The notes under the pieces are model-generated. The model did no database searches and was not told the origin of the DNA. It saw only the letters and a list, made by a program, of their open reading frames with translations. The position numbers and the translations under genes are program-made. Source: Shouchella patagoniensis (GTDB taxonomy: Bacteria; Bacillota; Bacilli; Bacillales; Bacillaceae_D). From it: 64,000 nt of DNA. Of the stretch, positions 1 through 64,000 are shown piece after piece. Every line of letters starts with the position of its first letter. Positions within the stretch are counted from its first letter, which is position 1. The stretch spans positions 928,565 through 992,564 of the forward strand of contig NZ_KV917377.1 of assembly GCF_002019705.1 (NCBI RefSeq), in the 5' to 3' direction.

Positions 1-431
1 ACTGTCGGTTCTTTCTCTCTTTTTTTCTCTGCCATCATTTGGTCACGAACTTGCAAAGCTTTATATGCAATATCCCTTAACGATCGAGAAACTCGAATTG
101 GATTATTATCTCGTAGATACCTTCTAATTTCTCCAATAATCATCGGCACTGCATAAGTAGAAAATTTAACATTTTGCCCTAAATCGAAATTATCAATCGA
201 CTTCATCAACCCGATACAGCCCACTTGAAACAAATCATCTACGTTCTCGCCGCGGTTATTAAACCGTTGAATTACGCTTAATACAAGCCTTAAATTGCCA
301 TTTACCAACGTCTCTCTAGCTGGTTCATAGCCCGATTGCAACTGCGCAAACAACTCACGCATCTCAAGATTTTTAAGTACTGGCAGTTTTGATGTATCCA
401 CGCCGCAAATTTCTACTTTATTTCGAGTCAA
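1..431 (-). CDS. sigG: RNA polymerase sigma-G factor (partial, C-terminus outside window)
   Basis: Forespore-specific sigma factor for late sporulation genes. The first 143 codons are visible; the frame runs open through base 1. The N-terminus (TRNKVEICGVDTSKLPVLKN) and the region 2 sequence (DDLFQVGCIGLMKSIDNFDL) match the Bacillus SigG family closely. I chose the TTG codon at 431 because a strong AGGGGGTAAAGA ribosome site precedes it and the family starts with this motif; no ATG fits. It lies downstream of sigE, separated by a terminator-like hairpin, and has its own candidate sigma-F promoter. The remaining region 3-4 half cannot be assessed. Confidence 0.96.
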   Translation of the reverse strand, partial: MTRNKVEICGVDTSKLPVLKNLEMRELFAQLQSGYEPARETLVNGNLRLVLSVIQRFNNRGENVDDLFQVGCIGLMKSIDNFDLGQNVKFSTYAVPMIIGEIRRYLRDNNPIRVSRSLRDIAYKALQVRDQMMAEKKREKEPT

Positions 432-467
432 ATTCTTTACCCCCTAGACGGAAGATGATGTCAAAAA

Positions 468-498
468 AAGTATCTCCCTGGGAAATTAAAAATATGCA
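468..498 (-). promoter_or_regulatory. Candidate sigma-F promoter of sigG
   Basis: On the minus strand TGCATA (493-498) is followed after 15 bases by GGAGATACTT (468-477). This matches the forespore sigma-F pattern GYATA / GGNRANANTT at every defined position. sigG is a known sigma-F target in B. subtilis, and this element is about 37 bases upstream of its start codon. Transcription start is predicted near 461. Confidence 0.7.
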
Positions 499-577
499 CT
501 CGTAAAAGTAAGCAAAAAAGCGAATGATTGATTGAGCATTGTTACGGCACAGTTTTTAGACTGAAAAATATTTTTTC

Positions 578-606
578 CAAAAAAAGAAAGAGACCGAGTC
601 TCTTTC
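578..606 (-). terminator. Terminator/attenuator between sigE and sigG
   Basis: A 9-bp perfect stem (586-594 with 598-606, loop CGA) is followed on the minus strand by a run of T. It begins right after the sigE stop codon. It should limit read-through from spoIIGA-sigE into sigG, leaving sigG to its own forespore promoter. Confidence 0.8.
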
Positions 607-1320
607 CTACACCATTTTGTTAAATTCCTTCTGCAACCGCTTGATAATGCGCTTTTCAAGCCTAGATATGTAGGATTGAGAAATACCTAACATATCTGCA
701 ACATCTTTCTGCGTTTTTTCTTCTGAACCAGTTAATCCAAATCGAAGCTCCATAATTTGCTTTTCCCTACTAGAGAGCGTATGCAACGCTTTAACGAGTA
801 AACGTCTATCTACACGTTCCTCAATTCCTTTGGTGATGATATCTTCATCCGTGCCCAGCACATCAGATAACAACAATTCATTCCCATCCCAATCAATGTT
901 TAATGGTTCATCAAATGATACTTCTGACCTCGTTTTATTATTACGACGCAAGTACATGAGGATTTCATTTTCTATGCACCTTGACGCGTACGTAGCCAAT
1001 TTAATCTTTTTCTCTGGGTTAAAGGTGTTCACAGCTTTAATTAAACCGATTGTACCGATGCTAATCAGATCTTCGATGTTAATGCCAGTGTTCTCAAACT
1101 TGCGCGCTATGTATACAACAAGACGTAAATTACGTTCAATTAACATTGAACGAACAGCCTTGTCTCCACTTGGCAGTTTTGCAAGTAATTCCGCTTCTTC
1201 TTCTTTGGACAATGGCGGAGGTAGAGCTTCACTCCCACCAATATAATAAATTTCATCCGCTTTTAAACCTAATTTTTGAAGTACCCGATTGATAAATAGA
1301 CGCCATTTCATTTTGATCAT
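607..1320 (-). CDS. sigE: Pro-sigma-E, mother-cell sporulation sigma factor
   Basis: 237-residue sigma-70 family factor that directs early mother-cell transcription. Region 2 ([20 protein letters not shown], then [20 protein letters not shown]) and the region 4 helix-turn-helix ([20 protein letters not shown]) are almost identical to SigE. The basic amphipathic N-terminus before [13 protein letters not shown] is the membrane-bound pro-sequence removed by SpoIIGA. ATG 1320 was chosen over the upstream in-frame start at 1380 because GGAGG lies 8 bases before it and the product then matches family length. It follows spoIIGA by 17 bases, so protease and substrate are co-transcribed. Confidence 0.97.
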
Positions 1321-1337
1321 CGATGTATCCTCCTTTT

Positions 1338-2231
1338 TTAGCTTGCCGATTGCACAACAAGTTGCGGGTGAACAATACACTGATATTCTTCATCGGCTGA
1401 TAGTGTATGTGCAAATAATCCGATAAGCACATGAGATGTTTCAAACGTTTCACCGTCATAATGAATACGAACTCTGTCCGGTTTTAAGGCAGCCATAAAA
1501 GGTTCTCCTTGCCCAACCGCTCTAAAAGGTACAACCCGAACCCGTTTCATGAGTATTGAAGGGTTTTCTTCTGTTGTTAATTCTACAACTGCGTCAACTT
1601 CTTTTTGTCCAAAAGCACGATAAAACATCGATGCTTCAGCAACCATAACCGGCATTTTCGTAATTGGATCTTTCAATTGATTACCTGTATCAACCAAACC
1701 CCACATCGAAAAATGTTCTCGCGCAATCCAAATTTCCACTTCCGCTAACTGATCAGCCTTCATTTTTCTTAGTTGGAATGAATAAACTTGTTGCTTGCTA
1801 AACAAAAAAACGAGTGGAAAGCCTATAAGTACGAAAAGCCAACTTATCGCACTGCCGCCAACTCCATAACCAGGTAAATGCGAAAGAATATCGGCTTCCG
1901 TTTGAAAAAAGTAATGCATTGCAAACAAACCACCGCCGGTAACAAACGTAATAAAGTAAAACGTGGCCAAGCTTTTAAAAAAATACGAAAATCGTTTGTA
2001 ACCAAATGCGATGAATACTATTGCGCCTGAATAAATAAGTTTAATAACAGGATTCATAAACAACGCGGCATATGGAGTAAACATAAAAAAAACAATTAAC
2101 GATGCAAATAATGCGCCTATAATCATCCGAATATGCCGAAAACGTCGTTTAAGCAACATAGCAGTGCCTGCCAATAATAAATAATCAATCCCCGCATTTA
2201 ACAGCCAAATCAAATCAAGATAAACCGTCAT
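1338..2231 (-). CDS. spoIIGA: Sigma-E processing aspartic peptidase SpoIIGA
   Basis: 297-residue membrane-embedded protease that removes the pro-sequence of sigma-E after a forespore signal. The N-terminal half has about five hydrophobic segments (residues 5-145). The cytoplasmic C-terminal half carries the catalytic aspartate in [11 protein letters not shown] (Asp181), the retropepsin-like DTG motif of the family. ATG 2231 has an AGGGAG ribosome site. First gene of the spoIIGA-sigE unit, preceded by a candidate Spo0A-type promoter. Confidence 0.95.
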
Positions 2232-2260
2232 TTATGCGCTCCCTTGCTTTGATAGAATTC

Positions 2261-2302
2261 AGTATAGTGGAAATTTAACTGGAAGTCTGTCATTTCATGA
2301 CA
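2261..2302 (-). promoter_or_regulatory. Candidate spoIIG promoter with operator palindrome
   Basis: On the minus strand a TATACT -10 (2261-2266) lies 21 bases downstream of ATGACA (2288-2293). The over-long spacing resembles the Spo0A-activated spoIIG promoter of B. subtilis, whose -35-like hexamer also sits too far away. The ATGACA is half of a perfect 15-base palindrome TGTCATTTCATGACA (2288-2302), and a TTGTCTA sequence resembling a 0A box lies just upstream of it. Activation by Spo0A is an inference. Confidence 0.55.
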
Positions 2303-2393
2303 TAGACAAGCTTGTTATTTTGATAACTTTTGGCTAACACTGTCCAATCTTAGAAACTTGCAGCAATAGCGAGAATGATTCACATATAAACAC

Positions 2394-2428
2394 CAAAAAC
2401 ATGCTACACAAAAGGCGTAACATGTTTT
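2394..2428 (-). terminator. Hairpin terminator after the decayed ABC cassette
   Basis: A stem of about 14 bp (2396-2409 with 2415-2428, including G-T pairs) with a five-base loop ends in TTTTT on the minus strand. It sits immediately after the 3' end of the degraded permease reading frame (stop at 2440), as expected of the former operon terminator. Confidence 0.6.
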
Positions 2429-2439
2429 CAGATTAACAT

Positions 2440-3103
2440 TTATTCTATCTCAATCGACTGGCAAGCAAATTCTTTTGTCTCTGTTACCTTTTGAAAATGT
2501 TGCATGGAAGGATCAATAAAAACCAAACACATTTCCCCCTCACTAAGGCGTTTATAAATGCCTCATAATCATTTGCTGATAAGGTCGTATATCGTTAATT
2601 GTTCTGGTCGTTGCACATTTGAAGAAAAAGCAGTAAATTCTAAACTTTTCGGCACCCAATTTCCAGCTTGTTTATGATACACAATTGGAAACAAACGCTG
2701 ATTAAACAAATATAAGCTCTGCATGTTGATCAAGGTAATCAATTAGTGCATTTTCTACTCGGTCTTGCTCATAATATGAAAAGAAACAACCAATTATAAT
2801 GAAGAAAGCAGCACCTACACTATACAAGATTGAGAGATGTTCTACCTTCCAACTTGCAAACGTCCTTTTGGCTACAAAAATGGATAGTAGATAACTCATT
2901 AGTACTAGAAGAATAACCAAATAAAATGGCAATGTACTAAATTGCTCTATGCTGATTGTTGGACCAATAACAAAGAAAATAAAAAAAGCACGATCATCGC
3001 AATCCGTAATGATTATTTCGCACCGCGATAGCCACCAATATAGAAAGAAGTTACATAACCAAATAAAAGCAAAAGACCTGCTCCTGCAAGGCATACTAGT
3101 CAA
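2440..3103 (-). pseudogene. Remnant of an ABC transporter permease (YtrC/D-type cassette)
   Basis: The longest open piece (2702-3103, 133 codons) encodes two or three hydrophobic segments and stops after LDQHAELIFV. Recognisable coding continues out of frame toward 2440: NQRLFPIVYHKQAGNWVPKS, then NDYEAFINALVRGK in a second frame, then CLVFIDPSMQHFQKVTETKE in a third, ending in TAA at 2440-2442. At least two frameshifts are therefore needed to read one protein. The N-terminal part of a permease is also missing. The gene follows a GntR regulator and a truncated ATPase, the arrangement of YtrA-type cassettes. A functional short protein is unlikely. Confidence 0.7.
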
Positions 3104-3368
3104 TAAAAGCTCTATAAACTATACTTGGCCAAGCGGATTGAATTAGAAATGGTAAATAGACAACATAGTGATGATAGTTAGTCGCTTCCCATTCCTCTGA
3201 ATAATACAATTTCCCACTTTCTAAATCCAATTGCTTTGCTAGGCCTTTTAATACTGTCGTTTTTCCTGAACCGTTTCTACCAATCAGAACGGTCATACAA
3301 TGTTTCGGCAAGGATAAATTGTTTGGTCCTTTGTCTCGAATCCACCCCTCTTCAATCGTTAACATCAT
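3096..3368 (-). pseudogene. Truncated ABC transporter ATP-binding protein
   Basis: 90 codons retaining only the start of an ABC ATPase: Walker A is intact (GRNGSGKTT, about residues 30-38), but the protein stops before the signature, Walker B and H-loop. The usual length is over 200 residues. Its start overlaps the end of the GntR gene by 17 bases, implying former translational coupling. Its end overlaps the permease remnant, so an internal deletion probably removed the rest of the ATPase and the front of the permease. Confidence 0.8.
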
Positions 3369-3741
3369 ACTCCTCCTTTAGTAGATTAGTAACTATTTGT
3401 TCCATTTCTTTTTTAGTCATCCCTTGTTTTGATGCTTGCTCCCATACATCCTTTACTTGCTTTGCTACATGAACATACAAACGTTGACGCTTTCTTTCAC
3501 TAGGAATTTCTTTTGCAAATGAGCCAATCCCCTTACGTGTGTAAATGTAACCTTCTCGCTCAAGTTCAGAGTAAGCCCTTTTGACAGTAATTACACTAAC
3601 ACCTAATTCATTTGCCATCGATCTAATTGATGGTAGTTCCTGATTTTGTATTAAACCGCCTTCATAGATCGATTCCTTGACTTGACTCATGATTTGTTCA
3701 TACATCGGTTCAGAACTTTCAACGGAAAGCTGGATCCACAA
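3352..3741 (-). CDS. GntR family (YtrA-type) transcriptional regulator
   Basis: 129 residues: an N-terminal winged helix-turn-helix (residues 12-78, PSIRSMANELGVSVITVKRA) and a short C-terminal helical segment ending in KEMEQIVTNLLKEE. This is the compact YtrA-like GntR class that autoregulates small ABC transporter operons. The frame is intact although the ATPase and permease it accompanies are broken. No clear AGGAGG precedes ATG 3741, and a TTG a few codons in is possible. The gene sits between ftsZ and spoIIGA, where B. subtilis carries a protease gene. Confidence 0.85.
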   Translation of the reverse strand: MWIQLSVESSEPMYEQIMSQVKESIYEGGLIQNQELPSIRSMANELGVSVITVKRAYSELEREGYIYTRKGIGSFAKEIPSERKRQRLYVHVAKQVKDVWEQASKQGMTKKEMEQIVTNLLKEEYDVND

Positions 3742-3796
3742 TCTTCATCACATTTTAACAATCAGAAAAAAGGTTCTTTGTGAGAAAAACAAATAA

Positions 3797-3835
3797 AAAA
3801 AGGACGTGAAGGGTTTCCTTCACGTCCTTTTTTTA
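3797..3835 (-). terminator. Terminator after ftsZ
   Basis: An 11-bp perfect GC-rich stem (3802-3812 with 3817-3827, loop GTTT) is flanked by A- and T-runs, so it can act on both strands. It directly follows the ftsZ stop and ends the ftsA-ftsZ unit. Confidence 0.9.
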
Positions 3836-3836
3836 T

Positions 3837-4961
3837 TTAACGATTACGTCTATTACGTAAAAACGTTGGTATATCAAGTGTATCAGGTTGTTCTTCTGTT
3901 TGTTGCGGCTTTTGACGATTTTCAGAGCGCTTTGCTTCTTCTTTCTGTTGCACGGGAGCTTGTTTTTGCTTAGTCGGTCGATTTGTTACTGGCTGTTTTT
4001 TTTCAGGGCTTTCTTCAAAGCCAGTTGCAATTACCGTAACCACAATCTCATCTTTCAAGTTCTCATTAATAACAGAGCCAAAGATCATATTTACCTCTTC
4101 ATCACAGGCTTCAGAGACAATTTCAGCCGCCTCATGAACTTCATACAAGCTTAAGTTCGTTCCCCCTGTTATATTCATCAGAACACCTTGTGCGCCGTCA
4201 ACTGATGTTTCAAGCAATGGACTCGAAATTGCTTTTTTTGCGGCTTCCGCAGCTCGGTTTTCACCTGTAGCTATGCCGATTCCCATAAGTGCTGATCCTT
4301 TTTCACTCATAACCGTTTTTACATCTGCAAAGTCAAGATTAATAAGACCTGGTGTAGCAATTAGATCAGAAATACCTTGTACACCCTGACGTAAAACATT
4401 ATCTGCTTCTCTGAACGCTTCTAGCATTGGCGTATTCTTATCCACAATCTCAAGTAGACGGTCATTTGGAATGACAATCAACGTATCAACTTTTTCCTTT
4501 AAAGCACTAATACCAGAAATCGCTTGATTTTGTCGTTTACGTCCTTCAAAAGAAAAGGGTCTAGTAACAACACCTACTGTTAGTGCACCTAATTCTTTGG
4601 CCACTTCAGCAATGACTGGTGCAGCTCCAGTACCAGTTCCACCACCCATACCGGCAGTGATAAACACCATATCTGATCCACCTAGAACTTCTTCTAACTG
4701 TTCCCGGCTTTCTTCAGCCGCTTTTTTTCCGATATCCGGATTCGCGCCTGCTCCTAGACCTCTTGTTAACTTACCACCAAGTTGAAGCTTTTTTTCTGCT
4801 TTTGAAAGATGCAACGCTTGCGCATCCGTATTGACTGCGATAAATTCTACACCTTGCAACCCATTTTCAATCATTCGGTTGACGGCGTTTGAACCACCCC
4901 CACCAACGCCTATTACTTTTATTTGAGCTAATTGTTCCATATCCATTTCAAAATCAAACAT
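3837..4961 (-). CDS. ftsZ: Cell division protein FtsZ
   Basis: 374-residue tubulin-like GTPase that assembles the cytokinetic Z ring. The GTP-binding signature GGGTGTG is at residues 106-112 and the T7 loop is NLDFADVK. The polar Q/K-rich linker is followed by the conserved C-terminal peptide ([15 protein letters not shown]) that binds FtsA, SepF and EzrA. ATG 4961 is chosen over TTG 4967, because GGGGG lies 8 bases before ATG but only 2 before the TTG. It is transcribed after ftsA with 43 bases between them. Confidence 0.98.
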
Positions 4962-5004
4962 TGTCAAATCCCCCTAACCAGACTGGCTAACAGCTTTTTC
5001 GTTT

Positions 5005-6312
5005 TTATTCGAAAAACGTTTTAAACCACGACTTTACTTTCGATTCTTTCTTTTCTTCTTGTTGCTGTTTTACCTCTTGACGTTTCACTTCTTGACGTTT
5101 ACTACTGCGATTGTTAGAAGTTGGTACTTCAATAGACTCTTGCTCATCCGCGTGGGAAAATGCCGCAGCAATTTCTTTCCCTTGAACTCGTCCATTTTTA
5201 TGGGCAAATTGAATTAATCCAATACTAACTGTATACTTCGGTTCCCGCACACCAATATAATTGGGAATCGCTACTCGAATATTTCCTTCGAGCATATCCT
5301 TTGCTAACTCCAATACGCCCGGAAGTGCAACAGTGCCCCCAGTCAATACGAAGCCACTTGGGAATTGTCTAAAGCCTAGCCGAACGAGTTCACGTGCAGC
5401 AAGCTCTACAATTTCCTCTACGCGTGGTTCAATTATTTGAGCCAGTTCCAACTGTGTTAATGTTTCTCGTTCATTTGAACCAATCTTTTGGATTGTAATT
5501 TGTTCTTCGGGTGAAGCTTCATCAATAAATGCATGTCCATACTTACATTTAACCCGTTCTGCTTCTTCAGTAGTAAGCTTTAGACCTACAGCAAGATCAT
5601 TCGTAATATGGTCTCCACCTATTTGAAGTACGGTCATGGCTGCGAGTGTGCCTTGATCAAATACAGAAACGGTTGTTGATCCTCCACCAATCTCAATCAC
5701 ACAAACCCCAAGCCCTTTTTCATCTTTTGAAACGGCCACGGAACCAGCCGCAAGCGAATTCAAGCAAATTTCCGCTACCGAAAGACCAGCTCGTTCTACA
5801 CAGCGCAACAGATTATGCAACACCGTCTTTGAACCTGTGATCATTGTGCCTTCCATCTCTAAACGGACTCCAATCATTCCTTTTGGATCAGTAATTTCAT
5901 CGAGTCCATCTACAATAAACTGCTTTGGAATAACATCAATAATCTCTCTTTCTGGTGGGATTGACACTACTTGAGCTGCATCGATCACTCTCCGTACATC
6001 TTCAACCCCAATTTCACGGTCACTACTAGAAACTGCTACGACACCGTGGCATGGGGTTAAATCAACATGGCTGCCATTTACGCCAACAACCACATGTTCA
6101 ATCCGTATTCCAACCATTCGCTCAGCCTGATCCACCGCTCGTTTGATGGATTTAACCGTCTCATCTATATCAACGATCGTTCCTTTACGGATTCCTTCAG
6201 AATCGACATTGCCAACTCCAAGGATATTAATTGAGCCTCCAGCTACTTCTGCCACGACAACTTTCACAGAAGATGTTCCAATATCCAAACTTACATACGT
6301 TTCACTGCTCAC
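5005..6312 (-). CDS. ftsA: Cell division protein FtsA
   Basis: 435-residue actin-like ATPase that tethers FtsZ to the membrane. It starts with the phosphate-1 motif YVSLDIGTSSVKVVVAEV. It contains VIEIGGGSTTVSVF (phosphate 2) and FVLTGGTVALPG (adenosine motif), and ends in the amphipathic membrane helix KVKSWFKTFFE. GTG 6312 lies 8 bases after GGGGAGG; the longer frame to 6354 has no ribosome site and does not match the family N-terminus. The K/Q/E-rich segment before the helix contains a short repeated KRQEVK. A sigma-H-type promoter lies just upstream. Confidence 0.97.
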   Translation of the reverse strand: MSSETYVSLDIGTSSVKVVVAEVAGGSINILGVGNVDSEGIRKGTIVDIDETVKSIKRAVDQAERMVGIRIEHVVVGVNGSHVDLTPCHGVVAVSSSDREIGVEDVRRVIDAAQVVSIPPEREIIDVIPKQFIVDGLDEITDPKGMIGVRLEMEGTMITGSKTVLHNLLRCVERAGLSVAEICLNSLAAGSVAVSKDEKGLGVCVIEIGGGSTTVSVFDQGTLAAMTVLQIGGDHITNDLAVGLKLTTEEAERVKCKYGHAFIDEASPEEQITIQKIGSNERETLTQLELAQIIEPRVEEIVELAARELVRLGFRQFPSGFVLTGGTVALPGVLELAKDMLEGNIRVAIPNYIGVREPKYTVSIGLIQFAHKNGRVQGKEIAAAFSHADEQESIEVPTSNNRSSKRQEVKRQEVKQQQEEKKESKVKSWFKTFFE

Positions 6313-6384
6313 CAATGGCACCTCCCCATCTGCACAGTCATGGTGTCTTCTCATTTTTTAATCATATTTTAATTACATACAAGT

Positions 6385-6409
6385 ATTCAACAAGCTTAAG
6401 TGGAATCCT
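6385..6409 (-). promoter_or_regulatory. Candidate sigma-H promoter of ftsA-ftsZ
   Basis: On the minus strand AGGATTC (6403-6409) is followed after 11 bases by GTTGAAT (6385-6391). This fits the sigma-H pattern RNAGGAWWW / RNNGAAT with one deviation. In B. subtilis ftsAZ has a sigma-H promoter (P2) that raises FtsZ at the onset of sporulation. The element lies about 75 bases upstream of the ftsA start codon. Confidence 0.65.
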
Positions 6410-6631
6410 TTTTAATTCTAGCAGTATCTTATGTATAAAAAGCCTACGAAGACTCTTGTCTTTTAGTCTACACCAAGTTGGAGATAGAGAAAAGACATAA
6501 CCTTCCGCGGTTTAAACAATCATTCCTCTATTTTTGCTTTATTTTAGTAACAAAACAGACCACAAAGCCTTCGAAAGCTTAAAACTTCTCTGGATTTTTT
6601 AAAATCCTCCCGCAAAAATCGATCAAAATGC
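6410..6631 (-). other. Rest of the ftsA-divIB intergenic region, no gene seen
   Basis: The gap between ftsA and divIB (6313-6631) holds no ORF with a ribosome site. The ylxW, ylxX and sbp genes found here in B. subtilis are absent. An AGACT...AGTCT inverted repeat lies near 6450-6470, followed on the minus strand by TATACA, which could belong to a vegetative ftsA promoter. Confidence 0.5.
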
Positions 6632-7393
6632 CTATTCCTCTGCAGTCTGATTCTCTTTGAAATAAGGGCTCATTTTCATATATAGCACTCCATCCTTCTT
6701 TGCATCTATTTGAGCATAGACTTGCGGATATGGTTGCATATACTGAGCGAAAGAGCTGACTGCTGTACGCACTTCCATTCCGTCGTTCATAAAAAGAGTC
6801 AATTCATCTTTTGAACCATCAGTTGGTGTAAATAAAATCTCCGAAATACGCCCCACAATTTCTGGAGCTGTTTTAACAAGCTCTTCCCCCATCTGTGCGA
6901 GCATTTCTTCGTCTTTAAACCCAACTAAGACCGGAGCATCACCAGCAAGTTGGTTACTAGATACCGCCTCAAGAGTTTGTCCATTTTGTAAAAGAGGGCG
7001 ATACCCTTCTTCACTAGCTACATAACCAACGCGTGGATATTCTTCAATAGTCACATTTACAGTAGACGGTAATTCACGTTCAATTGCAGCGTGTTGAATT
7101 TCAGTCACTTGCTCAAGTCTCTCTGTACGCTCTCCTTCAGCTAGATTCCACATATTCATTCCTTGTTTTATGCCACTTTCTGTTAAGACTACTTCATCCG
7201 TTACAAGTTGATTGCCCGAAATTGTTATTGTTTTCACATCACTAAGCGGGCTCTGAAAATAAACAAGCAAGATAAGCAACGAAAAAAACAACAAAATAAT
7301 AGCCAGCATTCGCCGGTTCGCTTTTCGCTTCCGCTTTTCCTGTAAGGTTGGAATTCGCTCGTTTACCGAAACAACTTTTTCATCTCGACTCAC
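6632..7393 (-). CDS. divIB: Cell division protein DivIB (FtsQ)
   Basis: 253-residue bitopic divisome protein: a basic cytoplasmic tail, one membrane segment at about residues 29-46, then an extracellular POTRA domain beginning at VKTITISGNQLVTDE and a beta domain. It stabilises FtsL/DivIC during septal wall synthesis. GTG 7393 is preferred over ATG 7417 because GGAGG sits 7 bases before GTG and nothing resembling a ribosome site precedes the ATG. Terminators before and after spoVE suggest divIB has its own promoter (TTGTTA / TATTGT near 7460-7490 is a weak candidate). Confidence 0.93.
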   Translation of the reverse strand: MSRDEKVVSVNERIPTLQEKRKRKANRRMLAIILLFFSLLILLVYFQSPLSDVKTITISGNQLVTDEVVLTESGIKQGMNMWNLAEGERTERLEQVTEIQHAAIERELPSTVNVTIEEYPRVGYVASEEGYRPLLQNGQTLEAVSSNQLAGDAPVLVGFKDEEMLAQMGEELVKTAPEIVGRISEILFTPTDGSKDELTLFMNDGMEVRTAVSSFAQYMQPYPQVYAQIDAKKDGVLYMKMSPYFKENQTAEE

Positions 7394-7552
7394 ATTTGTT
7401 CCTCCAAACTGTTCCATTAATACGGAATGTAAACGGATATCCAGTCTCCCTACGACTTACAATACGTACCCTTTTTATCGGTTAACAAAACATTTACTTT
7501 ACTCTTTTTCTCCATTTTAGCACGAATATCCTGTTTCTCTCCACACGAAACA

Positions 7553-7580
7553 GAAAAAGAGTGGGATTACCCACCCTCTT
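7553..7580 (-). terminator. Terminator after spoVE
   Basis: AGAGTGGG and CCCACCCTCT pair around an ATTA loop with one bulge, followed on the minus strand by TTTTT. It overlaps the spoVE stop codon and separates spoVE from divIB. Confidence 0.75.
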
Positions 7581-8676
7581 AACGTGCATGCCTACTAATA
7601 TTCAACAAAATTCCTAACGACATGAGCATTAATGTTAATGACGAACCTCCATAACTTAAAAGAGGTAACGTAATACCAGTTACTGGCATTAATCCTGTTA
7701 CAACTCCAATATTAATCATAACTTGAATAGCCACCATAACCACAATTCCTACTGCTAAAAAGCTACCAAACAAATCTGGAGCACCAAGCGCGATTCTTAT
7801 GCCCCGCCAAAATAAAATGGAAAATAAAGCAAGTACGATCATACCTCCTAAAAAGCCCATCTCTTCTGCTAGAATCGCAAAAATAAAATCCGTTTGTGGT
7901 TCAGGTAAATAAAAGTACTTTTGTCGACTCTCTCCAAGTCCCATCCCAAGCAAGCCGCCCGGCCCTATCGCAAATAGTGATTGAATAATTTGAAACCCAC
8001 TTCCAAGTGGATCACTCCAAGGATCTAAAAAAGAAGTAATGCGCTGAATTCGGTAAGGAGCACTGGCAATCAACCCTACAAAACCAGCAACACCTAATAA
8101 ACCCAATAAAACAAAATGTTTAATCCTTGCGCCAGAAATAAAGATCATCGCTATACATGTGCCCACCATTACCGACCCTGTCCCTAAATCAGGCTGCAGC
8201 ATAATCATTCCAAATGCCAACATAACAAGTGATAAAGATGGTAATAAGCCTCTCTTGAAAGAGGTGATCTTTTTTTGATGAATTGCCAAATAATTGGCTA
8301 AAAATACAATCATTGCGATTTTCGTAAATTCTGAGGGCTGGATTGAAAAAGCTCCCACTCCAAGCCAACTACTAGCTCCTCCCCGCACAAGTCCCACTCC
8401 TGGTATAAGTACAAGGACAAGTAAAATGAAACAAATCACTAGCATTCCCTTAGAATAGGTTCTCCATGTCCAATAATCGATTCTCATAATTAAACACATG
8501 AGTACAATACCAACGCCTCCAAAAAACAATTGGCGTTTGGCAAAGAACCACGCATCATCAAACCGATAAGTTGCCCATGCTGCGCTAGCGCTATAAACCA
8601 TGATCAGCCCGATCGTTAATAGCCCAATCGTTGTTGCAAGCAAAATTAAATCTGGAGCAGATCGTTGCTTATCCAT
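7579..8676 (-). CDS. spoVE: SEDS family lipid II polymerase SpoVE (FtsW/RodA type)
   Basis: 365-residue polytopic SEDS glycosyltransferase. Family landmarks include LTIGLIMVYSASAAW, VGAFSIQPSEFTKIAMI, LQPDLGTGSVM and PVTGITLPLLSYGGSS. Similarity is highest to SpoVE, the enzyme that makes spore cortex peptidoglycan with SpoVD; because no ftsW is seen in this window, a division role cannot be excluded. ATG 8676 lies 8 bases after AAGGTG; a GTG at 8685 would be too close. Terminators on both sides make it a single-gene unit in this cluster. Confidence 0.9.
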   Translation of the reverse strand: MDKQRSAPDLILLATTIGLLTIGLIMVYSASAAWATYRFDDAWFFAKRQLFFGGVGIVLMCLIMRIDYWTWRTYSKGMLVICFILLVLVLIPGVGLVRGGASSWLGVGAFSIQPSEFTKIAMIVFLANYLAIHQKKITSFKRGLLPSLSLVMLAFGMIMLQPDLGTGSVMVGTCIAMIFISGARIKHFVLLGLLGVAGFVGLIASAPYRIQRITSFLDPWSDPLGSGFQIIQSLFAIGPGGLLGMGLGESRQKYFYLPEPQTDFIFAILAEEMGFLGGMIVLALFSILFWRGIRIALGAPDLFGSFLAVGIVVMVAIQVMINIGVVTGLMPVTGITLPLLSYGGSSLTLMLMSLGILLNISRHAR

Positions 8677-8693
8677 TACACTCACACCTTTGC

Positions 8694-8722
8694 TTCATAC
8701 GACGTCTAATTTAACTATATGA
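8694..8722 (-). promoter_or_regulatory. Possible sigma-E promoter of spoVE
   Basis: On the minus strand TCATATA (8716-8722) is followed after 14 bases by CGTATGAA (8694-8701). The -35 and spacing fit sigma-E, but the -10 matches CATACAAT only partly. The support is contextual: spoVE is cut off from murD by a terminator and is a sigma-E gene in B. subtilis. Confidence 0.35.
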
Positions 8723-8742
8723 GGTGTGGCAGTTAAACATGT

Positions 8743-8780
8743 CCAAAAAAGAAGCCTGCCATAACCCGGCAGGCTTCTTA
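8743..8780 (-). terminator. Terminator after murD
   Basis: An 11- to 12-bp stem pairs AAGAAGCCTGCC with GGCAGGCTTCTT (8750-8760 and 8768-8779), followed on the minus strand by TTTTTT. It ends the murE-murF-mraY-murD unit. Confidence 0.9.
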
Positions 8781-8781
8781 C

Positions 8782-10137
8782 TTAATCTATTTGAAGAAAT
8801 TCACTGACCGAAGTTAGAAAAGCTTCTCCTCGTTCTTCAAAAGATTTATACTGATCCCAACTTGCACAAGCAGGTGAAAGCAAGACAACATCACCAGGTT
8901 GTGATTCAGAAAGAGCTACTTTCGTAGCGTCTTCGACCCGTTCCGCTTGAATGGTTTTCAAACCAATTTTTTTTGCCAGATTTGATAACTTTTCTTTTGT
9001 TTCCCCATATGTAACGAGGACTTTGACATGCGTTAGACTTTGTGACAATTCATCAAATTCATTGCCCCGATCTAACCCACCAGCGATAAGAATAATTGGC
9101 TTAGAAAAAGCAGATAGCGCTGCTTTTGTAGCTAGAATATTTGTCGCTTTAGAATCATTGTAAATCTGTATACCGTCCCAATCTCTAACAAATTGCAACC
9201 GGTGTTTAACCCCTTTAAAGCCTTTTAACACCAAACGGATTTGCTCACTTTTAGCACCAGCAAGCTTTGCTGCCGCAACCGCAGCAAGCATATTTTCAAC
9301 ATTATGTGCTCCAGGAAGTACAACCTCACTTAAGTCGATAATCGTTTCTTCTTGAAAACAAATCATCCCTGCTTCCACATAAGCGCCTTTTTTAACTTTT
9401 TGTTTAACAGAAAAAGGAATTTTGTTCCCATTTAATTGAGAAGCCGCTGCTACCACGATCTCATCATCTGCGTTATAAACAAGTGCATCAGATTCATTTA
9501 AATGAGCACCTATTTTTGCTTTTGCCCCGATGTATTCTTCTCTTGACCCATGGTAATCGAGGTGTGCATCAAAGATATTTAACCAAACAGCTATGTTTGG
9601 TTTAAATGCTTCTGTACCCATCAATTGAAAACTCGATAATTCAAGGACCATAATATCATTCGTTGTTGCACTTTTAGCTACTTCAGACGCTACTGTTCCA
9701 ATGTTACCAGCAATCAATGGCGTACGTCCGCTGTTTTCAAGCATTTCTTTAATTAATGTAGTTGTTGTGGTTTTTCCATTAGATCCAGTGACAGCAACAA
9801 TATCCGCCTCTGACAAACGATAGGCTAGTTCAATCTCCGTCCACACAGGCAACTGACGACTTAATGCCTCCTGTACAAGGATGTTTCCATATGGAATTCC
9901 AGGGTTTTTAACCATTAAATCCATACCATCAAGCAAGTGTAGAGGATGCTCCCCACAAACCACTTCAATGCCAAGTTGTTCCAATGCTTTTGCTTCTGGA
10001 TTTTGATTATACGCTTTATTATCATTCACAAGGATACGTGCGCCGAGTTCATGTAAGATTTTAGCAGCAGCAAAGCCACTTTTTGCTAATCCCAAAACCA
10101 ATACACTTTTCCCTTTTAATTCATCTACACGTCTCAT
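8782..10137 (-). CDS. murD: UDP-N-acetylmuramoyl-L-alanine--D-glutamate ligase
   Basis: 451-residue cytoplasmic ligase adding D-glutamate to UDP-MurNAc-L-Ala. The N-terminal Rossmann domain ([19 protein letters not shown]) binds UDP, the Mur ligase ATP loop TGSNGKTTT is at residues 117-125, and the carbamylated-lysine and C-terminal ligase domains follow ([29 protein letters not shown]). ATG 10137 overlaps the mraY stop as ATGA; the upstream extension to 10224 lies inside mraY and is not homologous. Confidence 0.97.
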
Positions 10138-11111
10138 GTTAGCCACACTCCAATGTAGATACCCATAATTGCAAAGACCATGCCTACAAGCCAGAAAGTT
10201 ACAACCACTCGCCATTCTGACCAACCTGATAATTCATAATGGTGATGTAATGGACTCATTTTGAAAACACGTTTCCCAGTCGTTTTATATGAAATGACCT
10301 GAATGATAACCGAAAGCGTTTCAATAACAAATACACCGCCAACAATAATAAGCATTAATTCCATCTTTGTTAGAATCGCAATCCCGGCAATTGCGCCACC
10401 AAGTGCTAACGATCCCGTATCGCCCATAAATACTTTCGCCGGATGAGCATTAAACACTAAAAACCCTAATACAGCACCTGTTATAGCAGTAGAAAATAGA
10501 GCTGCATCAATAAAACCTGCGCTCCAAGCAAGTATGGCAAAAGCAGCAAATGCAATTGCCCCTGTTCCTGCAAGTAAGCCATCAAGACCGTCTGTTAAAT
10601 TGACCGCATTGCTTCCAGCTAGCAACATAACAATGACAAGTATTGGATAAAACCAACCTAATTCAAGCCCAATTGATGTACCAGGGATTGAAACAAATGT
10701 ATCTAAATCAATGTATAACAACCCTAAATAGAACAAGCCTGCAATTAATAGTTGGCCAACCAATTTTTGTTTTGATGTTAAACCTAAATTATGTTTTCTC
10801 GCTACTTTTAAATAATCATCTACAAAACCAACAATCCCGTAACCAATCGTAACGAGCATTAAGAGCAATAATTCCACGCTGAACTCATTAAACACTCCGC
10901 CAATAGCAATGGATGTAATTAATATAGATAAGACAATTACAATACCGCCCATTGTTGGTGTTCCACTTTTCTTTTGATGGGATTTAGGTCCTTCTTCCCG
11001 AATACTTTGCCCAAACTTCAAACGTCTTAAAAATGGTATAAATAGCGGTGACAAAATCACTGCAGCCGCAAACGAGAGAAGTAGAACGAATAATAACGTC
11101 CATTCTTCCAT
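10134..11111 (-). CDS. mraY: Phospho-N-acetylmuramoyl-pentapeptide transferase
   Basis: 325-residue integral membrane enzyme transferring phospho-MurNAc-pentapeptide to undecaprenyl phosphate to form lipid I. Signature motifs are [26 protein letters not shown], the active-site segment [17 protein letters not shown], and MSPLHHHYE near the C-terminus. About ten membrane helices are visible. Its ATG overlaps the murF stop by one base (TAATG) and its stop overlaps murD, so translation is coupled across murE-murF-mraY-murD. Confidence 0.97.
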
Positions 11112-12478
11112 TACTGATGGCCTCCTTTGACAGCCGGTAAAACATGCTCAAGCGCAAGGCGACGTGATGCTTTCAGCAGTACAACGGTGTCTTGTTTCAA
11201 ATATTGATTTAAATGGTTTGCTGCTGCTTCTACCGAAGTTGCATGGTATGTACGCAAACAATCGCATTCTTTTTCTTTAATCGCTTCATAAATCCAACGT
11301 CCTTTTTCACCAACAGTAATGACAACCGTAATCGGCCAGTCAATTACTTCTGCCACACTTTTATGAAGCCACTCTTCATCTGGCCCCAATTCATAGATAT
11401 CGCCTAATACAAGTACTCGTTCTTGATAACCAGGCAGTTCTTTTATGGTTTTTATTGCAGCTTTCATAGAAGTAGGATTTGCATTATACGCATCATTAAT
11501 AAAGGTAGATCCATTTGGACCGCTCACTTGTTCAAGACGCATTCCACTAATTTTAATCTTATTGATCCGTTCTTGAATAATTGTTTGACTAATACCTAAT
11601 TTACGTGCAATCCAAATAGCATAAGCAACGTTTTTGACATTATGTTTGCCCAGCAAATGAATACTCCAGCCCTTTTCACTTCCTAATGAAAATGTATATC
11701 CAGAACCTACACTTTGTATTTCAGTTAGAGGGACATCAACATCGTCACTAAAACCAATTTTAACTGGATTCCAATCTTCGTAGTCTGATAGGAGTCTTTC
11801 ATCACCATCAACGATCAGCCACTTTTGTTGTTTAAGCCCAGTAGCAATTTCCATTTTAGCTGCAGCAATTCCTTCACGAGAGCCTAAATGTTCAATATGT
11901 GCTTCACCAATATTAGTAACAACTGCAGCATTAGGTTGGGCAATCTCTGATAATAATGCAATTTCTCCAGCATGGTTCATGCCCATTTCTATCACGGCGT
12001 ATTTGCAGTCTTTAGGCATCGCCAATAAGGTTAAAGGCACACCAATATGGTTATTTAAATTCCCTAACGTTTTATGAACAAACTCTTCTCCGCCTAGAAG
12101 CTCACAAATCATATCTTTTGTAGTCGTCTTTCCATTCGAACCAGTAATGCCGATAATAAACGGATTTACTTGATTTCGATATGTTTTTGCTAATTGCTGT
12201 AAGGCAACTAATGTATCCTCAACGAAATAGACCTGAAAGGAATCTGGTAATTGATCAGGAAGAGACTCTCCTTCATCCCAAAAAGCTGCTATTGCTCCAG
12301 CCGCTATCGCTTGATCCAGAAACTGGTGGCCATTAAAACGCTCCCCCTTCAGCGGAACAAACAGTGATTGTTCTGCGTGTTTTCTTGTGTCTGTTGATAC
12401 AGACAGAAACGTGAATGGAACATTTTCTAAACGAACCTGTTTGGATACCGTTTCAACTAAGCTTGAATGAATGCTCAT
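11111..12478 (-). CDS. murF: UDP-MurNAc-tripeptide--D-alanyl-D-alanine ligase
   Basis: 455-residue Mur ligase that adds D-Ala-D-Ala to complete the pentapeptide. ATP loop TGSNGKTTT at residues 112-120; downstream [12 protein letters not shown] and [10 protein letters not shown] are typical of MurF, as is [17 protein letters not shown]. Start and stop overlap murE (ATGA) and mraY (TAATG). In B. subtilis murF lies outside the dcw cluster beside ddl, so its presence here is a difference in organisation. Confidence 0.96.
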
Positions 12479-13938
12479 TGTATCCGCTCCTTCAATGCAG
12501 CCCGAGCGACTTCCCGATCATCAAAATGAATCCGCTCTTTGCCTATCTCTTGATACGTTTCATGCCCTTTTCCAGCAATCACAACAATATCCCCTTTGTT
12601 CGCTTGCCCAATCGCTGTTTTTATGGCCATTTTTCGATCTTCAATCACAGCAAATTGATCAGCGTCCAGTAAAGTCGTCATATCTGACAAAATTGCTTTG
12701 GGATCTTCCGTTCGTGGATTATCTGATGTGAAGATTGTTTCGTCCGCATATTGTACTGCAATTCTAGCCATTACCGGTCTTTTTGTTGAATCACGGTCTC
12801 CACCACAACCAACAACAACATGAACATGATTTTCTGCAAAGTCTTGTACTGTTTGAAGAACATTTTCTAGGCTATCGGGCGTGTGAGCATAGTCAACAAT
12901 TACCGTAAAGTCTTGACCTGCATCGACAGCTTCAAAACGTCCAGCCACACCTTTCACTTTTTTCAAACTCTGTTTCATCTGAGTAAGTGTTAGGCCTGAC
13001 ATATAACCTGCCGCTATCGCCGCAAGGGCGTTATAGACATTAAATAAACCGATCAACTTCAACTCTATTTGAATTGACTCACCAAATGCAACTAACGTAA
13101 ATACCGTTCCAGCAGCCGTCACTTTTACATTTGTCGCCTTAAAGTCCGCAGCTTTTTTAATTCCATAAGTAACAACATCAGCGGTTGTCATTTGAATTAA
13201 TCGATCACTCACGGGATCATCACTATTGATTACTGCAACCTTACCTTCATAGGTGTTGCCAAGCTGTGAGAATAATAAACTTTTCGCATATAAATAATTG
13301 TCCATAGTCTCGTGATAGTCAATATGGTCAGGTGTTAAATTTGTAAATACCGCGATATTAAAATCACAACCACGAACTCTCCCTAAGTGCAAGGCATGAG
13401 AAGATACTTCCATTAGAGCAGTATCAACTTTATTATCCACCATCGCGCGGAAGCGCTGCTGCAAAACAAGAGATTCTGGTGTTGTATTTCGAGTTTCAAT
13501 CATCTCATCGGCAATTTTAGTATACATCGTTCCAATTAAGCCAGTCGTTTGTTCTGCATCCCGAAACAGGCGATCTAGAATGTGCGTAACTGACGTTTTC
13601 CCATTAGTTCCTGTCACACCAATGAGATTTACTTGTTTTGTTGGTTCACCGTAAAAGCGACTTGCTAGGCGTGCCATAACTCGTTTCGTATCTGAAACCA
13701 TAATAACTGGAACTGACACAGATAAAGGCCGCTCTGCAACTATAGCTACGGCCCCCTTCTCGATCGCTTGTTGTGCGAAATCGTGTCCGTCCACAGTATA
13801 ACCATTGATGCAGAAAAAAAGCGTACCTTGCTCGACGAGACGAGAGTCCATCTCCAAATGGGTAATGTTTATTGTTTCATCTTCACTTTTCAAAGGTTCA
13901 GCGCCTCGTAATTCATGAAGCAATTCTTTCAAGATCAT
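12475..13938 (-). CDS. murE: UDP-MurNAc-tripeptide synthetase (meso-DAP adding)
   Basis: 487-residue Mur ligase adding the third amino acid. ATP loop TGTNGKTS at residues 109-116; carbamylated lysine region NYLYAKSLLF; and the specificity motif DNPR in FTSDNPRTEDP, which selects meso-diaminopimelate rather than L-lysine. The wall is therefore predicted to be of the directly cross-linked A1-gamma type. ATG 13938 has a GGAGG site. It overlaps murF by 4 bases and follows spoVD after 74 bases. Confidence 0.97.
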   Translation of the reverse strand: MILKELLHELRGAEPLKSEDETINITHLEMDSRLVEQGTLFFCINGYTVDGHDFAQQAIEKGAVAIVAERPLSVSVPVIMVSDTKRVMARLASRFYGEPTKQVNLIGVTGTNGKTSVTHILDRLFRDAEQTTGLIGTMYTKIADEMIETRNTTPESLVLQQRFRAMVDNKVDTALMEVSSHALHLGRVRGCDFNIAVFTNLTPDHIDYHETMDNYLYAKSLLFSQLGNTYEGKVAVINSDDPVSDRLIQMTTADVVTYGIKKAADFKATNVKVTAAGTVFTLVAFGESIQIELKLIGLFNVYNALAAIAAGYMSGLTLTQMKQSLKKVKGVAGRFEAVDAGQDFTVIVDYAHTPDSLENVLQTVQDFAENHVHVVVGCGGDRDSTKRPVMARIAVQYADETIFTSDNPRTEDPKAILSDMTTLLDADQFAVIEDRKMAIKTAIGQANKGDIVVIAGKGHETYQEIGKERIHFDDREVARAALKERIQ

Positions 13939-14012
13939 TTTATTGCCTCCAAAGTTTCAACAATCCATCGTTTCTCGATGAATGAAAGGATTAAAAACAT
14001 ACGTAATTTATT

Positions 14013-15947
14013 TTAGTCGCTCTCGCTTGTTTTGTCACCCATATATACACGGATTGTTGAATCTTTTGCTACACGAGTCCCTGGCTCTGGAGCTTGCCTG
14101 ACAACTGTATCCCCTTCACCAGAGGCACTTAAGTACAATTCATAGTGTGAATCATGGATGTCTCTGCGCGTACGTCCGATCAAATCCGGAACTTCTACTA
14201 AAGGCTCTTCTGGCCAAACAAGCTCTTTTTCAATCTGATCTTCGCGTTTCTCCACTCCCATTGCTTCTAAACTATCACCAATAATTTTCCCAGCAATGGG
14301 TGCAGAAACGACACTCCCAAACTGAGCTGTCCCTTTTGGATTATCCACAGCAACATAAACAATAATCTCTGGATCATCCATCGGTGCTACGCCGATAAAT
14401 GAAACAATGTAATTGTTATCTAGATACCGTCCATCTTTCGCTTTTTGCGCTGTTCCAGTCTTTCCACCAACACGGTAACCATCAACAAAAGCATTTTTAC
14501 CTGATCCTTTTGCAACAACATTTTCCATTGCGTAACGAACTTGCTCTGAAGTGTGTGAAGATATGACTTGACGTTTCATGACTGGCGCTATTTGTTCAAC
14601 GACTTCTCCTGTTTCATCGTCAACCCATTCTTTTGCTAGATGAGGTTCATACAAATACCCACCGTTAACCGCTGCTGAGACAGCTGCAACTTGTTGCAAT
14701 GGGGTCACTGCAACCCCTTGACCAAAGGCAGTTGTCGCTTGCTCAAGTGGACCAACACGGTCACGATTAAACAAAATGCCTTTCGCTTCTCCTTGAAGAT
14801 CAATTCCCGTTTTCTCACCAAAACCAAAGTCCTCAATATAATTAAATAAACGATCAGTACCCAGCCTCTGTCCAAGCTCGACAAAGCCAGGGTTACAAGA
14901 ATTTTGAACAACTTCTAAAAAGGTTTGTGACCCGTGACCACCCTTCTTCCAACAATGCAGCTTCGTTCCTGCTACATCAATATAACCAGGATCATAAAAC
15001 GTATCATTTTCTAAATCGACTACTTCTTCTTCCAGTGCTGCTGCAAGCGTAATCAGTTTGAATGTTGATCCTGGCTCATATTGCATCCAAACAGGTTTAT
15101 TTTGATTATAAATCTCTGCAGGGACGTCCCGATAATTTTCTGGGTTAAAGTGTGGTCGACTACTCATCGCTAACACTTCTCCAGTTTTAGGATTCATAGC
15201 GATAGCAATTGCTCCATCAGGGTCATAGTCAGCTTCGGCAATATCTAATTCACGTTCGACAATTGTTTGTACCCTGCTATCAATCGTCAATTTTAATTTA
15301 AGTCCATTTATCGGCGCTTCATATTCATCTGCTAAGTTTGGCATCTTTGTCCCTTTTGCTGTCGAGAAAAAAGACACATGCCCTTTTTCCCCTTTCAACT
15401 TCTCATCATAGTAATTTTCTAATCCCGTCAACCCTTGATTATCGATCCCAGCGAAACCAAGTACATGTGACAAGTAGCTACCAAACGGATAGTGGCGCTT
15501 CGAATCCTCCGCGATGTACACACCATCTAAGTTTAATGCGCGAACCTCTTGGGCTTTTTCTTGAGTTAATTTCTGTCCTTCTGGACGTAAATAAACATTT
15601 GATGAACTTTTAGTAAGTGCTTCATAAGCTTTTTGGCGGTCCATATTTAAAGCAGACGCTAACTTCTCTGCTGCATCGGCCGGATCAGTCACTTGACGTG
15701 GAAAAACAATAACAGAAGGTGCACTAATGTTTGTCGCAAGTTCGACTCCATTTCGATCAACGATGTCACCCCTCTTAGGTTCAAAGGGAATATTCCTCCC
15801 CCAAGAGTCTTCTGCTTTATCCGTTAGCCACACACCTTGTCCGAACTGAACATAACCAAGCCGAGCAAGAATAATTACAAAAACGGCTAGACCAATAAAA
15901 AAAGCTAATAGAAGCCGTTTCCTTACAGTCACATTAGATACACGCAC
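14013..15947 (-). CDS. spoVD: Sporulation-specific penicillin-binding protein SpoVD
   Basis: 644-residue class B PBP (B. subtilis SpoVD has about the same length). One membrane anchor (residues 10-31) is followed by a PBP dimerisation domain and a transpeptidase domain with active-site serine in EPGSTFKL (Ser294), QNSCNPGF (SxN-type) and VGGKTGTAQ. A single C-terminal PASTA domain begins at VEVPDLIGRTRRD. It cross-links cortex peptidoglycan during sporulation, probably with SpoVE. GTG 15947 lies six bases after GGGGG. It is separated from pbpB by a terminator. Confidence 0.95.
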   Translation of the reverse strand: MRVSNVTVRKRLLLAFFIGLAVFVIILARLGYVQFGQGVWLTDKAEDSWGRNIPFEPKRGDIVDRNGVELATNISAPSVIVFPRQVTDPADAAEKLASALNMDRQKAYEALTKSSSNVYLRPEGQKLTQEKAQEVRALNLDGVYIAEDSKRHYPFGSYLSHVLGFAGIDNQGLTGLENYYDEKLKGEKGHVSFFSTAKGTKMPNLADEYEAPINGLKLKLTIDSRVQTIVERELDIAEADYDPDGAIAIAMNPKTGEVLAMSSRPHFNPENYRDVPAEIYNQNKPVWMQYEPGSTFKLITLAAALEEEVVDLENDTFYDPGYIDVAGTKLHCWKKGGHGSQTFLEVVQNSCNPGFVELGQRLGTDRLFNYIEDFGFGEKTGIDLQGEAKGILFNRDRVGPLEQATTAFGQGVAVTPLQQVAAVSAAVNGGYLYEPHLAKEWVDDETGEVVEQIAPVMKRQVISSHTSEQVRYAMENVVAKGSGKNAFVDGYRVGGKTGTAQKAKDGRYLDNNYIVSFIGVAPMDDPEIIVYVAVDNPKGTAQFGSVVSAPIAGKIIGDSLEAMGVEKREDQIEKELVWPEEPLVEVPDLIGRTRRDIHDSHYELYLSASGEGDTVVRQAPEPGTRVAKDSTIRVYMGDKTSESD

Positions 15948-16033
15948 GGCTTTCCCCCACTTTCTACATAGAACGATTTTCTTGGTCTAGCCTATGCTTG
16001 TTTTACAATTGATAGAACCGTAATAACGACGAG

Positions 16034-16068
16034 CAAAAACCCTTGCCACAATAGTAGCAAGGGTTTTT
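16034..16068 (-). terminator. Terminator after pbpB
   Basis: A 12-bp perfect stem (16035-16046 with 16057-16068) around a ten-base loop gives AACCCTTGC...GCAAGGGTTTTT on the minus strand. It insulates spoVD from the vegetative division genes upstream. The 85 bases between it and spoVD must therefore hold the spoVD promoter; no convincing sigma-E match was found there. Confidence 0.88.
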
Positions 16069-16072
16069 AAAT

Positions 16073-18259
16073 CTATTCATTACTTTCGTTTTCATCCGTT
16101 TCTTCATCATCTTGCTCTTGCTGAATGTCCTGTAATTCACTTCTAGTTACAAATTCGACTGATAAAGCTTCGCCTGGAGCAACCGGAGTGTCCGGTGGCA
16201 CACTTTGCTCTTTTAGAAATCCATTCCCGCTATAACTCATGTCCAAGTCTAAAATAGCTCCTATTTTCATTACATCTCGATAGGACCAACCAGTCATATC
16301 AGGTAACGAATACGACTCACTATCTGTTTGTACAATGACTCGCTCACCTTCAAGCAGTTTGGTTCCAGGTAAAGGTTGCTGGCTTTCTATTGTGTCGCCA
16401 TCACCAACAACTGTTAGCTGATCTTCATCGAGTTCGTTTAACACACGTTCTAAATCCATCCCAGTAACATCAGGCATCTCTAACCCTTTTTGACCTGCTT
16501 CAGCAATTAAGTCATCATCACTAGGTTCTAGGTCCATATAAGACATACTACGTTGCATAACCGCATTAAAAATTAACGATACTGGATCATTGCCCGATTC
16601 ATCTTCAGCTAAATTCGGCTTTGTAACAGAAACATATAAGACAACCTTAGGATCTTCGTAAGGAGCCATTCCTAAAAATGAGTATAAGTATTGACCGTGT
16701 CCCTTCAAATACTGTCCATTTTCAACCATTTGAGCAGTCCCTGTTTTTCCAGCTACATCGAGACCTTGAATATTATATTTGCCTCCAGTGCCATGTTCTT
16801 CGTCAACAACACCTCGCAATAGTTCACGCACTTGTCTCGCTGTATCTTCAGAGATAGGCTCACCCGCTATTTCACTTTCCCCTTGAAACAATTGATCCCC
16901 ATTTTCATCTTCAATTCCTTTTAAAATATAAGGCTTCATCATCACTCCGTCGTTAGCAATCGCCATTGCACCCTGAACCATTTGGATCGGTGTAGCCGTT
17001 GACGTTTGACCAAAAGAGGTTCTAGCTGCATCTGAACGCCTGCCCTGTTCAAGTTGACCAGCACTTTCTTGATCCAAATCAATACCTGTTTTCTGCGAGA
17101 AGCCAAACGCTTCTAAATAGTCATAAAAAGGCTTAATTCCAATATGCTCTAGTACAAGCTTTGCCATAAGCACATTTGATGAGCGATGAAACCCTTCTTC
17201 GTATGTGATTTCGCCCCAGCCAGAACGATTAACATCACGAATATCCTCGGAATAGGCATCTATTTCATACTTACCAGACTTGTATTTCGCATCATTTTGA
17301 AAAACACCTTCTTCAATTGCAGCAGCTAGTGTAAACATTTTTAATGTCGATCCAGGTTCCACAGCATCTTGAACCGCAAAGTTTAAATAATTTTCAATTT
17401 CGCCATATTCATTCGGATTAAAGCTCGGTCTATTTGACATTGCTAAAATTTCACCAGTTCGTGGATCTGCTGCAATAGCAGTCATTTTTTCTGGGGCATA
17501 TTCTTCTTCAACTTGAGACATCGCTTGTTCAAGTGCTGCTTGAATATTTGTATCAAGAGTCGTATAGATATCTGCACCATTTTCAGGTAATGTTATTCGA
17601 TCTGATGCCGCACTTAACCCTTTACCGAGGCTTGTATACTCAATATGGCCATCTTCAGAACTCAGATAGTCGTCCATTCTTCCTTCTAACCCCATATTGC
17701 CCACGCTATTTAAAATACTTTGTTGACCAATCACATGGGAAGCAAACGTTTGTTTCGGATAATATCTGCGACTTGTTTCTTCAATAACAATTCCTGGTAG
17801 TTTTAACTTTTCAATTTGTTCTTTTTCACTATAGGATAATAAACGCGAGCCTGCTCCCAACTCTATTTGATAACGCCCGCTTTCAATCGCATCGGTCAGT
17901 CGACCTTCAAGCTCGTTTTGTTCCATATCTATAAACGGCGAGAGTTCTTCTGCAGTTTTTACTGGATCTTTAACAAATTGATTTTCTCCTTGATTTTCAG
18001 AAAGAACAGCCACAACATTATAAGAAGGGACATCTTCTGCTAAAACACTTCCATGTCTATCTAAGATTGAGCCTCTCGAACTATCAATTACTTGAGAGCG
18101 ACTGTACTTCTCTTCGGCCATAACAGTTAGATCATGACCTTTAACCTCTTTTGTTGCTTGAATATATGTCATTCTGCCAAACAAGACAAACAAAGCTCCT
18201 ATAAAGAGGAACAGAAGCAAGACAGCCCGTTTATTTGTGACTGCACGTTTAATTTCCAT
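16073..18259 (-). CDS. pbpB: Penicillin-binding protein 2B (septal transpeptidase)
   Basis: 728-residue class B PBP, the FtsI-type divisome transpeptidase. An N-terminal membrane anchor (LLLFLFIGALFVLFG) and dimerisation domain are followed by a transpeptidase domain with EPGSTLKM (Ser304), HRSSNVLM and VAGKTGTAQM. Two PASTA domains close the protein (from MPDVTGMDLERV and LPDMTGWSYRDV), then an acidic tail. ATG 18259 follows GGAGGGAGG; the in-frame ATG at 18280 precedes that site and is rejected. Confidence 0.95.
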   Translation of the reverse strand: MEIKRAVTNKRAVLLLFLFIGALFVLFGRMTYIQATKEVKGHDLTVMAEEKYSRSQVIDSSRGSILDRHGSVLAEDVPSYNVVAVLSENQGENQFVKDPVKTAEELSPFIDMEQNELEGRLTDAIESGRYQIELGAGSRLLSYSEKEQIEKLKLPGIVIEETSRRYYPKQTFASHVIGQQSILNSVGNMGLEGRMDDYLSSEDGHIEYTSLGKGLSAASDRITLPENGADIYTTLDTNIQAALEQAMSQVEEEYAPEKMTAIAADPRTGEILAMSNRPSFNPNEYGEIENYLNFAVQDAVEPGSTLKMFTLAAAIEEGVFQNDAKYKSGKYEIDAYSEDIRDVNRSGWGEITYEEGFHRSSNVLMAKLVLEHIGIKPFYDYLEAFGFSQKTGIDLDQESAGQLEQGRRSDAARTSFGQTSTATPIQMVQGAMAIANDGVMMKPYILKGIEDENGDQLFQGESEIAGEPISEDTARQVRELLRGVVDEEHGTGGKYNIQGLDVAGKTGTAQMVENGQYLKGHGQYLYSFLGMAPYEDPKVVLYVSVTKPNLAEDESGNDPVSLIFNAVMQRSMSYMDLEPSDDDLIAEAGQKGLEMPDVTGMDLERVLNELDEDQLTVVGDGDTIESQQPLPGTKLLEGERVIVQTDSESYSLPDMTGWSYRDVMKIGAILDLDMSYSGNGFLKEQSVPPDTPVAPGEALSVEFVTRSELQDIQQEQDDEETDENESNE

Positions 18260-18282
18260 CAGATTTCCTCCCTCCTTCATTA

Positions 18283-18313
18283 AAAGAAAAAACTAGTTCA
18301 CATTGAACTAGTT
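18283..18313 (-). terminator. Terminator-like hairpin between ftsL and pbpB
   Basis: A 10-bp perfect stem (18291-18300 with 18304-18313, loop of three) is followed on the minus strand by TTTTTTCTTTT. It contains the ftsL stop codon in one arm and lies before the pbpB ribosome site. It probably acts as an attenuator that lowers pbpB transcription relative to ftsL. Confidence 0.7.
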
Positions 18314-18649
18314 ATGTTCTCCAGGTGGCTTCATTCCTAGGTTCGCTGCTTTACGCATCACATTTTCTGGAGCGCTAAGCTCTGCTAATTCTGTTTTTAA
18401 ACCTTCATTCTGTGAAGCGACTACACTATTCTTTTGTTGCACACTCTGAATCGACACATTTAAGCCGTAGAGTGTTGAATAATTATGTACGATAAAGCTT
18501 AACATCACAAACAGAATGGCTGCACAAAATCCTGCTATCACTTTTTCCCCAAATGTAATGCGCGCCCTATAACGTAAAACCTGTTTCTCTTTTTTTCGAA
18601 CGTCGTGCTGCGGATGATGGTTTGGTTGAATTTGTTGACGAGCTCCCAT
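18308..18649 (-). CDS. ftsL: Cell division protein FtsL
   Basis: 113-residue bitopic divisome protein with DivIB and DivIC as partners. A basic cytoplasmic region (VRKKEKQVLRYRARITFGEK) precedes one membrane segment (VIAGFCAAILFVMLSFIV) and an extracellular coiled coil ending in LSAPENVMRKAANLGMK. ATG 18649 was picked because AAGGAGG is 7 bases upstream; ATG 18655 would be only one base after it. With this start it does not overlap rsmH, which ends at 18666. Confidence 0.88.
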   Translation of the reverse strand: MGARQQIQPNHHPQHDVRKKEKQVLRYRARITFGEKVIAGFCAAILFVMLSFIVHNYSTLYGLNVSIQSVQQKNSVVASQNEGLKTELAELSAPENVMRKAANLGMKPPGEHN

Positions 18650-18665
18650 AATCATTCCTCCTTCG

Positions 18666-19604
18666 TTAATCGGTATCCTTTTCAATAATACGCAGCTTAG
18701 CTGAGCGTGATCGATTATTTTCTTCTAGTTCTGGGTCACTGGCAATGATTGGTTTTCTCGTAATTAATTTAAATGGCGCTTGTTGGTCATCAGGAATAAT
18801 TGGCAACCCTTTAGGCAAATCAGGAAGCTTTGTTTTTTCTTTAAAAACTTGCTTACATAATCTGTCTTCTAAAGAATGGAATGTAATTACAGCCATCCTA
18901 CCTTCAGCTCGCAACATCTCAAGTCCATCTAAAAGTGCTTCCTCAAACGCACCAAGCTCATCATTAACGGCGATGCGAATCGCTTGAAACGTTCTTTTTG
19001 CCGGATGGCCTCCCGTACGTCTTGCAGGAGCAGGAATAGCTTCTTTAATTACATCAACGAGTTCACTAGTCGTTTCAATCAGCTGTTTTTCGCGACGCGC
19101 CTCAATTTTTCTGGCAATTTGCTTTGCAAATTTCTCCTCCCCATAGCGGGATATAATCGAAAGGAGTTTGGCATAAGGCCATTCGTTAACAACTTCTCTT
19201 GCAGTAAGCGCAGCTGTTTGATCCATACGCATGTCAAGTGGCGCATCTTGATGGTAACTAAATCCCCGACTAGCTTCATCTAATTGCGGAGAAGATACAC
19301 CCAGATCAAACAAAATCCCATCCACTTTTGTTATACCTTGATCTTTGAGTGCTAATTTTAAATAACGGAAATTGCTACGAATTAACGTGAACTTACCTTG
19401 AAAACGTGAAAGTTTTTCTTTTGCGTACGCTAACGCGTTATCATCTTGATCAAATGCATATAAATGACCAGAATCTCCCAATTGTTCCAGAATACGCTCT
19501 GAGTGACCAGCACCTCCTAACGTACAATCGACATAAATACCGTCTGCTTTTATATGCAAACCTTTGACAGACTCTTCTTTCAACACAGTTGTATGTAAAA
19601 ACAT
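18666..19604 (-). CDS. rsmH: 16S rRNA (cytosine(1402)-N(4))-methyltransferase
   Basis: 312-residue SAM-dependent methyltransferase (formerly MraW) that modifies C1402 in the ribosomal P site. The SAM motif [31 protein letters not shown] and the conserved [19 protein letters not shown], followed by [11 protein letters not shown], identify the family. Second gene of the mraZ operon, 23 bases after mraZ. Confidence 0.97.
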
Positions 19605-19627
19605 ATAGCACCTAATTTCTTTCTTCT

Positions 19628-20059
19628 TTAGAGATCAAAATCAACTAAGTTCTCTGCGATATCCGCAAACGATTCTTCAGATTCTGATACATAGTCTTCC
19701 CAAAGTGATTTGCTCCATACTTCCATCCGATTTGACACACCGATAATGACACACTCTTTCTCTAGTTGAGCATAATCACGTAACGGCGTAGGCACATTCA
19801 TTCTCCCTTGCTTGTCCAATTCACATTCTGATGCTCCAGAAAAGAAAAAACGGGTAAATGCACGTGCATCTTTTTTCGTAAATGGAAGCTCTTTTAATTG
19901 CCCTTCCAATTTGTCCCACTCTTCTTTTGGGTAGACAAATAAGCAGCGATCAAGGCCACGGGTAAGCACAAATGGGGTCCCGAGATGGTCACGAAATTTA
20001 GCAGGTACTATCATTCGGCCTTTATCATCAATCGAATGCCGATACTCTCCTAAAAACAT
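19628..20059 (-). CDS. mraZ: Transcriptional regulator MraZ
   Basis: 143 residues with two SpoVT/AbrB-like repeats ([19 protein letters not shown] and [18 protein letters not shown]), the MraZ architecture. It forms a ring-shaped DNA-binding oligomer that represses its own dcw operon. ATG 20059 was preferred to 20080 because the family begins [18 protein letters not shown] lies about 10 bases ahead. Tandem candidate operator repeats lie immediately upstream. Confidence 0.95.
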
Positions 20060-20076
20060 CGTCTGCCAACCTCCCC

Positions 20077-20121
20077 CCACTTTCTCCCCTTAACTTACCA
20101 CAAACCTCCACTTTCCACCAC
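20077..20121 (-). promoter_or_regulatory. Tandem GTGG repeats, candidate MraZ operator
   Basis: On the minus strand GTGG occurs at offsets 0, 10, 20 and 41 from base 20121, with the related AGGGG at about 31, a periodicity of one helical turn. Individual units read GTGGTGGAAA, GTGGAGGTTT, GTGGTAAGTT and AAAGTGGGG. MraZ proteins bind short G-rich direct repeats repeated every 10 bases upstream of mraZ, so autoregulation is likely. The last unit overlaps the mraZ ribosome site. Confidence 0.65.
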
Positions 20122-20146
20122 CTTGATCTCTAGTTTTCCACAGAAT

Positions 20147-20178
20147 TAAAAAAAATCCTGCTCTATCGCAGGATTTTT
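20147..20178 (-). terminator. Terminator after bshC
   Basis: An 11-bp perfect stem pairs AAAAATCCTGC with GCAGGATTTTT (20151-20161 and 20168-20177), followed on the minus strand by eight T. It separates bshC from the mraZ promoter region. Confidence 0.9.
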
Positions 20179-20210
20179 CATATATTTTTAATTGACAAGA
20201 GCTGACAAGA

Positions 20211-21833
20211 TTACAGGTAGTAAACGAGATGACGACTTGTTAAGGGGGGAGTTTCACTCATCATACGGGTGAAAATGTCACTCCCTGCTAGATTAAGCAG
20301 AACAAAAGGGTGTAACATCCGCTCTTGTGGATAACCTAAAGGGTTTAACCAATGAATTGCTTCGTTATATCTATCTAGTTCAAACCCATGACGCATTCTA
20401 ATTTCTTTTTGCATTCGTTCTTTTAAAAATTGTATTTGCGTCTGAATAAACTCTTTGTTTTTCTCGGCCATCGACTCCACAGTAGAACTAATTTCTGTAG
20501 CTAGTTGACGAAGAGGAAGATGCGCTTCTTCTATTTGTTGCGCGGCTGTATTCGAAACTTCTTCAATAGCAAAAGTATGCTGTTCATCTAACCACGCTTC
20601 ACGTAACTCTACTCCACGGCCATCAATATAACTTTGAATTTGGTCCTCTCTTCCACGCAAATGTTTCTCTACTTGTCTTGGAACAAAAGTTGCAGAAAGT
20701 CTTGGAATAACTGGCGTGAGATCAAAACCAAACTCCGCAAATACAGGTTTTAGCGTAGCCCAATAAGCAAGTTCACCCGGACCTGCGACAAAAGCAGCCG
20801 TTGGCAATAGCCATTCTTGCATTAATGGTCTCGTCACTACATTATTACTAAACCGCTCTGGGTGAGCATCCACTTCCATCAAAAGCTCTTTTCTAGTAAA
20901 TGTTAGATCCGTTTCCCGTACATAAAAGCACCCATCTGCATAGTCAAGTCTGCTTCTCTTGCGATCAATTGTATAAAATAGGTGCGCATTTTCTTCGTCT
21001 GTTGCAATTGGCGCAGGGTATCCTTTTTCTTGTAAATGCCGTTCGCCTTTTAGCTGTTGATTCTGAACAAATTCTACTTTCTCAACAAGTTCTCTTAAGA
21101 AAGGTTTTTCAATCTCTCTAAGTGCAGGGTCTCCACTATCTACATACAATAAGCCTTCTTCATGGAAAAAATCATGCATTAATAGTTGAAAAAAGTCCGT
21201 ATACGTTACTGCCTGATCTGCATATTGATCTACTTTCGTTTTTAACTCACCTGTAAAATCCGTTTCAGGTAATGTAGAAAATACATGATTTATAAAGTCA
21301 TTTAACTCTTTTTTTGGTAACTCTTTTGTTGTTGCAGCTTCTCCTTGCGGTTGATCAACAAGCATTCTTTTTTTCCATTTATTTTGCTGACTCGTATAAG
21401 CAAATCGAATCTCATCAAGGTCATGATCTTCGCCAGCAATCCAAAACAGCGGCACAACTGGCTGACCTAGTTCTTCCTCGTATTGCTTCGCCAACATAAT
21501 AACGGACATCGCTTTATAAACAGTAAATAACGGACCTGTAAGAAGACCGGCTTGCTGCCCTCCGACGACAACAAGGCTGTTTTCTTGCTCTAATTTATGT
21601 AATTGTTCCAAGCATTTTTGATTGTGTGGCAAGGAACTGTGCTTGTGAGCAAGAAGCTGTATTAAATCTTCTTTATGCGTAAATGAACGCTTGCTTACTT
21701 CTGCACTTCTTTTTTTCAGCCAGCCATCCTCACTCGGCATATAGGAAAACAGATCGCTTAATCGATCCGGGCGAGTTACGTATTCAGCCAAAACGCCTTT
21801 TAAGCTGTCTTGATCCAGCTCCTCAATTTTCAT
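20211..21833 (-). CDS. bshC: Putative cysteine ligase BshC (bacillithiol synthesis)
   Basis: 540 residues matching the YllA/BshC family, which performs the last step of bacillithiol synthesis, adding cysteine to GlcN-malate. A Rossmann core contains LVVVGGQQAGLLTGPLFTVYK and PLFWIAGEDHDLDEIRF. A C-terminal coiled coil follows (about residues 420-490), with GYPQERMLHPFVLLN near the end. GAGGAG precedes ATG 21833. The position directly before mraZ matches yllA in B. subtilis. Confidence 0.94.
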   Translation of the reverse strand: MKIEELDQDSLKGVLAEYVTRPDRLSDLFSYMPSEDGWLKKRSAEVSKRSFTHKEDLIQLLAHKHSSLPHNQKCLEQLHKLEQENSLVVVGGQQAGLLTGPLFTVYKAMSVIMLAKQYEEELGQPVVPLFWIAGEDHDLDEIRFAYTSQQNKWKKRMLVDQPQGEAATTKELPKKELNDFINHVFSTLPETDFTGELKTKVDQYADQAVTYTDFFQLLMHDFFHEEGLLYVDSGDPALREIEKPFLRELVEKVEFVQNQQLKGERHLQEKGYPAPIATDEENAHLFYTIDRKRSRLDYADGCFYVRETDLTFTRKELLMEVDAHPERFSNNVVTRPLMQEWLLPTAAFVAGPGELAYWATLKPVFAEFGFDLTPVIPRLSATFVPRQVEKHLRGREDQIQSYIDGRGVELREAWLDEQHTFAIEEVSNTAAQQIEEAHLPLRQLATEISSTVESMAEKNKEFIQTQIQFLKERMQKEIRMRHGFELDRYNEAIHWLNPLGYPQERMLHPFVLLNLAGSDIFTRMMSETPPLTSRHLVYYL

Positions 21834-21923
21834 CGTTCAATCTCCTCATTTATACGGATTCCTTGTATTCCTGTTCCATAATAGCAAAAACAATCCGCAC
21901 AACCAAATAAGATGCTTCTACAT

Positions 21924-22304
21924 TTAAAATAGGATTCCCCTAGAAACAATTGCTACTATAAGAATGAACATATATGAAGCCGCCGAAGTTAAAAAACATA
22001 AGCGCCATATTGCCTTTGCTTTTGTCCAAATAGGGGCTTTGGGATTCACCCAATGAATGAACCACAAAAAGCAGCATATTGAGATTACCATACCTGCTAA
22101 TGAGATCCACAAACCGTACAATGGCCATAATTCATTCGCCATAAAAACAATTGATATAAGAAAGAATGGCGCTGTACAATCGCTCGCTTTTCTTCCCGCA
22201 ATAGGACGTTCAGATTTTATTGATAAGAACAGAAACAACAATATATACAATACCGGTGGGGCAATTACTAGCATCGCCACTATACTTGAAAAAAAAACGA
22301 TCAT
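21924..22304 (-). CDS. DUF3397-like four-helix membrane protein
   Basis: 126 residues with four predicted membrane segments (about 3-28, 46-70, 72-86 and 101-124) and little else. Size, topology and location between a panE-like gene and bshC fit the uncharacterised DUF3397 family. Start overlaps the panE stop as ATGA, implying translational coupling. No catalytic motif is visible and I assign no function. Confidence 0.7.
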   Translation of the reverse strand: MIVFFSSIVAMLVIAPPVLYILLFLFLSIKSERPIAGRKASDCTAPFFLISIVFMANELWPLYGLWISLAGMVISICCFLWFIHWVNPKAPIWTKAKAIWRLCFLTSAASYMFILIVAIVSRGILF

Positions 22305-23194
22305 GAGCAGTGACCTTTATTTAATAAATGATATAACATGTCAATCTTAGGAGTGGTTACCTGATGTTGTTTTCCTTGCTGCATAATATAACCGATGATT
22401 GCATCCAACTCTAATTGACGCCCTTGTTGTGCGTCAACAAACATCGACGAGTGATTCTCCTTTGTTTGTTCACATATTGTTAACACATGTTCCCAGCGTT
22501 CTTTTGTATCTGTTCGATTAATTGCAGCCATCGCTTCAATAAATACGTCTTTCATCGCTCGCTTATATCCAGGTATCTCAATAAGAGCACCATTTGTTAC
22601 ACCTAGAATCGCTGTTAATGGATTGATACATGCGTTGACTATTAATTTTTTTTCTAGCATTTCTTTATATTGATCTTCCCACTCTACTTGTAACAACTCA
22701 CTAGTAAAAGCCATCTTCAAGCATGCTGTTACGCGCTTATCCACACGGGAATATGGAGCAATTTTAAGTTGGCCAATCCCTCGAACCTCGACACTTGGGA
22801 GCTCCTTTTTTTTAAAAAGACCATATTCAAGTACTCCTACATACACATGGTCTGAAAGTCTGCTTAGCTGCTGAAGATGCGCCATACCATTCTGCACAAA
22901 TAACCAAGATGCTCCTTCATTGGCTAAAGAACGATTATTTGCTAGGACACTTTCAACATGATATGACTTCACAGCAACAATAATTAAATCATATCGCGAA
23001 TGAGCATCATCACTTATTCGTGCAGCTATTTGTTTTTTACATTTTAATTTGCCTACAAGTGAAATTCCATGTTCCATTATCAATTCAGCCTGGCGGAGAC
23101 TCTTACTAAAAATCGTTACTTCTTGCCCCTCTTTTTCCAAGGTAGAAGCAAGAAAGAGTCCAACTGCCCCAGCACCAATTACGGCTATCTTCAC
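22301..23194 (-). CDS. panE: 2-dehydropantoate 2-reductase
   Basis: 297-residue NADPH-dependent ketopantoate reductase (YlbQ/PanE) of pantothenate and CoA synthesis. The N-terminal dinucleotide fold IAVIGAGAVGLFLASTL is followed by LIIVAVKSYHV and FVQNGM. The family lysine and asparagine occur in KKLIVNACINPLTAILGVTNG. GTG 23194 lies 5 bases after GGGGGG and gives the normal VKIAVIGAG start; the TTG one codon upstream is less likely. coaD, later in the same pathway, is also in this window. Confidence 0.92.
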   Translation of the reverse strand: MKIAVIGAGAVGLFLASTLEKEGQEVTIFSKSLRQAELIMEHGISLVGKLKCKKQIAARISDDAHSRYDLIIVAVKSYHVESVLANNRSLANEGASWLFVQNGMAHLQQLSRLSDHVYVGVLEYGLFKKKELPSVEVRGIGQLKIAPYSRVDKRVTACLKMAFTSELLQVEWEDQYKEMLEKKLIVNACINPLTAILGVTNGALIEIPGYKRAMKDVFIEAMAAINRTDTKERWEHVLTICEQTKENHSSMFVDAQQGRQLELDAIIGYIMQQGKQHQVTTPKIDMLYHLLNKGHCS

Positions 23195-23340
23195 CAAATC
23201 CCCCCTTTATAAAGCATTATTGTATCATAGAGTCACAGCTACGCATTCTGTATTACCAAACTTTTTTGTTTTTAATGCGCTTACAAGATATTTGTAGTAA
23301 ACTAATAAGTGTAAACGCCATTTGGTTTAGGAGGATTTAT

Positions 23341-23850
23341 ATGAGTATGATTAAAGTTGAACGTTTGCTCATTAATTACAAAACACTTGAAGAGTTCCGT
23401 CATTTCAGAGAGTATGGTGCAGCTGAACTATCTATGAAAGACGATCTCAATCAAAGCATCATTGAGAATGATAGTGAGTCCCCTTTCTATGGAATTTATT
23501 TTGGTAAGAAGCTAGTTGCCAGAATGAGCCTTTATAGAATTGACGGCAATGTCGACAAATACTTTGACCCACCGCAAGATTACTTAGAACTTTGGAAATT
23601 GGAAGTACTTGAGCCCTACCGTGGCAAAAGTTACGGTCGTGCTTTAATTGATTTTGCAAAAAGCTTTAATTTGCCTATAAAAACAAACGCACGTCAAAGC
23701 ACCGGCGAATTTTGGTCAAAACTCGACTTTGAACCAATTACGTATAATGAAAGCCGAGATCGTGGGGAAAGCCCTTATGTTTGGTTTCCGTCAGGTGTAC
23801 AAGAACAATCTGCACCACAAATGGAAGCAGCTAATGAAAAAAGTAGTTAA
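23341..23850 (+). CDS. ylbP: GNAT family N-acetyltransferase YlbP
   Basis: 169 residues. The acetyl-CoA binding segment LWKLEVLEPYRGKSYGRALIDFAK (central region) and the flanking strands fit the GNAT fold, and the gene lies between panE and rsfA as ylbP does. Substrate unknown. ATG 23341 follows TTTAGGAGGATTTAT; an in-frame start at 23266 has no ribosome site. Convergent with rsfA, sharing a terminator. Confidence 0.88.
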   Translation: MSMIKVERLLINYKTLEEFRHFREYGAAELSMKDDLNQSIIENDSESPFYGIYFGKKLVARMSLYRIDGNVDKYFDPPQDYLELWKLEVLEPYRGKSYGRALIDFAKSFNLPIKTNARQSTGEFWSKLDFEPITYNESRDRGESPYVWFPSGVQEQSAPQMEAANEKSS

Positions 23851-23856
23851 ATAATA

Positions 23857-23889
23857 AAAATAAGCCGCTAATTCTTAGCGGCTTATTTT
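23857..23889. terminator. Bidirectional terminator, ylbP / rsfA
   Basis: A 14-bp stem (23857-23870 with 23876-23889) flanked by A and T runs, so it works in both directions between the convergent genes. Confidence 0.9.
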
Positions 23890-24445
23890 AAATTGATTTT
23901 TCTAAAATACTTGGATTTGCAAGTTTCCTTGCTCGATCCATAATTTCTAATAACGAGCGATAATCTTGTGTGATTAATTTTTTTTCATTTTCAATCTTTA
24001 CTAGCTGCTCTTTTAGTTTCTCGTTTTCTTGCTTTAATAGAGCTGCTTCGTCTTTATTCATTGCACTATCTTTCATTGATTTGAGGAATTCTATCACATC
24101 TTCCAAATCAACTTGCTTTAATACTGGTGCTGCTTTTGACACTGTTTGTTCTTCCTTTTCTGGAGCAATCGCTTCTTCTGGAATCGCTTTTTTCATTTGT
24201 ACTCTTGATTGTTCTCGCTTCAAAGCGGTCCGCTTTTTTTTCGCGATTGCAACCTCCGCTTCATACTTCTTCCGGATAGCAGAGTTCCACCGAAACCCAC
24301 AAGCTGCACTTGTTCGTGATAATTTATCTGCTATTTCCTCAAAAGCCGCTAACTGAGTACTCCCTTCACGAATATGGCGCAGTACCGTTTCTGCTAATTG
24401 CAAATCATCCTCATGGGACCACGCATCTTGACGGTTAGCCGTCAT
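23888..24445 (-). CDS. rsfA: RsfA family prespore regulator
   Basis: 185 residues. An N-terminal Myb/SANT-like DNA-binding domain ([20 protein letters not shown] to [14 protein letters not shown], residues 7-65) precedes a basic linker and a C-terminal coiled coil (about 130-170). This is the YlbO/RsfA architecture; RsfA adjusts sigma-F-dependent forespore transcription, and paralogues include GerR. AAGAGGAGG precedes the ATG. No clean sigma-F promoter was found upstream. Confidence 0.9.
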
Positions 24446-24561
24446 TCGTAACCCTCCTCTTCCTGATCAAGAATTGCCTATTAAATCTTATGCTCTTCTT
24501 TCACTAATTAGACGTTTTACTATTAAAACAGACTGCCCACTGTTAAGCTTTATTATTCACA

Positions 24562-24595
24562 AAAAAACAGAAAGCCAGATTGGCTTTCTGTTTTC
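24562..24595 (-). terminator. Terminator after rpmF
   Basis: A 14-bp perfect stem (24564-24577 with 24581-24594, loop GAT) followed on the minus strand by T-rich sequence; ends the ylbN-rpmF unit. Confidence 0.92.
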
Positions 24596-24600
24596 ATGTA

Positions 24601-24774
24601 TTATTTTGATGCCACTTTTTCACCTTTGTACGTTCCGCATTCTTTACAGATGCGGTGAGAAAGTTTGTATTCCCCACAATCAGGGCACGCTACCATACCA
24701 GGTACTTCTAATTTGAAGTGAGTACGGCGCTTATTTTTTCTCGTTTTTGATGTCTTTCTAAATGGTACTGCCAT
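24601..24774 (-). CDS. rpmF: 50S ribosomal protein L32
   Basis: 57 codons from ATG 24774 (GGAGG 8 bases upstream) to TAA. Sequence starts [20 protein letters not shown], followed by a zinc ribbon CPEC (residues 30-33) and CKEC (43-46), all four cysteines present as in the zinc-binding form of L32. It follows ylbN by 39 bases, the arrangement conserved across Firmicutes and many other bacteria. Confidence 0.97.
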
Positions 24775-24813
24775 TGGTTACACCTCCTTAAAACATTCGG
24801 GCGATACATCGTG

Positions 24814-25329
24814 CTACTCTTTATCAAAAAACTTTGCTAAATCCGCAAGTCTAGGATCAACTTGCTTCTTTTTAGCTTCATCTGTAACTAGTTCCCACCC
24901 ATTTCCAGATGGTGGGGCTAGTGCATCAGAAGGATTGTCCGCAAAAACTTGAAGTGGAATTTTAACCAGAACATGTTCTTGGATCACATGAGACAGGTCA
25001 ATTATTTCACCTGAATAAGTGTATAAATCTTCCTCATCTAGTTCAGAAGGAGGCATTTCTCCTTCAGGGACAAAATGCGCTGTACCTTCAAGTAAAAACG
25101 GCCATGCCACATCCGCCAATGTGCGGGCACAAGCCAATGTTAAATCCCCACTCAGCTTAAACTTAAATGTATACACATTCCGTTTTGCTGTAACGGTTCC
25201 TTCAAGCCGAATATCACTTGCGGCGCGTACATCCTGATGTTCCGTTAAACGATCTTCGATTTGAACAATTTCATCAAATTGAATCGTTTCATAACGAGCT
25301 TGCTGAAGCTGCTGAACAGTCCATTTCAT
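24814..25329 (-). CDS. ylbN: DUF177 (YceD/YlbN) protein
   Basis: 171 residues of the DUF177 family, which includes E. coli YceD and plant proteins linked to 23S rRNA accumulation. Visible features are a conserved cysteine in GDLTLACARTLADV and the acidic C-terminal half. It is co-transcribed with rpmF, as in most bacteria, behind a consensus vegetative promoter. Confidence 0.93.
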   Translation of the reverse strand: MKWTVQQLQQARYETIQFDEIVQIEDRLTEHQDVRAASDIRLEGTVTAKRNVYTFKFKLSGDLTLACARTLADVAWPFLLEGTAHFVPEGEMPPSELDEEDLYTYSGEIIDLSHVIQEHVLVKIPLQVFADNPSDALAPPSGNGWELVTDEAKKKQVDPRLADLAKFFDKE

Positions 25330-25360
25330 CTAATACTCACCCCATAAGGCAACAAAAATC

Positions 25361-25389
25361 ATTATAAAACCACGACTTAGGAATGTCAA
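25361..25389 (-). promoter_or_regulatory. Consensus sigma-A promoter of ylbN-rpmF
   Basis: On the minus strand TTGACA (25384-25389), 17 bases, TATAAT (25361-25366): a perfect consensus promoter, fitting a ribosomal protein unit. A second TTGACA lies about 35 bases further upstream. Confidence 0.9.
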
Positions 25390-25519
25390 CCTTTTTTCTT
25401 TACAGTGATCACTAAGCTTCCGTGTCAACTGTTAGTGCGCTATACTAAATGGATAGATACACTTATGTTATTTTATCACGTGTGACAAGGAAGTGCAAAG
25501 TATCGAGGAGGTTTTATTA

Positions 25520-26743
25520 TTGAAAGCGGTTGGTGTCGTCGTTGAATACAATCCGTTTCATAACGGTCATAAGCATCACCTTCAAATGGCACGAACACAG
25601 GCTCAAGCAGACGTAGTTATCGCTGTCATGAGCGGTTCGTTCTTACAACGCGGTGAACCCGCTATACTATCACGGTGGGCCCGAACCGAAATGGCACTCT
25701 CTTCAGGTGCGGATATTGTTGTTGAACTTCCATATGCCTATTCTGTGCAAACTGCGGAACGTTTTGCCGAGGGAGCCGTTCACATCCTCTCTGCACTCGG
25801 GTGTACGAGCCTAAATTTCGGTAGCGAAGCAGGGGAAATTACTCCATTCATTTCATTGGTTACTTTTATGTCTAAACATAAGCAGCGCTATAATGAACAT
25901 GTACAACATTTCTTAAAGCAAGGAAGCTCCTACCCGAACGCAAGTGCCTCGGCATTTGCACTACTAGAAGGTTCCGAGCAATTACTTCCGTTATCGAAAC
26001 CAAACAATATACTTGGCTTTCATTATGTCCAAGCAATTCGAAAGCTTCATTCAGCTATGAAACCTGAAACGACTCTTAGAATCCAATCGGATTATCACGA
26101 GACGACAATTAAAAAAGGACCCATTGCAAGTGCGACGAGTATTCGTAATGCACTCAATAACGGAAAACCGATTGATAATGTTGTCCCTCAAAAAACAGCA
26201 GAACGGATTGATCATTATCAGGACGAACACGGATTGCTCCACTTTTGGGAACGCTATTTTCCGTACCTTCATTACCAAATTACAACTCGTTCACCAGAAG
26301 AAATTAGACAGTTTGCAGAATGTGAAGAAGGCATTGAGTATCGGTTAATTGAGACAGGATTAAAAGCGAGCACTTTTGAGGAATGGCTTTCCTTGTTAAA
26401 AACAAAACGATATACGCGTACGCGTTTGCAACGATTATTTGTTCATTTATTGACATCTACTCGGAAAGAAGAATTGGAATCTATTCACACTAGTTCCCTT
26501 CAATATATAAGGTTGCTCGGTATGAATGATCAAGGACGTAACTATTTAAAACATTATAAAAAACATTTGCCTGTTCCGCTTCTCACAAAACATGCAGAGT
26601 TGAAACGCTTTGGGACAGCTGGTCAGCTAGATTTACGGACAGCCCACTGTTATTGGCTTTGTCTTCCCAGTGAAAACATATCCAAACAATTAACAGCAGA
26701 ATATAAACAGACACCGATATACACAAAGAAACACGGCATTTAA
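25520..26743 (+). CDS. tmcAL: tRNA(Met) cytidine acetate ligase
   Basis: 407 residues. The nucleotidyltransferase-like N-terminus AVGVVVEYNPFHNGHKHHL carries the HNGH nucleotide-binding motif, and KGPIASATSIRNAL holds the second substrate motif. YlbM/TmcAL makes N4-acetylcytidine at the wobble position of elongator tRNA-Met using acetate and ATP. TTG 25520 is 8 bases after GAGGAGG and gives the family start (KAVGVVVEYNPF); the GTG at 25493 precedes the ribosome site. Confidence 0.93.
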   Translation: MKAVGVVVEYNPFHNGHKHHLQMARTQAQADVVIAVMSGSFLQRGEPAILSRWARTEMALSSGADIVVELPYAYSVQTAERFAEGAVHILSALGCTSLNFGSEAGEITPFISLVTFMSKHKQRYNEHVQHFLKQGSSYPNASASAFALLEGSEQLLPLSKPNNILGFHYVQAIRKLHSAMKPETTLRIQSDYHETTIKKGPIASATSIRNALNNGKPIDNVVPQKTAERIDHYQDEHGLLHFWERYFPYLHYQITTRSPEEIRQFAECEEGIEYRLIETGLKASTFEEWLSLLKTKRYTRTRLQRLFVHLLTSTRKEELESIHTSSLQYIRLLGMNDQGRNYLKHYKKHLPVPLLTKHAELKRFGTAGQLDLRTAHCYWLCLPSENISKQLTAEYKQTPIYTKKHGI

Positions 26744-26756
26744 AATGCCGTGTTTC
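26729..26756. terminator. Bidirectional terminator, tmcAL / ylbL
   Basis: A 12-bp perfect stem (26729-26740 with 26744-26755) whose loop is the tmcAL stop codon. T-runs are short, so efficiency is uncertain. Confidence 0.75.
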
Positions 26757-26758
26757 CA

Positions 26759-27799
26759 TTAATTATTGTCCGGCAAACTAATTAAGAATTCGAGAGCCTC
26801 GTCTATTGTATCGATCGGAATAATTTCCATTGATGTATTGATTGACTCTGCTGCTTCCTTTGCCTCTTCATAATTTGACCCGACCGCTCCCTTTTGATTA
26901 GGCACTAGAAAGAAATCCGCGCCTTCTCTATTTGCGGCAACAACTTTTTGGTTTGCTCCTCCAATTGGTCCAACATTACCTTGTTCATCAATCGTTCCTG
27001 TACCAGCGATTTCGTAACCTTTCGTTAAATCTATTTCTAGTAATTGACTGTATATCTCTAACGAAAACATTAAACCGGCAGACGGACCACCAATTGCACC
27101 AGCTGTAATTGTTACTTCTGGATCGAATGATGCGGTTCTATTTGTAACAGGTCCAACAATCCCCACTCCAACTCTTCCTTGACTAACATTCGCTTCTTCC
27201 GGAAATTCTGTAAATACGAGTATTTCAGTCCGTATCTCTCCATTATAGTCAACCGTGAGCTGAACTTCTTCTCCATCATCAAATCCAGACAATTTTTGTA
27301 GCAGTTCCTCTTCCGTTCGAACATCTTCTCCATCTACCTGTGTAATCAAATCACCGGCTTTAATGACATTATCTGCAGACATGCCATCAATTGTATCCGT
27401 TATATAGACGCCGTTGTATTCAATATCCACCTCTCCAATACCTGCGGCTTGGTATGCAGCAATTTTTGCATTTTCTTGCGAATTATTCATAAGAATTCGT
27501 TGCCGCTCATCGTATTCATCATCTGACAAATCTTCTGGAGCAGGATACAATGATCTAAATTCGCTAAAAACTGACCAAAACGCTAAAATCGGTGTAGCTT
27601 TAGCACTTCGAATTGTCGTTAACATAAAGGAACCCGTGTCGTCTTTGTAACCTTCCTCTACATCAATCATTCCCTCTAATGTTTGGGCGATTCCTGGTTG
27701 GCTATAGTAATAGGGCAATTCCCATCTCCCTAATAGTAATATAACGATGAAAAGAATTACCCATCGTTTCCAAGCAAACTTGCGCCGATTTTCCTCCAT
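26759..27799 (-). CDS. ylbL: PDZ-domain Lon-like serine protease YlbL
   Basis: 346 residues: N-terminal membrane anchor (about 12-28), an extracellular PDZ domain (about 125-200), then a Lon-type S16 protease domain with catalytic serine in GGPSAGL and lysine in GGANQKVVAA (Ser241/Lys286 counted from 27802). The family includes the SepM pheromone-processing protease of streptococci. Two adjacent ATGs are possible; 27799 is 6 bases from GGAGG and preferred over 27802 (3 bases). It follows ylbK immediately. Confidence 0.92.
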   Translation of the reverse strand: MEENRRKFAWKRWVILFIVILLLGRWELPYYYSQPGIAQTLEGMIDVEEGYKDDTGSFMLTTIRSAKATPILAFWSVFSEFRSLYPAPEDLSDDEYDERQRILMNNSQENAKIAAYQAAGIGEVDIEYNGVYITDTIDGMSADNVIKAGDLITQVDGEDVRTEEELLQKLSGFDDGEEVQLTVDYNGEIRTEILVFTEFPEEANVSQGRVGVGIVGPVTNRTASFDPEVTITAGAIGGPSAGLMFSLEIYSQLLEIDLTKGYEIAGTGTIDEQGNVGPIGGANQKVVAANREGADFFLVPNQKGAVGSNYEEAKEAAESINTSMEIIPIDTIDEALEFLISLPDNN

Positions 27800-27802
27800 C
27801 AT

Positions 27803-28585
27803 TTACCTCCATTGCTCAATCAACTTCCGTATCATCGGCAATTGTTGCTTACACGCTTCTGCCCCTTGTTCAATTAACAAATCTGTTTCAGAAAAATCAA
27901 GTGGGGATGAATGCCTAATAATAGGTCTTATTAAAAGATCAGCTCCTGATTCTTGTTTCCTAGCTAATTCTCTCCCCATAATATCCATTGTTTGCATAAC
28001 AATTTCGTGAATCGATGGTGACTCGAGTGTGGATCGAAAAAAAGAAACATCAACTGCAAGCACAATATCTGCCCCCATTTCCCGAACAACAGATACAGGA
28101 ACCCGTTCAACAACCCCTCCATCTATTAACGTGCGCCCGTTGAATTGCACTGGAACGAACACTCCAGGTATCGACATACTTGCCCGAACTGCTTTTGCAA
28201 CATCTCCTTGCTTAATAACAACTCGTTCACCAGCAAGCAAGTCAGTCGCAACCACTTGGACAGCAGGTTCTAACTCTTCTAACTTCATTCGTTTCGCCAA
28301 AAGCCTGATCAAGCTTTCAATCTTGCGTCCAGCCACTAGACCTTGTCTCGAAACTGTAAAATCTAAATAATACTTACGTTTAAATAATTTTGCAAAAGAC
28401 TCCATCGTCTCAATGGAATGACCGACGCCATGCATAGAAGCGACAAGTGCACCCATGCTACTTCCAGCAAGATACTGAATATGAATTCCAGCTTCATGTA
28501 ATGTCCGCAATACACCAATATGGGCAAAACCTCTAGCTCCACCAGACCCAAGAGCCAGTCCTATCGCCGGGCCGTTTGTACCCAT
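27803..28585 (-). CDS. ylbK: Patatin-like phospholipase YlbK
   Basis: 260 residues of the RssA/NTE patatin family. Features are the oxyanion loop LGSGGARGFAHIG, nucleophile elbow AGSSMGA (Ser near residue 43), and the aspartate of the Ser-Asp dyad in LIDGGVVERVPV. Predicted lipid acyl hydrolase; the physiological substrate is unknown. Its last codon and stop lie inside the ylbL ribosome site. Confidence 0.92.
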   Translation of the reverse strand: MGTNGPAIGLALGSGGARGFAHIGVLRTLHEAGIHIQYLAGSSMGALVASMHGVGHSIETMESFAKLFKRKYYLDFTVSRQGLVAGRKIESLIRLLAKRMKLEELEPAVQVVATDLLAGERVVIKQGDVAKAVRASMSIPGVFVPVQFNGRTLIDGGVVERVPVSVVREMGADIVLAVDVSFFRSTLESPSIHEIVMQTMDIMGRELARKQESGADLLIRPIIRHSSPLDFSETDLLIEQGAEACKQQLPMIRKLIEQWR

Positions 28586-28709
28586 TACTGGTCCCTCCTT
28601 TATTTTACTTGTTCACTTAGCCTGATTCAATCTTATGGTCTAAACATTTTCCATATGCGTATATTTAAGAGGACATGCATCCGTAGTTTCGTCGAAGGAG
28701 GTTGACTTC

Positions 28710-29933
28710 ATGAAAGAAGTTCGAGCTACATCCCTACTCAAAACAGTCATTCTCGCATCTTCTGCCCTTATTCTTGCATTTTCCCTTATGCTTTTTCCAA
28801 AAGAAGCGCTAGAAGCCTCTACTCGTGGCCTTGAGATGTGGTGGAATGTTGTATTCCCTTCACTGTTACCATTTTTTATTGTCTCTGAGCTACTAATTGG
28901 CTTTGGTGTTGTTTCGTTCTTAGGCGTATTATTAGAACCGCTAATGCGTCCCCTTTTTCGCGTTCCAGGAATCGGCGGTTTCGTATGGGCAATGGGACTC
29001 GCTAGCGGAAATCCAGCTGGAGCAAAGCTAGCTGTTCAAATGAGAAAACAAAACCGAGTAACAAGAGTTGAGGGTGAACGACTTGCCGCATTTACAAATT
29101 CATCTAACCCCCTATTTATCTTTGGGGCCATTGCAGTTGGTTTTTTTCACAATCCTGCCTTAGGAATGGTTCTTGCGCTTGCTCATTACCTCGGAAATAT
29201 CCTTGTTGGGATTGTCTTACGTTATTATGGACGAGATGAAATGAATCATAAATCAAATAGTCGCATATCCAAAACATCAATCCAAAATGCATTGCACCTA
29301 CTACACCAAGAACGGGTTAGCGATGGACGGAGCATCGGCAAGCTTCTTGGCGACGCCGTTCAATCCTCGATTCAAACATTACTTTTAATAGGTGGTTTCA
29401 TCATTCTTTTTTCCGTTTTAAATGCTCTATTATCTTTAATTGGGATTATTGCAATTATCGCCTCTGTATTCGGTATTCTATTTACTTTAGTTGGATTGCC
29501 TTCTAACTTAGCTGAACCATTTATAGCAGGTCTGTTTGAAATTACCATAGGCGCACAGGCAATAAGTCACACGACAGATACGAGTTTATTCGCTCAAGTT
29601 ATTATTGTTTCTTTTGTACTCGCCTTCGGTGGTTTTTCCATTCAAGCACAGGTAGCGAGTATTTTAGCAGAATCAGACATTCGTTTTAAACCATTCTTTT
29701 TCGCTCGACTTTTACACGGGATTTTTGCAGCTATACTTTCTGGTATTTTCTATCGTGTCTTTTATAAGCCCGAATCAAAGGAAACGATGGGGAATTTAAT
29801 TCCTAACATCGATTCATCAATCGCTTATTACTGGAATGTTTTTCAGCAGACTGCCCCATATATCACACTAAGCGCTTTACTACTTTATATCGCTTTGGCT
29901 ACAAACATGTATAAGCGCACGACTCTTCGTTAA
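28710..29933 (+). CDS. ylbJ: Sporulation integral membrane protein YlbJ
   Basis: 407 residues with about eight hydrophobic segments and a nucleoside-transporter-like Gate motif region (SGNPAGAKLAVQMRKQ; TNSSNPLFIFGAI). YlbJ is a mother-cell sporulation protein required for normal spore envelope/cortex in B. subtilis. ATG 28710 has GAAGGAGG. Upstream, CCATAT...CATGCATC resembles sigma-E elements but the spacing is about two bases too long. Its stop overlaps that of convergent coaD. Confidence 0.92.
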   Translation: MKEVRATSLLKTVILASSALILAFSLMLFPKEALEASTRGLEMWWNVVFPSLLPFFIVSELLIGFGVVSFLGVLLEPLMRPLFRVPGIGGFVWAMGLASGNPAGAKLAVQMRKQNRVTRVEGERLAAFTNSSNPLFIFGAIAVGFFHNPALGMVLALAHYLGNILVGIVLRYYGRDEMNHKSNSRISKTSIQNALHLLHQERVSDGRSIGKLLGDAVQSSIQTLLLIGGFIILFSVLNALLSLIGIIAIIASVFGILFTLVGLPSNLAEPFIAGLFEITIGAQAISHTTDTSLFAQVIIVSFVLAFGGFSIQAQVASILAESDIRFKPFFFARLLHGIFAAILSGIFYRVFYKPESKETMGNLIPNIDSSIAYYWNVFQQTAPYITLSALLLYIALATNMYKRTTLR

Positions 29934-30409
29934 CGTTTATAAGCATTAGCCAATGCATCTGCTACTGGCTTAGGCACAAGCCTTGATACATTTGATCCAT
30001 AACTAGCTGCTTCTTTTACAATACTTGAGCTAATAAAAGCATAGGCTGGCTTTGTCATAAAAAAAACAGTCTCAATTTCAGGAGCTAACTCTTTATTCAT
30101 AGATGCGATATTCATTTCATAATCAAAATCGGAGCTTGACCTTAGACCACGAACAATCGCCGTGGCCTTCTTTGCTTTCGCGAACTCAACAAGTAAACCG
30201 TCAAATGTATCAATTTTGACATTATCTAAATGTCCAGTCACTTTATGTAGAAGGTCCAAACGTTCTTTTAATGAAAGCAGAGGACTTTTCTTATTATTAG
30301 TCAGTATTGAAACCACTACCTCGTCAAACATCGTAGCTGCCCGTTCAAATAAATCAATATGTCCATTTGTAACAGGATCAAAACTTCCTGAACAGATTGC
30401 TCTTTTCAT
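29930..30409 (-). CDS. coaD: Phosphopantetheine adenylyltransferase
   Basis: 159-residue nucleotidyltransferase making dephospho-CoA from 4'-phosphopantetheine. The T/HxGH motif is in GSFDPVTNGHIDLF, and the ISSSIVKE nucleotide motif sits near the C-terminus. ATG 30409 overlaps the rsmD stop by 4 bases, with a strong AAAGGAGG. The 3' end overlaps ylbJ: the two stop codons are read from the same GTTAAC. Confidence 0.96.
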   Translation of the reverse strand: MKRAICSGSFDPVTNGHIDLFERAATMFDEVVVSILTNNKKSPLLSLKERLDLLHKVTGHLDNVKIDTFDGLLVEFAKAKKATAIVRGLRSSSDFDYEMNIASMNKELAPEIETVFFMTKPAYAFISSSIVKEAASYGSNVSRLVPKPVADALANAYKR

Positions 30410-30972
30410 CGAGAAGACCTCCTTTCATAAAGTGAGATTCGTGTGTCCCCATATAATTCATCACGCACCTTTAATAATCCACCTATATCTATAGGCAAAG
30501 TTGTTACCGCACCTGTTTCACAGACAATTGTCCCACCAACTTGCAAAAGATCATAATCACTTATAAGAGCTAACCCTGTTTTTAACTGTTGTTCTGCTTT
30601 TGCATAAGGTGGATCTAAAAAGATTAATGAAAAAGTTGCTTCTCTCTTAATTAGAGCTTTTAATGCCCTCATACTATCGTTCCGATACACGCTTGATTGG
30701 TCTTGTAAACTAGTGTGAGCTAAATTAGCGTGAATCGTTTCAATCGCTTGCTTCTGGGAATCAACAAATACACAAGACTTAATCCCGCGACTTAATGCTT
30801 CAATACCAAGTCCACCGCTCCCAGCATATAAATCAAGACAACTACCATCTGCAAAAAAAGGTCCTACCATGTTAAATATTGCTTCTTTTACTTTATCAGT
30901 TGTCGGCCTTGTTTGTTTTCCTGGAACAGCCTTTAATTGTAATCCACCTTTTTCGCCTGCGACAACTCTCAT
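30406..30972 (-). CDS. rsmD: 16S rRNA (guanine(966)-N(2))-methyltransferase
   Basis: 188 residues. SAM motif LDLYAGSGGLGIEALSRG and catalytic LIFLDPPYA (DPPY) identify RsmD (YlbH), which methylates G966 of 16S rRNA. The N-terminal RVVAGEKGGLQLKAVPG is also typical. Coupled to coaD by a 4-base overlap, a pairing conserved in Firmicutes. Confidence 0.94.
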   Translation of the reverse strand: MRVVAGEKGGLQLKAVPGKQTRPTTDKVKEAIFNMVGPFFADGSCLDLYAGSGGLGIEALSRGIKSCVFVDSQKQAIETIHANLAHTSLQDQSSVYRNDSMRALKALIKREATFSLIFLDPPYAKAEQQLKTGLALISDYDLLQVGGTIVCETGAVTTLPIDIGGLLKVRDELYGDTRISLYERRSSR

Positions 30973-31023
30973 ACAATCACCTGTTATTATAATATTTTTC
31001 TATCCTACCATCTTCACAATATA

Positions 31024-31054
31024 TGTATAAAGCAAGGTTGGTACGTGCATACTT
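31024..31054 (+). promoter_or_regulatory. Overlapping sigma-F/sigma-G promoter of csfG
   Basis: TGTATA (31024-31029), 18 bases, CATACTT (31048-31054) fits forespore sigma-G. The same -35 with a 15-base spacer gives GTGCATACTT (31045-31054), a partial sigma-F -10. Dual recognition by sigma-F and sigma-G is what is known for csfG in B. subtilis. Start of transcription is predicted near 31061. Confidence 0.65.
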
Positions 31055-31060
31055 AGTTTA

Positions 31061-31195
31061 GCAGCACTGAACGTGTTGCGACAACCGCGGAGAAGACTTA
31101 CATTTCCCCATAAGTTCTTCCTCCGGTTTCTCCTCTCCCATTGCCGTGTGAAATTCATGGCAGGCGTTCTTCCATCGTGAAGAACGCCTTTTTTT
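31061..31195 (+). ncRNA. csfG: CsfG-type sporulation small RNA
   Basis: No protein gene of the plus strand precedes the strong terminator at 31163-31195, so it must end a non-coding transcript. The RNA of about 135 bases contains a long hairpin (31083-31128) with a C-rich ten-base loop (TTTCCCC core). A C-rich single-stranded stretch with CTCTCCCAT follows, then a short TGCC/GGCA stem and the terminator. Location between rsmD (ylbH) and ylbG, and a forespore-type promoter, agree with CsfG, a small RNA conserved in endospore formers and made in the forespore. The C-rich loops could pair with Shine-Dalgarno sequences; that is inference. Confidence 0.75.
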
Positions 31196-31197
31196 CT
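31162..31197 (+). terminator. Terminator of csfG
   Basis: 10-bp perfect stem GGCGTTCTTC / GAAGAACGCC (31163-31172 with 31179-31188) followed by seven T on the plus strand. Confidence 0.92.
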
Positions 31198-31254
31198 CGA
31201 CTTTGTACGCAACCCATGCTATCGTTTTAGCAAACTAGGGTAAAGGAGTATATA

Positions 31255-31623
31255 ATGATACAACGATTTATTGAACTTGGAGAAGGCTATGCCGATTATT
31301 TTGAACTTATTGAGCTAACAAAAAACAATGCTTCTCGCATCCATTCATGTATACAACTAGAAGCAGGCGAGAACAAAGTATCTCTCGCCGTGGCCCTCTC
31401 TCCTCCAACAGACACTCGTTTTATGCCAATCTATTTGTGTTGTGAAGGTCTACATAAAAACAGCAAACGAATTTCACAATTTGAGGAGCTTGCTACAAGC
31501 CTTGGTCATCACGTCCATGTAATATGTGTCCAAGAGAAAAGCTCTTTTTACGACCGAGCACTATATAATCAATATTTGCTTGGTTTATTGCGCATGCAAC
31601 ATATTCTTCCACCAATGCGATAA
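31255..31623 (+). CDS. Hypothetical protein (possibly DUF7147 family)
   Basis: 122 residues, no signal peptide or membrane segment. Alternating strands and helices (MIQRFIELGEGYADYFELIE; FMPIYLCCEGLH; HHVHVICVQEKSSFYDRALY) suggest a small cytoplasmic fold. ATG 31255 has a clear AAAGGAG site. I recall similar proteins in Bacillaceae near ylbG under a DUF name, but cannot confirm the family. It ends in a terminator shared with convergent ylbG. Confidence 0.75.
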   Translation: MIQRFIELGEGYADYFELIELTKNNASRIHSCIQLEAGENKVSLAVALSPPTDTRFMPIYLCCEGLHKNSKRISQFEELATSLGHHVHVICVQEKSSFYDRALYNQYLLGLLRMQHILPPMR

Positions 31624-31625
31624 AA

Positions 31626-31650
31626 TAAACCAGGCACTTGGCCTGGTTTA
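31626..31650. terminator. Bidirectional terminator, 31255 gene / ylbG
   Basis: 10-bp perfect stem TAAACCAGGC / GCCTGGTTTA with an ACTTG loop between convergent genes; the ylbG stop codon lies in one arm. Confidence 0.8.
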
Positions 31651-31926
31651 GATCCCTAATTTATAATCATATTCCTTTGCTTTATCTGGTTTTGCATTCT
31701 GATAATCTGTGCTAATGAATGGCCTCATCGAAGGCTTAACATCAGTAACGAAGTGAAATGAGGAAAGCTTGTCCATTAATTCCGCAACTTTAGCCTGATC
31801 ACAATAAAAAACCACATACTTCATCTTCTTTGAAACGTATTGCACATGCCCAAAACGTCGCAGCTGTCTCGCATATTTTAATGAAGTTAGCCACACAACA
31901 ATTCCTTGGCGATTTTGGCTGATCAT
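31648..31926 (-). CDS. ylbG: YlbG (DUF2129) protein
   Basis: 92 residues matching the small cytosolic YlbG family: QGIVVWLTSLKYARQLRRFGHVQYVS and VDKLSS-like helical second half, then VKPSMRPFISTDYQNAKPDK. Function unknown. AAAAGGAG precedes the ATG. Sits between csfG and ylbF as in B. subtilis. Confidence 0.9.
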   Translation of the reverse strand: MISQNRQGIVVWLTSLKYARQLRRFGHVQYVSKKMKYVVFYCDQAKVAELMDKLSSFHFVTDVKPSMRPFISTDYQNAKPDKAKEYDYKLGI

Positions 31927-31996
31927 TCGAACGGCTCCTTTTGAAAAATTCTCGTCTGTATTTTATCACAATTCTTTCTATATGTACAAAATACAA

Positions 31997-32031
31997 AAAA
32001 TCATGCAGCCGCTATCCGCAGCTGCATCCTT
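31997..32031 (-). terminator. Terminator after ylbF
   Basis: 10-bp stem with ATGCAGC / GCTGCAT ends, one G-T pair and a five-base loop, followed on the minus strand by GATTTTTT. It overlaps the last codons of ylbF. Confidence 0.8.
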
Positions 32032-32452
32032 TTCCAGATCCGCAGCCACCACTGCATGACATGGAATCAAAAAACGGGTTCCCCGTTGGTACTTTAATCG
32101 AGGGTGAGACAGTGTGAGCAATCACAGCACTTAACTCATTTAACAGTGACTCTAGCTCCGTCTCTGCCTGTTTAAAAGCCATAATCCGCTCATCTTTATC
32201 TAATTCACGTTTTGCAACGCGTATTTCTTTTGAGACAGAAGTATAATCTGGATGGTATTTCCCGAACCGCTGCACTTCTTCATGAGCGAGCTTCACTTTC
32301 TTGAAACGCTCAACTTTAGCTTGAGCTTCCGGGCTTTCATTCAAACGATTGCGTGCCATACGATAATCCTCAAACACATCCGACTCTATGACCATCGCCG
32401 CTAATTCGTCCGATGCCTGAAGCATCTCCATTGCATCCATTGTTGCAAGCAT
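32012..32452 (-). CDS. ylbF: YlbF, subunit of the RNase Y specificity complex
   Basis: 146 residues: a mostly helical Com_YlbF domain (residues 5-115) and a C-terminal tail MSCSGGCGSGKGCSCG with four cysteines. In B. subtilis YlbF acts with YmcA and YaaT to direct RNase Y and promotes Spo0A activation, competence and biofilm formation; the C-terminal cysteines take part in Fe-S cluster binding. The tail is fully conserved here. GGGGAGG precedes ATG 32452. Confidence 0.93.
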   Translation of the reverse strand: MLATMDAMEMLQASDELAAMVIESDVFEDYRMARNRLNESPEAQAKVERFKKVKLAHEEVQRFGKYHPDYTSVSKEIRVAKRELDKDERIMAFKQAETELESLLNELSAVIAHTVSPSIKVPTGNPFFDSMSCSGGCGSGKGCSCG

Positions 32453-32512
32453 GATTGCACCTCCCCTTCATATTGTAGCACGAACTCTTTCAAACCTACA
32501 GTGGTTTTCACA

Positions 32513-32541
32513 TTGACATTAAGACAAATCCCACTTATACT
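32513..32541 (+). promoter_or_regulatory. Sigma-A promoter of the ATP-grasp gene
   Basis: TTGACA (32513-32518), 17 bases, TATACT (32536-32541), followed 28 bases later by the GTG start. Near-perfect vegetative promoter. Confidence 0.85.
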
Positions 32542-32569
32542 TTTTGCGATTAGCTAGGAGGAGAAGTAT

Positions 32570-33343
32570 GTGAACCTTATAACATTTAACCCCTTTCGTA
32601 CAATCGGTATTCCGGGGATTGATTATGTTAAACCAGAGAAAATGTTTGATGAGCATAAAAAAATACAAGCAGCTGATTTGTGCTTATTTCCTGAGAACTG
32701 GCAAGTAACAAGCCTCGTTTACGGTCATAAAAAAGCGATTTTTCCGAGTATCGAAAGCATTCAACTAGGTTATAGCAAAATTGAAATGACTCGTGCCCTG
32801 TGGACTGTTTGCAGGGAGCATGTACCAAAAACACGTATCTTGGGGACAAGTACAACAACAATAGATGAAATTCTAAATACATTTACATTCCCATTTGTAG
32901 CGAAGACTGTCCGCTCGTCAATGGGAAAAGGCGTCTTTCTCATTCATACAAAAGAAGATTTCTTAAATTATGCAAGGAATCATGATGTGCTATATGTACA
33001 AGAATACATTGAAAATTACCGAGACTTACGCCTTTGTGTCATAGGCGATAAAGTTGTGAACAGCTATTGGCGTGTAAACGAGGACGGTTTCCATAACAAC
33101 GTAGCGCAAGGAGGAGAAATTTCATTTGATAATGTTCCCGAAGCTGCAATCGAACTAGTAGAACGTACTGCTCGCTCTTTAAACATTAATCATGCTGGAT
33201 TTGATATCATCGTAACCAATGATCACTTATACATTCTTGAATTTAATACACTCTTTGGAAATCAAGGTTTTCAAGAACAAGGTCTACGTGTTGAGAACTT
33301 TATTTTTGACTATATTAAAATAATCAGTAACGAATCAGCTTAA
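32570..33343 (+). CDS. RimK-like ATP-grasp protein
   Basis: 257 residues of the ATP-grasp superfamily. The central FPFVAKTVRSSMGKGVFLIH is the nucleotide-binding glycine-rich segment, VLYVQEYIENYRDLRLCVIG the adenine-binding region, and the C-terminal HAGFDIIVTN...LYILEFNTLFG supplies metal-binding E/N residues. Such enzymes join a carboxylate to an amine or amino acid; the substrate is unknown. GTG 32570 lies after GGAGGAGAAGTAT. It is inserted between ylbF and ylbE and has its own promoter, so it is not part of those units. Confidence 0.85.
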   Translation: MNLITFNPFRTIGIPGIDYVKPEKMFDEHKKIQAADLCLFPENWQVTSLVYGHKKAIFPSIESIQLGYSKIEMTRALWTVCREHVPKTRILGTSTTTIDEILNTFTFPFVAKTVRSSMGKGVFLIHTKEDFLNYARNHDVLYVQEYIENYRDLRLCVIGDKVVNSYWRVNEDGFHNNVAQGGEISFDNVPEAAIELVERTARSLNINHAGFDIIVTNDHLYILEFNTLFGNQGFQEQGLRVENFIFDYIKIISNESA

Positions 33344-33357
33344 GCTAATTCGTTACT
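33326..33357. repeat. 32-base palindrome at convergent gene ends
   Basis: AGTAACGAATCAGCTT and its reverse complement meet without a loop, with one mismatch. It covers the last codons of both the ATP-grasp gene and ylbE, and may serve as a shared weak terminator or mRNA 3' stabiliser; there is no T-run. Confidence 0.75.
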
Positions 33358-33611
33358 GACTGTACAGTTTCAGTCACCGTACTCTGCCCCATTTTAATCA
33401 TTTCCATCAGCATCATAACCATGCTTACATTGTTCTGCATTTTTTCTACCCGTTGCGGAAACGTTTTCCCGTAAAAATAATTTGCTTCTTTTTCCATCTC
33501 ACTAATTTTTTCAGGTTGTCTCGACAAACTTCGGTACCATTGTGGATGATATCGAAGAAACTCTTTTAACTCTGGTTGTTCAATTAATTTTCTGCGAATT
33601 TCTTCTCTCAT
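33345..33611 (-). CDS. ylbE: YlbE-like protein
   Basis: 88 residues matching the small YlbE family: MREEIRRKLIEQPELKEFLR then YHPQWYRSLSRQPEK, a helical remainder. Function unknown. It follows ylbD by 13 bases with its ribosome site GAGGTG in the gap. Confidence 0.88.
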   Translation of the reverse strand: MREEIRRKLIEQPELKEFLRYHPQWYRSLSRQPEKISEMEKEANYFYGKTFPQRVEKMQNNVSMVMMLMEMIKMGQSTVTETVQSVTN

Positions 33612-33624
33612 CGCTCATCACCTC

Positions 33625-34089
33625 TTAATCTCTACGAAATGAAAATGGTGAATCACTTTCTTGTCTCCTTACTGGTTCCTGAGGCTTTTGAAACGTCTGC
33701 ATTAAATTTTGAACATTTCCTAGTACAGAACTAAACTGAGTTAAATGAGATTGTAAGTCTTGAACATTCATCTTCTTCACAAGCCCCATTAATTGCCCTA
33801 AAAATTCACCTGTACCACCAGCGCCAGATTCATCTGACGATGTAGCATTCTCACTCGTTTGATTTTCATCTTGTTTTTGATTCACGTTTGCATCCACTTT
33901 TTCTTCTTGAATAGGCTCTTGCATAAACGCTCTCCATTGCTCATGATCTGCGCCAAGTACGGTCCATTCTTCATATACATGTTGGAGCTTCCGATGCCCC
34001 TCTTGGACTTCTGTCATTATGCCTGGGTGCTTTTTGACGAATTCCTTGAATTCCTGTACAGAAGGATGCAAATTGGATTGGCTTTCCAT
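33625..34089 (-). CDS. ylbD: YlbD-like spore coat protein
   Basis: 154 residues. A conserved N-terminal domain (SVQEFKEFVKKHPGIMTEVQ...WEEWTVLGAD-type core) precedes an acidic low-complexity linker and a C-terminal amphipathic segment (MNVQDLQSHLTQFSSVLGNV). YlbD is a putative coat-associated protein in B. subtilis. ATG 34089 is favoured because AAGGG is 9 bases away; ATG 34098 directly abuts it. Confidence 0.85.
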   Translation of the reverse strand: MESQSNLHPSVQEFKEFVKKHPGIMTEVQEGHRKLQHVYEEWTVLGADHEQWRAFMQEPIQEEKVDANVNQKQDENQTSENATSSDESGAGGTGEFLGQLMGLVKKMNVQDLQSHLTQFSSVLGNVQNLMQTFQKPQEPVRRQESDSPFSFRRD

Positions 34090-34232
34090 CTGTATCATCC
34101 CTTCAATTCAAATTATATAATAGTATATCCATTAGCCCGGTCCAACGTTCATCTTTTTTTTGCTATCGTTAGGGTAGATTTGATACACTAGAAAAGATGT
34201 TTTGAAAACGACTGATGAAAAGGTGACTGAAT

Positions 34233-34715
34233 TTGGATCTAAACAAAAAAATACACTCTTATTTGCAAGAAGCAACGGATGAAGAAACAGCTGTACTCGA
34301 CCAAATTATTGACGGGTTGCTCGCCACACAAAGAAAAGAGCAACTTACATATTTATCAGGTATCACTCATGCAGAAGCAACCATACCAAACAAGGATACC
34401 TTCGCCATTCGTGTCCCTATTACACCTTTAATCCATAACCCATTAAACATTGTCCATGGCGGTATGACAGCTACCTTACTGGACTCAGCCATGGGCGGTG
34501 CTGCTATGCAAGTGTTACCAGATCATTTAACCGCTGTTACATCTCAGCTAAACATCCATTACCTACGTCCTGGTACAGGGAAAACACTTGAATGCAAAGC
34601 TACCGTTGTCCATGCAGGTAAACAACTTATCGTAGTTGAAGGAAATGCTTTTGATGATCGTAATCGAATGATCGCAAAAGCAACTGGCACTTTCTTTGTT
34701 ATCCCTAGAAAGTAG
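34233..34715 (+). CDS. PaaI-type hotdog-fold thioesterase
   Basis: 160 residues. The N-terminal helical arm leads into a hotdog domain with the signature NIVHGGMTATLLDSAMG (catalytic Asp in LLDSAMG), then VTSQLNIHYLRPGTG. This is the PaaI/4HBT thioesterase class acting on acyl-CoA; substrate not predictable. TTG 34233 follows AAGGTG by 7 bases; no ATG alternative exists nearby. Confidence 0.88.
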   Translation: MDLNKKIHSYLQEATDEETAVLDQIIDGLLATQRKEQLTYLSGITHAEATIPNKDTFAIRVPITPLIHNPLNIVHGGMTATLLDSAMGGAAMQVLPDHLTAVTSQLNIHYLRPGTGKTLECKATVVHAGKQLIVVEGNAFDDRNRMIAKATGTFFVIPRK

Positions 34716-34884
34716 CGTTTATTTTTTAAGTTCAAAGGGTCGGAATTCTCTTTCTAGGGACCAAACCTTTGAAGTTTACACTACTAATCTCATCCGAACA
34801 ATGATTAGAGGTTCATCTATCACTACAAATGAAAGATAAATAAATCACTCTCTTAACTTTCTTGTTCCTAGTAAATAAAAATAA
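34716..34884. other. Intergenic region with inverted repeats, no gene seen
   Basis: Between the thioesterase and the CAP gene. Contains TTCAAAGG...CCTTTGAA arms about 27 bases apart (34729-34778) with internal GTC/GAC, and CTAATC...GATTAG (34784-34810). No T-run follows the first. No ORF with a ribosome site on either strand. Confidence 0.5.
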
Positions 34885-34937
34885 AAACTGCATTGTCATT
34901 GTGATTATCAGATATCCTCACAATGACAATGCAGTTT
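34885..34937 (-). terminator. Terminator after the CAP-domain gene
   Basis: 20-bp perfect stem (34885-34904 with 34918-34937) around a 13-base loop, A/T flanked. Strong on either strand; assigned to the CAP gene by position. Confidence 0.88.
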
Positions 34938-34964
34938 ATTTTATTTACGTAGTTGATTCTTCTC

Positions 34965-36080
34965 TCACTGTGGTTTCCAGAAATTTTGCGTATAATACTC
35001 ACCATACACACCTACCCCGAGGTATGTAAAGTCATGGTGCAACAAATTTACCCGATGCCCCTCACTATTTAACCATCCCTCGACGGCTGCAATACCGTCT
35101 ACATATTTCAATGCAATATTCTCACCGGCCCTCTCAAAAGGAACTCCTCCCGTTTCAAAACGGTCAGTTAAAGTTCCCCGCAACGGTGACTTATGGTCAA
35201 AATATTGTTCATCATGCATATCTAGAGAGTGAAGATAAGCTATGTCAGAAACTTCTTCAGACCATTCCAGCGTGTGTAGATTGTGATAGGTACGAATATG
35301 GTTTGTATGTTCGAATATTTGACGTTCGTTCGCTGCTTCAACTTCTTTCTGTTCTTCTTCGGTTAAAGTTGGCTTTTCCGGCAAATCCGCAGTATAACTT
35401 AGTGAATAAGGCTTTTGTTTTAATAAAACATCTGATGTCATCAAACGGATCGAAGATACCTCATCTGTATGAATATCCATATATACTTGCAACCAATTAT
35501 CTTCAACTTGCGCGAGAGGCCTCATTTCAAAATCTAAATCTGTTAAACGAAATGTAAACAGGCCAGACTCTGTTTCAACCGGCACATTCCTTTCAAATGT
35601 AAATGATGAAGCAAGTTCACTAAACCCTGCCCTTTCATTTCCTAAAAGACCACTTACAAGAGTACCACTTGCCACAATACTAACAACACGATCTTGTTCT
35701 ACGCCAATAATCATGTACCCATTTTCAAACTGAGGATATACCCAAGAAGTGTATCCAAAAGCGGAAGGGTCTCGTCTTTCTGGTTCACCAAAGCTGGATA
35801 ATACATCTTCACTAGAACTTTCTAGTAAAGCGCCAAGATTAACGGTTGCTTCTGCAGCTTGTTCGGTTTCATTCACTTCTTCGACTTCGTCAGTTTCTTC
35901 ATCTTCATTTAAACGTTCAAAACGTGCTGGATATGTAAGTTCTTTCCCTTCCACCAAAGAAGATTGTTTTTTCTTAACGAAAGAAGCACTTGTTTCATTT
36001 ATAGGATACTGAGTGTATTCATATACTAAGACAGCCAAAATCGCTGATAACACTCCAAGCAATACCAAACGTTTAATCAT
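34965..36080 (-). CDS. Membrane-anchored CAP-domain (SCP/YlbC-like) protein
   Basis: 371 residues: an N-terminal membrane anchor (LVLLGVLSAILAVLVYEY), an acidic spacer, a CAP-associated N-terminal domain (about 75-220), and a C-terminal CAP domain. The latter contains HTNHIRTYHNLHTLEWSE, SLDMHDEQYFDHKSPL, RAGENIALKY and WLNSEGHRVNLL. The histidine and glutamate residues of the CAP cavity are present. This is the YlbC/YkwD-type extracytoplasmic protein; activity unknown. ATG 36080 is used because the family starts there; the frame to 36131 lacks a ribosome site. Confidence 0.88.
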   Translation of the reverse strand: MIKRLVLLGVLSAILAVLVYEYTQYPINETSASFVKKKQSSLVEGKELTYPARFERLNEDEETDEVEEVNETEQAAEATVNLGALLESSSEDVLSSFGEPERRDPSAFGYTSWVYPQFENGYMIIGVEQDRVVSIVASGTLVSGLLGNERAGFSELASSFTFERNVPVETESGLFTFRLTDLDFEMRPLAQVEDNWLQVYMDIHTDEVSSIRLMTSDVLLKQKPYSLSYTADLPEKPTLTEEEQKEVEAANERQIFEHTNHIRTYHNLHTLEWSEEVSDIAYLHSLDMHDEQYFDHKSPLRGTLTDRFETGGVPFERAGENIALKYVDGIAAVEGWLNSEGHRVNLLHHDFTYLGVGVYGEYYTQNFWKPQ

Positions 36081-36277
36081 TTGCTCCACACCCCTTTCAG
36101 CATTTATCATACATTCGGATTTTGTTATCAATATCCTTTCACTAGTCTTGGTGCAATGTGTCTTTTTCTGTCTTTAAATGAACTTAAGTGAAAAGATAGC
36201 GTTTACCGTTGCATACGAAAGCGTTTCATACTATGATTAAGAAGTGAGAAACAGTTGCCAGTTAAGGAGGAAAACCT

Positions 36278-36631
36278 GTGAAATTTACCGAAACAGGACT
36301 TGATGAACATGAAGTGAAATTCTCAATCGCGCATCACGCTGCAGAATCTCTAGGATTTGTCCACGCGGACCAATGGGATTATGAACGTGCCATGTTTGAC
36401 TACAAAATGGTACATCACGAAGGAACATTTTATTTACGTGTTCCTGTTTATAGTGTGAAAGGTGACATACCTGCAGCAACTACCATGGTGCAAATCATGC
36501 CTCCAATTCTTGGAAAGCATTATTATCCCCATGGAGTTGAATATGAAGGTGAAACTTTTCCACAAGCAATCATTGATAAATGCGAAAAGAAACTATCTCT
36601 TTTAGCGAAAACGATTAAAAGTGAAATGTAA
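36278..36631 (+). CDS. YugN-like protein
   Basis: 117 residues of the YugN family: [35 protein letters not shown], then a strand-rich [13 protein letters not shown] segment and a C-terminal helix. No catalytic motif is known. GTG 36278 follows AAGGAGG. Ends in a strong terminator. Confidence 0.8.
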
Positions 36632-36665
36632 AAAAAGAGCTGTCGCACAGACGGCTCTTTTTTTT
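36630..36665 (+). terminator. Terminator after yugN-like gene
   Basis: AAAAAAAGAGC ... GCTCTTTTTTTT stem with inner GTC/GAC pairs and a long T-run. Confidence 0.88.
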
Positions 36666-36739
36666 AGAATTCACGCTACTAGGAAGCCTTGCAACAACAG
36701 AGCAACGTCACAATTTAAAAAGAATCGTTATATGCGTAT

Positions 36740-37207
36740 TTATTTATTTGTTTGATCGATTATTGCATATAACCGATAGCTATCATCAGACCCTTCTGCT
36801 ACATGGAAACGGACATGACGCTTAATTTCTTCGCTTTCATCGCCAGTTATTATTCGGACTTCTTCAGTAGCATCTACAAAATAGTCTCCTTCATCAGGTT
36901 CGTACCAAGCAGACTCAACTTCAAAAGAGACAAGTTCTTTGAACGATCCATTTTTCTGCAAATCTTCCCTGTACCGATGTAGTGCATGATAAAAAGAAGT
37001 GTTTGGAATTAGAAACTCTTCTTCAAGTCTATCTGTTTTATTTTCGTTTATAGCTTGAATCATCTCTTCTTTATAAGCAGTCACAAAAGCGGTTAACTCA
37101 TCAGCAAGATCATCAGAAACGGCCTCAAGTTCTTCTGGTTCTGAATAACCACAACCTCCAAGTACCATTGTTAGCAATACGAAACTGCTTGCTAAAAAAC
37201 GTTTCAC
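36740..37207 (-). CDS. Hypothetical lipoprotein
   Basis: 155 residues. A signal peptide ends in the lipobox VLGGC (Cys19), and the mature protein is very acidic. The second half (ELVSFEVESAWYEPDEGDYF ... EEIKRHVRFHVAEG) looks like an NTF2/TcaA C-terminal-like beta domain, but I cannot assign a family. Located between the ctaM gene and a divergent yugN-like gene; a link with oxidase assembly is not supported. Confidence 0.75.
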   Translation of the reverse strand: MKRFLASSFVLLTMVLGGCGYSEPEELEAVSDDLADELTAFVTAYKEEMIQAINENKTDRLEEEFLIPNTSFYHALHRYREDLQKNGSFKELVSFEVESAWYEPDEGDYFVDATEEVRIITGDESEEIKRHVRFHVAEGSDDSYRLYAIIDQTNK

Positions 37208-37282
37208 TGCTTGTCCTTTCTGTTACCTAACCTTTAAACTCGTGTCTCCAAGTATAACGAACACCAGCAAAAAGGGGAACCA

Positions 37283-37828
37283 TTAATAGTAAGGTGAAAT
37301 CAAGATGTAAACTAACACACCTGTAAAACTAACATATAGCCATATTGGCATCGTCCAACGGGCTATTTTTTTATGACGTTCATTCTCCATATTCCACGCC
37401 CTAGCAACACTTGTTAAGGCTAGAGGAACAATAGCGGCAGCTAAAACAATATGTGTAATCAAAATGAAATAATAGAAATACATCAAAAAACCGCTCCCGC
37501 CATACGCGGTCGATTCAGAGAGAAAATGGTGGGCAACATAAGTAATTAGGAAAAAAGTTGTTGTTCCAAACGCAGCGTAAATAAAACGGCGATGTACAGT
37601 CACCTTTCGCTTCAATATCGCGATAAGTGCTCCTACTAAAAATAAGAATGTAAATGTGTTAAAAATCGCATTCATTAAAGGCAGAATGGTGACATCAAAT
37701 AAATCAAAGTCATCCACACCAGGTAGACCCGCAAGTATACCAATCGCACCTATTAATACAATTGAAATAATAATTATTGCTGGTCGATAGTTTCTTTTTT
37801 TTACAGGCTGATTAGAGCCACTGTTCAT
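37283..37828 (-). CDS. ctaM: DUF420 oxidase assembly protein CtaM (YozB)
   Basis: 181 residues with five membrane segments and conserved histidines in TYVAHHFLSES, YYFILITHIVLAAAIVPLAL and the loop between. This is the DUF420/YozB family; CtaM is needed for haem-copper oxidase maturation in Staphylococcus aureus. ATG 37828 lies 8 bases after AGGAG. It follows the cta operon terminator and so is transcribed apart from ctaCDEF, but replaces ctaG at this location. Confidence 0.85.
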   Translation of the reverse strand: MNSGSNQPVKKRNYRPAIIIISIVLIGAIGILAGLPGVDDFDLFDVTILPLMNAIFNTFTFLFLVGALIAILKRKVTVHRRFIYAAFGTTTFFLITYVAHHFLSESTAYGGSGFLMYFYYFILITHIVLAAAIVPLALTSVARAWNMENERHKKIARWTMPIWLYVSFTGVLVYILISPYY

Positions 37829-37926
37829 CTTCACCACTCCTAATGTTAAGCACTGATTTATTTAGTATACTACAAAACCATATATCTCAACACCAACTGG
37901 CATGTTTCAATCTGATGAACATTTAA

Positions 37927-37953
37927 AAACTCTGCCGAAATTCGGCAGAGTTT
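37927..37953 (-). terminator. Terminator after ctaF
   Basis: 11- to 13-bp stem AAACTCTGCCG / CGGCAGAGTTT with minimal loop, immediately after ctaF. Confidence 0.9.
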
Positions 37954-37960
37954 ATTAGTC

Positions 37961-38308
37961 TTAATACTTAACAACACCGATAAGCAACATAAGTGCCACA
38001 ATCGTTGGCATTGTAACAAAGATACCAGTAATCATAAATACAGTGGCCCAAGTATGATCTTTATCTTTCATGTGCATAAAGAACAGTAGTTGGAGCAACA
38101 GCTGAACAACAGCCAAAATTAAAATAAATGGTACTGCAAAACTATTTGGAACTGCCTCAGCCGCAACTGCTGCAAATGCAAGCACTGTTAAAAAGAGCAA
38201 CAATACAAAAACAACAATTTGCTTACGAATATCTTTTTTCATATCGCGTTTTTCTTCGGCAGTCATTGCGCTTTTATCAAACGGTTTGCTTAAGTGATCG
38301 TCAGCCAT
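37961..38308 (-). CDS. ctaF: Cytochrome c oxidase subunit IV (caa3 type)
   Basis: 115 residues with three membrane segments (about 31-50, 58-78, 88-112) after a charged N-terminus, the COX4/CyoD pattern (LLQLLFFMHMKDKDHTWATV). Small accessory subunit of the terminal oxidase. Last gene of the ctaCDEF unit. Confidence 0.94.
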   Translation of the reverse strand: MADDHLSKPFDKSAMTAEEKRDMKKDIRKQIVVFVLLLFLTVLAFAAVAAEAVPNSFAVPFILILAVVQLLLQLLFFMHMKDKDHTWATVFMITGIFVTMPTIVALMLLIGVVKY

Positions 38309-38309
38309 A

Positions 38310-38933
38310 TTAATATCCTCCCGCTCCCATTAAGTAAACAACAGTAAAGATAAATACCCAAACGACGTCAATAAAATGCCAGTAAAGACTTGCGACATAG
38401 AATTTTGGTGCATTCGTGAGCGTAATACCTGAGCGGATATTTCGCACGATTAGCAATGTAATCCAACCTAGTCCAAATAGTACATGGGCACCATGAAGTC
38501 CAACTAATGTATAGAATGCGGATGAAAATGCGCTAGTTGTGAAGCCAAATTCATAATCATGGACATAATGCTGGAACTCATAAATTTCGAGTCCTAAGAA
38601 AACCATACCAAGCACAACCGTTACAATCATCCATGCCATCATTTGTTTAAACTTATTCTTTTTCATCGCAAACATCGCAAAGACACTTGTCATGGAACTA
38701 GTTAATAAAATCATTGTCATGAGAAAAACTAAAGGTAACGTAAACAGTTCAGACGATGATGGACCATCTCCGATTCCATTTCTCAAACCTAAATATGTTC
38801 CAAAGAAGGTAGCAAACATAATCGTTTCTCCGCCAAGAAAGAACCAAAAACCAAGAAACTTATTTTTCCCTTCAAGTGTTGCCCGCTCCGGGTGAGATGG
38901 CAATCCTTTTGTAGTATCGACTGTACCAGCCAT
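38310..38933 (-). CDS. ctaE: Cytochrome c oxidase subunit III
   Basis: 207 residues with five membrane segments; contains FWFFLGGETIMFATFFGTYL, YTLVGLHGAHVLFGLGWITL and SLYWHFIDVVWVFIFTVVYL, all typical of COX3. Its ATG overlaps the ctaD stop by one base (TAATG) with a GGGAGG site inside ctaD. Confidence 0.96.
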   Translation of the reverse strand: MAGTVDTTKGLPSHPERATLEGKNKFLGFWFFLGGETIMFATFFGTYLGLRNGIGDGPSSSELFTLPLVFLMTMILLTSSMTSVFAMFAMKKNKFKQMMAWMIVTVVLGMVFLGLEIYEFQHYVHDYEFGFTTSAFSSAFYTLVGLHGAHVLFGLGWITLLIVRNIRSGITLTNAPKFYVASLYWHFIDVVWVFIFTVVYLMGAGGY

Positions 38934-40807
38934 TATTTGCCACCTCCCTGTTTTTTAAGATCCGCTTTAACAACACTTTTTGGAATATGGTAACCATGGT
39001 CATCATTTAAAGAGCGTAATGCCATACCACCAAATGTTAACAATCCACCTAAAGCAACAACGATCCAAGGACTAAGCATTGGGTTTTCCATTTCAAGCAT
39101 GATTAATCCAAAACCAAGGAAATAAAGCCCAATTGAAATAACTACTGGTAAAATTGATCCGTTTGGCATATGAATGTCATCTACTGGTTCCGCAGGTTTC
39201 ATCGTTCCATCACCATGCACTTTTTCATAGAACAAAGGATCAAGTGATCGCACTTGAGGAGTTTGTGCAAAATTATACTCTGGAACTGGAGTTGGTGTAG
39301 CCCATTCAAGTGTACGAGCATCCCATGGATCATTAACACCAATAACACGTTCCCCTTTTATTGCAGAGTAAACGATATTAATGACTAGAACAATAACTGC
39401 CGCTGACATAAAGAACGTGCCAATTGTACTAATCATGTTAAATTCATCAAGACCTTGACCACCTAGGTATGTATATACACGACGTGGCATCCCCATCAAA
39501 CCTAAGAAGTGTTGCACAAAGAATGTCATATGGAAGCCGATTGTGAAAAGGATAAAGAAGATAACACCTAACTTCTCATTCAGCTTATGATTAAACATTT
39601 TTGGATACCAGTAAAACAGTCCTGCAAACAATGCAAGTACGATTCCTCCAACAATAATGTAGTGGAAGTGAGCAACTACAAAATACGTATCATGGTATAA
39701 GTAATCGACCGGTGCCATTGCAAGCATAACACCAGTTACACCACCTAGAACAAACGTAGGAACAAAAGAGGAGGCAAATAACATTGCAGTGTTAAATGTA
39801 ATTTTCCCGCCCCACATTGTAAATAGCCAGTTGAATATCTTTATACCTGTTGGCACAGCAATTGTCATTGTTGCAATTGCAAAGATTGAGTTTGCGACCG
39901 GCCCAATACCAACTGTAAACATATGGTGCGCCCAAACCATGAATCCAAGAAAAGCGATAATCATTGTCGCAAACACCATTGCTGTATAACCAAATAGGCG
40001 TTTTCTTGAAAAGGCAGGGATAACTTCAGAAATAATCCCAAATGCAGGCAATACTAAAATGTATACTTCCGGGTGTCCAAAAATCCAGAAAATGTGCTGC
40101 CAAATAACAACATTTCCTCCTGCAGCTGGATTAAAGAACTGTGCATCAAAGATCCGTTCTAGCATTAGCAAAGCAAGACCTGCAGCTAATGGTGTAAACG
40201 CGAATAAGATCAATGTTGATGTAACAAAGGATGTCCATACAAATAGTGGTAGACGCATCATTGTCATCCCAGGTGCACGCATGTTAATGATTGTAACAAG
40301 GAAGTTAATTGCTGAGATAAGCGTACCAATCCCAGAAACTTGCAAACCAAGCACATAAAAATCTAATCCAAGTTGGTTTTCATTCAGTGATAATGGTACA
40401 TAGGCTGTCCACCCTGCATCTGGCCCTCCACCAAAGAACCAACTTGTTGAAAGCAATAATCCTCCAGACAAGAAAATCCAGAAACCGAGTGCATTTACAA
40501 ATGGAAATGCAACATCTCGTGCCCCAATTTGCAAGGGTATGACAAAATTCATAAAAGCAAATAATAGCGGCGTTGCTGCGAGGAACAACATAATCGTTCC
40601 ATGCATTGTTATAAATTCATTAAATGTCTGACCGCTCAAAAATGTATTATCAGGCATAATAAGCTGGATTCGCATAAATACAGCCATTAAACCTGCTTTC
40701 AAGAAAAACAACGTCCCAGCAATCAAATACATGATGCCAAGTTTTTTATGGTCGACTGTTGTTAACCAGTCCCACACAACGCCTTTTTCTTTTTTATAAC
40801 TAGCCAA
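38933..40807 (-). CDS. ctaD: Cytochrome c oxidase subunit I (caa3)
   Basis: 624 residues, the haem-copper catalytic subunit that reduces O2 and pumps protons. Visible ligands and motifs: TMHGTIMLFLAA (low-spin haem His), WIFGHPEVYILVLPAFG (CuB His cross-linked to Tyr), VWAHHMFTVG (CuB His pair) and DTYFVVAHFHYIIVGG (haem His pair). The C-terminus carries the extra subunit-III-like helices of caa3 oxidases. TTG 40807 lies 8 bases after GGAGG. Confidence 0.97.
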   Translation of the reverse strand: MASYKKEKGVVWDWLTTVDHKKLGIMYLIAGTLFFLKAGLMAVFMRIQLIMPDNTFLSGQTFNEFITMHGTIMLFLAATPLLFAFMNFVIPLQIGARDVAFPFVNALGFWIFLSGGLLLSTSWFFGGGPDAGWTAYVPLSLNENQLGLDFYVLGLQVSGIGTLISAINFLVTIINMRAPGMTMMRLPLFVWTSFVTSTLILFAFTPLAAGLALLMLERIFDAQFFNPAAGGNVVIWQHIFWIFGHPEVYILVLPAFGIISEVIPAFSRKRLFGYTAMVFATMIIAFLGFMVWAHHMFTVGIGPVANSIFAIATMTIAVPTGIKIFNWLFTMWGGKITFNTAMLFASSFVPTFVLGGVTGVMLAMAPVDYLYHDTYFVVAHFHYIIVGGIVLALFAGLFYWYPKMFNHKLNEKLGVIFFILFTIGFHMTFFVQHFLGLMGMPRRVYTYLGGQGLDEFNMISTIGTFFMSAAVIVLVINIVYSAIKGERVIGVNDPWDARTLEWATPTPVPEYNFAQTPQVRSLDPLFYEKVHGDGTMKPAEPVDDIHMPNGSILPVVISIGLYFLGFGLIMLEMENPMLSPWIVVALGGLLTFGGMALRSLNDDHGYHIPKSVVKADLKKQGGGK

Positions 40808-40841
40808 TACAAGACCCTCCTTTACACGTTCATCCTATTTA

Positions 40842-41876
40842 TTAGTCTTGGTCAGCCCCACGAATTTGCAATGAACGCAAATACTCAATCAAATCAGCCA
40901 TATCCTCATCGCCAATCTCAGGATGATCTGGCATATTGTTTCCTTGCTTCATTGATTGTGGGTCTCTAATCCAATTCGCTAAAGCTTCATCGTCATCAAA
41001 ATCATAGACACCTGCAAATTTTTGACGATCTCCAAAGTTTGTTAAAGCTGGACCCATTGCTGTACCTTGTCCCCCAACTGCATGGCAATTGATACATGCA
41101 TTTTCTTGGAAAACTTCATAACCAGCTTCAGCATCTGCCATTGTGTCTTCGGTTTCAACAGCTGACATTTCCTCCACCCACGCATCATAATCATCACGTT
41201 CAAGTGCAATGACTTTAAAATCCATTAAGGCATGAGAAGGACCACATAATTCGGCACATTTCCCTAGAAAAACACCAGGTTCATCTGCTTGCAACCATAA
41301 TGCATTCGATATTCCTGGAATATTATCCACTTTACCTCCAAGTGCTGGCACCCAGAATGAGTGAATGACATCTTCTGCATTTAATTCAAAAACAACTCGT
41401 TCTCCAGCAGGAATATATACTTCTTGCCCCGCAGTAAACCCTTCTTCATAATCAAATTGCCACCAATACTGATGACCAGTTACGTTTATGTACACTGAAT
41501 CTTCATGTTCCGCTGGATCTGCATCGACATGAAATTCAAACGTTCCTGTAACCGTTGGAATAAATAAAATAATGAGCAAAATAACAGGAATGACTGTCCA
41601 CGTAATTTCCATCGCAGTATTACCATGCACTTGTTTTGGAAGCTCATCATCGCCTTCTTTCCGGCGGAATTTAATGACTATGATAAAGAAAATCGCAAAT
41701 ACGACAATAGATACAAACGCCATAATAATAAGCGAGATGATCATATTATCATAAATCCATTGTGCAGCTTCCCCTTTTGGATCAAGTGCAGTCAGGTTCT
41801 CTTCGCCTAAACAGCCTGATAAAAAAACAAGCATAAGCAAAACCGGCGTAAGGCGCCACATGTGGTTTTTAAACAT
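40842..41876 (-). CDS. ctaC: Cytochrome c oxidase subunit II with fused cytochrome c
   Basis: 344-residue lipoprotein (lipobox LSGC). Two membrane helices precede the cupredoxin domain with the CuA site GKCAELCGPSHALMDFKV. A C-terminal class I cytochrome c domain follows, with haem motif CINCH and axial methionine in QGNNMPDHPEIGDED. This fusion defines caa3-type oxidases. First gene of the ctaCDEF unit; ctaB, which precedes it in B. subtilis, is not here. Confidence 0.97.
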   Translation of the reverse strand: MFKNHMWRLTPVLLMLVFLSGCLGEENLTALDPKGEAAQWIYDNMIISLIIMAFVSIVVFAIFFIIVIKFRRKEGDDELPKQVHGNTAMEITWTVIPVILLIILFIPTVTGTFEFHVDADPAEHEDSVYINVTGHQYWWQFDYEEGFTAGQEVYIPAGERVVFELNAEDVIHSFWVPALGGKVDNIPGISNALWLQADEPGVFLGKCAELCGPSHALMDFKVIALERDDYDAWVEEMSAVETEDTMADAEAGYEVFQENACINCHAVGGQGTAMGPALTNFGDRQKFAGVYDFDDDEALANWIRDPQSMKQGNNMPDHPEIGDEDMADLIEYLRSLQIRGADQD

Positions 41877-42100
41877 TGGTGTTGTCCCTCACTTTCTGTA
41901 CTATTTGTCTTAATCCTTTCCTAATAACAGCTACTTCCATGCTGTTTGTCCAAACCCATACGCAACCGTATACATTTTTTCAGCAAAAAAAGACATGCGA
42001 AAATTAGCATAACGGTAAGCCCATCTCGTAGTTGTCAAACTCTTTTCAATAAGCTTCTACTTGATTATACCCCAAAATGTGGGCGGTTTCATCAAATTCC
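41877..42100. other. ctaC side of the ctaC-ctaA divergent intergenic region
   Basis: Holds the unassigned ctaC promoter. On the minus strand a TTGACA (42033-42038) lacks a well-spaced -10. A CATACG/CGTATA inverted repeat (41958-41975) overlaps a sequence only partly matching a CcpA cre site. No ORF is supported, so ctaB is absent here. Confidence 0.5.
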
Positions 42101-42104
42101 TTTT

Positions 42105-42150
42105 GTTCACAGGATTTTCATATTCACAAACGTCAAAGAATGTTCGCAAC
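42105..42150 (+). promoter_or_regulatory. Candidate ResD binding sites upstream of ctaA
   Basis: Three similar elements, GTTCACAGG (42105-42113), ATTCACAAA (42122-42130) and GTTCGCAAC (42142-42150), lie in tandem at 17- to 20-base spacing just before the promoter. The middle one is the exact complement of the ResD consensus TTTGTGAAT. ctaA is activated by phosphorylated ResD from tandem sites in B. subtilis. Confidence 0.6.
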
Positions 42151-42157
42151 TGAAAAA

Positions 42158-42186
42158 TTGACTTTACCCCGCTAATTTTCTTATCA
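42158..42186 (+). promoter_or_regulatory. Sigma-A promoter of ctaA
   Basis: TTGACT (42158-42163), 17 bases, TTATCA (42181-42186), about 75 bases before the ctaA start. Moderate -10, consistent with a promoter needing activation. Confidence 0.65.
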
Positions 42187-42261
42187 TGGAGGAAGTACGT
42201 TAAGACCCAACCTAACTTTATCATATTTTACAACAAGTTTATAGAAGGAAAGGTGAAACGA

Positions 42262-43179
42262 TTGCATAAAGGATTAAAAAGATTTGGCGTCATCACCTCT
42301 TTAGGCGTTTTGCTCGTCCTTATTCAAGGGGCTCTTGTTACGAATACTGGGTCAGGTGAAGGGTGCGGACAAACGTGGCCACTTTGCTTTGGACAAGTGA
42401 TTCCAATTGATCCACCACCAGAAACCGTCATTGAATTCTCACACCGCTTAATTGCAGGTATAGTAGGAATGCTCGTTATCTTTATGGCCATTTGGTCTTG
42501 GAGAGCGTTAAAACATTTACCAGAAACAAAATCATTGTCTATCATCTCTGTATTTATGATTATTTTTCAAGGTTTGCTAGGAGCTGGCGCTGTTGTTTTT
42601 GGTCAGTCTGATCTCATTATGGCTCTTCACTTTGGTTTTTCAGCTCTCTCATTTGCTTCAGTCGTTTTATTAACACGACTCGCATTTGAAGATAGTAACC
42701 CTCGAAAACAGTATGTACCGATCGTCTCCAAAGCATACAAGTGGTTTGTGATTGTCACAACGATTTATGCATACTTAGCAATTTACACTGGTGCATATGT
42801 TAAACATAAAAATGCTACCCTCGCTTGTTCTGGTTTTCCACTTTGTAACGGTGAATTAATTCCAAGCGTTTTTCATGATTTAATTGGCGTTCAGTTACTT
42901 CATCGCGCTGCAGCAATGTTGCTAGCGTTATTGTTAATTATTTTATTTATATGGACGTTAAAAGCATTTCGCAAACAAAGTGTTTTAGTTTTCTGTGCGA
43001 CACTTACCATTCTTCTAGTTGCTGGACAAGCCGCTTCTGGAATTGCTGTCGTACTAACAGAAAACGCCACACTAACAATTGGTATATTCCATGCATTGTT
43101 AATTTCCCTTTTATTCACAGTTCTTTGTTACATGGTAATGCTAGTTACTCGTAAAAATAAAGACCGCTATAAAAAATAA
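42262..43179 (+). CDS. ctaA: Haem A synthase
   Basis: 305-residue eight-helix membrane enzyme that oxidises the C8 methyl of haem O to make haem A for the caa3 oxidase. Both extracellular cysteine pairs are present (GSGEGCGQTWPLCFG and LACSGFPLCNGELI), with haem-ligand histidines in EFSHRLIAG, MALHFGFSAL, QLLHRAAAML and IGIFHALLIS. TTG 42262 gives the family start (HKGLKRFGVITSLG) after AAAGGTGA; GTG 42253 is an alternative only 3 bases from the site. It is divergent from ctaCDEF. Confidence 0.95.
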   Translation: MHKGLKRFGVITSLGVLLVLIQGALVTNTGSGEGCGQTWPLCFGQVIPIDPPPETVIEFSHRLIAGIVGMLVIFMAIWSWRALKHLPETKSLSIISVFMIIFQGLLGAGAVVFGQSDLIMALHFGFSALSFASVVLLTRLAFEDSNPRKQYVPIVSKAYKWFVIVTTIYAYLAIYTGAYVKHKNATLACSGFPLCNGELIPSVFHDLIGVQLLHRAAAMLLALLLIILFIWTLKAFRKQSVLVFCATLTILLVAGQAASGIAVVLTENATLTIGIFHALLISLLFTVLCYMVMLVTRKNKDRYKK

Positions 43180-43180
43180 G

Positions 43181-43214
43181 AAAATCCCGCCTGGCAAATT
43201 GCCAAGCGGGATTT
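43181..43214. terminator. Bidirectional terminator, ctaA / pycA
   Basis: Stem AAATCCCGC / GCGGGATTT plus inner TGGCA / TGCCA pairs, between convergent genes. Confidence 0.88.
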
Positions 43215-43217
43215 CTA

Positions 43218-46200
43218 TTATTCTATTTCGATTAGCAAATCACCGGTAGCGATCGATTCTCCATCTTTCGCAAATACTTTTTTAACCGTCCCATCTTTTG
43301 CAGCTTGAACAGTCGTTTCCATTTTCATTGCTTCTGTAATCATTAAATGATCGCCTTTTTGAACTCGATCTCCTTCTGAAACTAGTGCTTTCACAACTGT
43401 TCCAGGCATTGACGCTCCAATATGCCCAGGGTTATTTTTTTCCGCTTTTGGGCGTGTGATTGCAGTTGTTTTTACATCTAAATCTTGAATGTTTACTTCT
43501 CTCGGCTGACCATTTAATTCAAAGTAAACGATGCGTGTGCCATCAGGCTGAGGATCGGAAACAGAAATCAACTTAACAATCAATGTTTTACCTTGTTCAA
43601 TTTCCACTTCAATCTCTTCTCCTAAATGTAAACCATAGAAGAAAGTTGGCGTATCAAGAACCGAGACGTCCCCGAACCGCTCCGAAAACTGTTCATACTC
43701 CATAAACACTTTTGGGTAAAGAGCGTATGATAGTACATCATGGCTTGTCACTTGACGCCCAAGTTCCTCATACAATTCTTTACTGACTTTCTTAAAATCA
43801 ATCGGCTTCATTTGTGCACCTGGTCGACCTTGAAGTGGTTCTTTCCCTTTTAGAATGATCTTTTGTAACGTTTCAGGGAACCCTTGATATGGCTTTCCTA
43901 ATTGACCTTGAAAGAATTCAACGACTGAATCTGGAAAATCAAGACTCTCTCCTCGTTCAAAGATCGCTTCTTCAGTAAGTTCATTCTGCACCATATATAA
44001 AGCCATGTCTCCAACCACTTTTGATGAAGGAGTTACTTTGACAACATCACCAAACAAGTCATTCACTCGACGGTACATACGCTTAACGTCATTCCACTTT
44101 TCATATAAGCCTACCGCTTTTGCTTGCTGCTGCAAATTACTATACTGTCCTCCAGGCATTTCATGTTCGTAAACTTCCGTATGCGGTGCATTCATACCAC
44201 TTTCAAAACCTCTATAAAACTTTCTTGTTTCATACCAAAATTGATCAAGCTTCTCATATGTCTCAATATTCATTTTCGGTTGGCGTCCAGTGCCAGCAAG
44301 AGCATAATATAAACTATTCGCACTTGGCTGTGATGTAAGACCAGCCATCGAACTAACCGCAACATCTACAATGTCAACACCCGCTTCAACTGCACGCGCG
44401 TATGAAAATACGCCATTTCCACTCGTGTCATGCATATGCAAATGAATGGGAATATTGACCGTACTCTTTAACTCACTTACAAGTTGATAAGCTGCTTCTG
44501 GTTTAAGTAATCCAGCCATATCTTTGATTGCAAGAATATGCGCACCAGATTGCTCAAGTTCAGTCGCCATTTTCTTATAATAAGCCAAATCATATTTTGT
44601 TTTATTTTTATCAAGAATGTCTCCTGTATAACATAACGCCGCTTCCGCCACTTTTCCGCTCTCACGTACCGCATCTATTGCAGGCTTCATCGCCTCAACC
44701 CAATTTAAACTATCAAAGATTCGGAAAACATCAATTCCCGCTTCTGCTGACTTTTGAACAAAGTCATGAATCACATTATCTGGATAGCTTGTATAACCTA
44801 CACCATTCGAGGCACGTAATAGCATTTGAAAAAGGACATTCGGTGCTTTTTCACGAAGAACAAGCAGCCTCTCCCATGGGTTCTCATGCAAGAAACGCAT
44901 GGCAACATCAAATGTGGCACCGCCCCACATTTCCATTGAGAATAATTCTGGCAACAAATGAGCAGTTGGTTCCGCTATTTTTTTCAAATCATGTGTACGA
45001 ACTCTTGTAGCTAAAAGAGATTGATGAGCATCTCGGAACGTCGTATCTGTTAGTAAGACATTTTTCTCTGCTTTTATCCACTCTGCTAATCCTTCTGGTC
45101 CCTTTTCATCTAAAATTTGCTTAGTGCCCGCTGGAACGTCCATTTTAGGATTAAATTCCGGTAAAAGTGGCTTATCAAACAATGGTTTCTCTCCCTTAGT
45201 TAATCCGGGGTATCCATTTACCACCGTCTCTCCAATAAAGGAAAGCATTTTAGTTCCTCGGTCCTTCCGCTTAGGGAACACAAACAGCTCTGGTGTTTGA
45301 TCGATAAAACTCGTGTTGTACTCACCATTTAAAAACTTCGCGTGGGTTACAACATTTTCTAAAAACGCAATGTTTGTCTTAATACCTCTAATTCTAAATT
45401 CACGTAAGTTACGTACCATCTTTAAAGAAGCCGCTTCAAATGTTAATGCCCATGTTGAAACTTTGACTAATAATGAATCATAATGCGGACTAATTACCGC
45501 TCCCTGAAAACCATTCCCAGCATCAAGACGTACACCAAAACCACCACTTGATCGATATGCATTTATTCTTCCTGTATCAGGCATAAAGCCGTTTGCTGGA
45601 TCTTCTGTAGTCACACGAGATTGTATTGCATAACCAAAACAATGAATATTTTCCTGTGAAGGAATATTGATTTCTTTCTCGTGCAAATTATGTCCTGCTG
45701 CAATTTTTAATTGTGATTGCACAATGTCAATTCCTGTAATCATTTCCGTAATTGTATGCTCCACTTGAACACGCGGATTTACTTCAATAAAATAAAATGT
45801 TCCATCTTCTGTTACTAAAAACTCAACCGTTCCAGCATTAACATAACCTACATTCGCCATCAATTCTACGGCAGCTTCACAGATTCGAGTTCTCACATCA
45901 TCTGTAAGTGATACACTCGGTGCAATTTCAACTACTTTTTGGTGTCTTCGTTGGACTGAACAATCACGTTCATGCAAGTGCACAATATTTCCGTGTTTGT
46001 CCGCTAAAATTTGTACTTCAATATGTTTTGGCTGCTCAACAAATTTTTCAACGTATACTTCATCATTACCAAAAGCTGATTTCGCTTCTGATTTTGCACG
46101 GTCATAAGATTCACTCAATTCTTTTTCGGTTCTTACGATTCTCATACCGCGACCGCCTCCGCCAAGAGACGCTTTTATAATAAAAGGATAGCCATGCTCG

Positions 46201-46664
46201 TTTGCAAAGGCTTGAACATCTTCGAGTCCAGAAACTGGGCCGTCACTCCCTGGAATAACAGGTAAACCAGCTTTAACTGCTTGTCCACGCGCTTGGATCT
46301 TGTCCCCAAACATATGTAGGTGTTCCAATTCAGGTCCTACAAAAATCAGACCTTCCTCTTTACAGCGCTTTGCAAATTCAATATTCTCTGACAAAAAACC
46401 ATATCCCGGATGAATAGCGTCTACTCCATGTGCTTTAGCTGTAGCAATAATGTCTTCGATATCCAAATATGCGTCAATAGGCTTTTTTCCTTCACCAACT
46501 AAATACGCTTCATCAGCCTTATAGCGATGAAAAGCACCTGTATCTTCTTTTGAATAAATTGCGACAGTTCGAATATTCAATTCAGAGCATGCGCGAAAAA
46601 TTCGGATCGCGATCTCCCCGCGGTTGGCGACAAGCACCTTATTAATCGTATGTAAATTATTCAC
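43218..46664 (-). CDS. pycA: Pyruvate carboxylase
   Basis: 1148 residues, exactly the B. subtilis PycA length; replenishes oxaloacetate from pyruvate and bicarbonate. Domains in order: biotin carboxylase (KVLVANRGEIAIRIFRACSE; ATP loop KASLGGGGRGMRIV), carboxyltransferase (TDTTFRDAHQSLLATRVR; metal site HLHMHDTSGNG), tetramerisation region, and biotin carboxyl carrier domain with biotinyl-lysine in ITEAMKMETTVQA. GTG 46664 lies 8 bases after GGGGAGG, so the longer frame to 46688 is rejected. Confidence 0.98.
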   Translation of the reverse strand: MNNLHTINKVLVANRGEIAIRIFRACSELNIRTVAIYSKEDTGAFHRYKADEAYLVGEGKKPIDAYLDIEDIIATAKAHGVDAIHPGYGFLSENIEFAKRCKEEGLIFVGPELEHLHMFGDKIQARGQAVKAGLPVIPGSDGPVSGLEDVQAFANEHGYPFIIKASLGGGGRGMRIVRTEKELSESYDRAKSEAKSAFGNDEVYVEKFVEQPKHIEVQILADKHGNIVHLHERDCSVQRRHQKVVEIAPSVSLTDDVRTRICEAAVELMANVGYVNAGTVEFLVTEDGTFYFIEVNPRVQVEHTITEMITGIDIVQSQLKIAAGHNLHEKEINIPSQENIHCFGYAIQSRVTTEDPANGFMPDTGRINAYRSSGGFGVRLDAGNGFQGAVISPHYDSLLVKVSTWALTFEAASLKMVRNLREFRIRGIKTNIAFLENVVTHAKFLNGEYNTSFIDQTPELFVFPKRKDRGTKMLSFIGETVVNGYPGLTKGEKPLFDKPLLPEFNPKMDVPAGTKQILDEKGPEGLAEWIKAEKNVLLTDTTFRDAHQSLLATRVRTHDLKKIAEPTAHLLPELFSMEMWGGATFDVAMRFLHENPWERLLVLREKAPNVLFQMLLRASNGVGYTSYPDNVIHDFVQKSAEAGIDVFRIFDSLNWVEAMKPAIDAVRESGKVAEAALCYTGDILDKNKTKYDLAYYKKMATELEQSGAHILAIKDMAGLLKPEAAYQLVSELKSTVNIPIHLHMHDTSGNGVFSYARAVEAGVDIVDVAVSSMAGLTSQPSANSLYYALAGTGRQPKMNIETYEKLDQFWYETRKFYRGFESGMNAPHTEVYEHEMPGGQYSNLQQQAKAVGLYEKWNDVKRMYRRVNDLFGDVVKVTPSSKVVGDMALYMVQNELTEEAIFERGESLDFPDSVVEFFQGQLGKPYQGFPETLQKIILKGKEPLQGRPGAQMKPIDFKKVSKELYEELGRQVTSHDVLSYALYPKVFMEYEQFSERFGDVSVLDTPTFFYGLHLGEEIEVEIEQGKTLIVKLISVSDPQPDGTRIVYFELNGQPREVNIQDLDVKTTAITRPKAEKNNPGHIGASMPGTVVKALVSEGDRVQKGDHLMITEAMKMETTVQAAKDGTVKKVFAKDGESIATGDLLIEIE

Positions 46665-46800
46665 AATGACAACCTCCCCATCAATCATTCATTTTCTTTT
46701 TATTATACTTTGCCTGATTTTATTCGTTTTGGCAACTAAATTGCTACAAATAACTTCATTTTGAAAATAAAAAGTGTATAAAAACCTTTTAAAATTACAG

Positions 46801-46827
46801 AAAAACCGGGGCACAAGGCACCGGTTC
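46801..46827 (-). terminator. Terminator after ylaN
   Basis: AACCGG / CCGGTT stem with inner GC pairs and one mismatch, followed on the minus strand by TTTTT. Confidence 0.75.
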
Positions 46828-46828
46828 A

Positions 46829-47110
46829 TTATTTTCTCATCGAAGCTTCATGAAGCAAAGCAAGTTTACGCTCCAATTCACTTAAGATATTTTTTCCTTT
46901 TTCTTCCTCTACGAGCCCAAGACGTATCGCAAAGTCTATCTCTCGCGACAAGCCAAACATCCGTGTATCTAAAACCTCTTCGTAGAGGGGGCATTGCGGC
47001 ATTGTTAAATTCTCGAGCTGCACTTCAATAAGTTGGCGAATTTTCTCCGCATCCGCCTGCAAAAGCACATATGCTTTTTCGCTCTGACTTGTTACAGCAT
47101 TCGTCGTCAA
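46829..47110 (-). CDS. ylaN: YlaN (DUF1507) iron-linked protein
   Basis: 93-residue, all-helical small protein ([40 protein letters not shown]). YlaN proteins were reported to bind Fe(II) and relieve Fur repression; essential in B. subtilis under iron limitation. Upstream of pycA as in B. subtilis, but with no ftsW between them. Confidence 0.92.
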
Positions 47111-47205
47111 GGTATCCCCTCCTCGCCCAAGTATAAGTTCTACTTACATAGTATCTTTGTTTTCGCTAAAATGCAATCTTTTTAGCAACCCCAAAGTTTC
47201 CTTCC

Positions 47206-47234
47206 GTGACAAACAGAAACCAAACGATTATACT
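47206..47234 (+). promoter_or_regulatory. Sigma-A promoter of ylaL
   Basis: GTGACA (47206-47211), 17 bases, TATACT (47229-47234), 30 bases before the ATG. Confidence 0.75.
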
Positions 47235-47264
47235 TTCACTTAGGTTCATTAATGGAGGGATAAA

Positions 47265-47777
47265 ATGCAAGAGTTTGTTTTTTTTATTTCTGGAAAAGTC
47301 AAGAAAGCTTTAACGATTGATCCAACAGTCTGGATTTTTGATGAACGGAAAATCGACTTAGACGCATTCTTTTTAGCAGGAGCGAACTTGCCAGAAGATA
47401 ATGATTTAACTGATTACACGCGTAAAATCTCCGCACAATTTGACCGGGAAATGCTTGAAGGCTCTGAGCCGCCTAATCCAAACCGAGACTCAAATCGTAT
47501 TAAATACAATCGGCAGGAACTAATAAACGGCTCATTTGGAATGCCCTTAAAATCATTCATACGAAATGCCGCACCATTTGATGAGGTTTCAACGATTGAC
47601 GTAGAAACGACCAATGGTGACGTTCACACACTCTCGATTGATCAAAGTGATTTTCTGATCGCGGCGTTTTCCAAAGAGGGAAAACCATTAAGAGAAGACG
47701 GACCTGTACATCTTTACATAGCAGACGGCACAAAGCACGACCCGATCAGAAACGTTAGTAAGCTACATTTTAATTAA
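47265..47777 (+). CDS. ylaL: YlaL-like protein
   Basis: 170 residues, soluble, no membrane segment. Begins MQEFVFFISGKVKKALTIDP and ends in a beta-rich domain (VHLYIADGTKHDPIRNVSKL). Position next to the PhoH gene is that of ylaL in B. subtilis. Some databases label this family peptidyl-prolyl isomerase, which I cannot support from sequence. Its stop codon overlaps that of convergent ylaK. Confidence 0.7.
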   Translation: MQEFVFFISGKVKKALTIDPTVWIFDERKIDLDAFFLAGANLPEDNDLTDYTRKISAQFDREMLEGSEPPNPNRDSNRIKYNRQELINGSFGMPLKSFIRNAAPFDEVSTIDVETTNGDVHTLSIDQSDFLIAAFSKEGKPLREDGPVHLYIADGTKHDPIRNVSKLHFN

Positions 47778-49111
47778 AGTAAATCCGCAGCAAGCTGCGC
47801 CAGTGCTGAGCGTTCGCCTTTTACGAGTTTTATATGTCCGCTCAGCGCTTCATTCTTAAAGGTTTCGACAGCGTAAGTTAAACCATTCGTGTATTCATCC
47901 AAGTAAGGATGATCAATCTGCTGCGGGTCCCCCATTAATACGACTTTGCTCCGTTCACCCACTCTAGTTAAAATGGTTTTCACTTCATGTTTTGTTAGAT
48001 TCTGTGCTTCGTCAATGATTATATATTGGTCAGGAATGCTCCTCCCTCGAATATAGGTTAATGCCTCCACTTGTATTGAACTCATGCCAGCTAAAATCCG
48101 ATCAAGCTCCCCAGGTTTTTTTGTATCAAATAAAAATTCAAGATTATCAAAGATCGGTTGCATCCATGGCTTTAACTTCTCTTCTTTCTCTCCTGGCAAA
48201 TAACCGATATCTTTTCCTAAGGGTACAATTGGTCTTGCCACAACTAATTTTTTGTATAAGTGCAAGTCTTCCGTTTGTAACAATCCAGCAGCAAGAGACA
48301 GCAACGTTTTTCCAGTTCCAGCTTTACCCACAAGCGTTACAAGAGGTAAATCATCACGCAATAAAAGCTCTAACGCCATTTTTTGTTGAGCATTCCGAGG
48401 CTTAATTCCCCACACATGCTCATGCTCACCAATTAACGGTTTTACATATTGACCTAATAAATCAACTTTTCCAAGAGCCGAGCTAGAAGTGCGCATCAAA
48501 TCTTTTAGTATGACAAACTGATTAGGGTAATAAAGACCACCGCCTAATTCGGTAACAGCGATTTGACCTTCTTTATAATAACGGTCTATAATGCTTTGAT
48601 CCACATATACATCTTCGAACCCTGCGTATCCTTTATCCGTCTCAATGACCCTATCATTTAGAAAGTCCTCTGTTTGCAAATCAAATGCATCTGCTTTCAC
48701 TCTTACTAATGCATCTTTTGAGACAAGTACTACTTGACGACCATCTGCTTTTTCCTTTTCTTCCATTTGCAGGTTTAATGCTACTGCGATAATTCGATTG
48801 TCGTTTGTCATCTCCGCAAACACATGTTTTAGATGCTGAAAAGACCTGTGGTTGAGTTCTACCCTAAACAATCCTCCTTGTTCTAACAACACCCCTTTAT
48901 GGAGCTTGCCTCCCTCACGCAATTGATCAACCATCTTCGCAATCATTCTCGCGTTGCGTCCAATTTCATCCATGTTCTTTTTTTTTGAATCCACTTCTTC
49001 TAACACAACAGCTGGAATAACTACTTCATTTGGTTGAAATTGATAGATTGCATATGGATCTTGTAGCAAGACATTCGTATCTAGAACATAAATTTTATTT
49101 GCTTTGCTCAA
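47774..49111 (-). CDS. ylaK: PIN domain / PhoH-like ATPase YlaK
   Basis: 445 residues: N-terminal PIN ribonuclease domain (YVLDTNVLLQDP, EEVDSKKK, NDNRIIAVALN) and C-terminal PhoH helicase-like ATPase (Walker A LVGKAGTGKTLLSLA; Walker B YIIIDEAQNLT). PhoH2-type proteins couple unwinding to RNA cleavage. TTG 49111 has GGGAGG 8 bases upstream. Convergent with ylaL, sharing the TTAA at the stops. Confidence 0.93.
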   Translation of the reverse strand: MSKANKIYVLDTNVLLQDPYAIYQFQPNEVVIPAVVLEEVDSKKKNMDEIGRNARMIAKMVDQLREGGKLHKGVLLEQGGLFRVELNHRSFQHLKHVFAEMTNDNRIIAVALNLQMEEKEKADGRQVVLVSKDALVRVKADAFDLQTEDFLNDRVIETDKGYAGFEDVYVDQSIIDRYYKEGQIAVTELGGGLYYPNQFVILKDLMRTSSSALGKVDLLGQYVKPLIGEHEHVWGIKPRNAQQKMALELLLRDDLPLVTLVGKAGTGKTLLSLAAGLLQTEDLHLYKKLVVARPIVPLGKDIGYLPGEKEEKLKPWMQPIFDNLEFLFDTKKPGELDRILAGMSSIQVEALTYIRGRSIPDQYIIIDEAQNLTKHEVKTILTRVGERSKVVLMGDPQQIDHPYLDEYTNGLTYAVETFKNEALSGHIKLVKGERSALAQLAADLL

Positions 49112-49332
49112 CTATTACGCCTCCCGACATGTGCGGCTAGGGTCTGATTGTATTTTGTACGGATTAAGCCAACCCTTTCATTTATGTTATGAGGCAATAA
49201 AAGAACTTAGACGAAAGATTAAGAAGAAATGAGATGGTTTCTTTTTCTCAACATATTGTTTACACTATAGAAGTAGTGATGTTTATATTGAAAGCAAGGA
49301 GGTGCGGGCTTAAATCGATGCCCGGCTTTAGC

Positions 49333-49536
49333 ATGAGAGTAAAATGCGTGATTTGCGATTCCATTGAAACAATTGAAGATTTTTGTGTGCTGGCCAAGAA
49401 GCTTAGAAACCGCCCAATCCACACATTCATGTGTGATCCTTGTCAATCTCGAATTACAGAGCGTACCGGGGAAAGAAAAGCAACTGGTCGATTTCAAACG
49501 CCCCACATAAATAAAGAAGAGAGCGAATGGCTTTAA
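49333..49536 (+). CDS. ylaI: YlaI (DUF2197) zinc-ribbon-like protein
   Basis: 67 residues beginning MRVKCVICDSIETIEDF, with cysteine pairs CVIC and CDPC that probably bind zinc. The start is uncertain: AAGGAGG (49290-49296) is far from both ATG 49318 and ATG 49333, and a CGGGC/GCCCG hairpin lies between. I use 49333 because the family begins at MRVKC. Ends in a strong shared terminator. Confidence 0.8.
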   Translation: MRVKCVICDSIETIEDFCVLAKKLRNRPIHTFMCDPCQSRITERTGERKATGRFQTPHINKEESEWL

Positions 49537-49557
49537 GGCCTCGCTCTCTTCTTTATT
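49510..49557. terminator. Bidirectional terminator, ylaI / ylaH
   Basis: 17-bp perfect stem (49510-49526 with 49541-49557) between convergent genes; both stop codons lie within or next to it. Confidence 0.93.
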
Positions 49558-49885
49558 TAGTTGATGTTTGCTCTTTACGGTGCACGTGCAGGCGAAAACG
49601 ATAAATACCAAGCACAAGTGCAGAAATGGCTAAAACAGCCATAATCGGTGCACCAAATACAAATTCTAAAAACCACAGCCCAAAGCTACCAATTAGCAAC
49701 ATAACATACACGACAACGGTTTTTAAAATCGGTAATTTGCGAGCAAAGCCTAAATTAAACACAAGCACACAGAGAAGAGTTGTTACAACAAACGCAGCAA
49801 ATCCCACCCACGGCTGTTCATTCGTAGCTTGCATAAGCCACGGCATGCTTTCAAGTGGAACGGTTGTTTGAGATAAATGCATCAC
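49553..49885 (-). CDS. ylaH: YlaH-like membrane protein
   Basis: 110 residues with three membrane segments (about 27-46, 54-72, 77-95) and the conserved LVFNLGFARKLPILKT. YlaH family, function unknown. GTG 49885 lies 7 bases after AAGGAG; the next codon ATG 49882 is also possible. Confidence 0.87.
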   Translation of the reverse strand: MMHLSQTTVPLESMPWLMQATNEQPWVGFAAFVVTTLLCVLVFNLGFARKLPILKTVVVYVMLLIGSFGLWFLEFVFGAPIMAVLAISALVLGIYRFRLHVHRKEQTSTK

Positions 49886-49907
49886 ATTCGCTCTCCTTGC
49901 TTACATA

Positions 49908-51746
49908 TTAGTTACTAGAAGCGACTTTTCTACGCTTTTCTTCACGCTCACGTTCTGATTTGTTTAGGATTTTCTTTCTTAAACGAATCGAATCTGGCGT
50001 CATCTCACAGTACTCATCGTCATTCAAGTATTCAAGTGCTTCTTCCAACGTCAAAATGCGAGGACGTTTCATTGTCACCGTTTGGTCTTTTGTAGCTGAA
50101 CGTACATTTGTTTGTTGTTTCATTTTCGTGATATTAACCGTTAAGTCGTTTTCACGTGTATGTTCACCAACAATCATACCTTCGTATATTTCCGTCCCGG
50201 AATCAAGGAAGATCGTTCCTCTGTCTTCAACACCCATAATTCCGTATTGAGTTGCCTTACCTGTTTCCATAGAAACAAGTACACCTTGACGACGACCACC
50301 AACATGACCAGCAAACATTGGTTGATAAGAATCAAATGAATGGTTAATAATACCATACCCGCGCGTTTGTGTTAAAAACTCGGTTGTATAACCAATTAAA
50401 CCACGAGCTGGCACAAGGAAATCAAGACGCACTTGTCCACTTCCAGTATTCGTCATGTTAATCATTTCACCTTTACGCTCTCCTAATGATTGCATAACTG
50501 CACCTTGGTATTCTTCAGGCACATCAATTTGCACACGTTCAACAGGTTCTGAACGAACACCATCAATATCACGAATAATAACCTCTGGCTTAGAGACTTG
50601 TAATTCATACCCTTCGCGACGCATATTCTCAATTAAAATCGAAAGGTGAAGCTCACCTCGACCAGAAACGACCCATACATCAGGTGATTCAGTATCTTCA
50701 ACACGAAGGCTTACGTCTGTCTCAAGCTCGGCTTTTAATCGTTCTTCTAATTTACGGCTTGTAACAAATTTACCCTCACGACCTGCAAAAGGCGAGTTGT
50801 TAACAAGGAACGTCATTTGTAAAGTGGGCTCATCGATACGGAGTGCCGGTAGGGCCTCTTGATGTTCAACTGGACAAACTGTTTCTCCAACATTGATTTC
50901 TTCCATCCCAGAGACAGCGATTAATTCACCAGCTTTTGCCTCATTGATTTCAATTCGTTTCAAACCAAGGAAACCAAATAGCTTTGTCACTCGGAAATTT
51001 TTAACAGAACCATCTAATTTCATTAGAGCAACTTGTTGACCAACTTTCATCGTCCCTCTAAATACTCGACCAATCCCAATTCGTCCAACATAATCATTAT
51101 AGTCGAGAAGCGTAATTTGAAATTGTAATGGTTCTTCACTATTATCAACAGGTGCTGGAATGCTCTCAACAACTGTTTCAAATAACACATTCATATTGTC
51201 GTCTTGTTTCTCTGGCGTTAAAGAAGCCGTACCGTTAATTGCAGAAGCATAGACAACTGGAAAATCTAGTTGATCTTCATCAGCACCTAAATCAATGAAT
51301 AAATCAACCACTTCATCCACAACTTCAGCTGCGCGTGCGGCGGGACGGTCAATTTTATTTACTACAACAATTGGTGTCAGCTTTTGCTCAAGTGCTTTCT
51401 TTAAAACAAAACGTGTTTGCGGCATACAACCTTCATACGCATCAACCACCAATAGGACGCCATCAACCATTTTCATGATCCGTTCAACTTCGCCACCGAA
51501 GTCAGCGTGTCCAGGCGTGTCCATAATATTAATACGTATATCGTTATAATTAATAGCTGTATTTTTAGCAAGAATCGTAATTCCTCGCTCTTTTTCCAGT
51601 GCATTCGAGTCCATTGCTCTTTCTTGAACATTCTCATGTTGCTGGAATGTACCTGATTGCTTTAAAAGTTCATCGACTAGTGTCGTTTTTCCGTGGTCAA
51701 CGTGAGCAATAATAGCAATATTGCGTATATCTTCGCGTAGAGTCAT
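49908..51746 (-). CDS. typA: Ribosome-binding GTPase TypA/BipA
   Basis: 612 residues, translational GTPase of the EF-G family. G1 [15 protein letters not shown], switch regions EKERGITI and [16 protein letters not shown] specificity motif VVNKIDRP; then beta-barrel, EF-G III/V-like domains and the BipA-specific C-terminal domain. Acts in 50S assembly and stress/cold adaptation. An extended -10 promoter precedes it. Confidence 0.97.
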
Positions 51747-51794
51747 TTTTTTCTCTCCTTCTAGTTAGTCCAATTACAGACGTTCAACTGTCTA

Positions 51795-51803
51795 AGTATA
51801 TCA
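51795..51803 (-). promoter_or_regulatory. Extended -10 promoter of typA
   Basis: Minus-strand TGATATACT (TG-n-TATACT), without a good -35, about 50 bases upstream of the typA ATG. Confidence 0.5.
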
Positions 51804-51953
51804 CAAACTCTTTTTAGTTCCTATTTTATTTCGGCATAATTTTCACTACATCTATTTTTTATAAATGTTTTTCTTTTTGTCACAGTCAAGTCTTCCCCTT
51901 TTTATCGTAACGATGTACACTATTTAATAGTGAACAGAGGAGGTCAGTCAGTT

Positions 51954-52136
51954 TTGAAAAAAGAAAATGTGCTGTTTTTAACACTTTCAATTATTACTGT
52001 CATATGCATAATGGGCATTGGTGTTGCCGTTGCAGAGCGGAGCTTACCGATCGCCATCGTATCCATACTCGGTATCTTTCTTTCAATGGGGCTGGGCTTT
52101 AGCCTACGAAAAAAAAACGCTAATATTCAATCATAG
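51954..52136 (+). CDS. ylaF: YlaF (DUF5325) membrane protein
   Basis: 60 residues, two hydrophobic segments (about 7-27 and 34-51) and a basic tail. Position divergent from typA matches ylaF. Start assigned to TTG 51954, about 10 bases after GAGGAGG; no ATG fits. Function unknown. Confidence 0.8.
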   Translation: MKKENVLFLTLSIITVICIMGIGVAVAERSLPIAIVSILGIFLSMGLGFSLRKKNANIQS

Positions 52137-52152
52137 TATTTAATAATGAAAC

Positions 52153-52183
52153 AAAGGAGGGCCGCTAGCGGCTCTCCTTTTTA
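52153..52183 (+). terminator. Terminator after ylaF
   Basis: AAAGGAG...CTCCTTTTT with a GCCGC/GCGGC core; T-run on the plus strand. It overlaps the 3' end of the convergent dehydrogenase gene and may serve it too. Confidence 0.85.
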
Positions 52184-53061
52184 CGTTCTACATACGTATT
52201 AGTCGCTTCTTCCAACGGACGGATAATTGCACTAACATCTTGTTTTCCATACCGTTTTTTCGCTTCTGCTACTTTTTCTGCACCAAGTTTCACAATATCT
52301 AACGGCATATCAAGCTCTTCTGCAAGCGATAGCGCCAAACCTATATCTTTATGTAGTAGGTCTATTGAAAAGCGAGCGTCGAATTTTCGGTCCAATATTG
52401 CATCAACAGCCCAGTCCATGCTTTTCGAAAAGCCAGCGCTTCGTTTAATGACTTCATAAGCTATCGCAGGATCAACCCCCGCTTTTTCCGCCATTACATA
52501 ACATTCTGCTAAAGCAGATTGATGCACACCAATTAACATATTGTTCAACAATTTGACTGTCGTCCCACTTCCAACTTCACCAACAAGGACAATATAGTCT
52601 CCATAGGATTGTAAAACCGGATATGCTCGTTCAAAAGTGTTTTGATCGCCGCCACACATAATCGTCAACGTTCCTGCCTCTGCCCCCATTGGTCCACCAC
52701 TTACAGGAGCATCTAAAAAATCTACTCCTTTTGATTGTAATTGCTGGTGCACCCATTCATTCGTTCCAGGGTCTACAGTCGAATGGTCAATAATTATTTT
52801 CCCCGGTGAGGCTCCAGCAATTAAACCTTCTTCTCCACCATAAACAGTTAAAATCGTTTCAGGTAATGGCAAACTCGTCATCACCACATCTACCGTGCTC
52901 ATTAATTCTTTTGGAGAATTCGCTTCAATCGCGCCTAAAGATATGGCTTCTTCAATCGGTCCACGACTACGACTGAGAACATACGTATCATATCCATCCT
53001 CAATTAAATGTTTCATCATCGGCATTCCCATCGTTCCAAGGCCAACAAACCCTACTTTCAT
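52165..53061 (-). CDS. 3-hydroxyisobutyrate dehydrogenase family protein
   Basis: 298 residues of the beta-hydroxyacid dehydrogenase family: NAD-binding VGFVGLGTMGMPMMKHL, substrate motif DAPVSGGPMGAEAG, catalytic lysine in GSGTTVKLLNNM, and cofactor KDIGLAL. Substrate could be 3-hydroxyisobutyrate, tartronate semialdehyde or a related hydroxyacid. ATG 53061 overlaps the phosphatase gene stop (ATGA), so the two are coupled. Confidence 0.88.
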   Translation of the reverse strand: MKVGFVGLGTMGMPMMKHLIEDGYDTYVLSRSRGPIEEAISLGAIEANSPKELMSTVDVVMTSLPLPETILTVYGGEEGLIAGASPGKIIIDHSTVDPGTNEWVHQQLQSKGVDFLDAPVSGGPMGAEAGTLTIMCGGDQNTFERAYPVLQSYGDYIVLVGEVGSGTTVKLLNNMLIGVHQSALAECYVMAEKAGVDPAIAYEVIKRSAGFSKSMDWAVDAILDRKFDARFSIDLLHKDIGLALSLAEELDMPLDIVKLGAEKVAEAKKRYGKQDVSAIIRPLEEATNTYVERKKESR

Positions 53062-53861
53062 GAAATCACCTCATTACTTAAATAGTCTTTTACTAATACC
53101 GCGTGCAGCTTTCGTTTTGCTGCAACCATACTTCCTTTGTTAAGCATTGATAATTCTTCACCATTAAAGCGAGTTGCAAGACAATTAGCTTCATTTAGAA
53201 GTATAGTGCCCCCAGCGTAATCCCACGGTGATAAATTCAAGCTAATATAAGCATCCATTCGGTCAACCGCTACGTAAGCCATTTCCAGAGCTGCCGAACC
53301 GTATGAACGAGTCCCTCTACACGTTTGTACTAAATTGATTAAAGTCGGTTGGATTGGGCGCTTTTCCACAAGCCAGTTTGCATTTAGTCCTATAATTGCT
53401 TCGTGCAATGGGCGATCTTCTGGGAGATTTACTTTTAAATCATTAACGTAAAGTCCTTTGCCCTTAATAGCATGAAACAATTCACCTTTTATGACATCGT
53501 AAACAAGACCAACTGTCCCTACCCCATCTTCAATAATACCTATGGAAATAGCAAAGTTTTGTTTTTGATGAACAAAATTCATCGTTCCATCAATCGGGTC
53601 CACAATCCATACAGTACCTTGTAACGAAGAGAGTTTATCGGCTACTCCCTCTTCACCTAAAAAATGATGATTTGGATAAGTTGTTGTAATCTTCTCATGT
53701 AAAAACGCTTCAGTTGATTTATCGACATCCGTTACTAAATCATCTGGACCAGATTTTGAATTAATTTCTAGCGGTTGTTGAATGGCCCTTTTTATACGTT
53801 CTCCTGCCTCTATAATCCATAACCTTGCTTGCCTCTCTAGTTCAATCGAAGTTGGTTGCAT
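53058..53861 (-). CDS. Inositol monophosphatase family protein YktC
   Basis: 267 residues with the lithium-sensitive phosphatase motifs: GEEGVAD, WIVDPIDGTMNFVH (metal ligands) and LSPWDYAGGTILLNEA. YktC-like by position. Substrate may be inositol phosphate or another sugar/nucleotide phosphate. ATG 53861 has AAGGAGG 5 bases upstream; the longer frame to 53891 is rejected. Confidence 0.9.
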   Translation of the reverse strand: MQPTSIELERQARLWIIEAGERIKRAIQQPLEINSKSGPDDLVTDVDKSTEAFLHEKITTTYPNHHFLGEEGVADKLSSLQGTVWIVDPIDGTMNFVHQKQNFAISIGIIEDGVGTVGLVYDVIKGELFHAIKGKGLYVNDLKVNLPEDRPLHEAIIGLNANWLVEKRPIQPTLINLVQTCRGTRSYGSAALEMAYVAVDRMDAYISLNLSPWDYAGGTILLNEANCLATRFNGEELSMLNKGSMVAAKRKLHAVLVKDYLSNEVIS

Positions 53862-53947
53862 ACGAGCCTCCTTATGACATTCTAACAACAATAGTATCTC
53901 ATATTCATTTTAGAAAACAAATGGATCCCCTTTCATTCAAAAATAAA

Positions 53948-53970
53948 AAAGCACGAGAATTCGTGCTTTA
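53948..53970 (-). terminator. Terminator of the small 53968 gene
   Basis: 9-bp stem AAAGCACGA / TCGTGCTTT, then TTTTTTATTT on the minus strand, overlapping the stop codon. Confidence 0.85.
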
Positions 53971-54168
53971 TCTATTGAACGTGTTTGTTAAACCCAGCCA
54001 TTCTTGCCGGTATTGAGTTAATAATTCCTTGCTCTTTTTAATCGAAAGTATATCTTCTGCCAGAAGTGCATCGTGTAAAGCCATTAATTCGTAATCAATT
54101 TCAAGACGCAAGACGGATAATCGATTTTCAGACTCATAGGATTGGTGAGAAGTAAGTACTTGTTTCAT
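53968..54168 (-). CDS. Small helical protein (YkzI-like by position)
   Basis: 66 residues, predominantly helical and charged (RLSVLRLEIDYELMALHDAL; SIKKSKELLTQYRQEWLGL), no membrane segment. Located between yktB and yktC homologues, the place of ykzI in B. subtilis; sequence identity to YkzI cannot be judged from here. TAAAGGAG site before ATG. Confidence 0.7.
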   Translation of the reverse strand: MKQVLTSHQSYESENRLSVLRLEIDYELMALHDALLAEDILSIKKSKELLTQYRQEWLGLTNTFNR

Positions 54169-54328
54169 CTGCGACTCTCCTTTACCCGTGCTCTATTCGA
54201 GCCTTATATTTTAATTTTCTGATATTATAACATAATTATAACATATGTCCATAAAAAATCTAGAGCATTCCTGATGATTTGATCTTTTTCAAACAAGAAG
54301 CTATGCTTGTTTGGAAAGGAGCTTTTTA

Positions 54329-54955
54329 ATGGACATAAAAGGGTTTACTCAATCAGATTTTGACACATTTACTATTGACGGGCTTGAACCAAGAATGGAA
54401 GCCATTCGTTCAAATATTCAACCAAAGTTTCAGGTTATAGGTGAAGAACTTAAAGATGAATTAGCAAGCATGCTTGGTACCGAGATGTTTTTACATATTG
54501 CCCAACATGCTAGAAGAACAACAAACCCACCAAATGATACGTGGCTTGCTGTTGCAGGGAACAAACGTGGTTATAAAAAACATCCGCACTTTCAAGTTGG
54601 ATTGTTTGATGATCATTTATTCGTATGGCTTGCTTTTATATATGAGTTACCTGGCAAACAAGACATTGCCCATTTATTTCTAGAAGAAAAACAACAATTG
54701 ATGGAAACAATCCCAAACCATTATGTTGTTTCACTAGATCATACGAAAAAACAAGCTTCTAAAATGAGCGATTTAGATTTAACCGCATCACTTGAACGGT
54801 TTCGTGATGTTAAAAAAGCAGAATGGTTAGTAGGGCAGCATTTTTCTAGGAACAGCACAACCGTCCAAAATGGTCCAGCGTTATTGCAAGAAATTAAGAA
54901 GACTATACAAGAATTGCTTCCTCTATATCAGCTTTCTCAACAAGCTCTGAAATAA
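54329..54955 (+). CDS. yktB: DUF1054 protein YktB
   Basis: 208 residues of the UPF0637/DUF1054 family: FTQSDFDTFTIDGLEPRMEA, HIAQHARRTTNPPNDTW, HPHFQVGLFDDHLFVWLAFI. Structures are known but no function. ATG 54329 follows GGAAAGGAG; the frame to 54311 is without a site. Convergent with yktA. Confidence 0.92.
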   Translation: MDIKGFTQSDFDTFTIDGLEPRMEAIRSNIQPKFQVIGEELKDELASMLGTEMFLHIAQHARRTTNPPNDTWLAVAGNKRGYKKHPHFQVGLFDDHLFVWLAFIYELPGKQDIAHLFLEEKQQLMETIPNHYVVSLDHTKKQASKMSDLDLTASLERFRDVKKAEWLVGQHFSRNSTTVQNGPALLQEIKKTIQELLPLYQLSQQALK

Positions 54956-54981
54956 AAAAGCGCCCCTAGGCGCTTTTTTAT
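54954..54981. terminator. Bidirectional terminator, yktB / yktA
   Basis: AAAAAAGCGCC / GGCGCTTTTTT with CCTA loop. Confidence 0.9.
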
Positions 54982-55241
54982 TTTTTTATCAGCTCATTAT
55001 TTGATGCAGATTGAGCTTGTTTCACAATCTTGTAACATGAACTATTCAGCTGATCATCGACTTCTTTAAAAAGTTGTTTTTCTTCTGCTTTAGACGGTAC
55101 AACACTTTTAAATGCTTTGTATGCTTGACTAAGCTCACCAGCTGATACTCCCCGCTCCTGGACCTCTGCAATTAAGTCAAAAAACTCTGCTACGATAACA
55201 ATTTCTTTTTGGGACCATTCATAATTTATTGGTATATTCAT
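54978..55241 (-). CDS. yktA: UPF0223 protein YktA
   Basis: 87 residues of the small UPF0223 family: INYEWSQKEIVIVAEFFDLI, AYKAFKSVVPSKAEEKQLF. Function unknown. Ends at the shared terminator; divergent from speA, as in B. subtilis. Confidence 0.92.
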   Translation of the reverse strand: MNIPINYEWSQKEIVIVAEFFDLIAEVQERGVSAGELSQAYKAFKSVVPSKAEEKQLFKEVDDQLNSSCYKIVKQAQSASNNELIKK

Positions 55242-55347
55242 ACAACCAATCCTTTCGTTTCATCTATAGGCAAATGCCTTTCGTTTTGCTATACTCATCT
55301 TGTTTGCGTAAATCAAACGCATTTTTTCTAGAAGCGAGGTGGCCTTT

Positions 55348-56826
55348 TTGGGACACGAACAAGATCAAACACCATTATTTACTGGACTTAAAAAATACGC
55401 AAGCAACAAACCAATTCCTTTTCATATTCCAGGGCATAAACGAGGAACAGGAATGGATAGTGATTTCCGCTCTTTTATAGGCGAAGACACTTTATCTATT
55501 GACTTAATTAATATTTCCCCACTCGATGATCTTCATCACCCACACGGGATGATTCACGAAGCACAGAGGCTTGCTGCTGAAGCATTTGGTGCTGATTATA
55601 CCTTTTTTTCTGTCCAAGGTACAAGCGGAGCAATTTTGACAATGATTATGAGTGTGTGCGGACCGGGTGACAAAATTATTGTACCGCGTAATGTTCATAA
55701 ATCAATTATGTCAGCAATCATCTTCTCTGGAGCGCTACCTATCTTTATTCACCCTGAACTTGATCATGAATATGGTATCGCCCACGGTGTAGCAACGGAA
55801 TCTGTTGCAAGAGCAATCAAAGCACACCCTGATGCGAAAGCAGTTTTAGTCATTAATCCCACATATTATGGTTTCACATGCGATTTGAAAGCGATCGTTT
55901 CTCTTGCCCACGAGGCCGGGATACCCGTTCTAGTTGATGAGGCGCATGGTGTCCACATTCATTTTAATGATCGTTTACCACTTAGCGCAATGCAAGCTGG
56001 GGCAGATATGGCAGCAACTAGTGTGCATAAACTAGGTGGGTCGTTAACTCAAAGTTCGGTATTAAATATAAGATCTGGCCTTGTATCAGTTGAACATACC
56101 GCTTCCATTATGAGCATGTTAACGACAACGTCCACTTCCTATATTTTGCTTGCATCTTTGGATGCAGCAAGAAAACATCTAGCCACTCAAGGAGAGGCGC
56201 GCTTAGATGAGACAATTGAATTAGCTCAGTGGGCTAGAAGGGCTATAAATGAAATCACTGGACTCACTTGCATAGGTACAGAGATGCTGCAATCATCCGC
56301 AACCTTTGCTCATGATCCTACTAAATTGTTTATTTCATTAAAAGGCCTAACGATTTCTGGATATGAAGCAGAAGTTTGGCTAAGAGAAACGTACCGAATC
56401 GAAGTAGAGCTATCGGATTTGTATAATATATTGTGTATTGTCACTATAGGAGATACGCAAGAAAAACTGACTATTTTATTGAAAGCTCTAGCTGAACTAT
56501 CAGCTACGTTTCGAAGAAAGTTTGATTTAACAAACACACACTTTGTCCATGTGCCGGATATCCCTACTCTTGCTCTCTCGCCACGAGAAGCTTTTTATTC
56601 ACAAACTGAAATAGTCCCCTTTGAAGAGTCAGCTGGTCGCATTATAGCAGAATTTATTATGGTTTATCCTCCTGGGATTCCTATCCTTGGACCTGGCGAA
56701 TTAATTACTACTGAGAATTTAGCATATGTTCAAGAAAATGTAGATGCAGGACTGCCAGTGCAAGGACCAGAAGATGCAACCCTCGCAACGTTAAAAGTAA
56801 TTAAAGAACAACATGCGATAAAATAA
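55348..56826 (+). CDS. speA: Arginine decarboxylase (aminotransferase-fold type)
   Basis: 492-residue PLP enzyme of the Orn/Lys/Arg decarboxylase class. Starts near TPLFTGLKKYASNKPIPFHI; PLP lysine in TSVHKLGGSLTQSS; FSVQGTSGAI and VDEAHGVHIHF are cofactor-binding. SpeA makes agmatine, the first step of spermidine synthesis in Bacillus. TTG 55348 (5 bases after GAGGTGG) is preferred; GTG 55339 is an alternative. The neighbouring SR1 RNA gene supports SpeA rather than YaaO. Confidence 0.9.
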   Translation: MGHEQDQTPLFTGLKKYASNKPIPFHIPGHKRGTGMDSDFRSFIGEDTLSIDLINISPLDDLHHPHGMIHEAQRLAAEAFGADYTFFSVQGTSGAILTMIMSVCGPGDKIIVPRNVHKSIMSAIIFSGALPIFIHPELDHEYGIAHGVATESVARAIKAHPDAKAVLVINPTYYGFTCDLKAIVSLAHEAGIPVLVDEAHGVHIHFNDRLPLSAMQAGADMAATSVHKLGGSLTQSSVLNIRSGLVSVEHTASIMSMLTTTSTSYILLASLDAARKHLATQGEARLDETIELAQWARRAINEITGLTCIGTEMLQSSATFAHDPTKLFISLKGLTISGYEAEVWLRETYRIEVELSDLYNILCIVTIGDTQEKLTILLKALAELSATFRRKFDLTNTHFVHVPDIPTLALSPREAFYSQTEIVPFEESAGRIIAEFIMVYPPGIPILGPGELITTENLAYVQENVDAGLPVQGPEDATLATLKVIKEQHAIK

Positions 56827-56846
56827 GTAAAGTTGCTAATTCAAAA

Positions 56847-56880
56847 AAATGCCTCAGAGCTAAAAAGCTCTGAGGCATTT
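56847..56880. terminator. Bidirectional terminator, speA / SR1
   Basis: 15-bp perfect stem (56847-56861 with 56866-56880, loop AAAA), T-runs on the minus side; ends speA from one side and the SR1-type RNA from the other. Confidence 0.93.
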
Positions 56881-56947
56881 GGTTTAAGGTCTCTAGCGAC
56901 ACCGGTTTATGAAATGACTTTTACAATTATTTTTACAAAAGGGACGA

Positions 56948-57085
56948 CTATTTTTCTTTTACAACCTGGTTCACGTTCTTTGATTCACAATGCGTACAGT
57001 TTGATACACTATAGAGGCGGCTGACCTTTTCCCCCTCAAAATGCCCGAGCGTTTGACTACATACTTGACAAATAATTGTTCCCAT
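56948..57085 (-). CDS. SR1P family GapA-binding peptide
   Basis: 45 codons, ATG 57085 with GGAGGAGG 8 bases upstream, TAG stop. Begins MGTIICQVCSQTLGHFEGEK, then NCTHCES: two CxxC pairs (residues 6-9 and 30-33) suited to zinc. The opening MGTI-C-x2-C and EGEKV match SR1P, the B. subtilis peptide that binds glyceraldehyde-3-phosphate dehydrogenase GapA and modulates RNase J1. A few residues longer than B. subtilis SR1P (39). Confidence 0.85.
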   Translation of the reverse strand: MGTIICQVCSQTLGHFEGEKVSRLYSVSNCTHCESKNVNQVVKEK

Positions 57086-57105
57086 ATGTTATCCTCCTCC
57101 AATTA

Positions 57106-57119
57106 TGAAATCGCTTACA
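57106..57119 (-). promoter_or_regulatory. CcpA cre site in the SR1 leader
   Basis: Minus-strand TGTAAGCGATTTCA fits the cre consensus TGWAANCGNTNWCA at every position. It lies about +7 to +20 from the predicted transcription start, where CcpA would act as a block; glucose repression is expected. Confidence 0.8.
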
Positions 57120-57131
57120 TCTTTATATACT

Positions 57132-57160
57132 ATAATAGTATGACTCATTTAATTCGTCAA
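57132..57160 (-). promoter_or_regulatory. Sigma-A promoter of the SR1-type RNA
   Basis: Minus-strand TTGACG (57155-57160), 17 bases, TATTAT (57132-57137). Start of transcription near 57125. Confidence 0.85.
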
Positions 57161-57179
57161 CCCTTTATAGCATGTCACA
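57137..57179 (-). promoter_or_regulatory. Two CcpN-like operator boxes at the SR1 promoter
   Basis: TGTGACATGCT (57169-57179) just upstream of the -35 and TGAGTCATACT (57137-57147) in the spacer reaching the -10 each match the CcpN consensus TRTGHYATAYW at 10 of 11 positions. CcpN represses SR1, gapB and pckA under glycolytic conditions in B. subtilis. Confidence 0.7.
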
Positions 57180-57189
57180 TTTATAAAAA

Positions 57190-57220
57190 AACAAGCAAGC
57201 ATATTTACGCTTGCTTGTTC
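57190..57220 (-). terminator. Terminator after the deacetylase gene
   Basis: 11-bp stem AACAAGCAAGC / GCTTGCTTGTT, followed on the minus strand by TTTTTTT. Confidence 0.9.
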
Positions 57221-57222
57221 CC

Positions 57223-58056
57223 TCATTTTAATTGATCCGGATCCACAAGATCATAACCTTTATCTCTTAAACCATTAACAATATCTTCAAGCGCATCAGC
57301 TGACCATTCCCGGTCATGCATAAGAAGATTGCCCCCATCTCCGAGAAGCTCCGTATTAACCATGATATCAGCGATTGCGTCTTTTTCCATATAATCAGTT
57401 TCCCAATCATAGCCATACGTCCAGTTCATATTTGTCATGCCTTCATCTTCGACTATACTACGTGAGTAGTCAGTGTTAATGCCGTGTGGCGCTCTAAAAA
57501 ATCTAGGTCGTTCGCCAATAATTTCTTCAATCATATCATTTAATTCAATGATTTCTTCTCTTTGTTTCTCTTCAGTAGCCTCCCTCAAATTCTGATGCGT
57601 TTTCGTGTGATTTCCAATTTCAAAACCCATTTCATGAATTTCTCTTAATTCTTCTGCCTTTTCTTCAGTATCTATGAAATGGCCATTAACGAAAAAAATT
57701 GCTGGGGCATCAAGCTCTTTTAATGTTTTTGCCATTTCCACTCCATGGTCATGGGGTGCATCATCTATTGTTAAAAGAACAACTTCTGGATCAGCATCTG
57801 TACCTTCAATAGGTTGTACAGTCCAAAGATCAGAGTTGATTTCATAAACAATCTCCGCGGAATCTTCCGCTGTCTCCTCTTCATTCATGTCAGTATTATC
57901 TTCTTCACTATTTTCATCTTCCGCTGTTTCCTCTGTATTCTCTGTTTCTTCATTTTCATTTTGATCATCTGTACTGCTTTCTACATCGTTTCCTTGCCCA
58001 CCACAGGCTGTCAATGCAAATAAACTAGCAGCAGATATTATTAACCATTTTTTCAT
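57223..58056 (-). CDS. Polysaccharide deacetylase family lipoprotein
   Basis: 277 residues: signal peptide with lipobox LTAC, a very acidic linker of about 60 residues rich in D, E, N and T, then a NodB homology domain. Motif 1 is VVLLTIDDAPHDHG (catalytic and metal Asp pair, but TIDDAP instead of TFDDGP); motif 2 is GNHTKTHQNL (metal HxxxH); motif 3 is RFFRAPHG. Probably an outer-surface peptidoglycan or chitooligosaccharide deacetylase. ATG 58056 follows AAGGGG; the longer frame lacks a site. Confidence 0.9.
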   Translation of the reverse strand: MKKWLIISAASLFALTACGGQGNDVESSTDDQNENEETENTEETAEDENSEEDNTDMNEEETAEDSAEIVYEINSDLWTVQPIEGTDADPEVVLLTIDDAPHDHGVEMAKTLKELDAPAIFFVNGHFIDTEEKAEELREIHEMGFEIGNHTKTHQNLREATEEKQREEIIELNDMIEEIIGERPRFFRAPHGINTDYSRSIVEDEGMTNMNWTYGYDWETDYMEKDAIADIMVNTELLGDGGNLLMHDREWSADALEDIVNGLRDKGYDLVDPDQLK

Positions 58057-58310
58057 ACGTAAACCCCTTCCTTTACCTCTATCAATGTAACATTTTCTTC
58101 CTATTTTCGACAATGCTACTCATTTAATTTACATATTTTCTTGAGCAAAGCGATTGACGTATAGTTTCAAAAAAGTGAAACAAACTATCTGAGACACGTT
58201 TAAAGTTATTGACGGCAATCTATCTTATGTGACATCCCTATACAATTTTTGATTTATCTTATAGAGCTTGTAGTGCTACTGAAACTAATTAGAAAGGTTG
58301 AGACAGCTAA
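58057..58310. other. Divergent intergenic region before the BCCT gene
   Basis: No ORF. Contains GTTTCAAAAAAGTGAAAC (58163-58180), a perfect six-base inverted repeat with a six-base A-rich centre, a plausible operator. TTGACG (58151-58156 and 58210-58215) lacks well-spaced -10 boxes; the BCCT promoter is not assigned. Confidence 0.5.
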
Positions 58311-59951
58311 ATGAAAAAGACAACTTCAGTATTTTATATCTCTGTAGTTGTTGCTGCCGCTTTTATTTTTTGGGGTGTCTTATTCCCAGTAAATATGTTA
58401 GCAATAACAGAGCAAATTCAAGGATTCATCTCTACAGAATTAGGCTGGTTTTACTTATTATCAGCCACATTCTATGTAAGTGTTGGTTTCTACTTAATCG
58501 TGAGTCCTTATGGAAGCATTCGCTTAGGAAAGCCTGAAGAACAACCAACATATAACTACGTAACCTGGTTCGCGTTCTTATTTACAGCTGGAATGGGCAT
58601 TGGGCTAGTCTTTTGGGGAGCAGCAGAACCATTATCTCATTTTTTCACTCCTCCAAATGCTGCTCCAGCAACTCAACAAGCCGCAGCAGAAGCGATGCGC
58701 TATTCCATTTTTCATTGGGGAATTCATCCATGGGCCATTTATGCGGTTGTTGCATTAACCTTAGCTTATTTCCAATACAGAAAGGATGAACCAGCTCTAT
58801 TTAGCTCTACCTTCCGACCTTTAATAGGAAATCGGGTCAATGGTCCAATTGGAAAAATAATTGACGTTTTTGTTGTTTTTGCGACAATATTTGGTACAGC
58901 GACATCACTTGGCTTTGGAGCAGCACAAATTACCGCCGGTTTGCTCCATCTTTTCCCTTCCCTTGGTGTATTAAGCGATAATTTGTTTCAAATCATCGTT
59001 ATTTTTATTGTAATCATTTTATTTTCGATTTCAGCTATATCTGGAATAGACAAAGGGATTCGAATTTTGAGCAATTTAAATGTACAACTTGCGGTTATTT
59101 TAATGGCTTTTATTTTATTACTAGGTCCAACAAGTTACATCATGGGAGTATTCACTCAAGGAATTGGAAGCTATGCTCAGAACTTTTTCGGAATGAGCTT
59201 TAGTATGGACGTTTACAATCCAGAAACCTCTTGGGTACAAGATTGGACGTTATTTTATTGGGCGTGGTGGATTTCTTGGTCTCCATTTGTCGGAGCTTTT
59301 ATCGCGCGCGTGTCGAGAGGGCGTACAATTCGAGAGTTTGTCATTGGGGTTATTGCATTACCTTCATTGTTTGGAGCATTCTGGTTTAGTGTTTTTGGAG
59401 GTTCAAGCATCTTTTTCGAAAGCGAAACAGGTGGTCTTTATGCTCAAATGGAAGCTGGTGGTACAGAAATGGCCTTGTTCGCTTTACTTCAACAATTCCC
59501 ATTAACTTTTTTTGTTTCTCTTGTCACCATTGTATTAATTGCTTCTTTCTTTATCACATCAGTTCACTCTGCAACTGTCGTCTTAGGAATGCAAACAACA
59601 GGTGGCATGCTTAATCCTCCAAATTCTGTTAAGTTAGTTTGGGGAATTATCATTGCGGCAACTGCAGGTGTCCTACTCGTAACAAGTGAACAAGGACTTG
59701 ATGCTTTACAGACAGCTTCCATTATTGGCGCTTTCCCTTTTGCTATCATTATTATTTTAATGATTATTTCTTTATTTAAAGGATTACAAAGCGAAAAAGC
59801 AACTTTAACGATTAATCGAGAACGAATTCGACAGGAACGTCTTGCTTTACGTAATGATAGAGAACGAGTAAGACGTGAACAACAACTATTAAAAAAAGAG
59901 AGAAACAAACTTCGAAATACCAATGATCATAACGATAAAACGAAAGAATAA
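58311..59951 (+). CDS. BCCT family betaine/choline/carnitine transporter
   Basis: 546 residues with twelve membrane segments. Family signatures: TAGMGIGLVFWGAAEPLSHF (glycine-rich TM3 and unwound segment) and WAWWISWSPFVGAFIARVSR (aromatic box in TM8), then GRTIREFVIGV. Similar to OpuD/BetL, Na+-coupled importers of compatible solutes. A highly charged C-terminal tail (about residues 490-546, R/E-rich coiled coil) may sense osmotic state, as in BetP. ATG 58311 is 12 bases from AAAGG, a long spacing. Confidence 0.93.
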   Translation: MKKTTSVFYISVVVAAAFIFWGVLFPVNMLAITEQIQGFISTELGWFYLLSATFYVSVGFYLIVSPYGSIRLGKPEEQPTYNYVTWFAFLFTAGMGIGLVFWGAAEPLSHFFTPPNAAPATQQAAAEAMRYSIFHWGIHPWAIYAVVALTLAYFQYRKDEPALFSSTFRPLIGNRVNGPIGKIIDVFVVFATIFGTATSLGFGAAQITAGLLHLFPSLGVLSDNLFQIIVIFIVIILFSISAISGIDKGIRILSNLNVQLAVILMAFILLLGPTSYIMGVFTQGIGSYAQNFFGMSFSMDVYNPETSWVQDWTLFYWAWWISWSPFVGAFIARVSRGRTIREFVIGVIALPSLFGAFWFSVFGGSSIFFESETGGLYAQMEAGGTEMALFALLQQFPLTFFVSLVTIVLIASFFITSVHSATVVLGMQTTGGMLNPPNSVKLVWGIIIAATAGVLLVTSEQGLDALQTASIIGAFPFAIIIILMIISLFKGLQSEKATLTINRERIRQERLALRNDRERVRREQQLLKKERNKLRNTNDHNDKTKE

Positions 59952-59953
59952 GC

Positions 59954-59992
59954 AAAACAGCAGACTTAACTATTTAAGTCTGCTGTTTTTTA
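59954..59992 (+). terminator. Terminator after the BCCT gene
   Basis: 15-bp stem AAAACAGCAGACTTA / TAAGTCTGCTGTTTT then T-run. Confidence 0.93.
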
Positions 59993-60097
59993 GGGGAATG
60001 AAGCAAACAGAATGTTTTCCACTTCTCCTCAAAGGGTAAACATATTTTAACAAATCATCAATTACTTTGGAATCTTACTCGAGAGAGGGGTAGCAAA

Positions 60098-60485
60098 GTG
60101 CGTAAATTCACCAGCTTTCTTATTATTTTTATCGTATTTTTTCTACTGCAAGGCTGTGTTGGACTCTCCTCTTTTCTTTCTTCTCCTAATAAACTTCACT
60201 CCGATGGTCAAAATGATATTGTGACATTGATTTTTTTCTGACCCTGGCAAACTCCCCTATGAAGGTTCTTCTTACGATGCTTTATTGTCTTTACAGTCGA
60301 ACATTGGCAATGACGTAACGGAATTAATAGTTTGTGAATCAAGTGAACGCAGAATAGTCAATTATTATAAAGTTGAAGAATTCCCAACAATGCTTGTGTA
60401 TGTTGGAGATGATGAAAAAATTAGGGTTTCTGGCAAACAATCGCAACAACATATTTCAAATCAATTAAATAGTCTTTTTTATTAA
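60098..60485 (+). pseudogene. Thioredoxin-like lipoprotein with a frameshift at a T7 run
   Basis: GTG 60098 (GAGGGG 7 bases upstream) opens a signal peptide with lipobox LLQGC. The frame stops after DIVTLIFF at 60238-60240. Removing one T from the seven at 60231-60237 restores a frame to TAA 60485 that continues with SDPGKLPYEGSS and ends in YYKVEEFPTMLVYVGDDEKI, a thioredoxin-like C-terminal half (cis-proline FPT). Either a disabled gene, a phase-variable or slippage-read gene, or a sequencing error. Confidence 0.7.
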
Positions 60486-60489
60486 AAAA

Positions 60490-60511
60490 AGCAAAATCAA
60501 TTGATTTTGCT
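60490..60511 (-). terminator. Terminator after oppC
   Basis: 11-bp palindromic stem AGCAAAATCAA / TTGATTTTGCT followed on the minus strand by TTTTTT, just after the oppC stop. Confidence 0.8.
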
Positions 60512-60515
60512 TCAT

Positions 60516-61427
60516 TCATGCTTTCGAATCAAAAGCATCTCTTAAACCATCACCAATAAAGTTTATTGCAAGAACGGTGAGCAAAATGCATAACCCCGGT
60601 GGCAACCAAGCTTCCGGATTGTTCCGAAGCAATCTCACACTTTGTGCTTCTGTAAGCATATTCCCCCAAGTAGGGGTCGGCTGTGGAACACCAAATCCAA
60701 TAAAACTTAATGCTGACTCCGCAACAATCATCGTCGCCATAATAATTGTCGCGTTTACAATAATTGGACCGATAGCATTAGGGAGAAAATGCTTTCGAAT
60801 AATTCTCGCATCAGAACAACCAATGCTACGTGCACTTAAAACATATTCTTTCTCGCGGATTGATAGAAATGCCCCTCGTAAAATCCGGCAAACTTGTGGC
60901 CAAGAGGTAATCGCAATGACCATAATAAATATCGGGATCGTTGTTCGTTCAAGAATTGCAACAATCGTCATAAACAACAAGATAAATGGAAAAATTAATA
61001 CAATATCTGTAACACGCATAATGAGGGAATCAACTTTTCCTCCATAATAGCCAGCTACCGAGCCCAGCGTTCCTCCGATTAGAACGGTAAACAGCATTGC
61101 AAAAAAGCCAACAGTCAGTGAAATTCGTGCTCCGTAAACGAGTCGAGAAAAATTATCTCGGCCTGACCCATCCGTTCCGAGCCAATTATCACCATCTGCT
61201 CTCGCTTCAATTTTTGAAAGTTGTGAAGCAGTTGGGTCATGGGTCGCAATTACATCAGCAAAAATTGCCACAAGAATCATAAATGATAAAAAGACAATCC
61301 CAACTAAAGCCAATTTATTCTTGCTGAATCGACGGAAAGCAAGTCTCGTAGGACTAAGGCTTTTTTCTTCATTCAACTCGGGCTTTAGAGGAGTAATATC
61401 TGGTGTTTCATTTAACCTCGGTTCCAT
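60516..61427 (-). CDS. Peptide ABC transporter permease (OppC/AppC type)
   Basis: 303 residues: cytoplasmic N-terminus, OppC N-terminal helix (LALVGIVFLSFMILVAIFAD), periplasm-facing segment, and a five-helix BPD_transp_1 domain. The ATPase-coupling loop is EYVLSARSIGCSDARIIRKHF. ATG 61427 follows GAGGTG. Last gene of the unit; no ATPase genes follow, and a terminator lies directly after. Confidence 0.93.
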   Translation of the reverse strand: MEPRLNETPDITPLKPELNEEKSLSPTRLAFRRFSKNKLALVGIVFLSFMILVAIFADVIATHDPTASQLSKIEARADGDNWLGTDGSGRDNFSRLVYGARISLTVGFFAMLFTVLIGGTLGSVAGYYGGKVDSLIMRVTDIVLIFPFILLFMTIVAILERTTIPIFIMVIAITSWPQVCRILRGAFLSIREKEYVLSARSIGCSDARIIRKHFLPNAIGPIIVNATIIMATMIVAESALSFIGFGVPQPTPTWGNMLTEAQSVRLLRNNPEAWLPPGLCILLTVLAINFIGDGLRDAFDSKA

Positions 61428-61438
61428 TCTTATTCACC

Positions 61439-62404
61439 TCAATCAAGTCGAATACGCGGATCAATAACTGCATAGAAGATATCCGCTAATAAATTACCAA
61501 TTAACACGGACAAGCCAATTAACAAGTTGACAGCCATAATAACTGGGTAATCACGATTCGCCATTCCCGACAAAAATAATGTCCCAATGCCAGGGTAGTT
61601 AAATACGGTTTCCACAATAAAAGCACCGCTTAACAACATGCCGATCTCCATCCCGAGCAACGTCACTATTGGAATCAACGCATTACGTAATGTATGCTTG
61701 TACAAAACCGACTTTGAACCTACACCTTTAGCACGCGCTGTGCGGATAAAATCACTACCTTTAATATCAAGCATCTCTGATCGCATATAACGCATAAAAA
61801 TTGCTGTACTAGATAACCCTAATGTTAAACCAGGTAAAACAAGATGTTGGATTCGACTTATGAAAGCATCAAAACCAGTTAAGTTAGCTGACCCAATTGA
61901 GCCTTGTGTTGGAAACCAACCTAGACCGAATGAGAAAAGGTAAATGCCCAATAAGCCAGCAAAAAAGTTAGGTGTTGCTAAACCAAGAAAAGCGAATGAA
62001 GTAGCCGCATAATCCAAAGGAGAATTTTTTTTTCTAGCTGAATAAATGCCAATTGGAATGGAAACAATCAAAGTGACAAAGAGCGCAAATGCACCTAAAT
62101 AAAACGTATTTCCGAGTCGTTGAGAAATAAGTTCACTAACTGCCCTTCCTGTGAAATGAGTAGACATTCCCAAATCACCTGTAATTGCCCTAGATAACCA
62201 ATTCCAATATTGAATATGTACAGGGTCATTTAGTCCTAATGCATCTCGACGTTCTTCAATTACTTCACGGGGGGTATTTGGATCAATCGCTTCCCCACTC
62301 AGTGCATCTCCAGGTGCGAGATAAGCAAATAAAAAAACAATAACTGTTAAAATAAACACCATAGGTATAAACTGTAAAATGCGCCTAATTAGAAATTTGA
62401 GCAC
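61439..62404 (-). CDS. Peptide ABC transporter permease (OppB/AppB type)
   Basis: 321 residues: LKFLIRRILQFIPMVFILTV opening helix, DPNTPREVIEERRDALGLND typical of OppB, and coupling loop DFIRTARAKGVGSKSVLYKH. GTG 62404 lies 8 bases after AGAGG and gives the usual start; GTG 62413 overlaps the ribosome site. Partner of the downstream OppC-type permease. Confidence 0.93.
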   Translation of the reverse strand: MLKFLIRRILQFIPMVFILTVIVFLFAYLAPGDALSGEAIDPNTPREVIEERRDALGLNDPVHIQYWNWLSRAITGDLGMSTHFTGRAVSELISQRLGNTFYLGAFALFVTLIVSIPIGIYSARKKNSPLDYAATSFAFLGLATPNFFAGLLGIYLFSFGLGWFPTQGSIGSANLTGFDAFISRIQHLVLPGLTLGLSSTAIFMRYMRSEMLDIKGSDFIRTARAKGVGSKSVLYKHTLRNALIPIVTLLGMEIGMLLSGAFIVETVFNYPGIGTLFLSGMANRDYPVIMAVNLLIGLSVLIGNLLADIFYAVIDPRIRLD

Positions 62405-62439
62405 GTAGATCACCTCTTAAACCAAATTGAAAGAAAGTT

Positions 62440-62463
62440 GAAGCAGCTTTTAAAAGCTGCTTC
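62440..62463 (-). repeat. Perfect 24-base palindrome between oppA- and oppB-type genes
   Basis: GAAGCAGCTTTT meets its exact complement with no spacer. It can form a stem-loop in the mRNA after the binding-protein gene; only a weak T-run follows. Such hairpins usually protect the binding-protein message and lower permease expression. Confidence 0.75.
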
Positions 62464-62478
62464 ACTCTGCACAAAGCT

Positions 62479-64000
62479 CTATTCCGTTAGAAACCATTCG
62501 TGTGTATCATCTTTAAACGTGAACGGCTTAATAGTTAATCCTTGAAGTTGATTGTTATACACATGGATTTCGCTTTCAGCATAAAGAGGCACGGAGTAAA
62601 CATTATCAATAAATAGTTGCGCCCATTCACCATACTTTTCTCTTCTATATTCTTGATTGTCAAACGCCAGCTCTGGATCAACCGCTTCTCGTAATAACAC
62701 TTCTTGTTCTTCATCCAAGAATCGAGAATAGTTATATGCGGATGTACCACCATTAATGGGCGCTGGATCAGGATCTCCTGAGCTTAGTGACCAACCGGCT
62801 AAGAATAAGTCAACGTCTGTATCATTTTCCTCGATTATTTCAAAATGAGCCGGCGCCTCACGTGGCGTATTTAAATTAACTTGGATACCAACAGCTTCAA
62901 GTTGTTCTTTTAAAACAGGTGCCACTTGCTCTCGAACCGGGTTTCCAACAGGGTAGTCAAGATTAATAACAAGTTCATTTCCATCTGGATCCTCAACAAA
63001 GCCATCATCGTTTACATCCTCATAGCCGGCATCTGCAAGTTTTTGCTCTGCTAATTCGGGATCGTATGCTAATCCTTCGACCGCATCGGGATTATATGCC
63101 CATGATGCTTCTGGGAATGGCGCATCCAATAATTCGCCATGTCCCCGTAAGAAACCATCCACAAAGGACTGCCGATCAATCGCATGGACAATCGCTTGTC
63201 GGAATTCAACATCCTCTAATTTCTCATTTGCCTCCCAAGTATCTGGATCTGTTAAGCTATCATTTGGACCATGATTAATCTTTAATCCAAGATATTGGTA
63301 GCCAAGCTGCGGTTGTTCAAAAATCGTTAACGAATCACTGCCCTCAATTGTTGCCACGTCCGCCGCAGGAAAATCTCTAGGAATATAGTCGAGTTCCCCT
63401 TGTTCAAGCATTCCGGCAGCTACTGAAGCTGAAACTACTTTCCACGTTATTGAATCAAGCTTAGGAGCACCTAAGTAATAATCTTCATTAGCCGTCAGAA
63501 TGTATTGCTCATTTTCCAACATTTCAGTAAGTTGGAAAGGTCCCGTTCCAATGATTTCTCCTACATCAATTGAAGAGGAATGAGATGCCATTTCAGACAC
63601 AGGCACATCTACAAATATATGTTCAGGCAATAAGTTAATCGATGTATTCGCTAATGCTTGCACATTTGGCTCATTAAATTTGAACGTAACCGTATAATCG
63701 TCTATTTTTTCAATTCCTTCAAACACATCGGTTTCACCACTCGAATATTCTTCATAGCCAACTAATGTATTTACATACTCTTGCCGCACTCCCCCAGCTG
63801 CTCCGTACTCTGGATCAGCAATACTAGTAAATGTAAAGACAACATCATCAGCTGTAAAATCTTCGCCGTCGTGCCATTTCACATCTTGACGCAATGTATA
63901 CGTTAATTCCGTATTATCTTCATTAAAAGACCAATCCTCTGCTAACTCTGGAGCGAAACTAAAATCTTCATTTTGTTGAACAAGTCCTTCATGTGTAATT
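62479..64000 (-). CDS. Peptide ABC transporter substrate-binding protein (partial)
   Basis: At least 506 residues of an SBP_bac_5 (OppA/AppA/DppA) protein; the N-terminus with signal peptide lies beyond base 64000 and the frame is open to the edge. Recognisable segments are DWSFNEDNTELTYTLRQDVK, WHDGEDFTADDVVFTF, GTGPFQLTEM, and FRQAIVHAIDRQSFVD. The sequence is strikingly acidic (for example DADYEDVNDDGF-like stretches), fitting an alkaline or saline outside. The binding protein followed by two permeases fits the app-type order, in which ATPases precede it, outside this window. Confidence 0.93.
   Translation of the reverse strand, partial: ITHEGLVQQNEDFSFAPELAEDWSFNEDNTELTYTLRQDVKWHDGEDFTADDVVFTFTSIADPEYGAAGGVRQEYVNTLVGYEEYSSGETDVFEGIEKIDDYTVTFKFNEPNVQALANTSINLLPEHIFVDVPVSEMASHSSSIDVGEIIGTGPFQLTEMLENEQYILTANEDYYLGAPKLDSITWKVVSASVAAGMLEQGELDYIPRDFPAADVATIEGSDSLTIFEQPQLGYQYLGLKINHGPNDSLTDPDTWEANEKLEDVEFRQAIVHAIDRQSFVDGFLRGHGELLDAPFPEASWAYNPDAVEGLAYDPELAEQKLADAGYEDVNDDGFVEDPDGNELVINLDYPVGNPVREQVAPVLKEQLEAVGIQVNLNTPREAPAHFEIIEENDTDVDLFLAGWSLSSGDPDPAPINGGTSAYNYSRFLDEEQEVLLREAVDPELAFDNQEYRREKYGEWAQLFIDNVYSVPLYAESEIHVYNNQLQGLTIKPFTFKDDTHEWFLTE

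Follow-up and report, generated by a model that had tools for sequence, protein, structure and literature searches.

An SR1-type gene of Shouchella patagoniensis and the spread of a predicted CcpA operator in sr1 leaders of its order

We observed a complete small gene on the minus strand of Shouchella patagoniensis DNA, within positions 57180-56843 of the 64-kb stretch that was analyzed (the window). It comprises a CcpN box, a −35 element, a second CcpN box, a −10 element, a cre, a Shine-Dalgarno sequence, an ORF and a hairpin terminator (Table 1). The locus is an SR1-type gene, a further member of an already known type, which confirms the preliminary description of this DNA. The SR1 gene per se is ordinary. 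The part that deserves specialist attention is the cre in its leader: that such a predicted operator is widespread among the sr1 leaders of the order is new. We are confident that the gene is a free-standing SR1 unit of ~283 nt that encodes the 45-residue SR1P and would be shut off by CcpN and CcpA on glycolytic sugar, with a link between SR1P and GapA assumed by analogy. SR1 serves as a model both of dual-function RNAs and of the moonlighting of GapA in RNA decay. If true, a leader operator conserved in most of the order would link the sugar control of SR1 to one site and would correct a picture based on B. subtilis alone.

Table 1. Features of the SR1 locus and its neighbors in window positions. 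Promoter, CcpN, cre and ribosome-binding-site coordinates were read by eye in the sequence.
Feature	Position	Strand	Basis and remarks
Upstream CcpN box TGTGACATGCT	57169..57179	−	10/11 to TRTGHYATAYW; immediately upstream of −35
−35 element TTGACG	57155..57160	−	Sequence and promoter scan
Second CcpN box TGAGTCATACT	57137..57147	−	10/11; in the spacer, touches −10
−10 element TATTAT	57132..57137	−	Spacer of 17 nt
Leader cre ATGTAAGCGATTTCA	57106..57120	−	About +6 to +20; 15.4 bits
Ribosome-binding site GGAGGAGG	57093..57100	−	Sequence
SR1P ORF	56948..57085	−	45 aa; CQVC and CTHC motifs; Pfam match and translation
SR1 intrinsic terminator	56847..56880	−	15-bp stem and T tail; scan
Predicted SR1 RNA	56843..57125	−	~283 nt; start set 7 nt past −10
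speA-type Orn/Lys/Arg decarboxylase	55339..56826	+	Convergent neighbor; start as listed mechanically
Polysaccharide deacetylase lipoprotein	57223..58050	−	Upstream neighbor, same strand as SR1

Both hexamers of the TTGACG/TATTAT promoter claimed in the preliminary description are present at the spacing given in Table 1. Taken by themselves, the hexamers do not reach significance (1 found vs. 1.8 expected by shuffling). We checked the rule that places the RNA start 7 nt after the −10 element on L017, a locus of the B. subtilis group, where it yields 203 nt. The SR1 RNA of B. subtilis is 205 nt long, shorter than the RNA predicted here. The further claim that SR1 shares its terminator with speA held in part: although the hairpin is symmetrical, it was called on the SR1 strand only. 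A second hairpin (57219-57190), followed by a T run on the minus strand as read by eye, was called by the scan for the plus strand only. It probably serves as terminator for the deacetylase gene, separating that gene from SR1, in which case SR1 would be its own transcription unit. The NCBIfam matches of the speA gene, to decarboxylases of arginine, lysine and ornithine, all fall short of the cut-off; the identity of the gene is supported by synteny.

A profile search bore out the claimed 45-codon SR1P gene. The ORF matched PF13790 with 58.5 bits (E = 7e-16; cut-off 26; residues 1-36 of 45) and is the single SR1P match in the S. patagoniensis genome. Its translated product, MGTIICQVCSQTLGHFEGEKVSRLYSVSNCTHCESKNVNQVVKEK, was closest among the named SR1P sequences found to that of Bacillus sp. 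JCM 19041 (87% identity over 45 residues), with Shouchella species next. The N-terminus MGTI.CQ.C and the motif F..EKV..LY are shared with B. subtilis SR1P (RF02376; PF13790), from which the peptide differs in its length (45 vs. 39 aa) and in a clean second CxxC. Residues M, G, C6, C9, F16, E19, K20, V21, L24, Y25 and C33 are invariant in 36/36 aligned sequences, and C30 is kept in at least 90% of these. The conserved cysteines suggest a zinc knuckle. An AlphaFold model of SR1P had a mean pLDDT of 78.6, and Foldseek returned no PDB match to it at E < 0.001 (best 0.78). The top-ranked entries were PerR, Fur and ribosomal proteins (none significant), a ranking that gives no more than a hint of a zinc knuckle. 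Searched by sequence, SR1P had a sole PDB match up to E 1, at E 0.29.

We took TRTGHYATAYW as the CcpN box consensus. The two 10/11 boxes that had been claimed at the promoter are present, with one mismatch each. Boxes of at least 10/11 occur 38 times in the 64-kb window, both SR1 boxes among them; it is as a pair, at the spacing seen in relatives, that the two are well above chance. Among 78 non-redundant SR1 promoters, 60 carry two boxes of at least 10/11, 13 carry one and 5 carry none, compared to two boxes in ~1/78 promoter regions under a null model of plain base shuffling. Counted from the −10 end, box starts in the 78 promoters concentrate around −48 and on −16 or −18, and the boxes here, at −48 and −16, occupy the commonest positions among relatives. 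Passages on B. subtilis SR1 in PMC8464778 likewise place CcpN sites upstream of the −35 element and in the spacer. The S. patagoniensis locus thus has two predicted CcpN operators in the same places, and the genome encodes CcpN (NF053704, 335.9 bits), adjoining a PF03618 gene of the YqfL type.

The genome also encodes CcpA (TIGR01481, 538 bits), AhrC, GapA, GapB and PckA. A CggR-like gene precedes gapA and pgk follows it, and a SpeD-like gene follows gapB (neighbors named by eye). The CcpN regulon genes gapB and pckA resemble SR1 in carrying CcpN boxes, which match at 11/11 upstream of both in this genome. They differ in being enzyme genes and in that the upstream stretches scanned (220 and 300 nt) hold no cre of at least 13/15. 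Since CcpN and CcpA are both encoded, the repression on glucose that the preliminary description had predicted is plausible.

The exact CcpA cre that had been reported in the leader is there, and it is the single exact WTGNAARCGNWWWCA match on both strands of the window. We scored cres with a weight matrix built from 69 repressing B. subtilis cre boxes, taken from the portion of Marciniak 2012 (PMC3463425) that gives them, and set the leader threshold at 12.2 bits, the 10th percentile of these 69 real cres. The leader cre of the window reached 15.4 bits, against a median of 15.6 for the real sites. A cre of at least 12.2 bits lay within 45 nt after the −10 element in 61/78 non-redundant SR1 promoters, which a k-mer cut retained out of 121 distinct upstream regions and which are still mutually related. 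The control counts were 0-3/78 in each of 16 other 45-nt intervals between −450 and +315, and the threshold was reached by 0.2% of 1540 dinucleotide-shuffled leaders.

A sample of one locus per family, from 30 of the families with a place among the matches listed, gave a similar picture, though it favors high-scoring SR1P. A leader cre lay at most 130 nt from the start codon in 22/28 located representatives compared to 0/396 control windows; 2/30 loci were not located by the regular expression and stand outside the counts. Of the six remaining representatives, two scored 11.2 and 12.0 bits and four scored at most 6.6. Outside this sample, 9/13 extra loci carry a leader cre, the other 3 of the 16 extra loci having likewise not been located. 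Several leaders hold 14-mers identical to published cres, such as TGAAAGCGCTTTAT of acoR in L107 and L179, and the B. subtilis-group loci L017, L022 and L029 also have a leader cre. We found no description of an sr1 leader cre in the literature searched, which is not proof of absence; the primary papers (Licht 2005, Gimpel 2012) fell outside that search. A term search for SR1 in the main text of Marciniak 2012 (PMC3463425) gave no hit.

The leader cre was under the threshold in 17/78 promoters: slightly in 7, far in 9, and in L131 because its leader is too short. With L131 left out of the scoring the count is 61/77. Judged by eye, the finder program set the promoter in the wrong place at a few loci (L026, L030, L131). 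The slightly weak sites include those of the Shouchella loci L054, L056 and L057 (10.9-12.1 bits), and sites far below the threshold occur in Anoxybacillus (L108, L119), Domibacillus (L073), L125, L133 and L040. The leader site of L064, the nearest relative, no longer carries the first consensus T of the cre (by eye; unscored). The exact cre is thus not common to the closest kin, and a weaker form is. An early impression that the leaders of relatives lack the TG half came from a strict consensus applied to one strand; we rejected it, as the both-strand matrix puts this half on the other strand.

We considered that the conserved leader motif might act not as a CcpA operator but as an RNA element, the 5′ leader forming a stem with the coding part. 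The motif is transcribed, and the Rfam model pairs some leader bases with the coding region. However, the motif starts 13-15 nt past the −10 element in 44/61 leaders, whereas its distance to the start codon varies from 18 to 75 nt, excluding L096 (2 nt), whose counted site at the ribosome-binding site is probably false. It also scores like real cres and includes the published 14-mers noted above. RNAalifold found no conserved pairs in the leader and ORF of 26 loci, a weak test with a gappy leader alignment. Together, these data make an RNA element improbable. A different objection concerns position. According to passages in PMC7430163 and PMC8464778, the CcpA site of B. subtilis psr1 lies ~260 bp upstream, and CcpA might act at sr1 through such a distal cre, the leader match being incidental. 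The B. subtilis-type loci L017 and L029 do have distal cres (at −282 and −250), but these score 13.8 bits vs. 15.8 for their own leader sites. Any cre of at least 12.2 bits between −400 and −150 is found in 6/78 representatives, the S. patagoniensis locus not among them, as against 61/78 for the leader. We therefore give the distal reading little credence. At the S. patagoniensis locus the exact cre is in the leader and not ~260 bp upstream, and it is there that we predict the CcpA operator.

The evidence for the RNA arm was less clear. The preliminary description had called SR1 a dual-function RNA. A covariance search with the Rfam SR1 model (RF02376) did align at the locus (57129-57012, model position 1 at 57129), but at 33.4 bits it remained under the gathering score of 45, unlike B. 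subtilis SR1. The model fits B. subtilis best (L017, 224.1 bits). Among relatives, L048 of the same genus passes with 53.9 bits; L055 and L064, which are probably one organism, fail with 40.2. It is possible, although we hold it to be somewhat doubtful, that SR1 here is a small-protein mRNA for SR1P only and that the ahrC base-pairing arm is absent in this lineage. The low Rfam scores here and in the nearest relative (L055/L064) would fit such an mRNA, as would the lack of conserved RNA pairs in the leader and ORF. The part after the stop codon also fits: it measures 105 nt, more than in any of the other 27 loci for which a terminator was called (of 30 examined), compared to 34 nt in L017.

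To assess ahrC pairing, we searched for local duplexes, corrected for accessibility, with 54 ORFs of the window (treated as genes) and 30 ahrC mRNAs as targets. The own ahrC of S. patagoniensis ranked 80/84 and gave no signal, yet the positive control L017 ranked just 49/84, so the test is weak and its negative result carries little weight. In the same weak search, cognate SR1-ahrC pairs were no better than non-cognate ones across 30 genomes. The SR1-ahrC pairing described in parts of PMC8464778 spans seven regions and may escape a test of this kind, and the Rfam match of L048 within the same genus also speaks against an mRNA-only SR1. A simple duplexfold run on both full-length RNAs was meaningless and was dropped.

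SR1P was found in 325/397 genomes of the order and in 33/41 of the family. In a phylum-wide draw it was present in 7/398 genomes, all of the same order and S. patagoniensis included. This restricted distribution agrees with the passages of PMC8152036 that count 139 homologues and describe SR1P as seemingly confined to Bacillales. One genome of our set (G322) has 7 SR1P matches.

Gene-neighborhood support for a link between SR1P and GAPDH came from L175, a locus of the same family (G399:C20, 1490-5141). It holds a same-strand cluster in which a gapB-like GAPDH gene, preceded by an 11/11 CcpN box, is followed by SR1P, a CcpN-like gene and two YqfL-type genes. SR1P in this cluster (31.5 bits, start 2499) overlaps the GAPDH end and is not beside speA. 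The GAPDH is 50% identical to S. patagoniensis GapB and 46% to GapA, and is one of two GAPDH genes in G399. The CcpN-like gene is the best CcpN match of that genome (253.6 bits vs. a cut-off of 260). The cluster, found in this one genome, is independent support for the SR1P-GAPDH link. A genome of the same genus (G087), in which SR1P lies beside speA, has a single GAPDH and lacks any CcpN match over the cut-off, a pattern that counts against a strict tie between SR1P and CcpN. In another genus of the family (g3; G049, G196, G222, G397, G398), SR1P was found in 0/5 genomes and CcpN over the cut-off in 5/5, with two GAPDH genes in each of three genomes tested. Three other genomes without SR1P (G388, G406, G411) have one GAPDH each; their CcpN matches are just below the cut-off in G406 and G411, and G388 has none over it.

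Our preferred reading, a free-standing SR1 unit under CcpN and CcpA, would work as follows. With glycolytic sugar present, CcpN bound upstream of the −35 element and in the spacer would shut SR1 off, and CcpA-HPr(Ser-P) at the leader cre would add to the shut-off, presumably by blocking early elongation or promoter escape. According to passages in PMC3463425, a cre box located past the start acts in most CcpA-controlled genes as a block to elongation. On gluconeogenic carbon, SR1 RNA would be made and SR1P translated. By analogy with B. subtilis, for which portions of PMC8152036 and PMC7430163 describe the binding of SR1P to GapA, SR1P would then bind GapA and promote contact between GapA and RNase J1. 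Directly supported here are the family of the ORF, the presence of genes for CcpN, CcpA, GapA and GapB, and the operator sequences, which recur across the order at similar positions. To judge from these sequences, SR1 control is likely a double lock: CcpN would bind and repress at the promoter, and CcpA immediately downstream.

With moderate confidence we lean towards a wider reading. In Bacillales, B. subtilis included, the real CcpA operator of sr1 would be a strong cre in the first ~25 transcribed nucleotides, so that CcpN (at the promoter) and CcpA (in early elongation) must both release; the distal site of B. subtilis would be a lineage-specific extra. The L175 side branch would have moved SR1P into the gapB-like/SR1P/ccpN-like/yqfL cluster, separating the function of the peptide from that of the RNA. 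SR7/SR7P of B. subtilis is a comparable system in parts of PMC8464778: a small RNA encodes a small protein that acts on a glycolytic enzyme within the RNA-degradation network, and the gene is likewise convergent with its neighbor. SR7P is a different protein that binds enolase, the neighbor is rpsD, and no sequence relation is claimed.

The window coordinates agree with the statement in the preliminary description that S. patagoniensis SR1 lies downstream of speA and converges with it. The same description had placed B. subtilis SR1 on the other side of speA, and this was contradicted. L017 is arranged as here, in the order pdhD end, opposed small gene, sr1, convergent speA. We take the opposed small gene to be slp, by position (label given by eye). 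In all 127 loci that contain speA, among 138 SR1P loci that include some near-duplicates and the B. subtilis-group loci, speA was downstream of SR1 and convergent with it (127/127). The "pdhD-speA interval" of the preliminary description lies at the 3′ end of speA. Where pdhD is present, it was upstream of SR1 (65/65). The S. patagoniensis locus further resembles B. subtilis SR1 in its sigma-A-type promoter, terminator and leader cre (L017, L022, L029). As to gene order it differs from the B. subtilis type in its upstream neighbors only: in place of pdhD and slp, it has the deacetylase and a gene labeled by eye as a BCCT-type transporter.

Two variations in spacing and copy number were observed at speA. 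In L068, L069 and L071 (Shouchella tritolerans, clausii and rhizosphaerae), speA is ~1.9 kb from SR1P vs. ~0.2 kb, which means that something lies between the two convergent genes. L078 (Peribacillus huizhouensis) has three near-identical SR1P genes in tandem before speA, at 4501, 5379 and 6010, and at least two of the three share promoter, CcpN boxes and leader cre.
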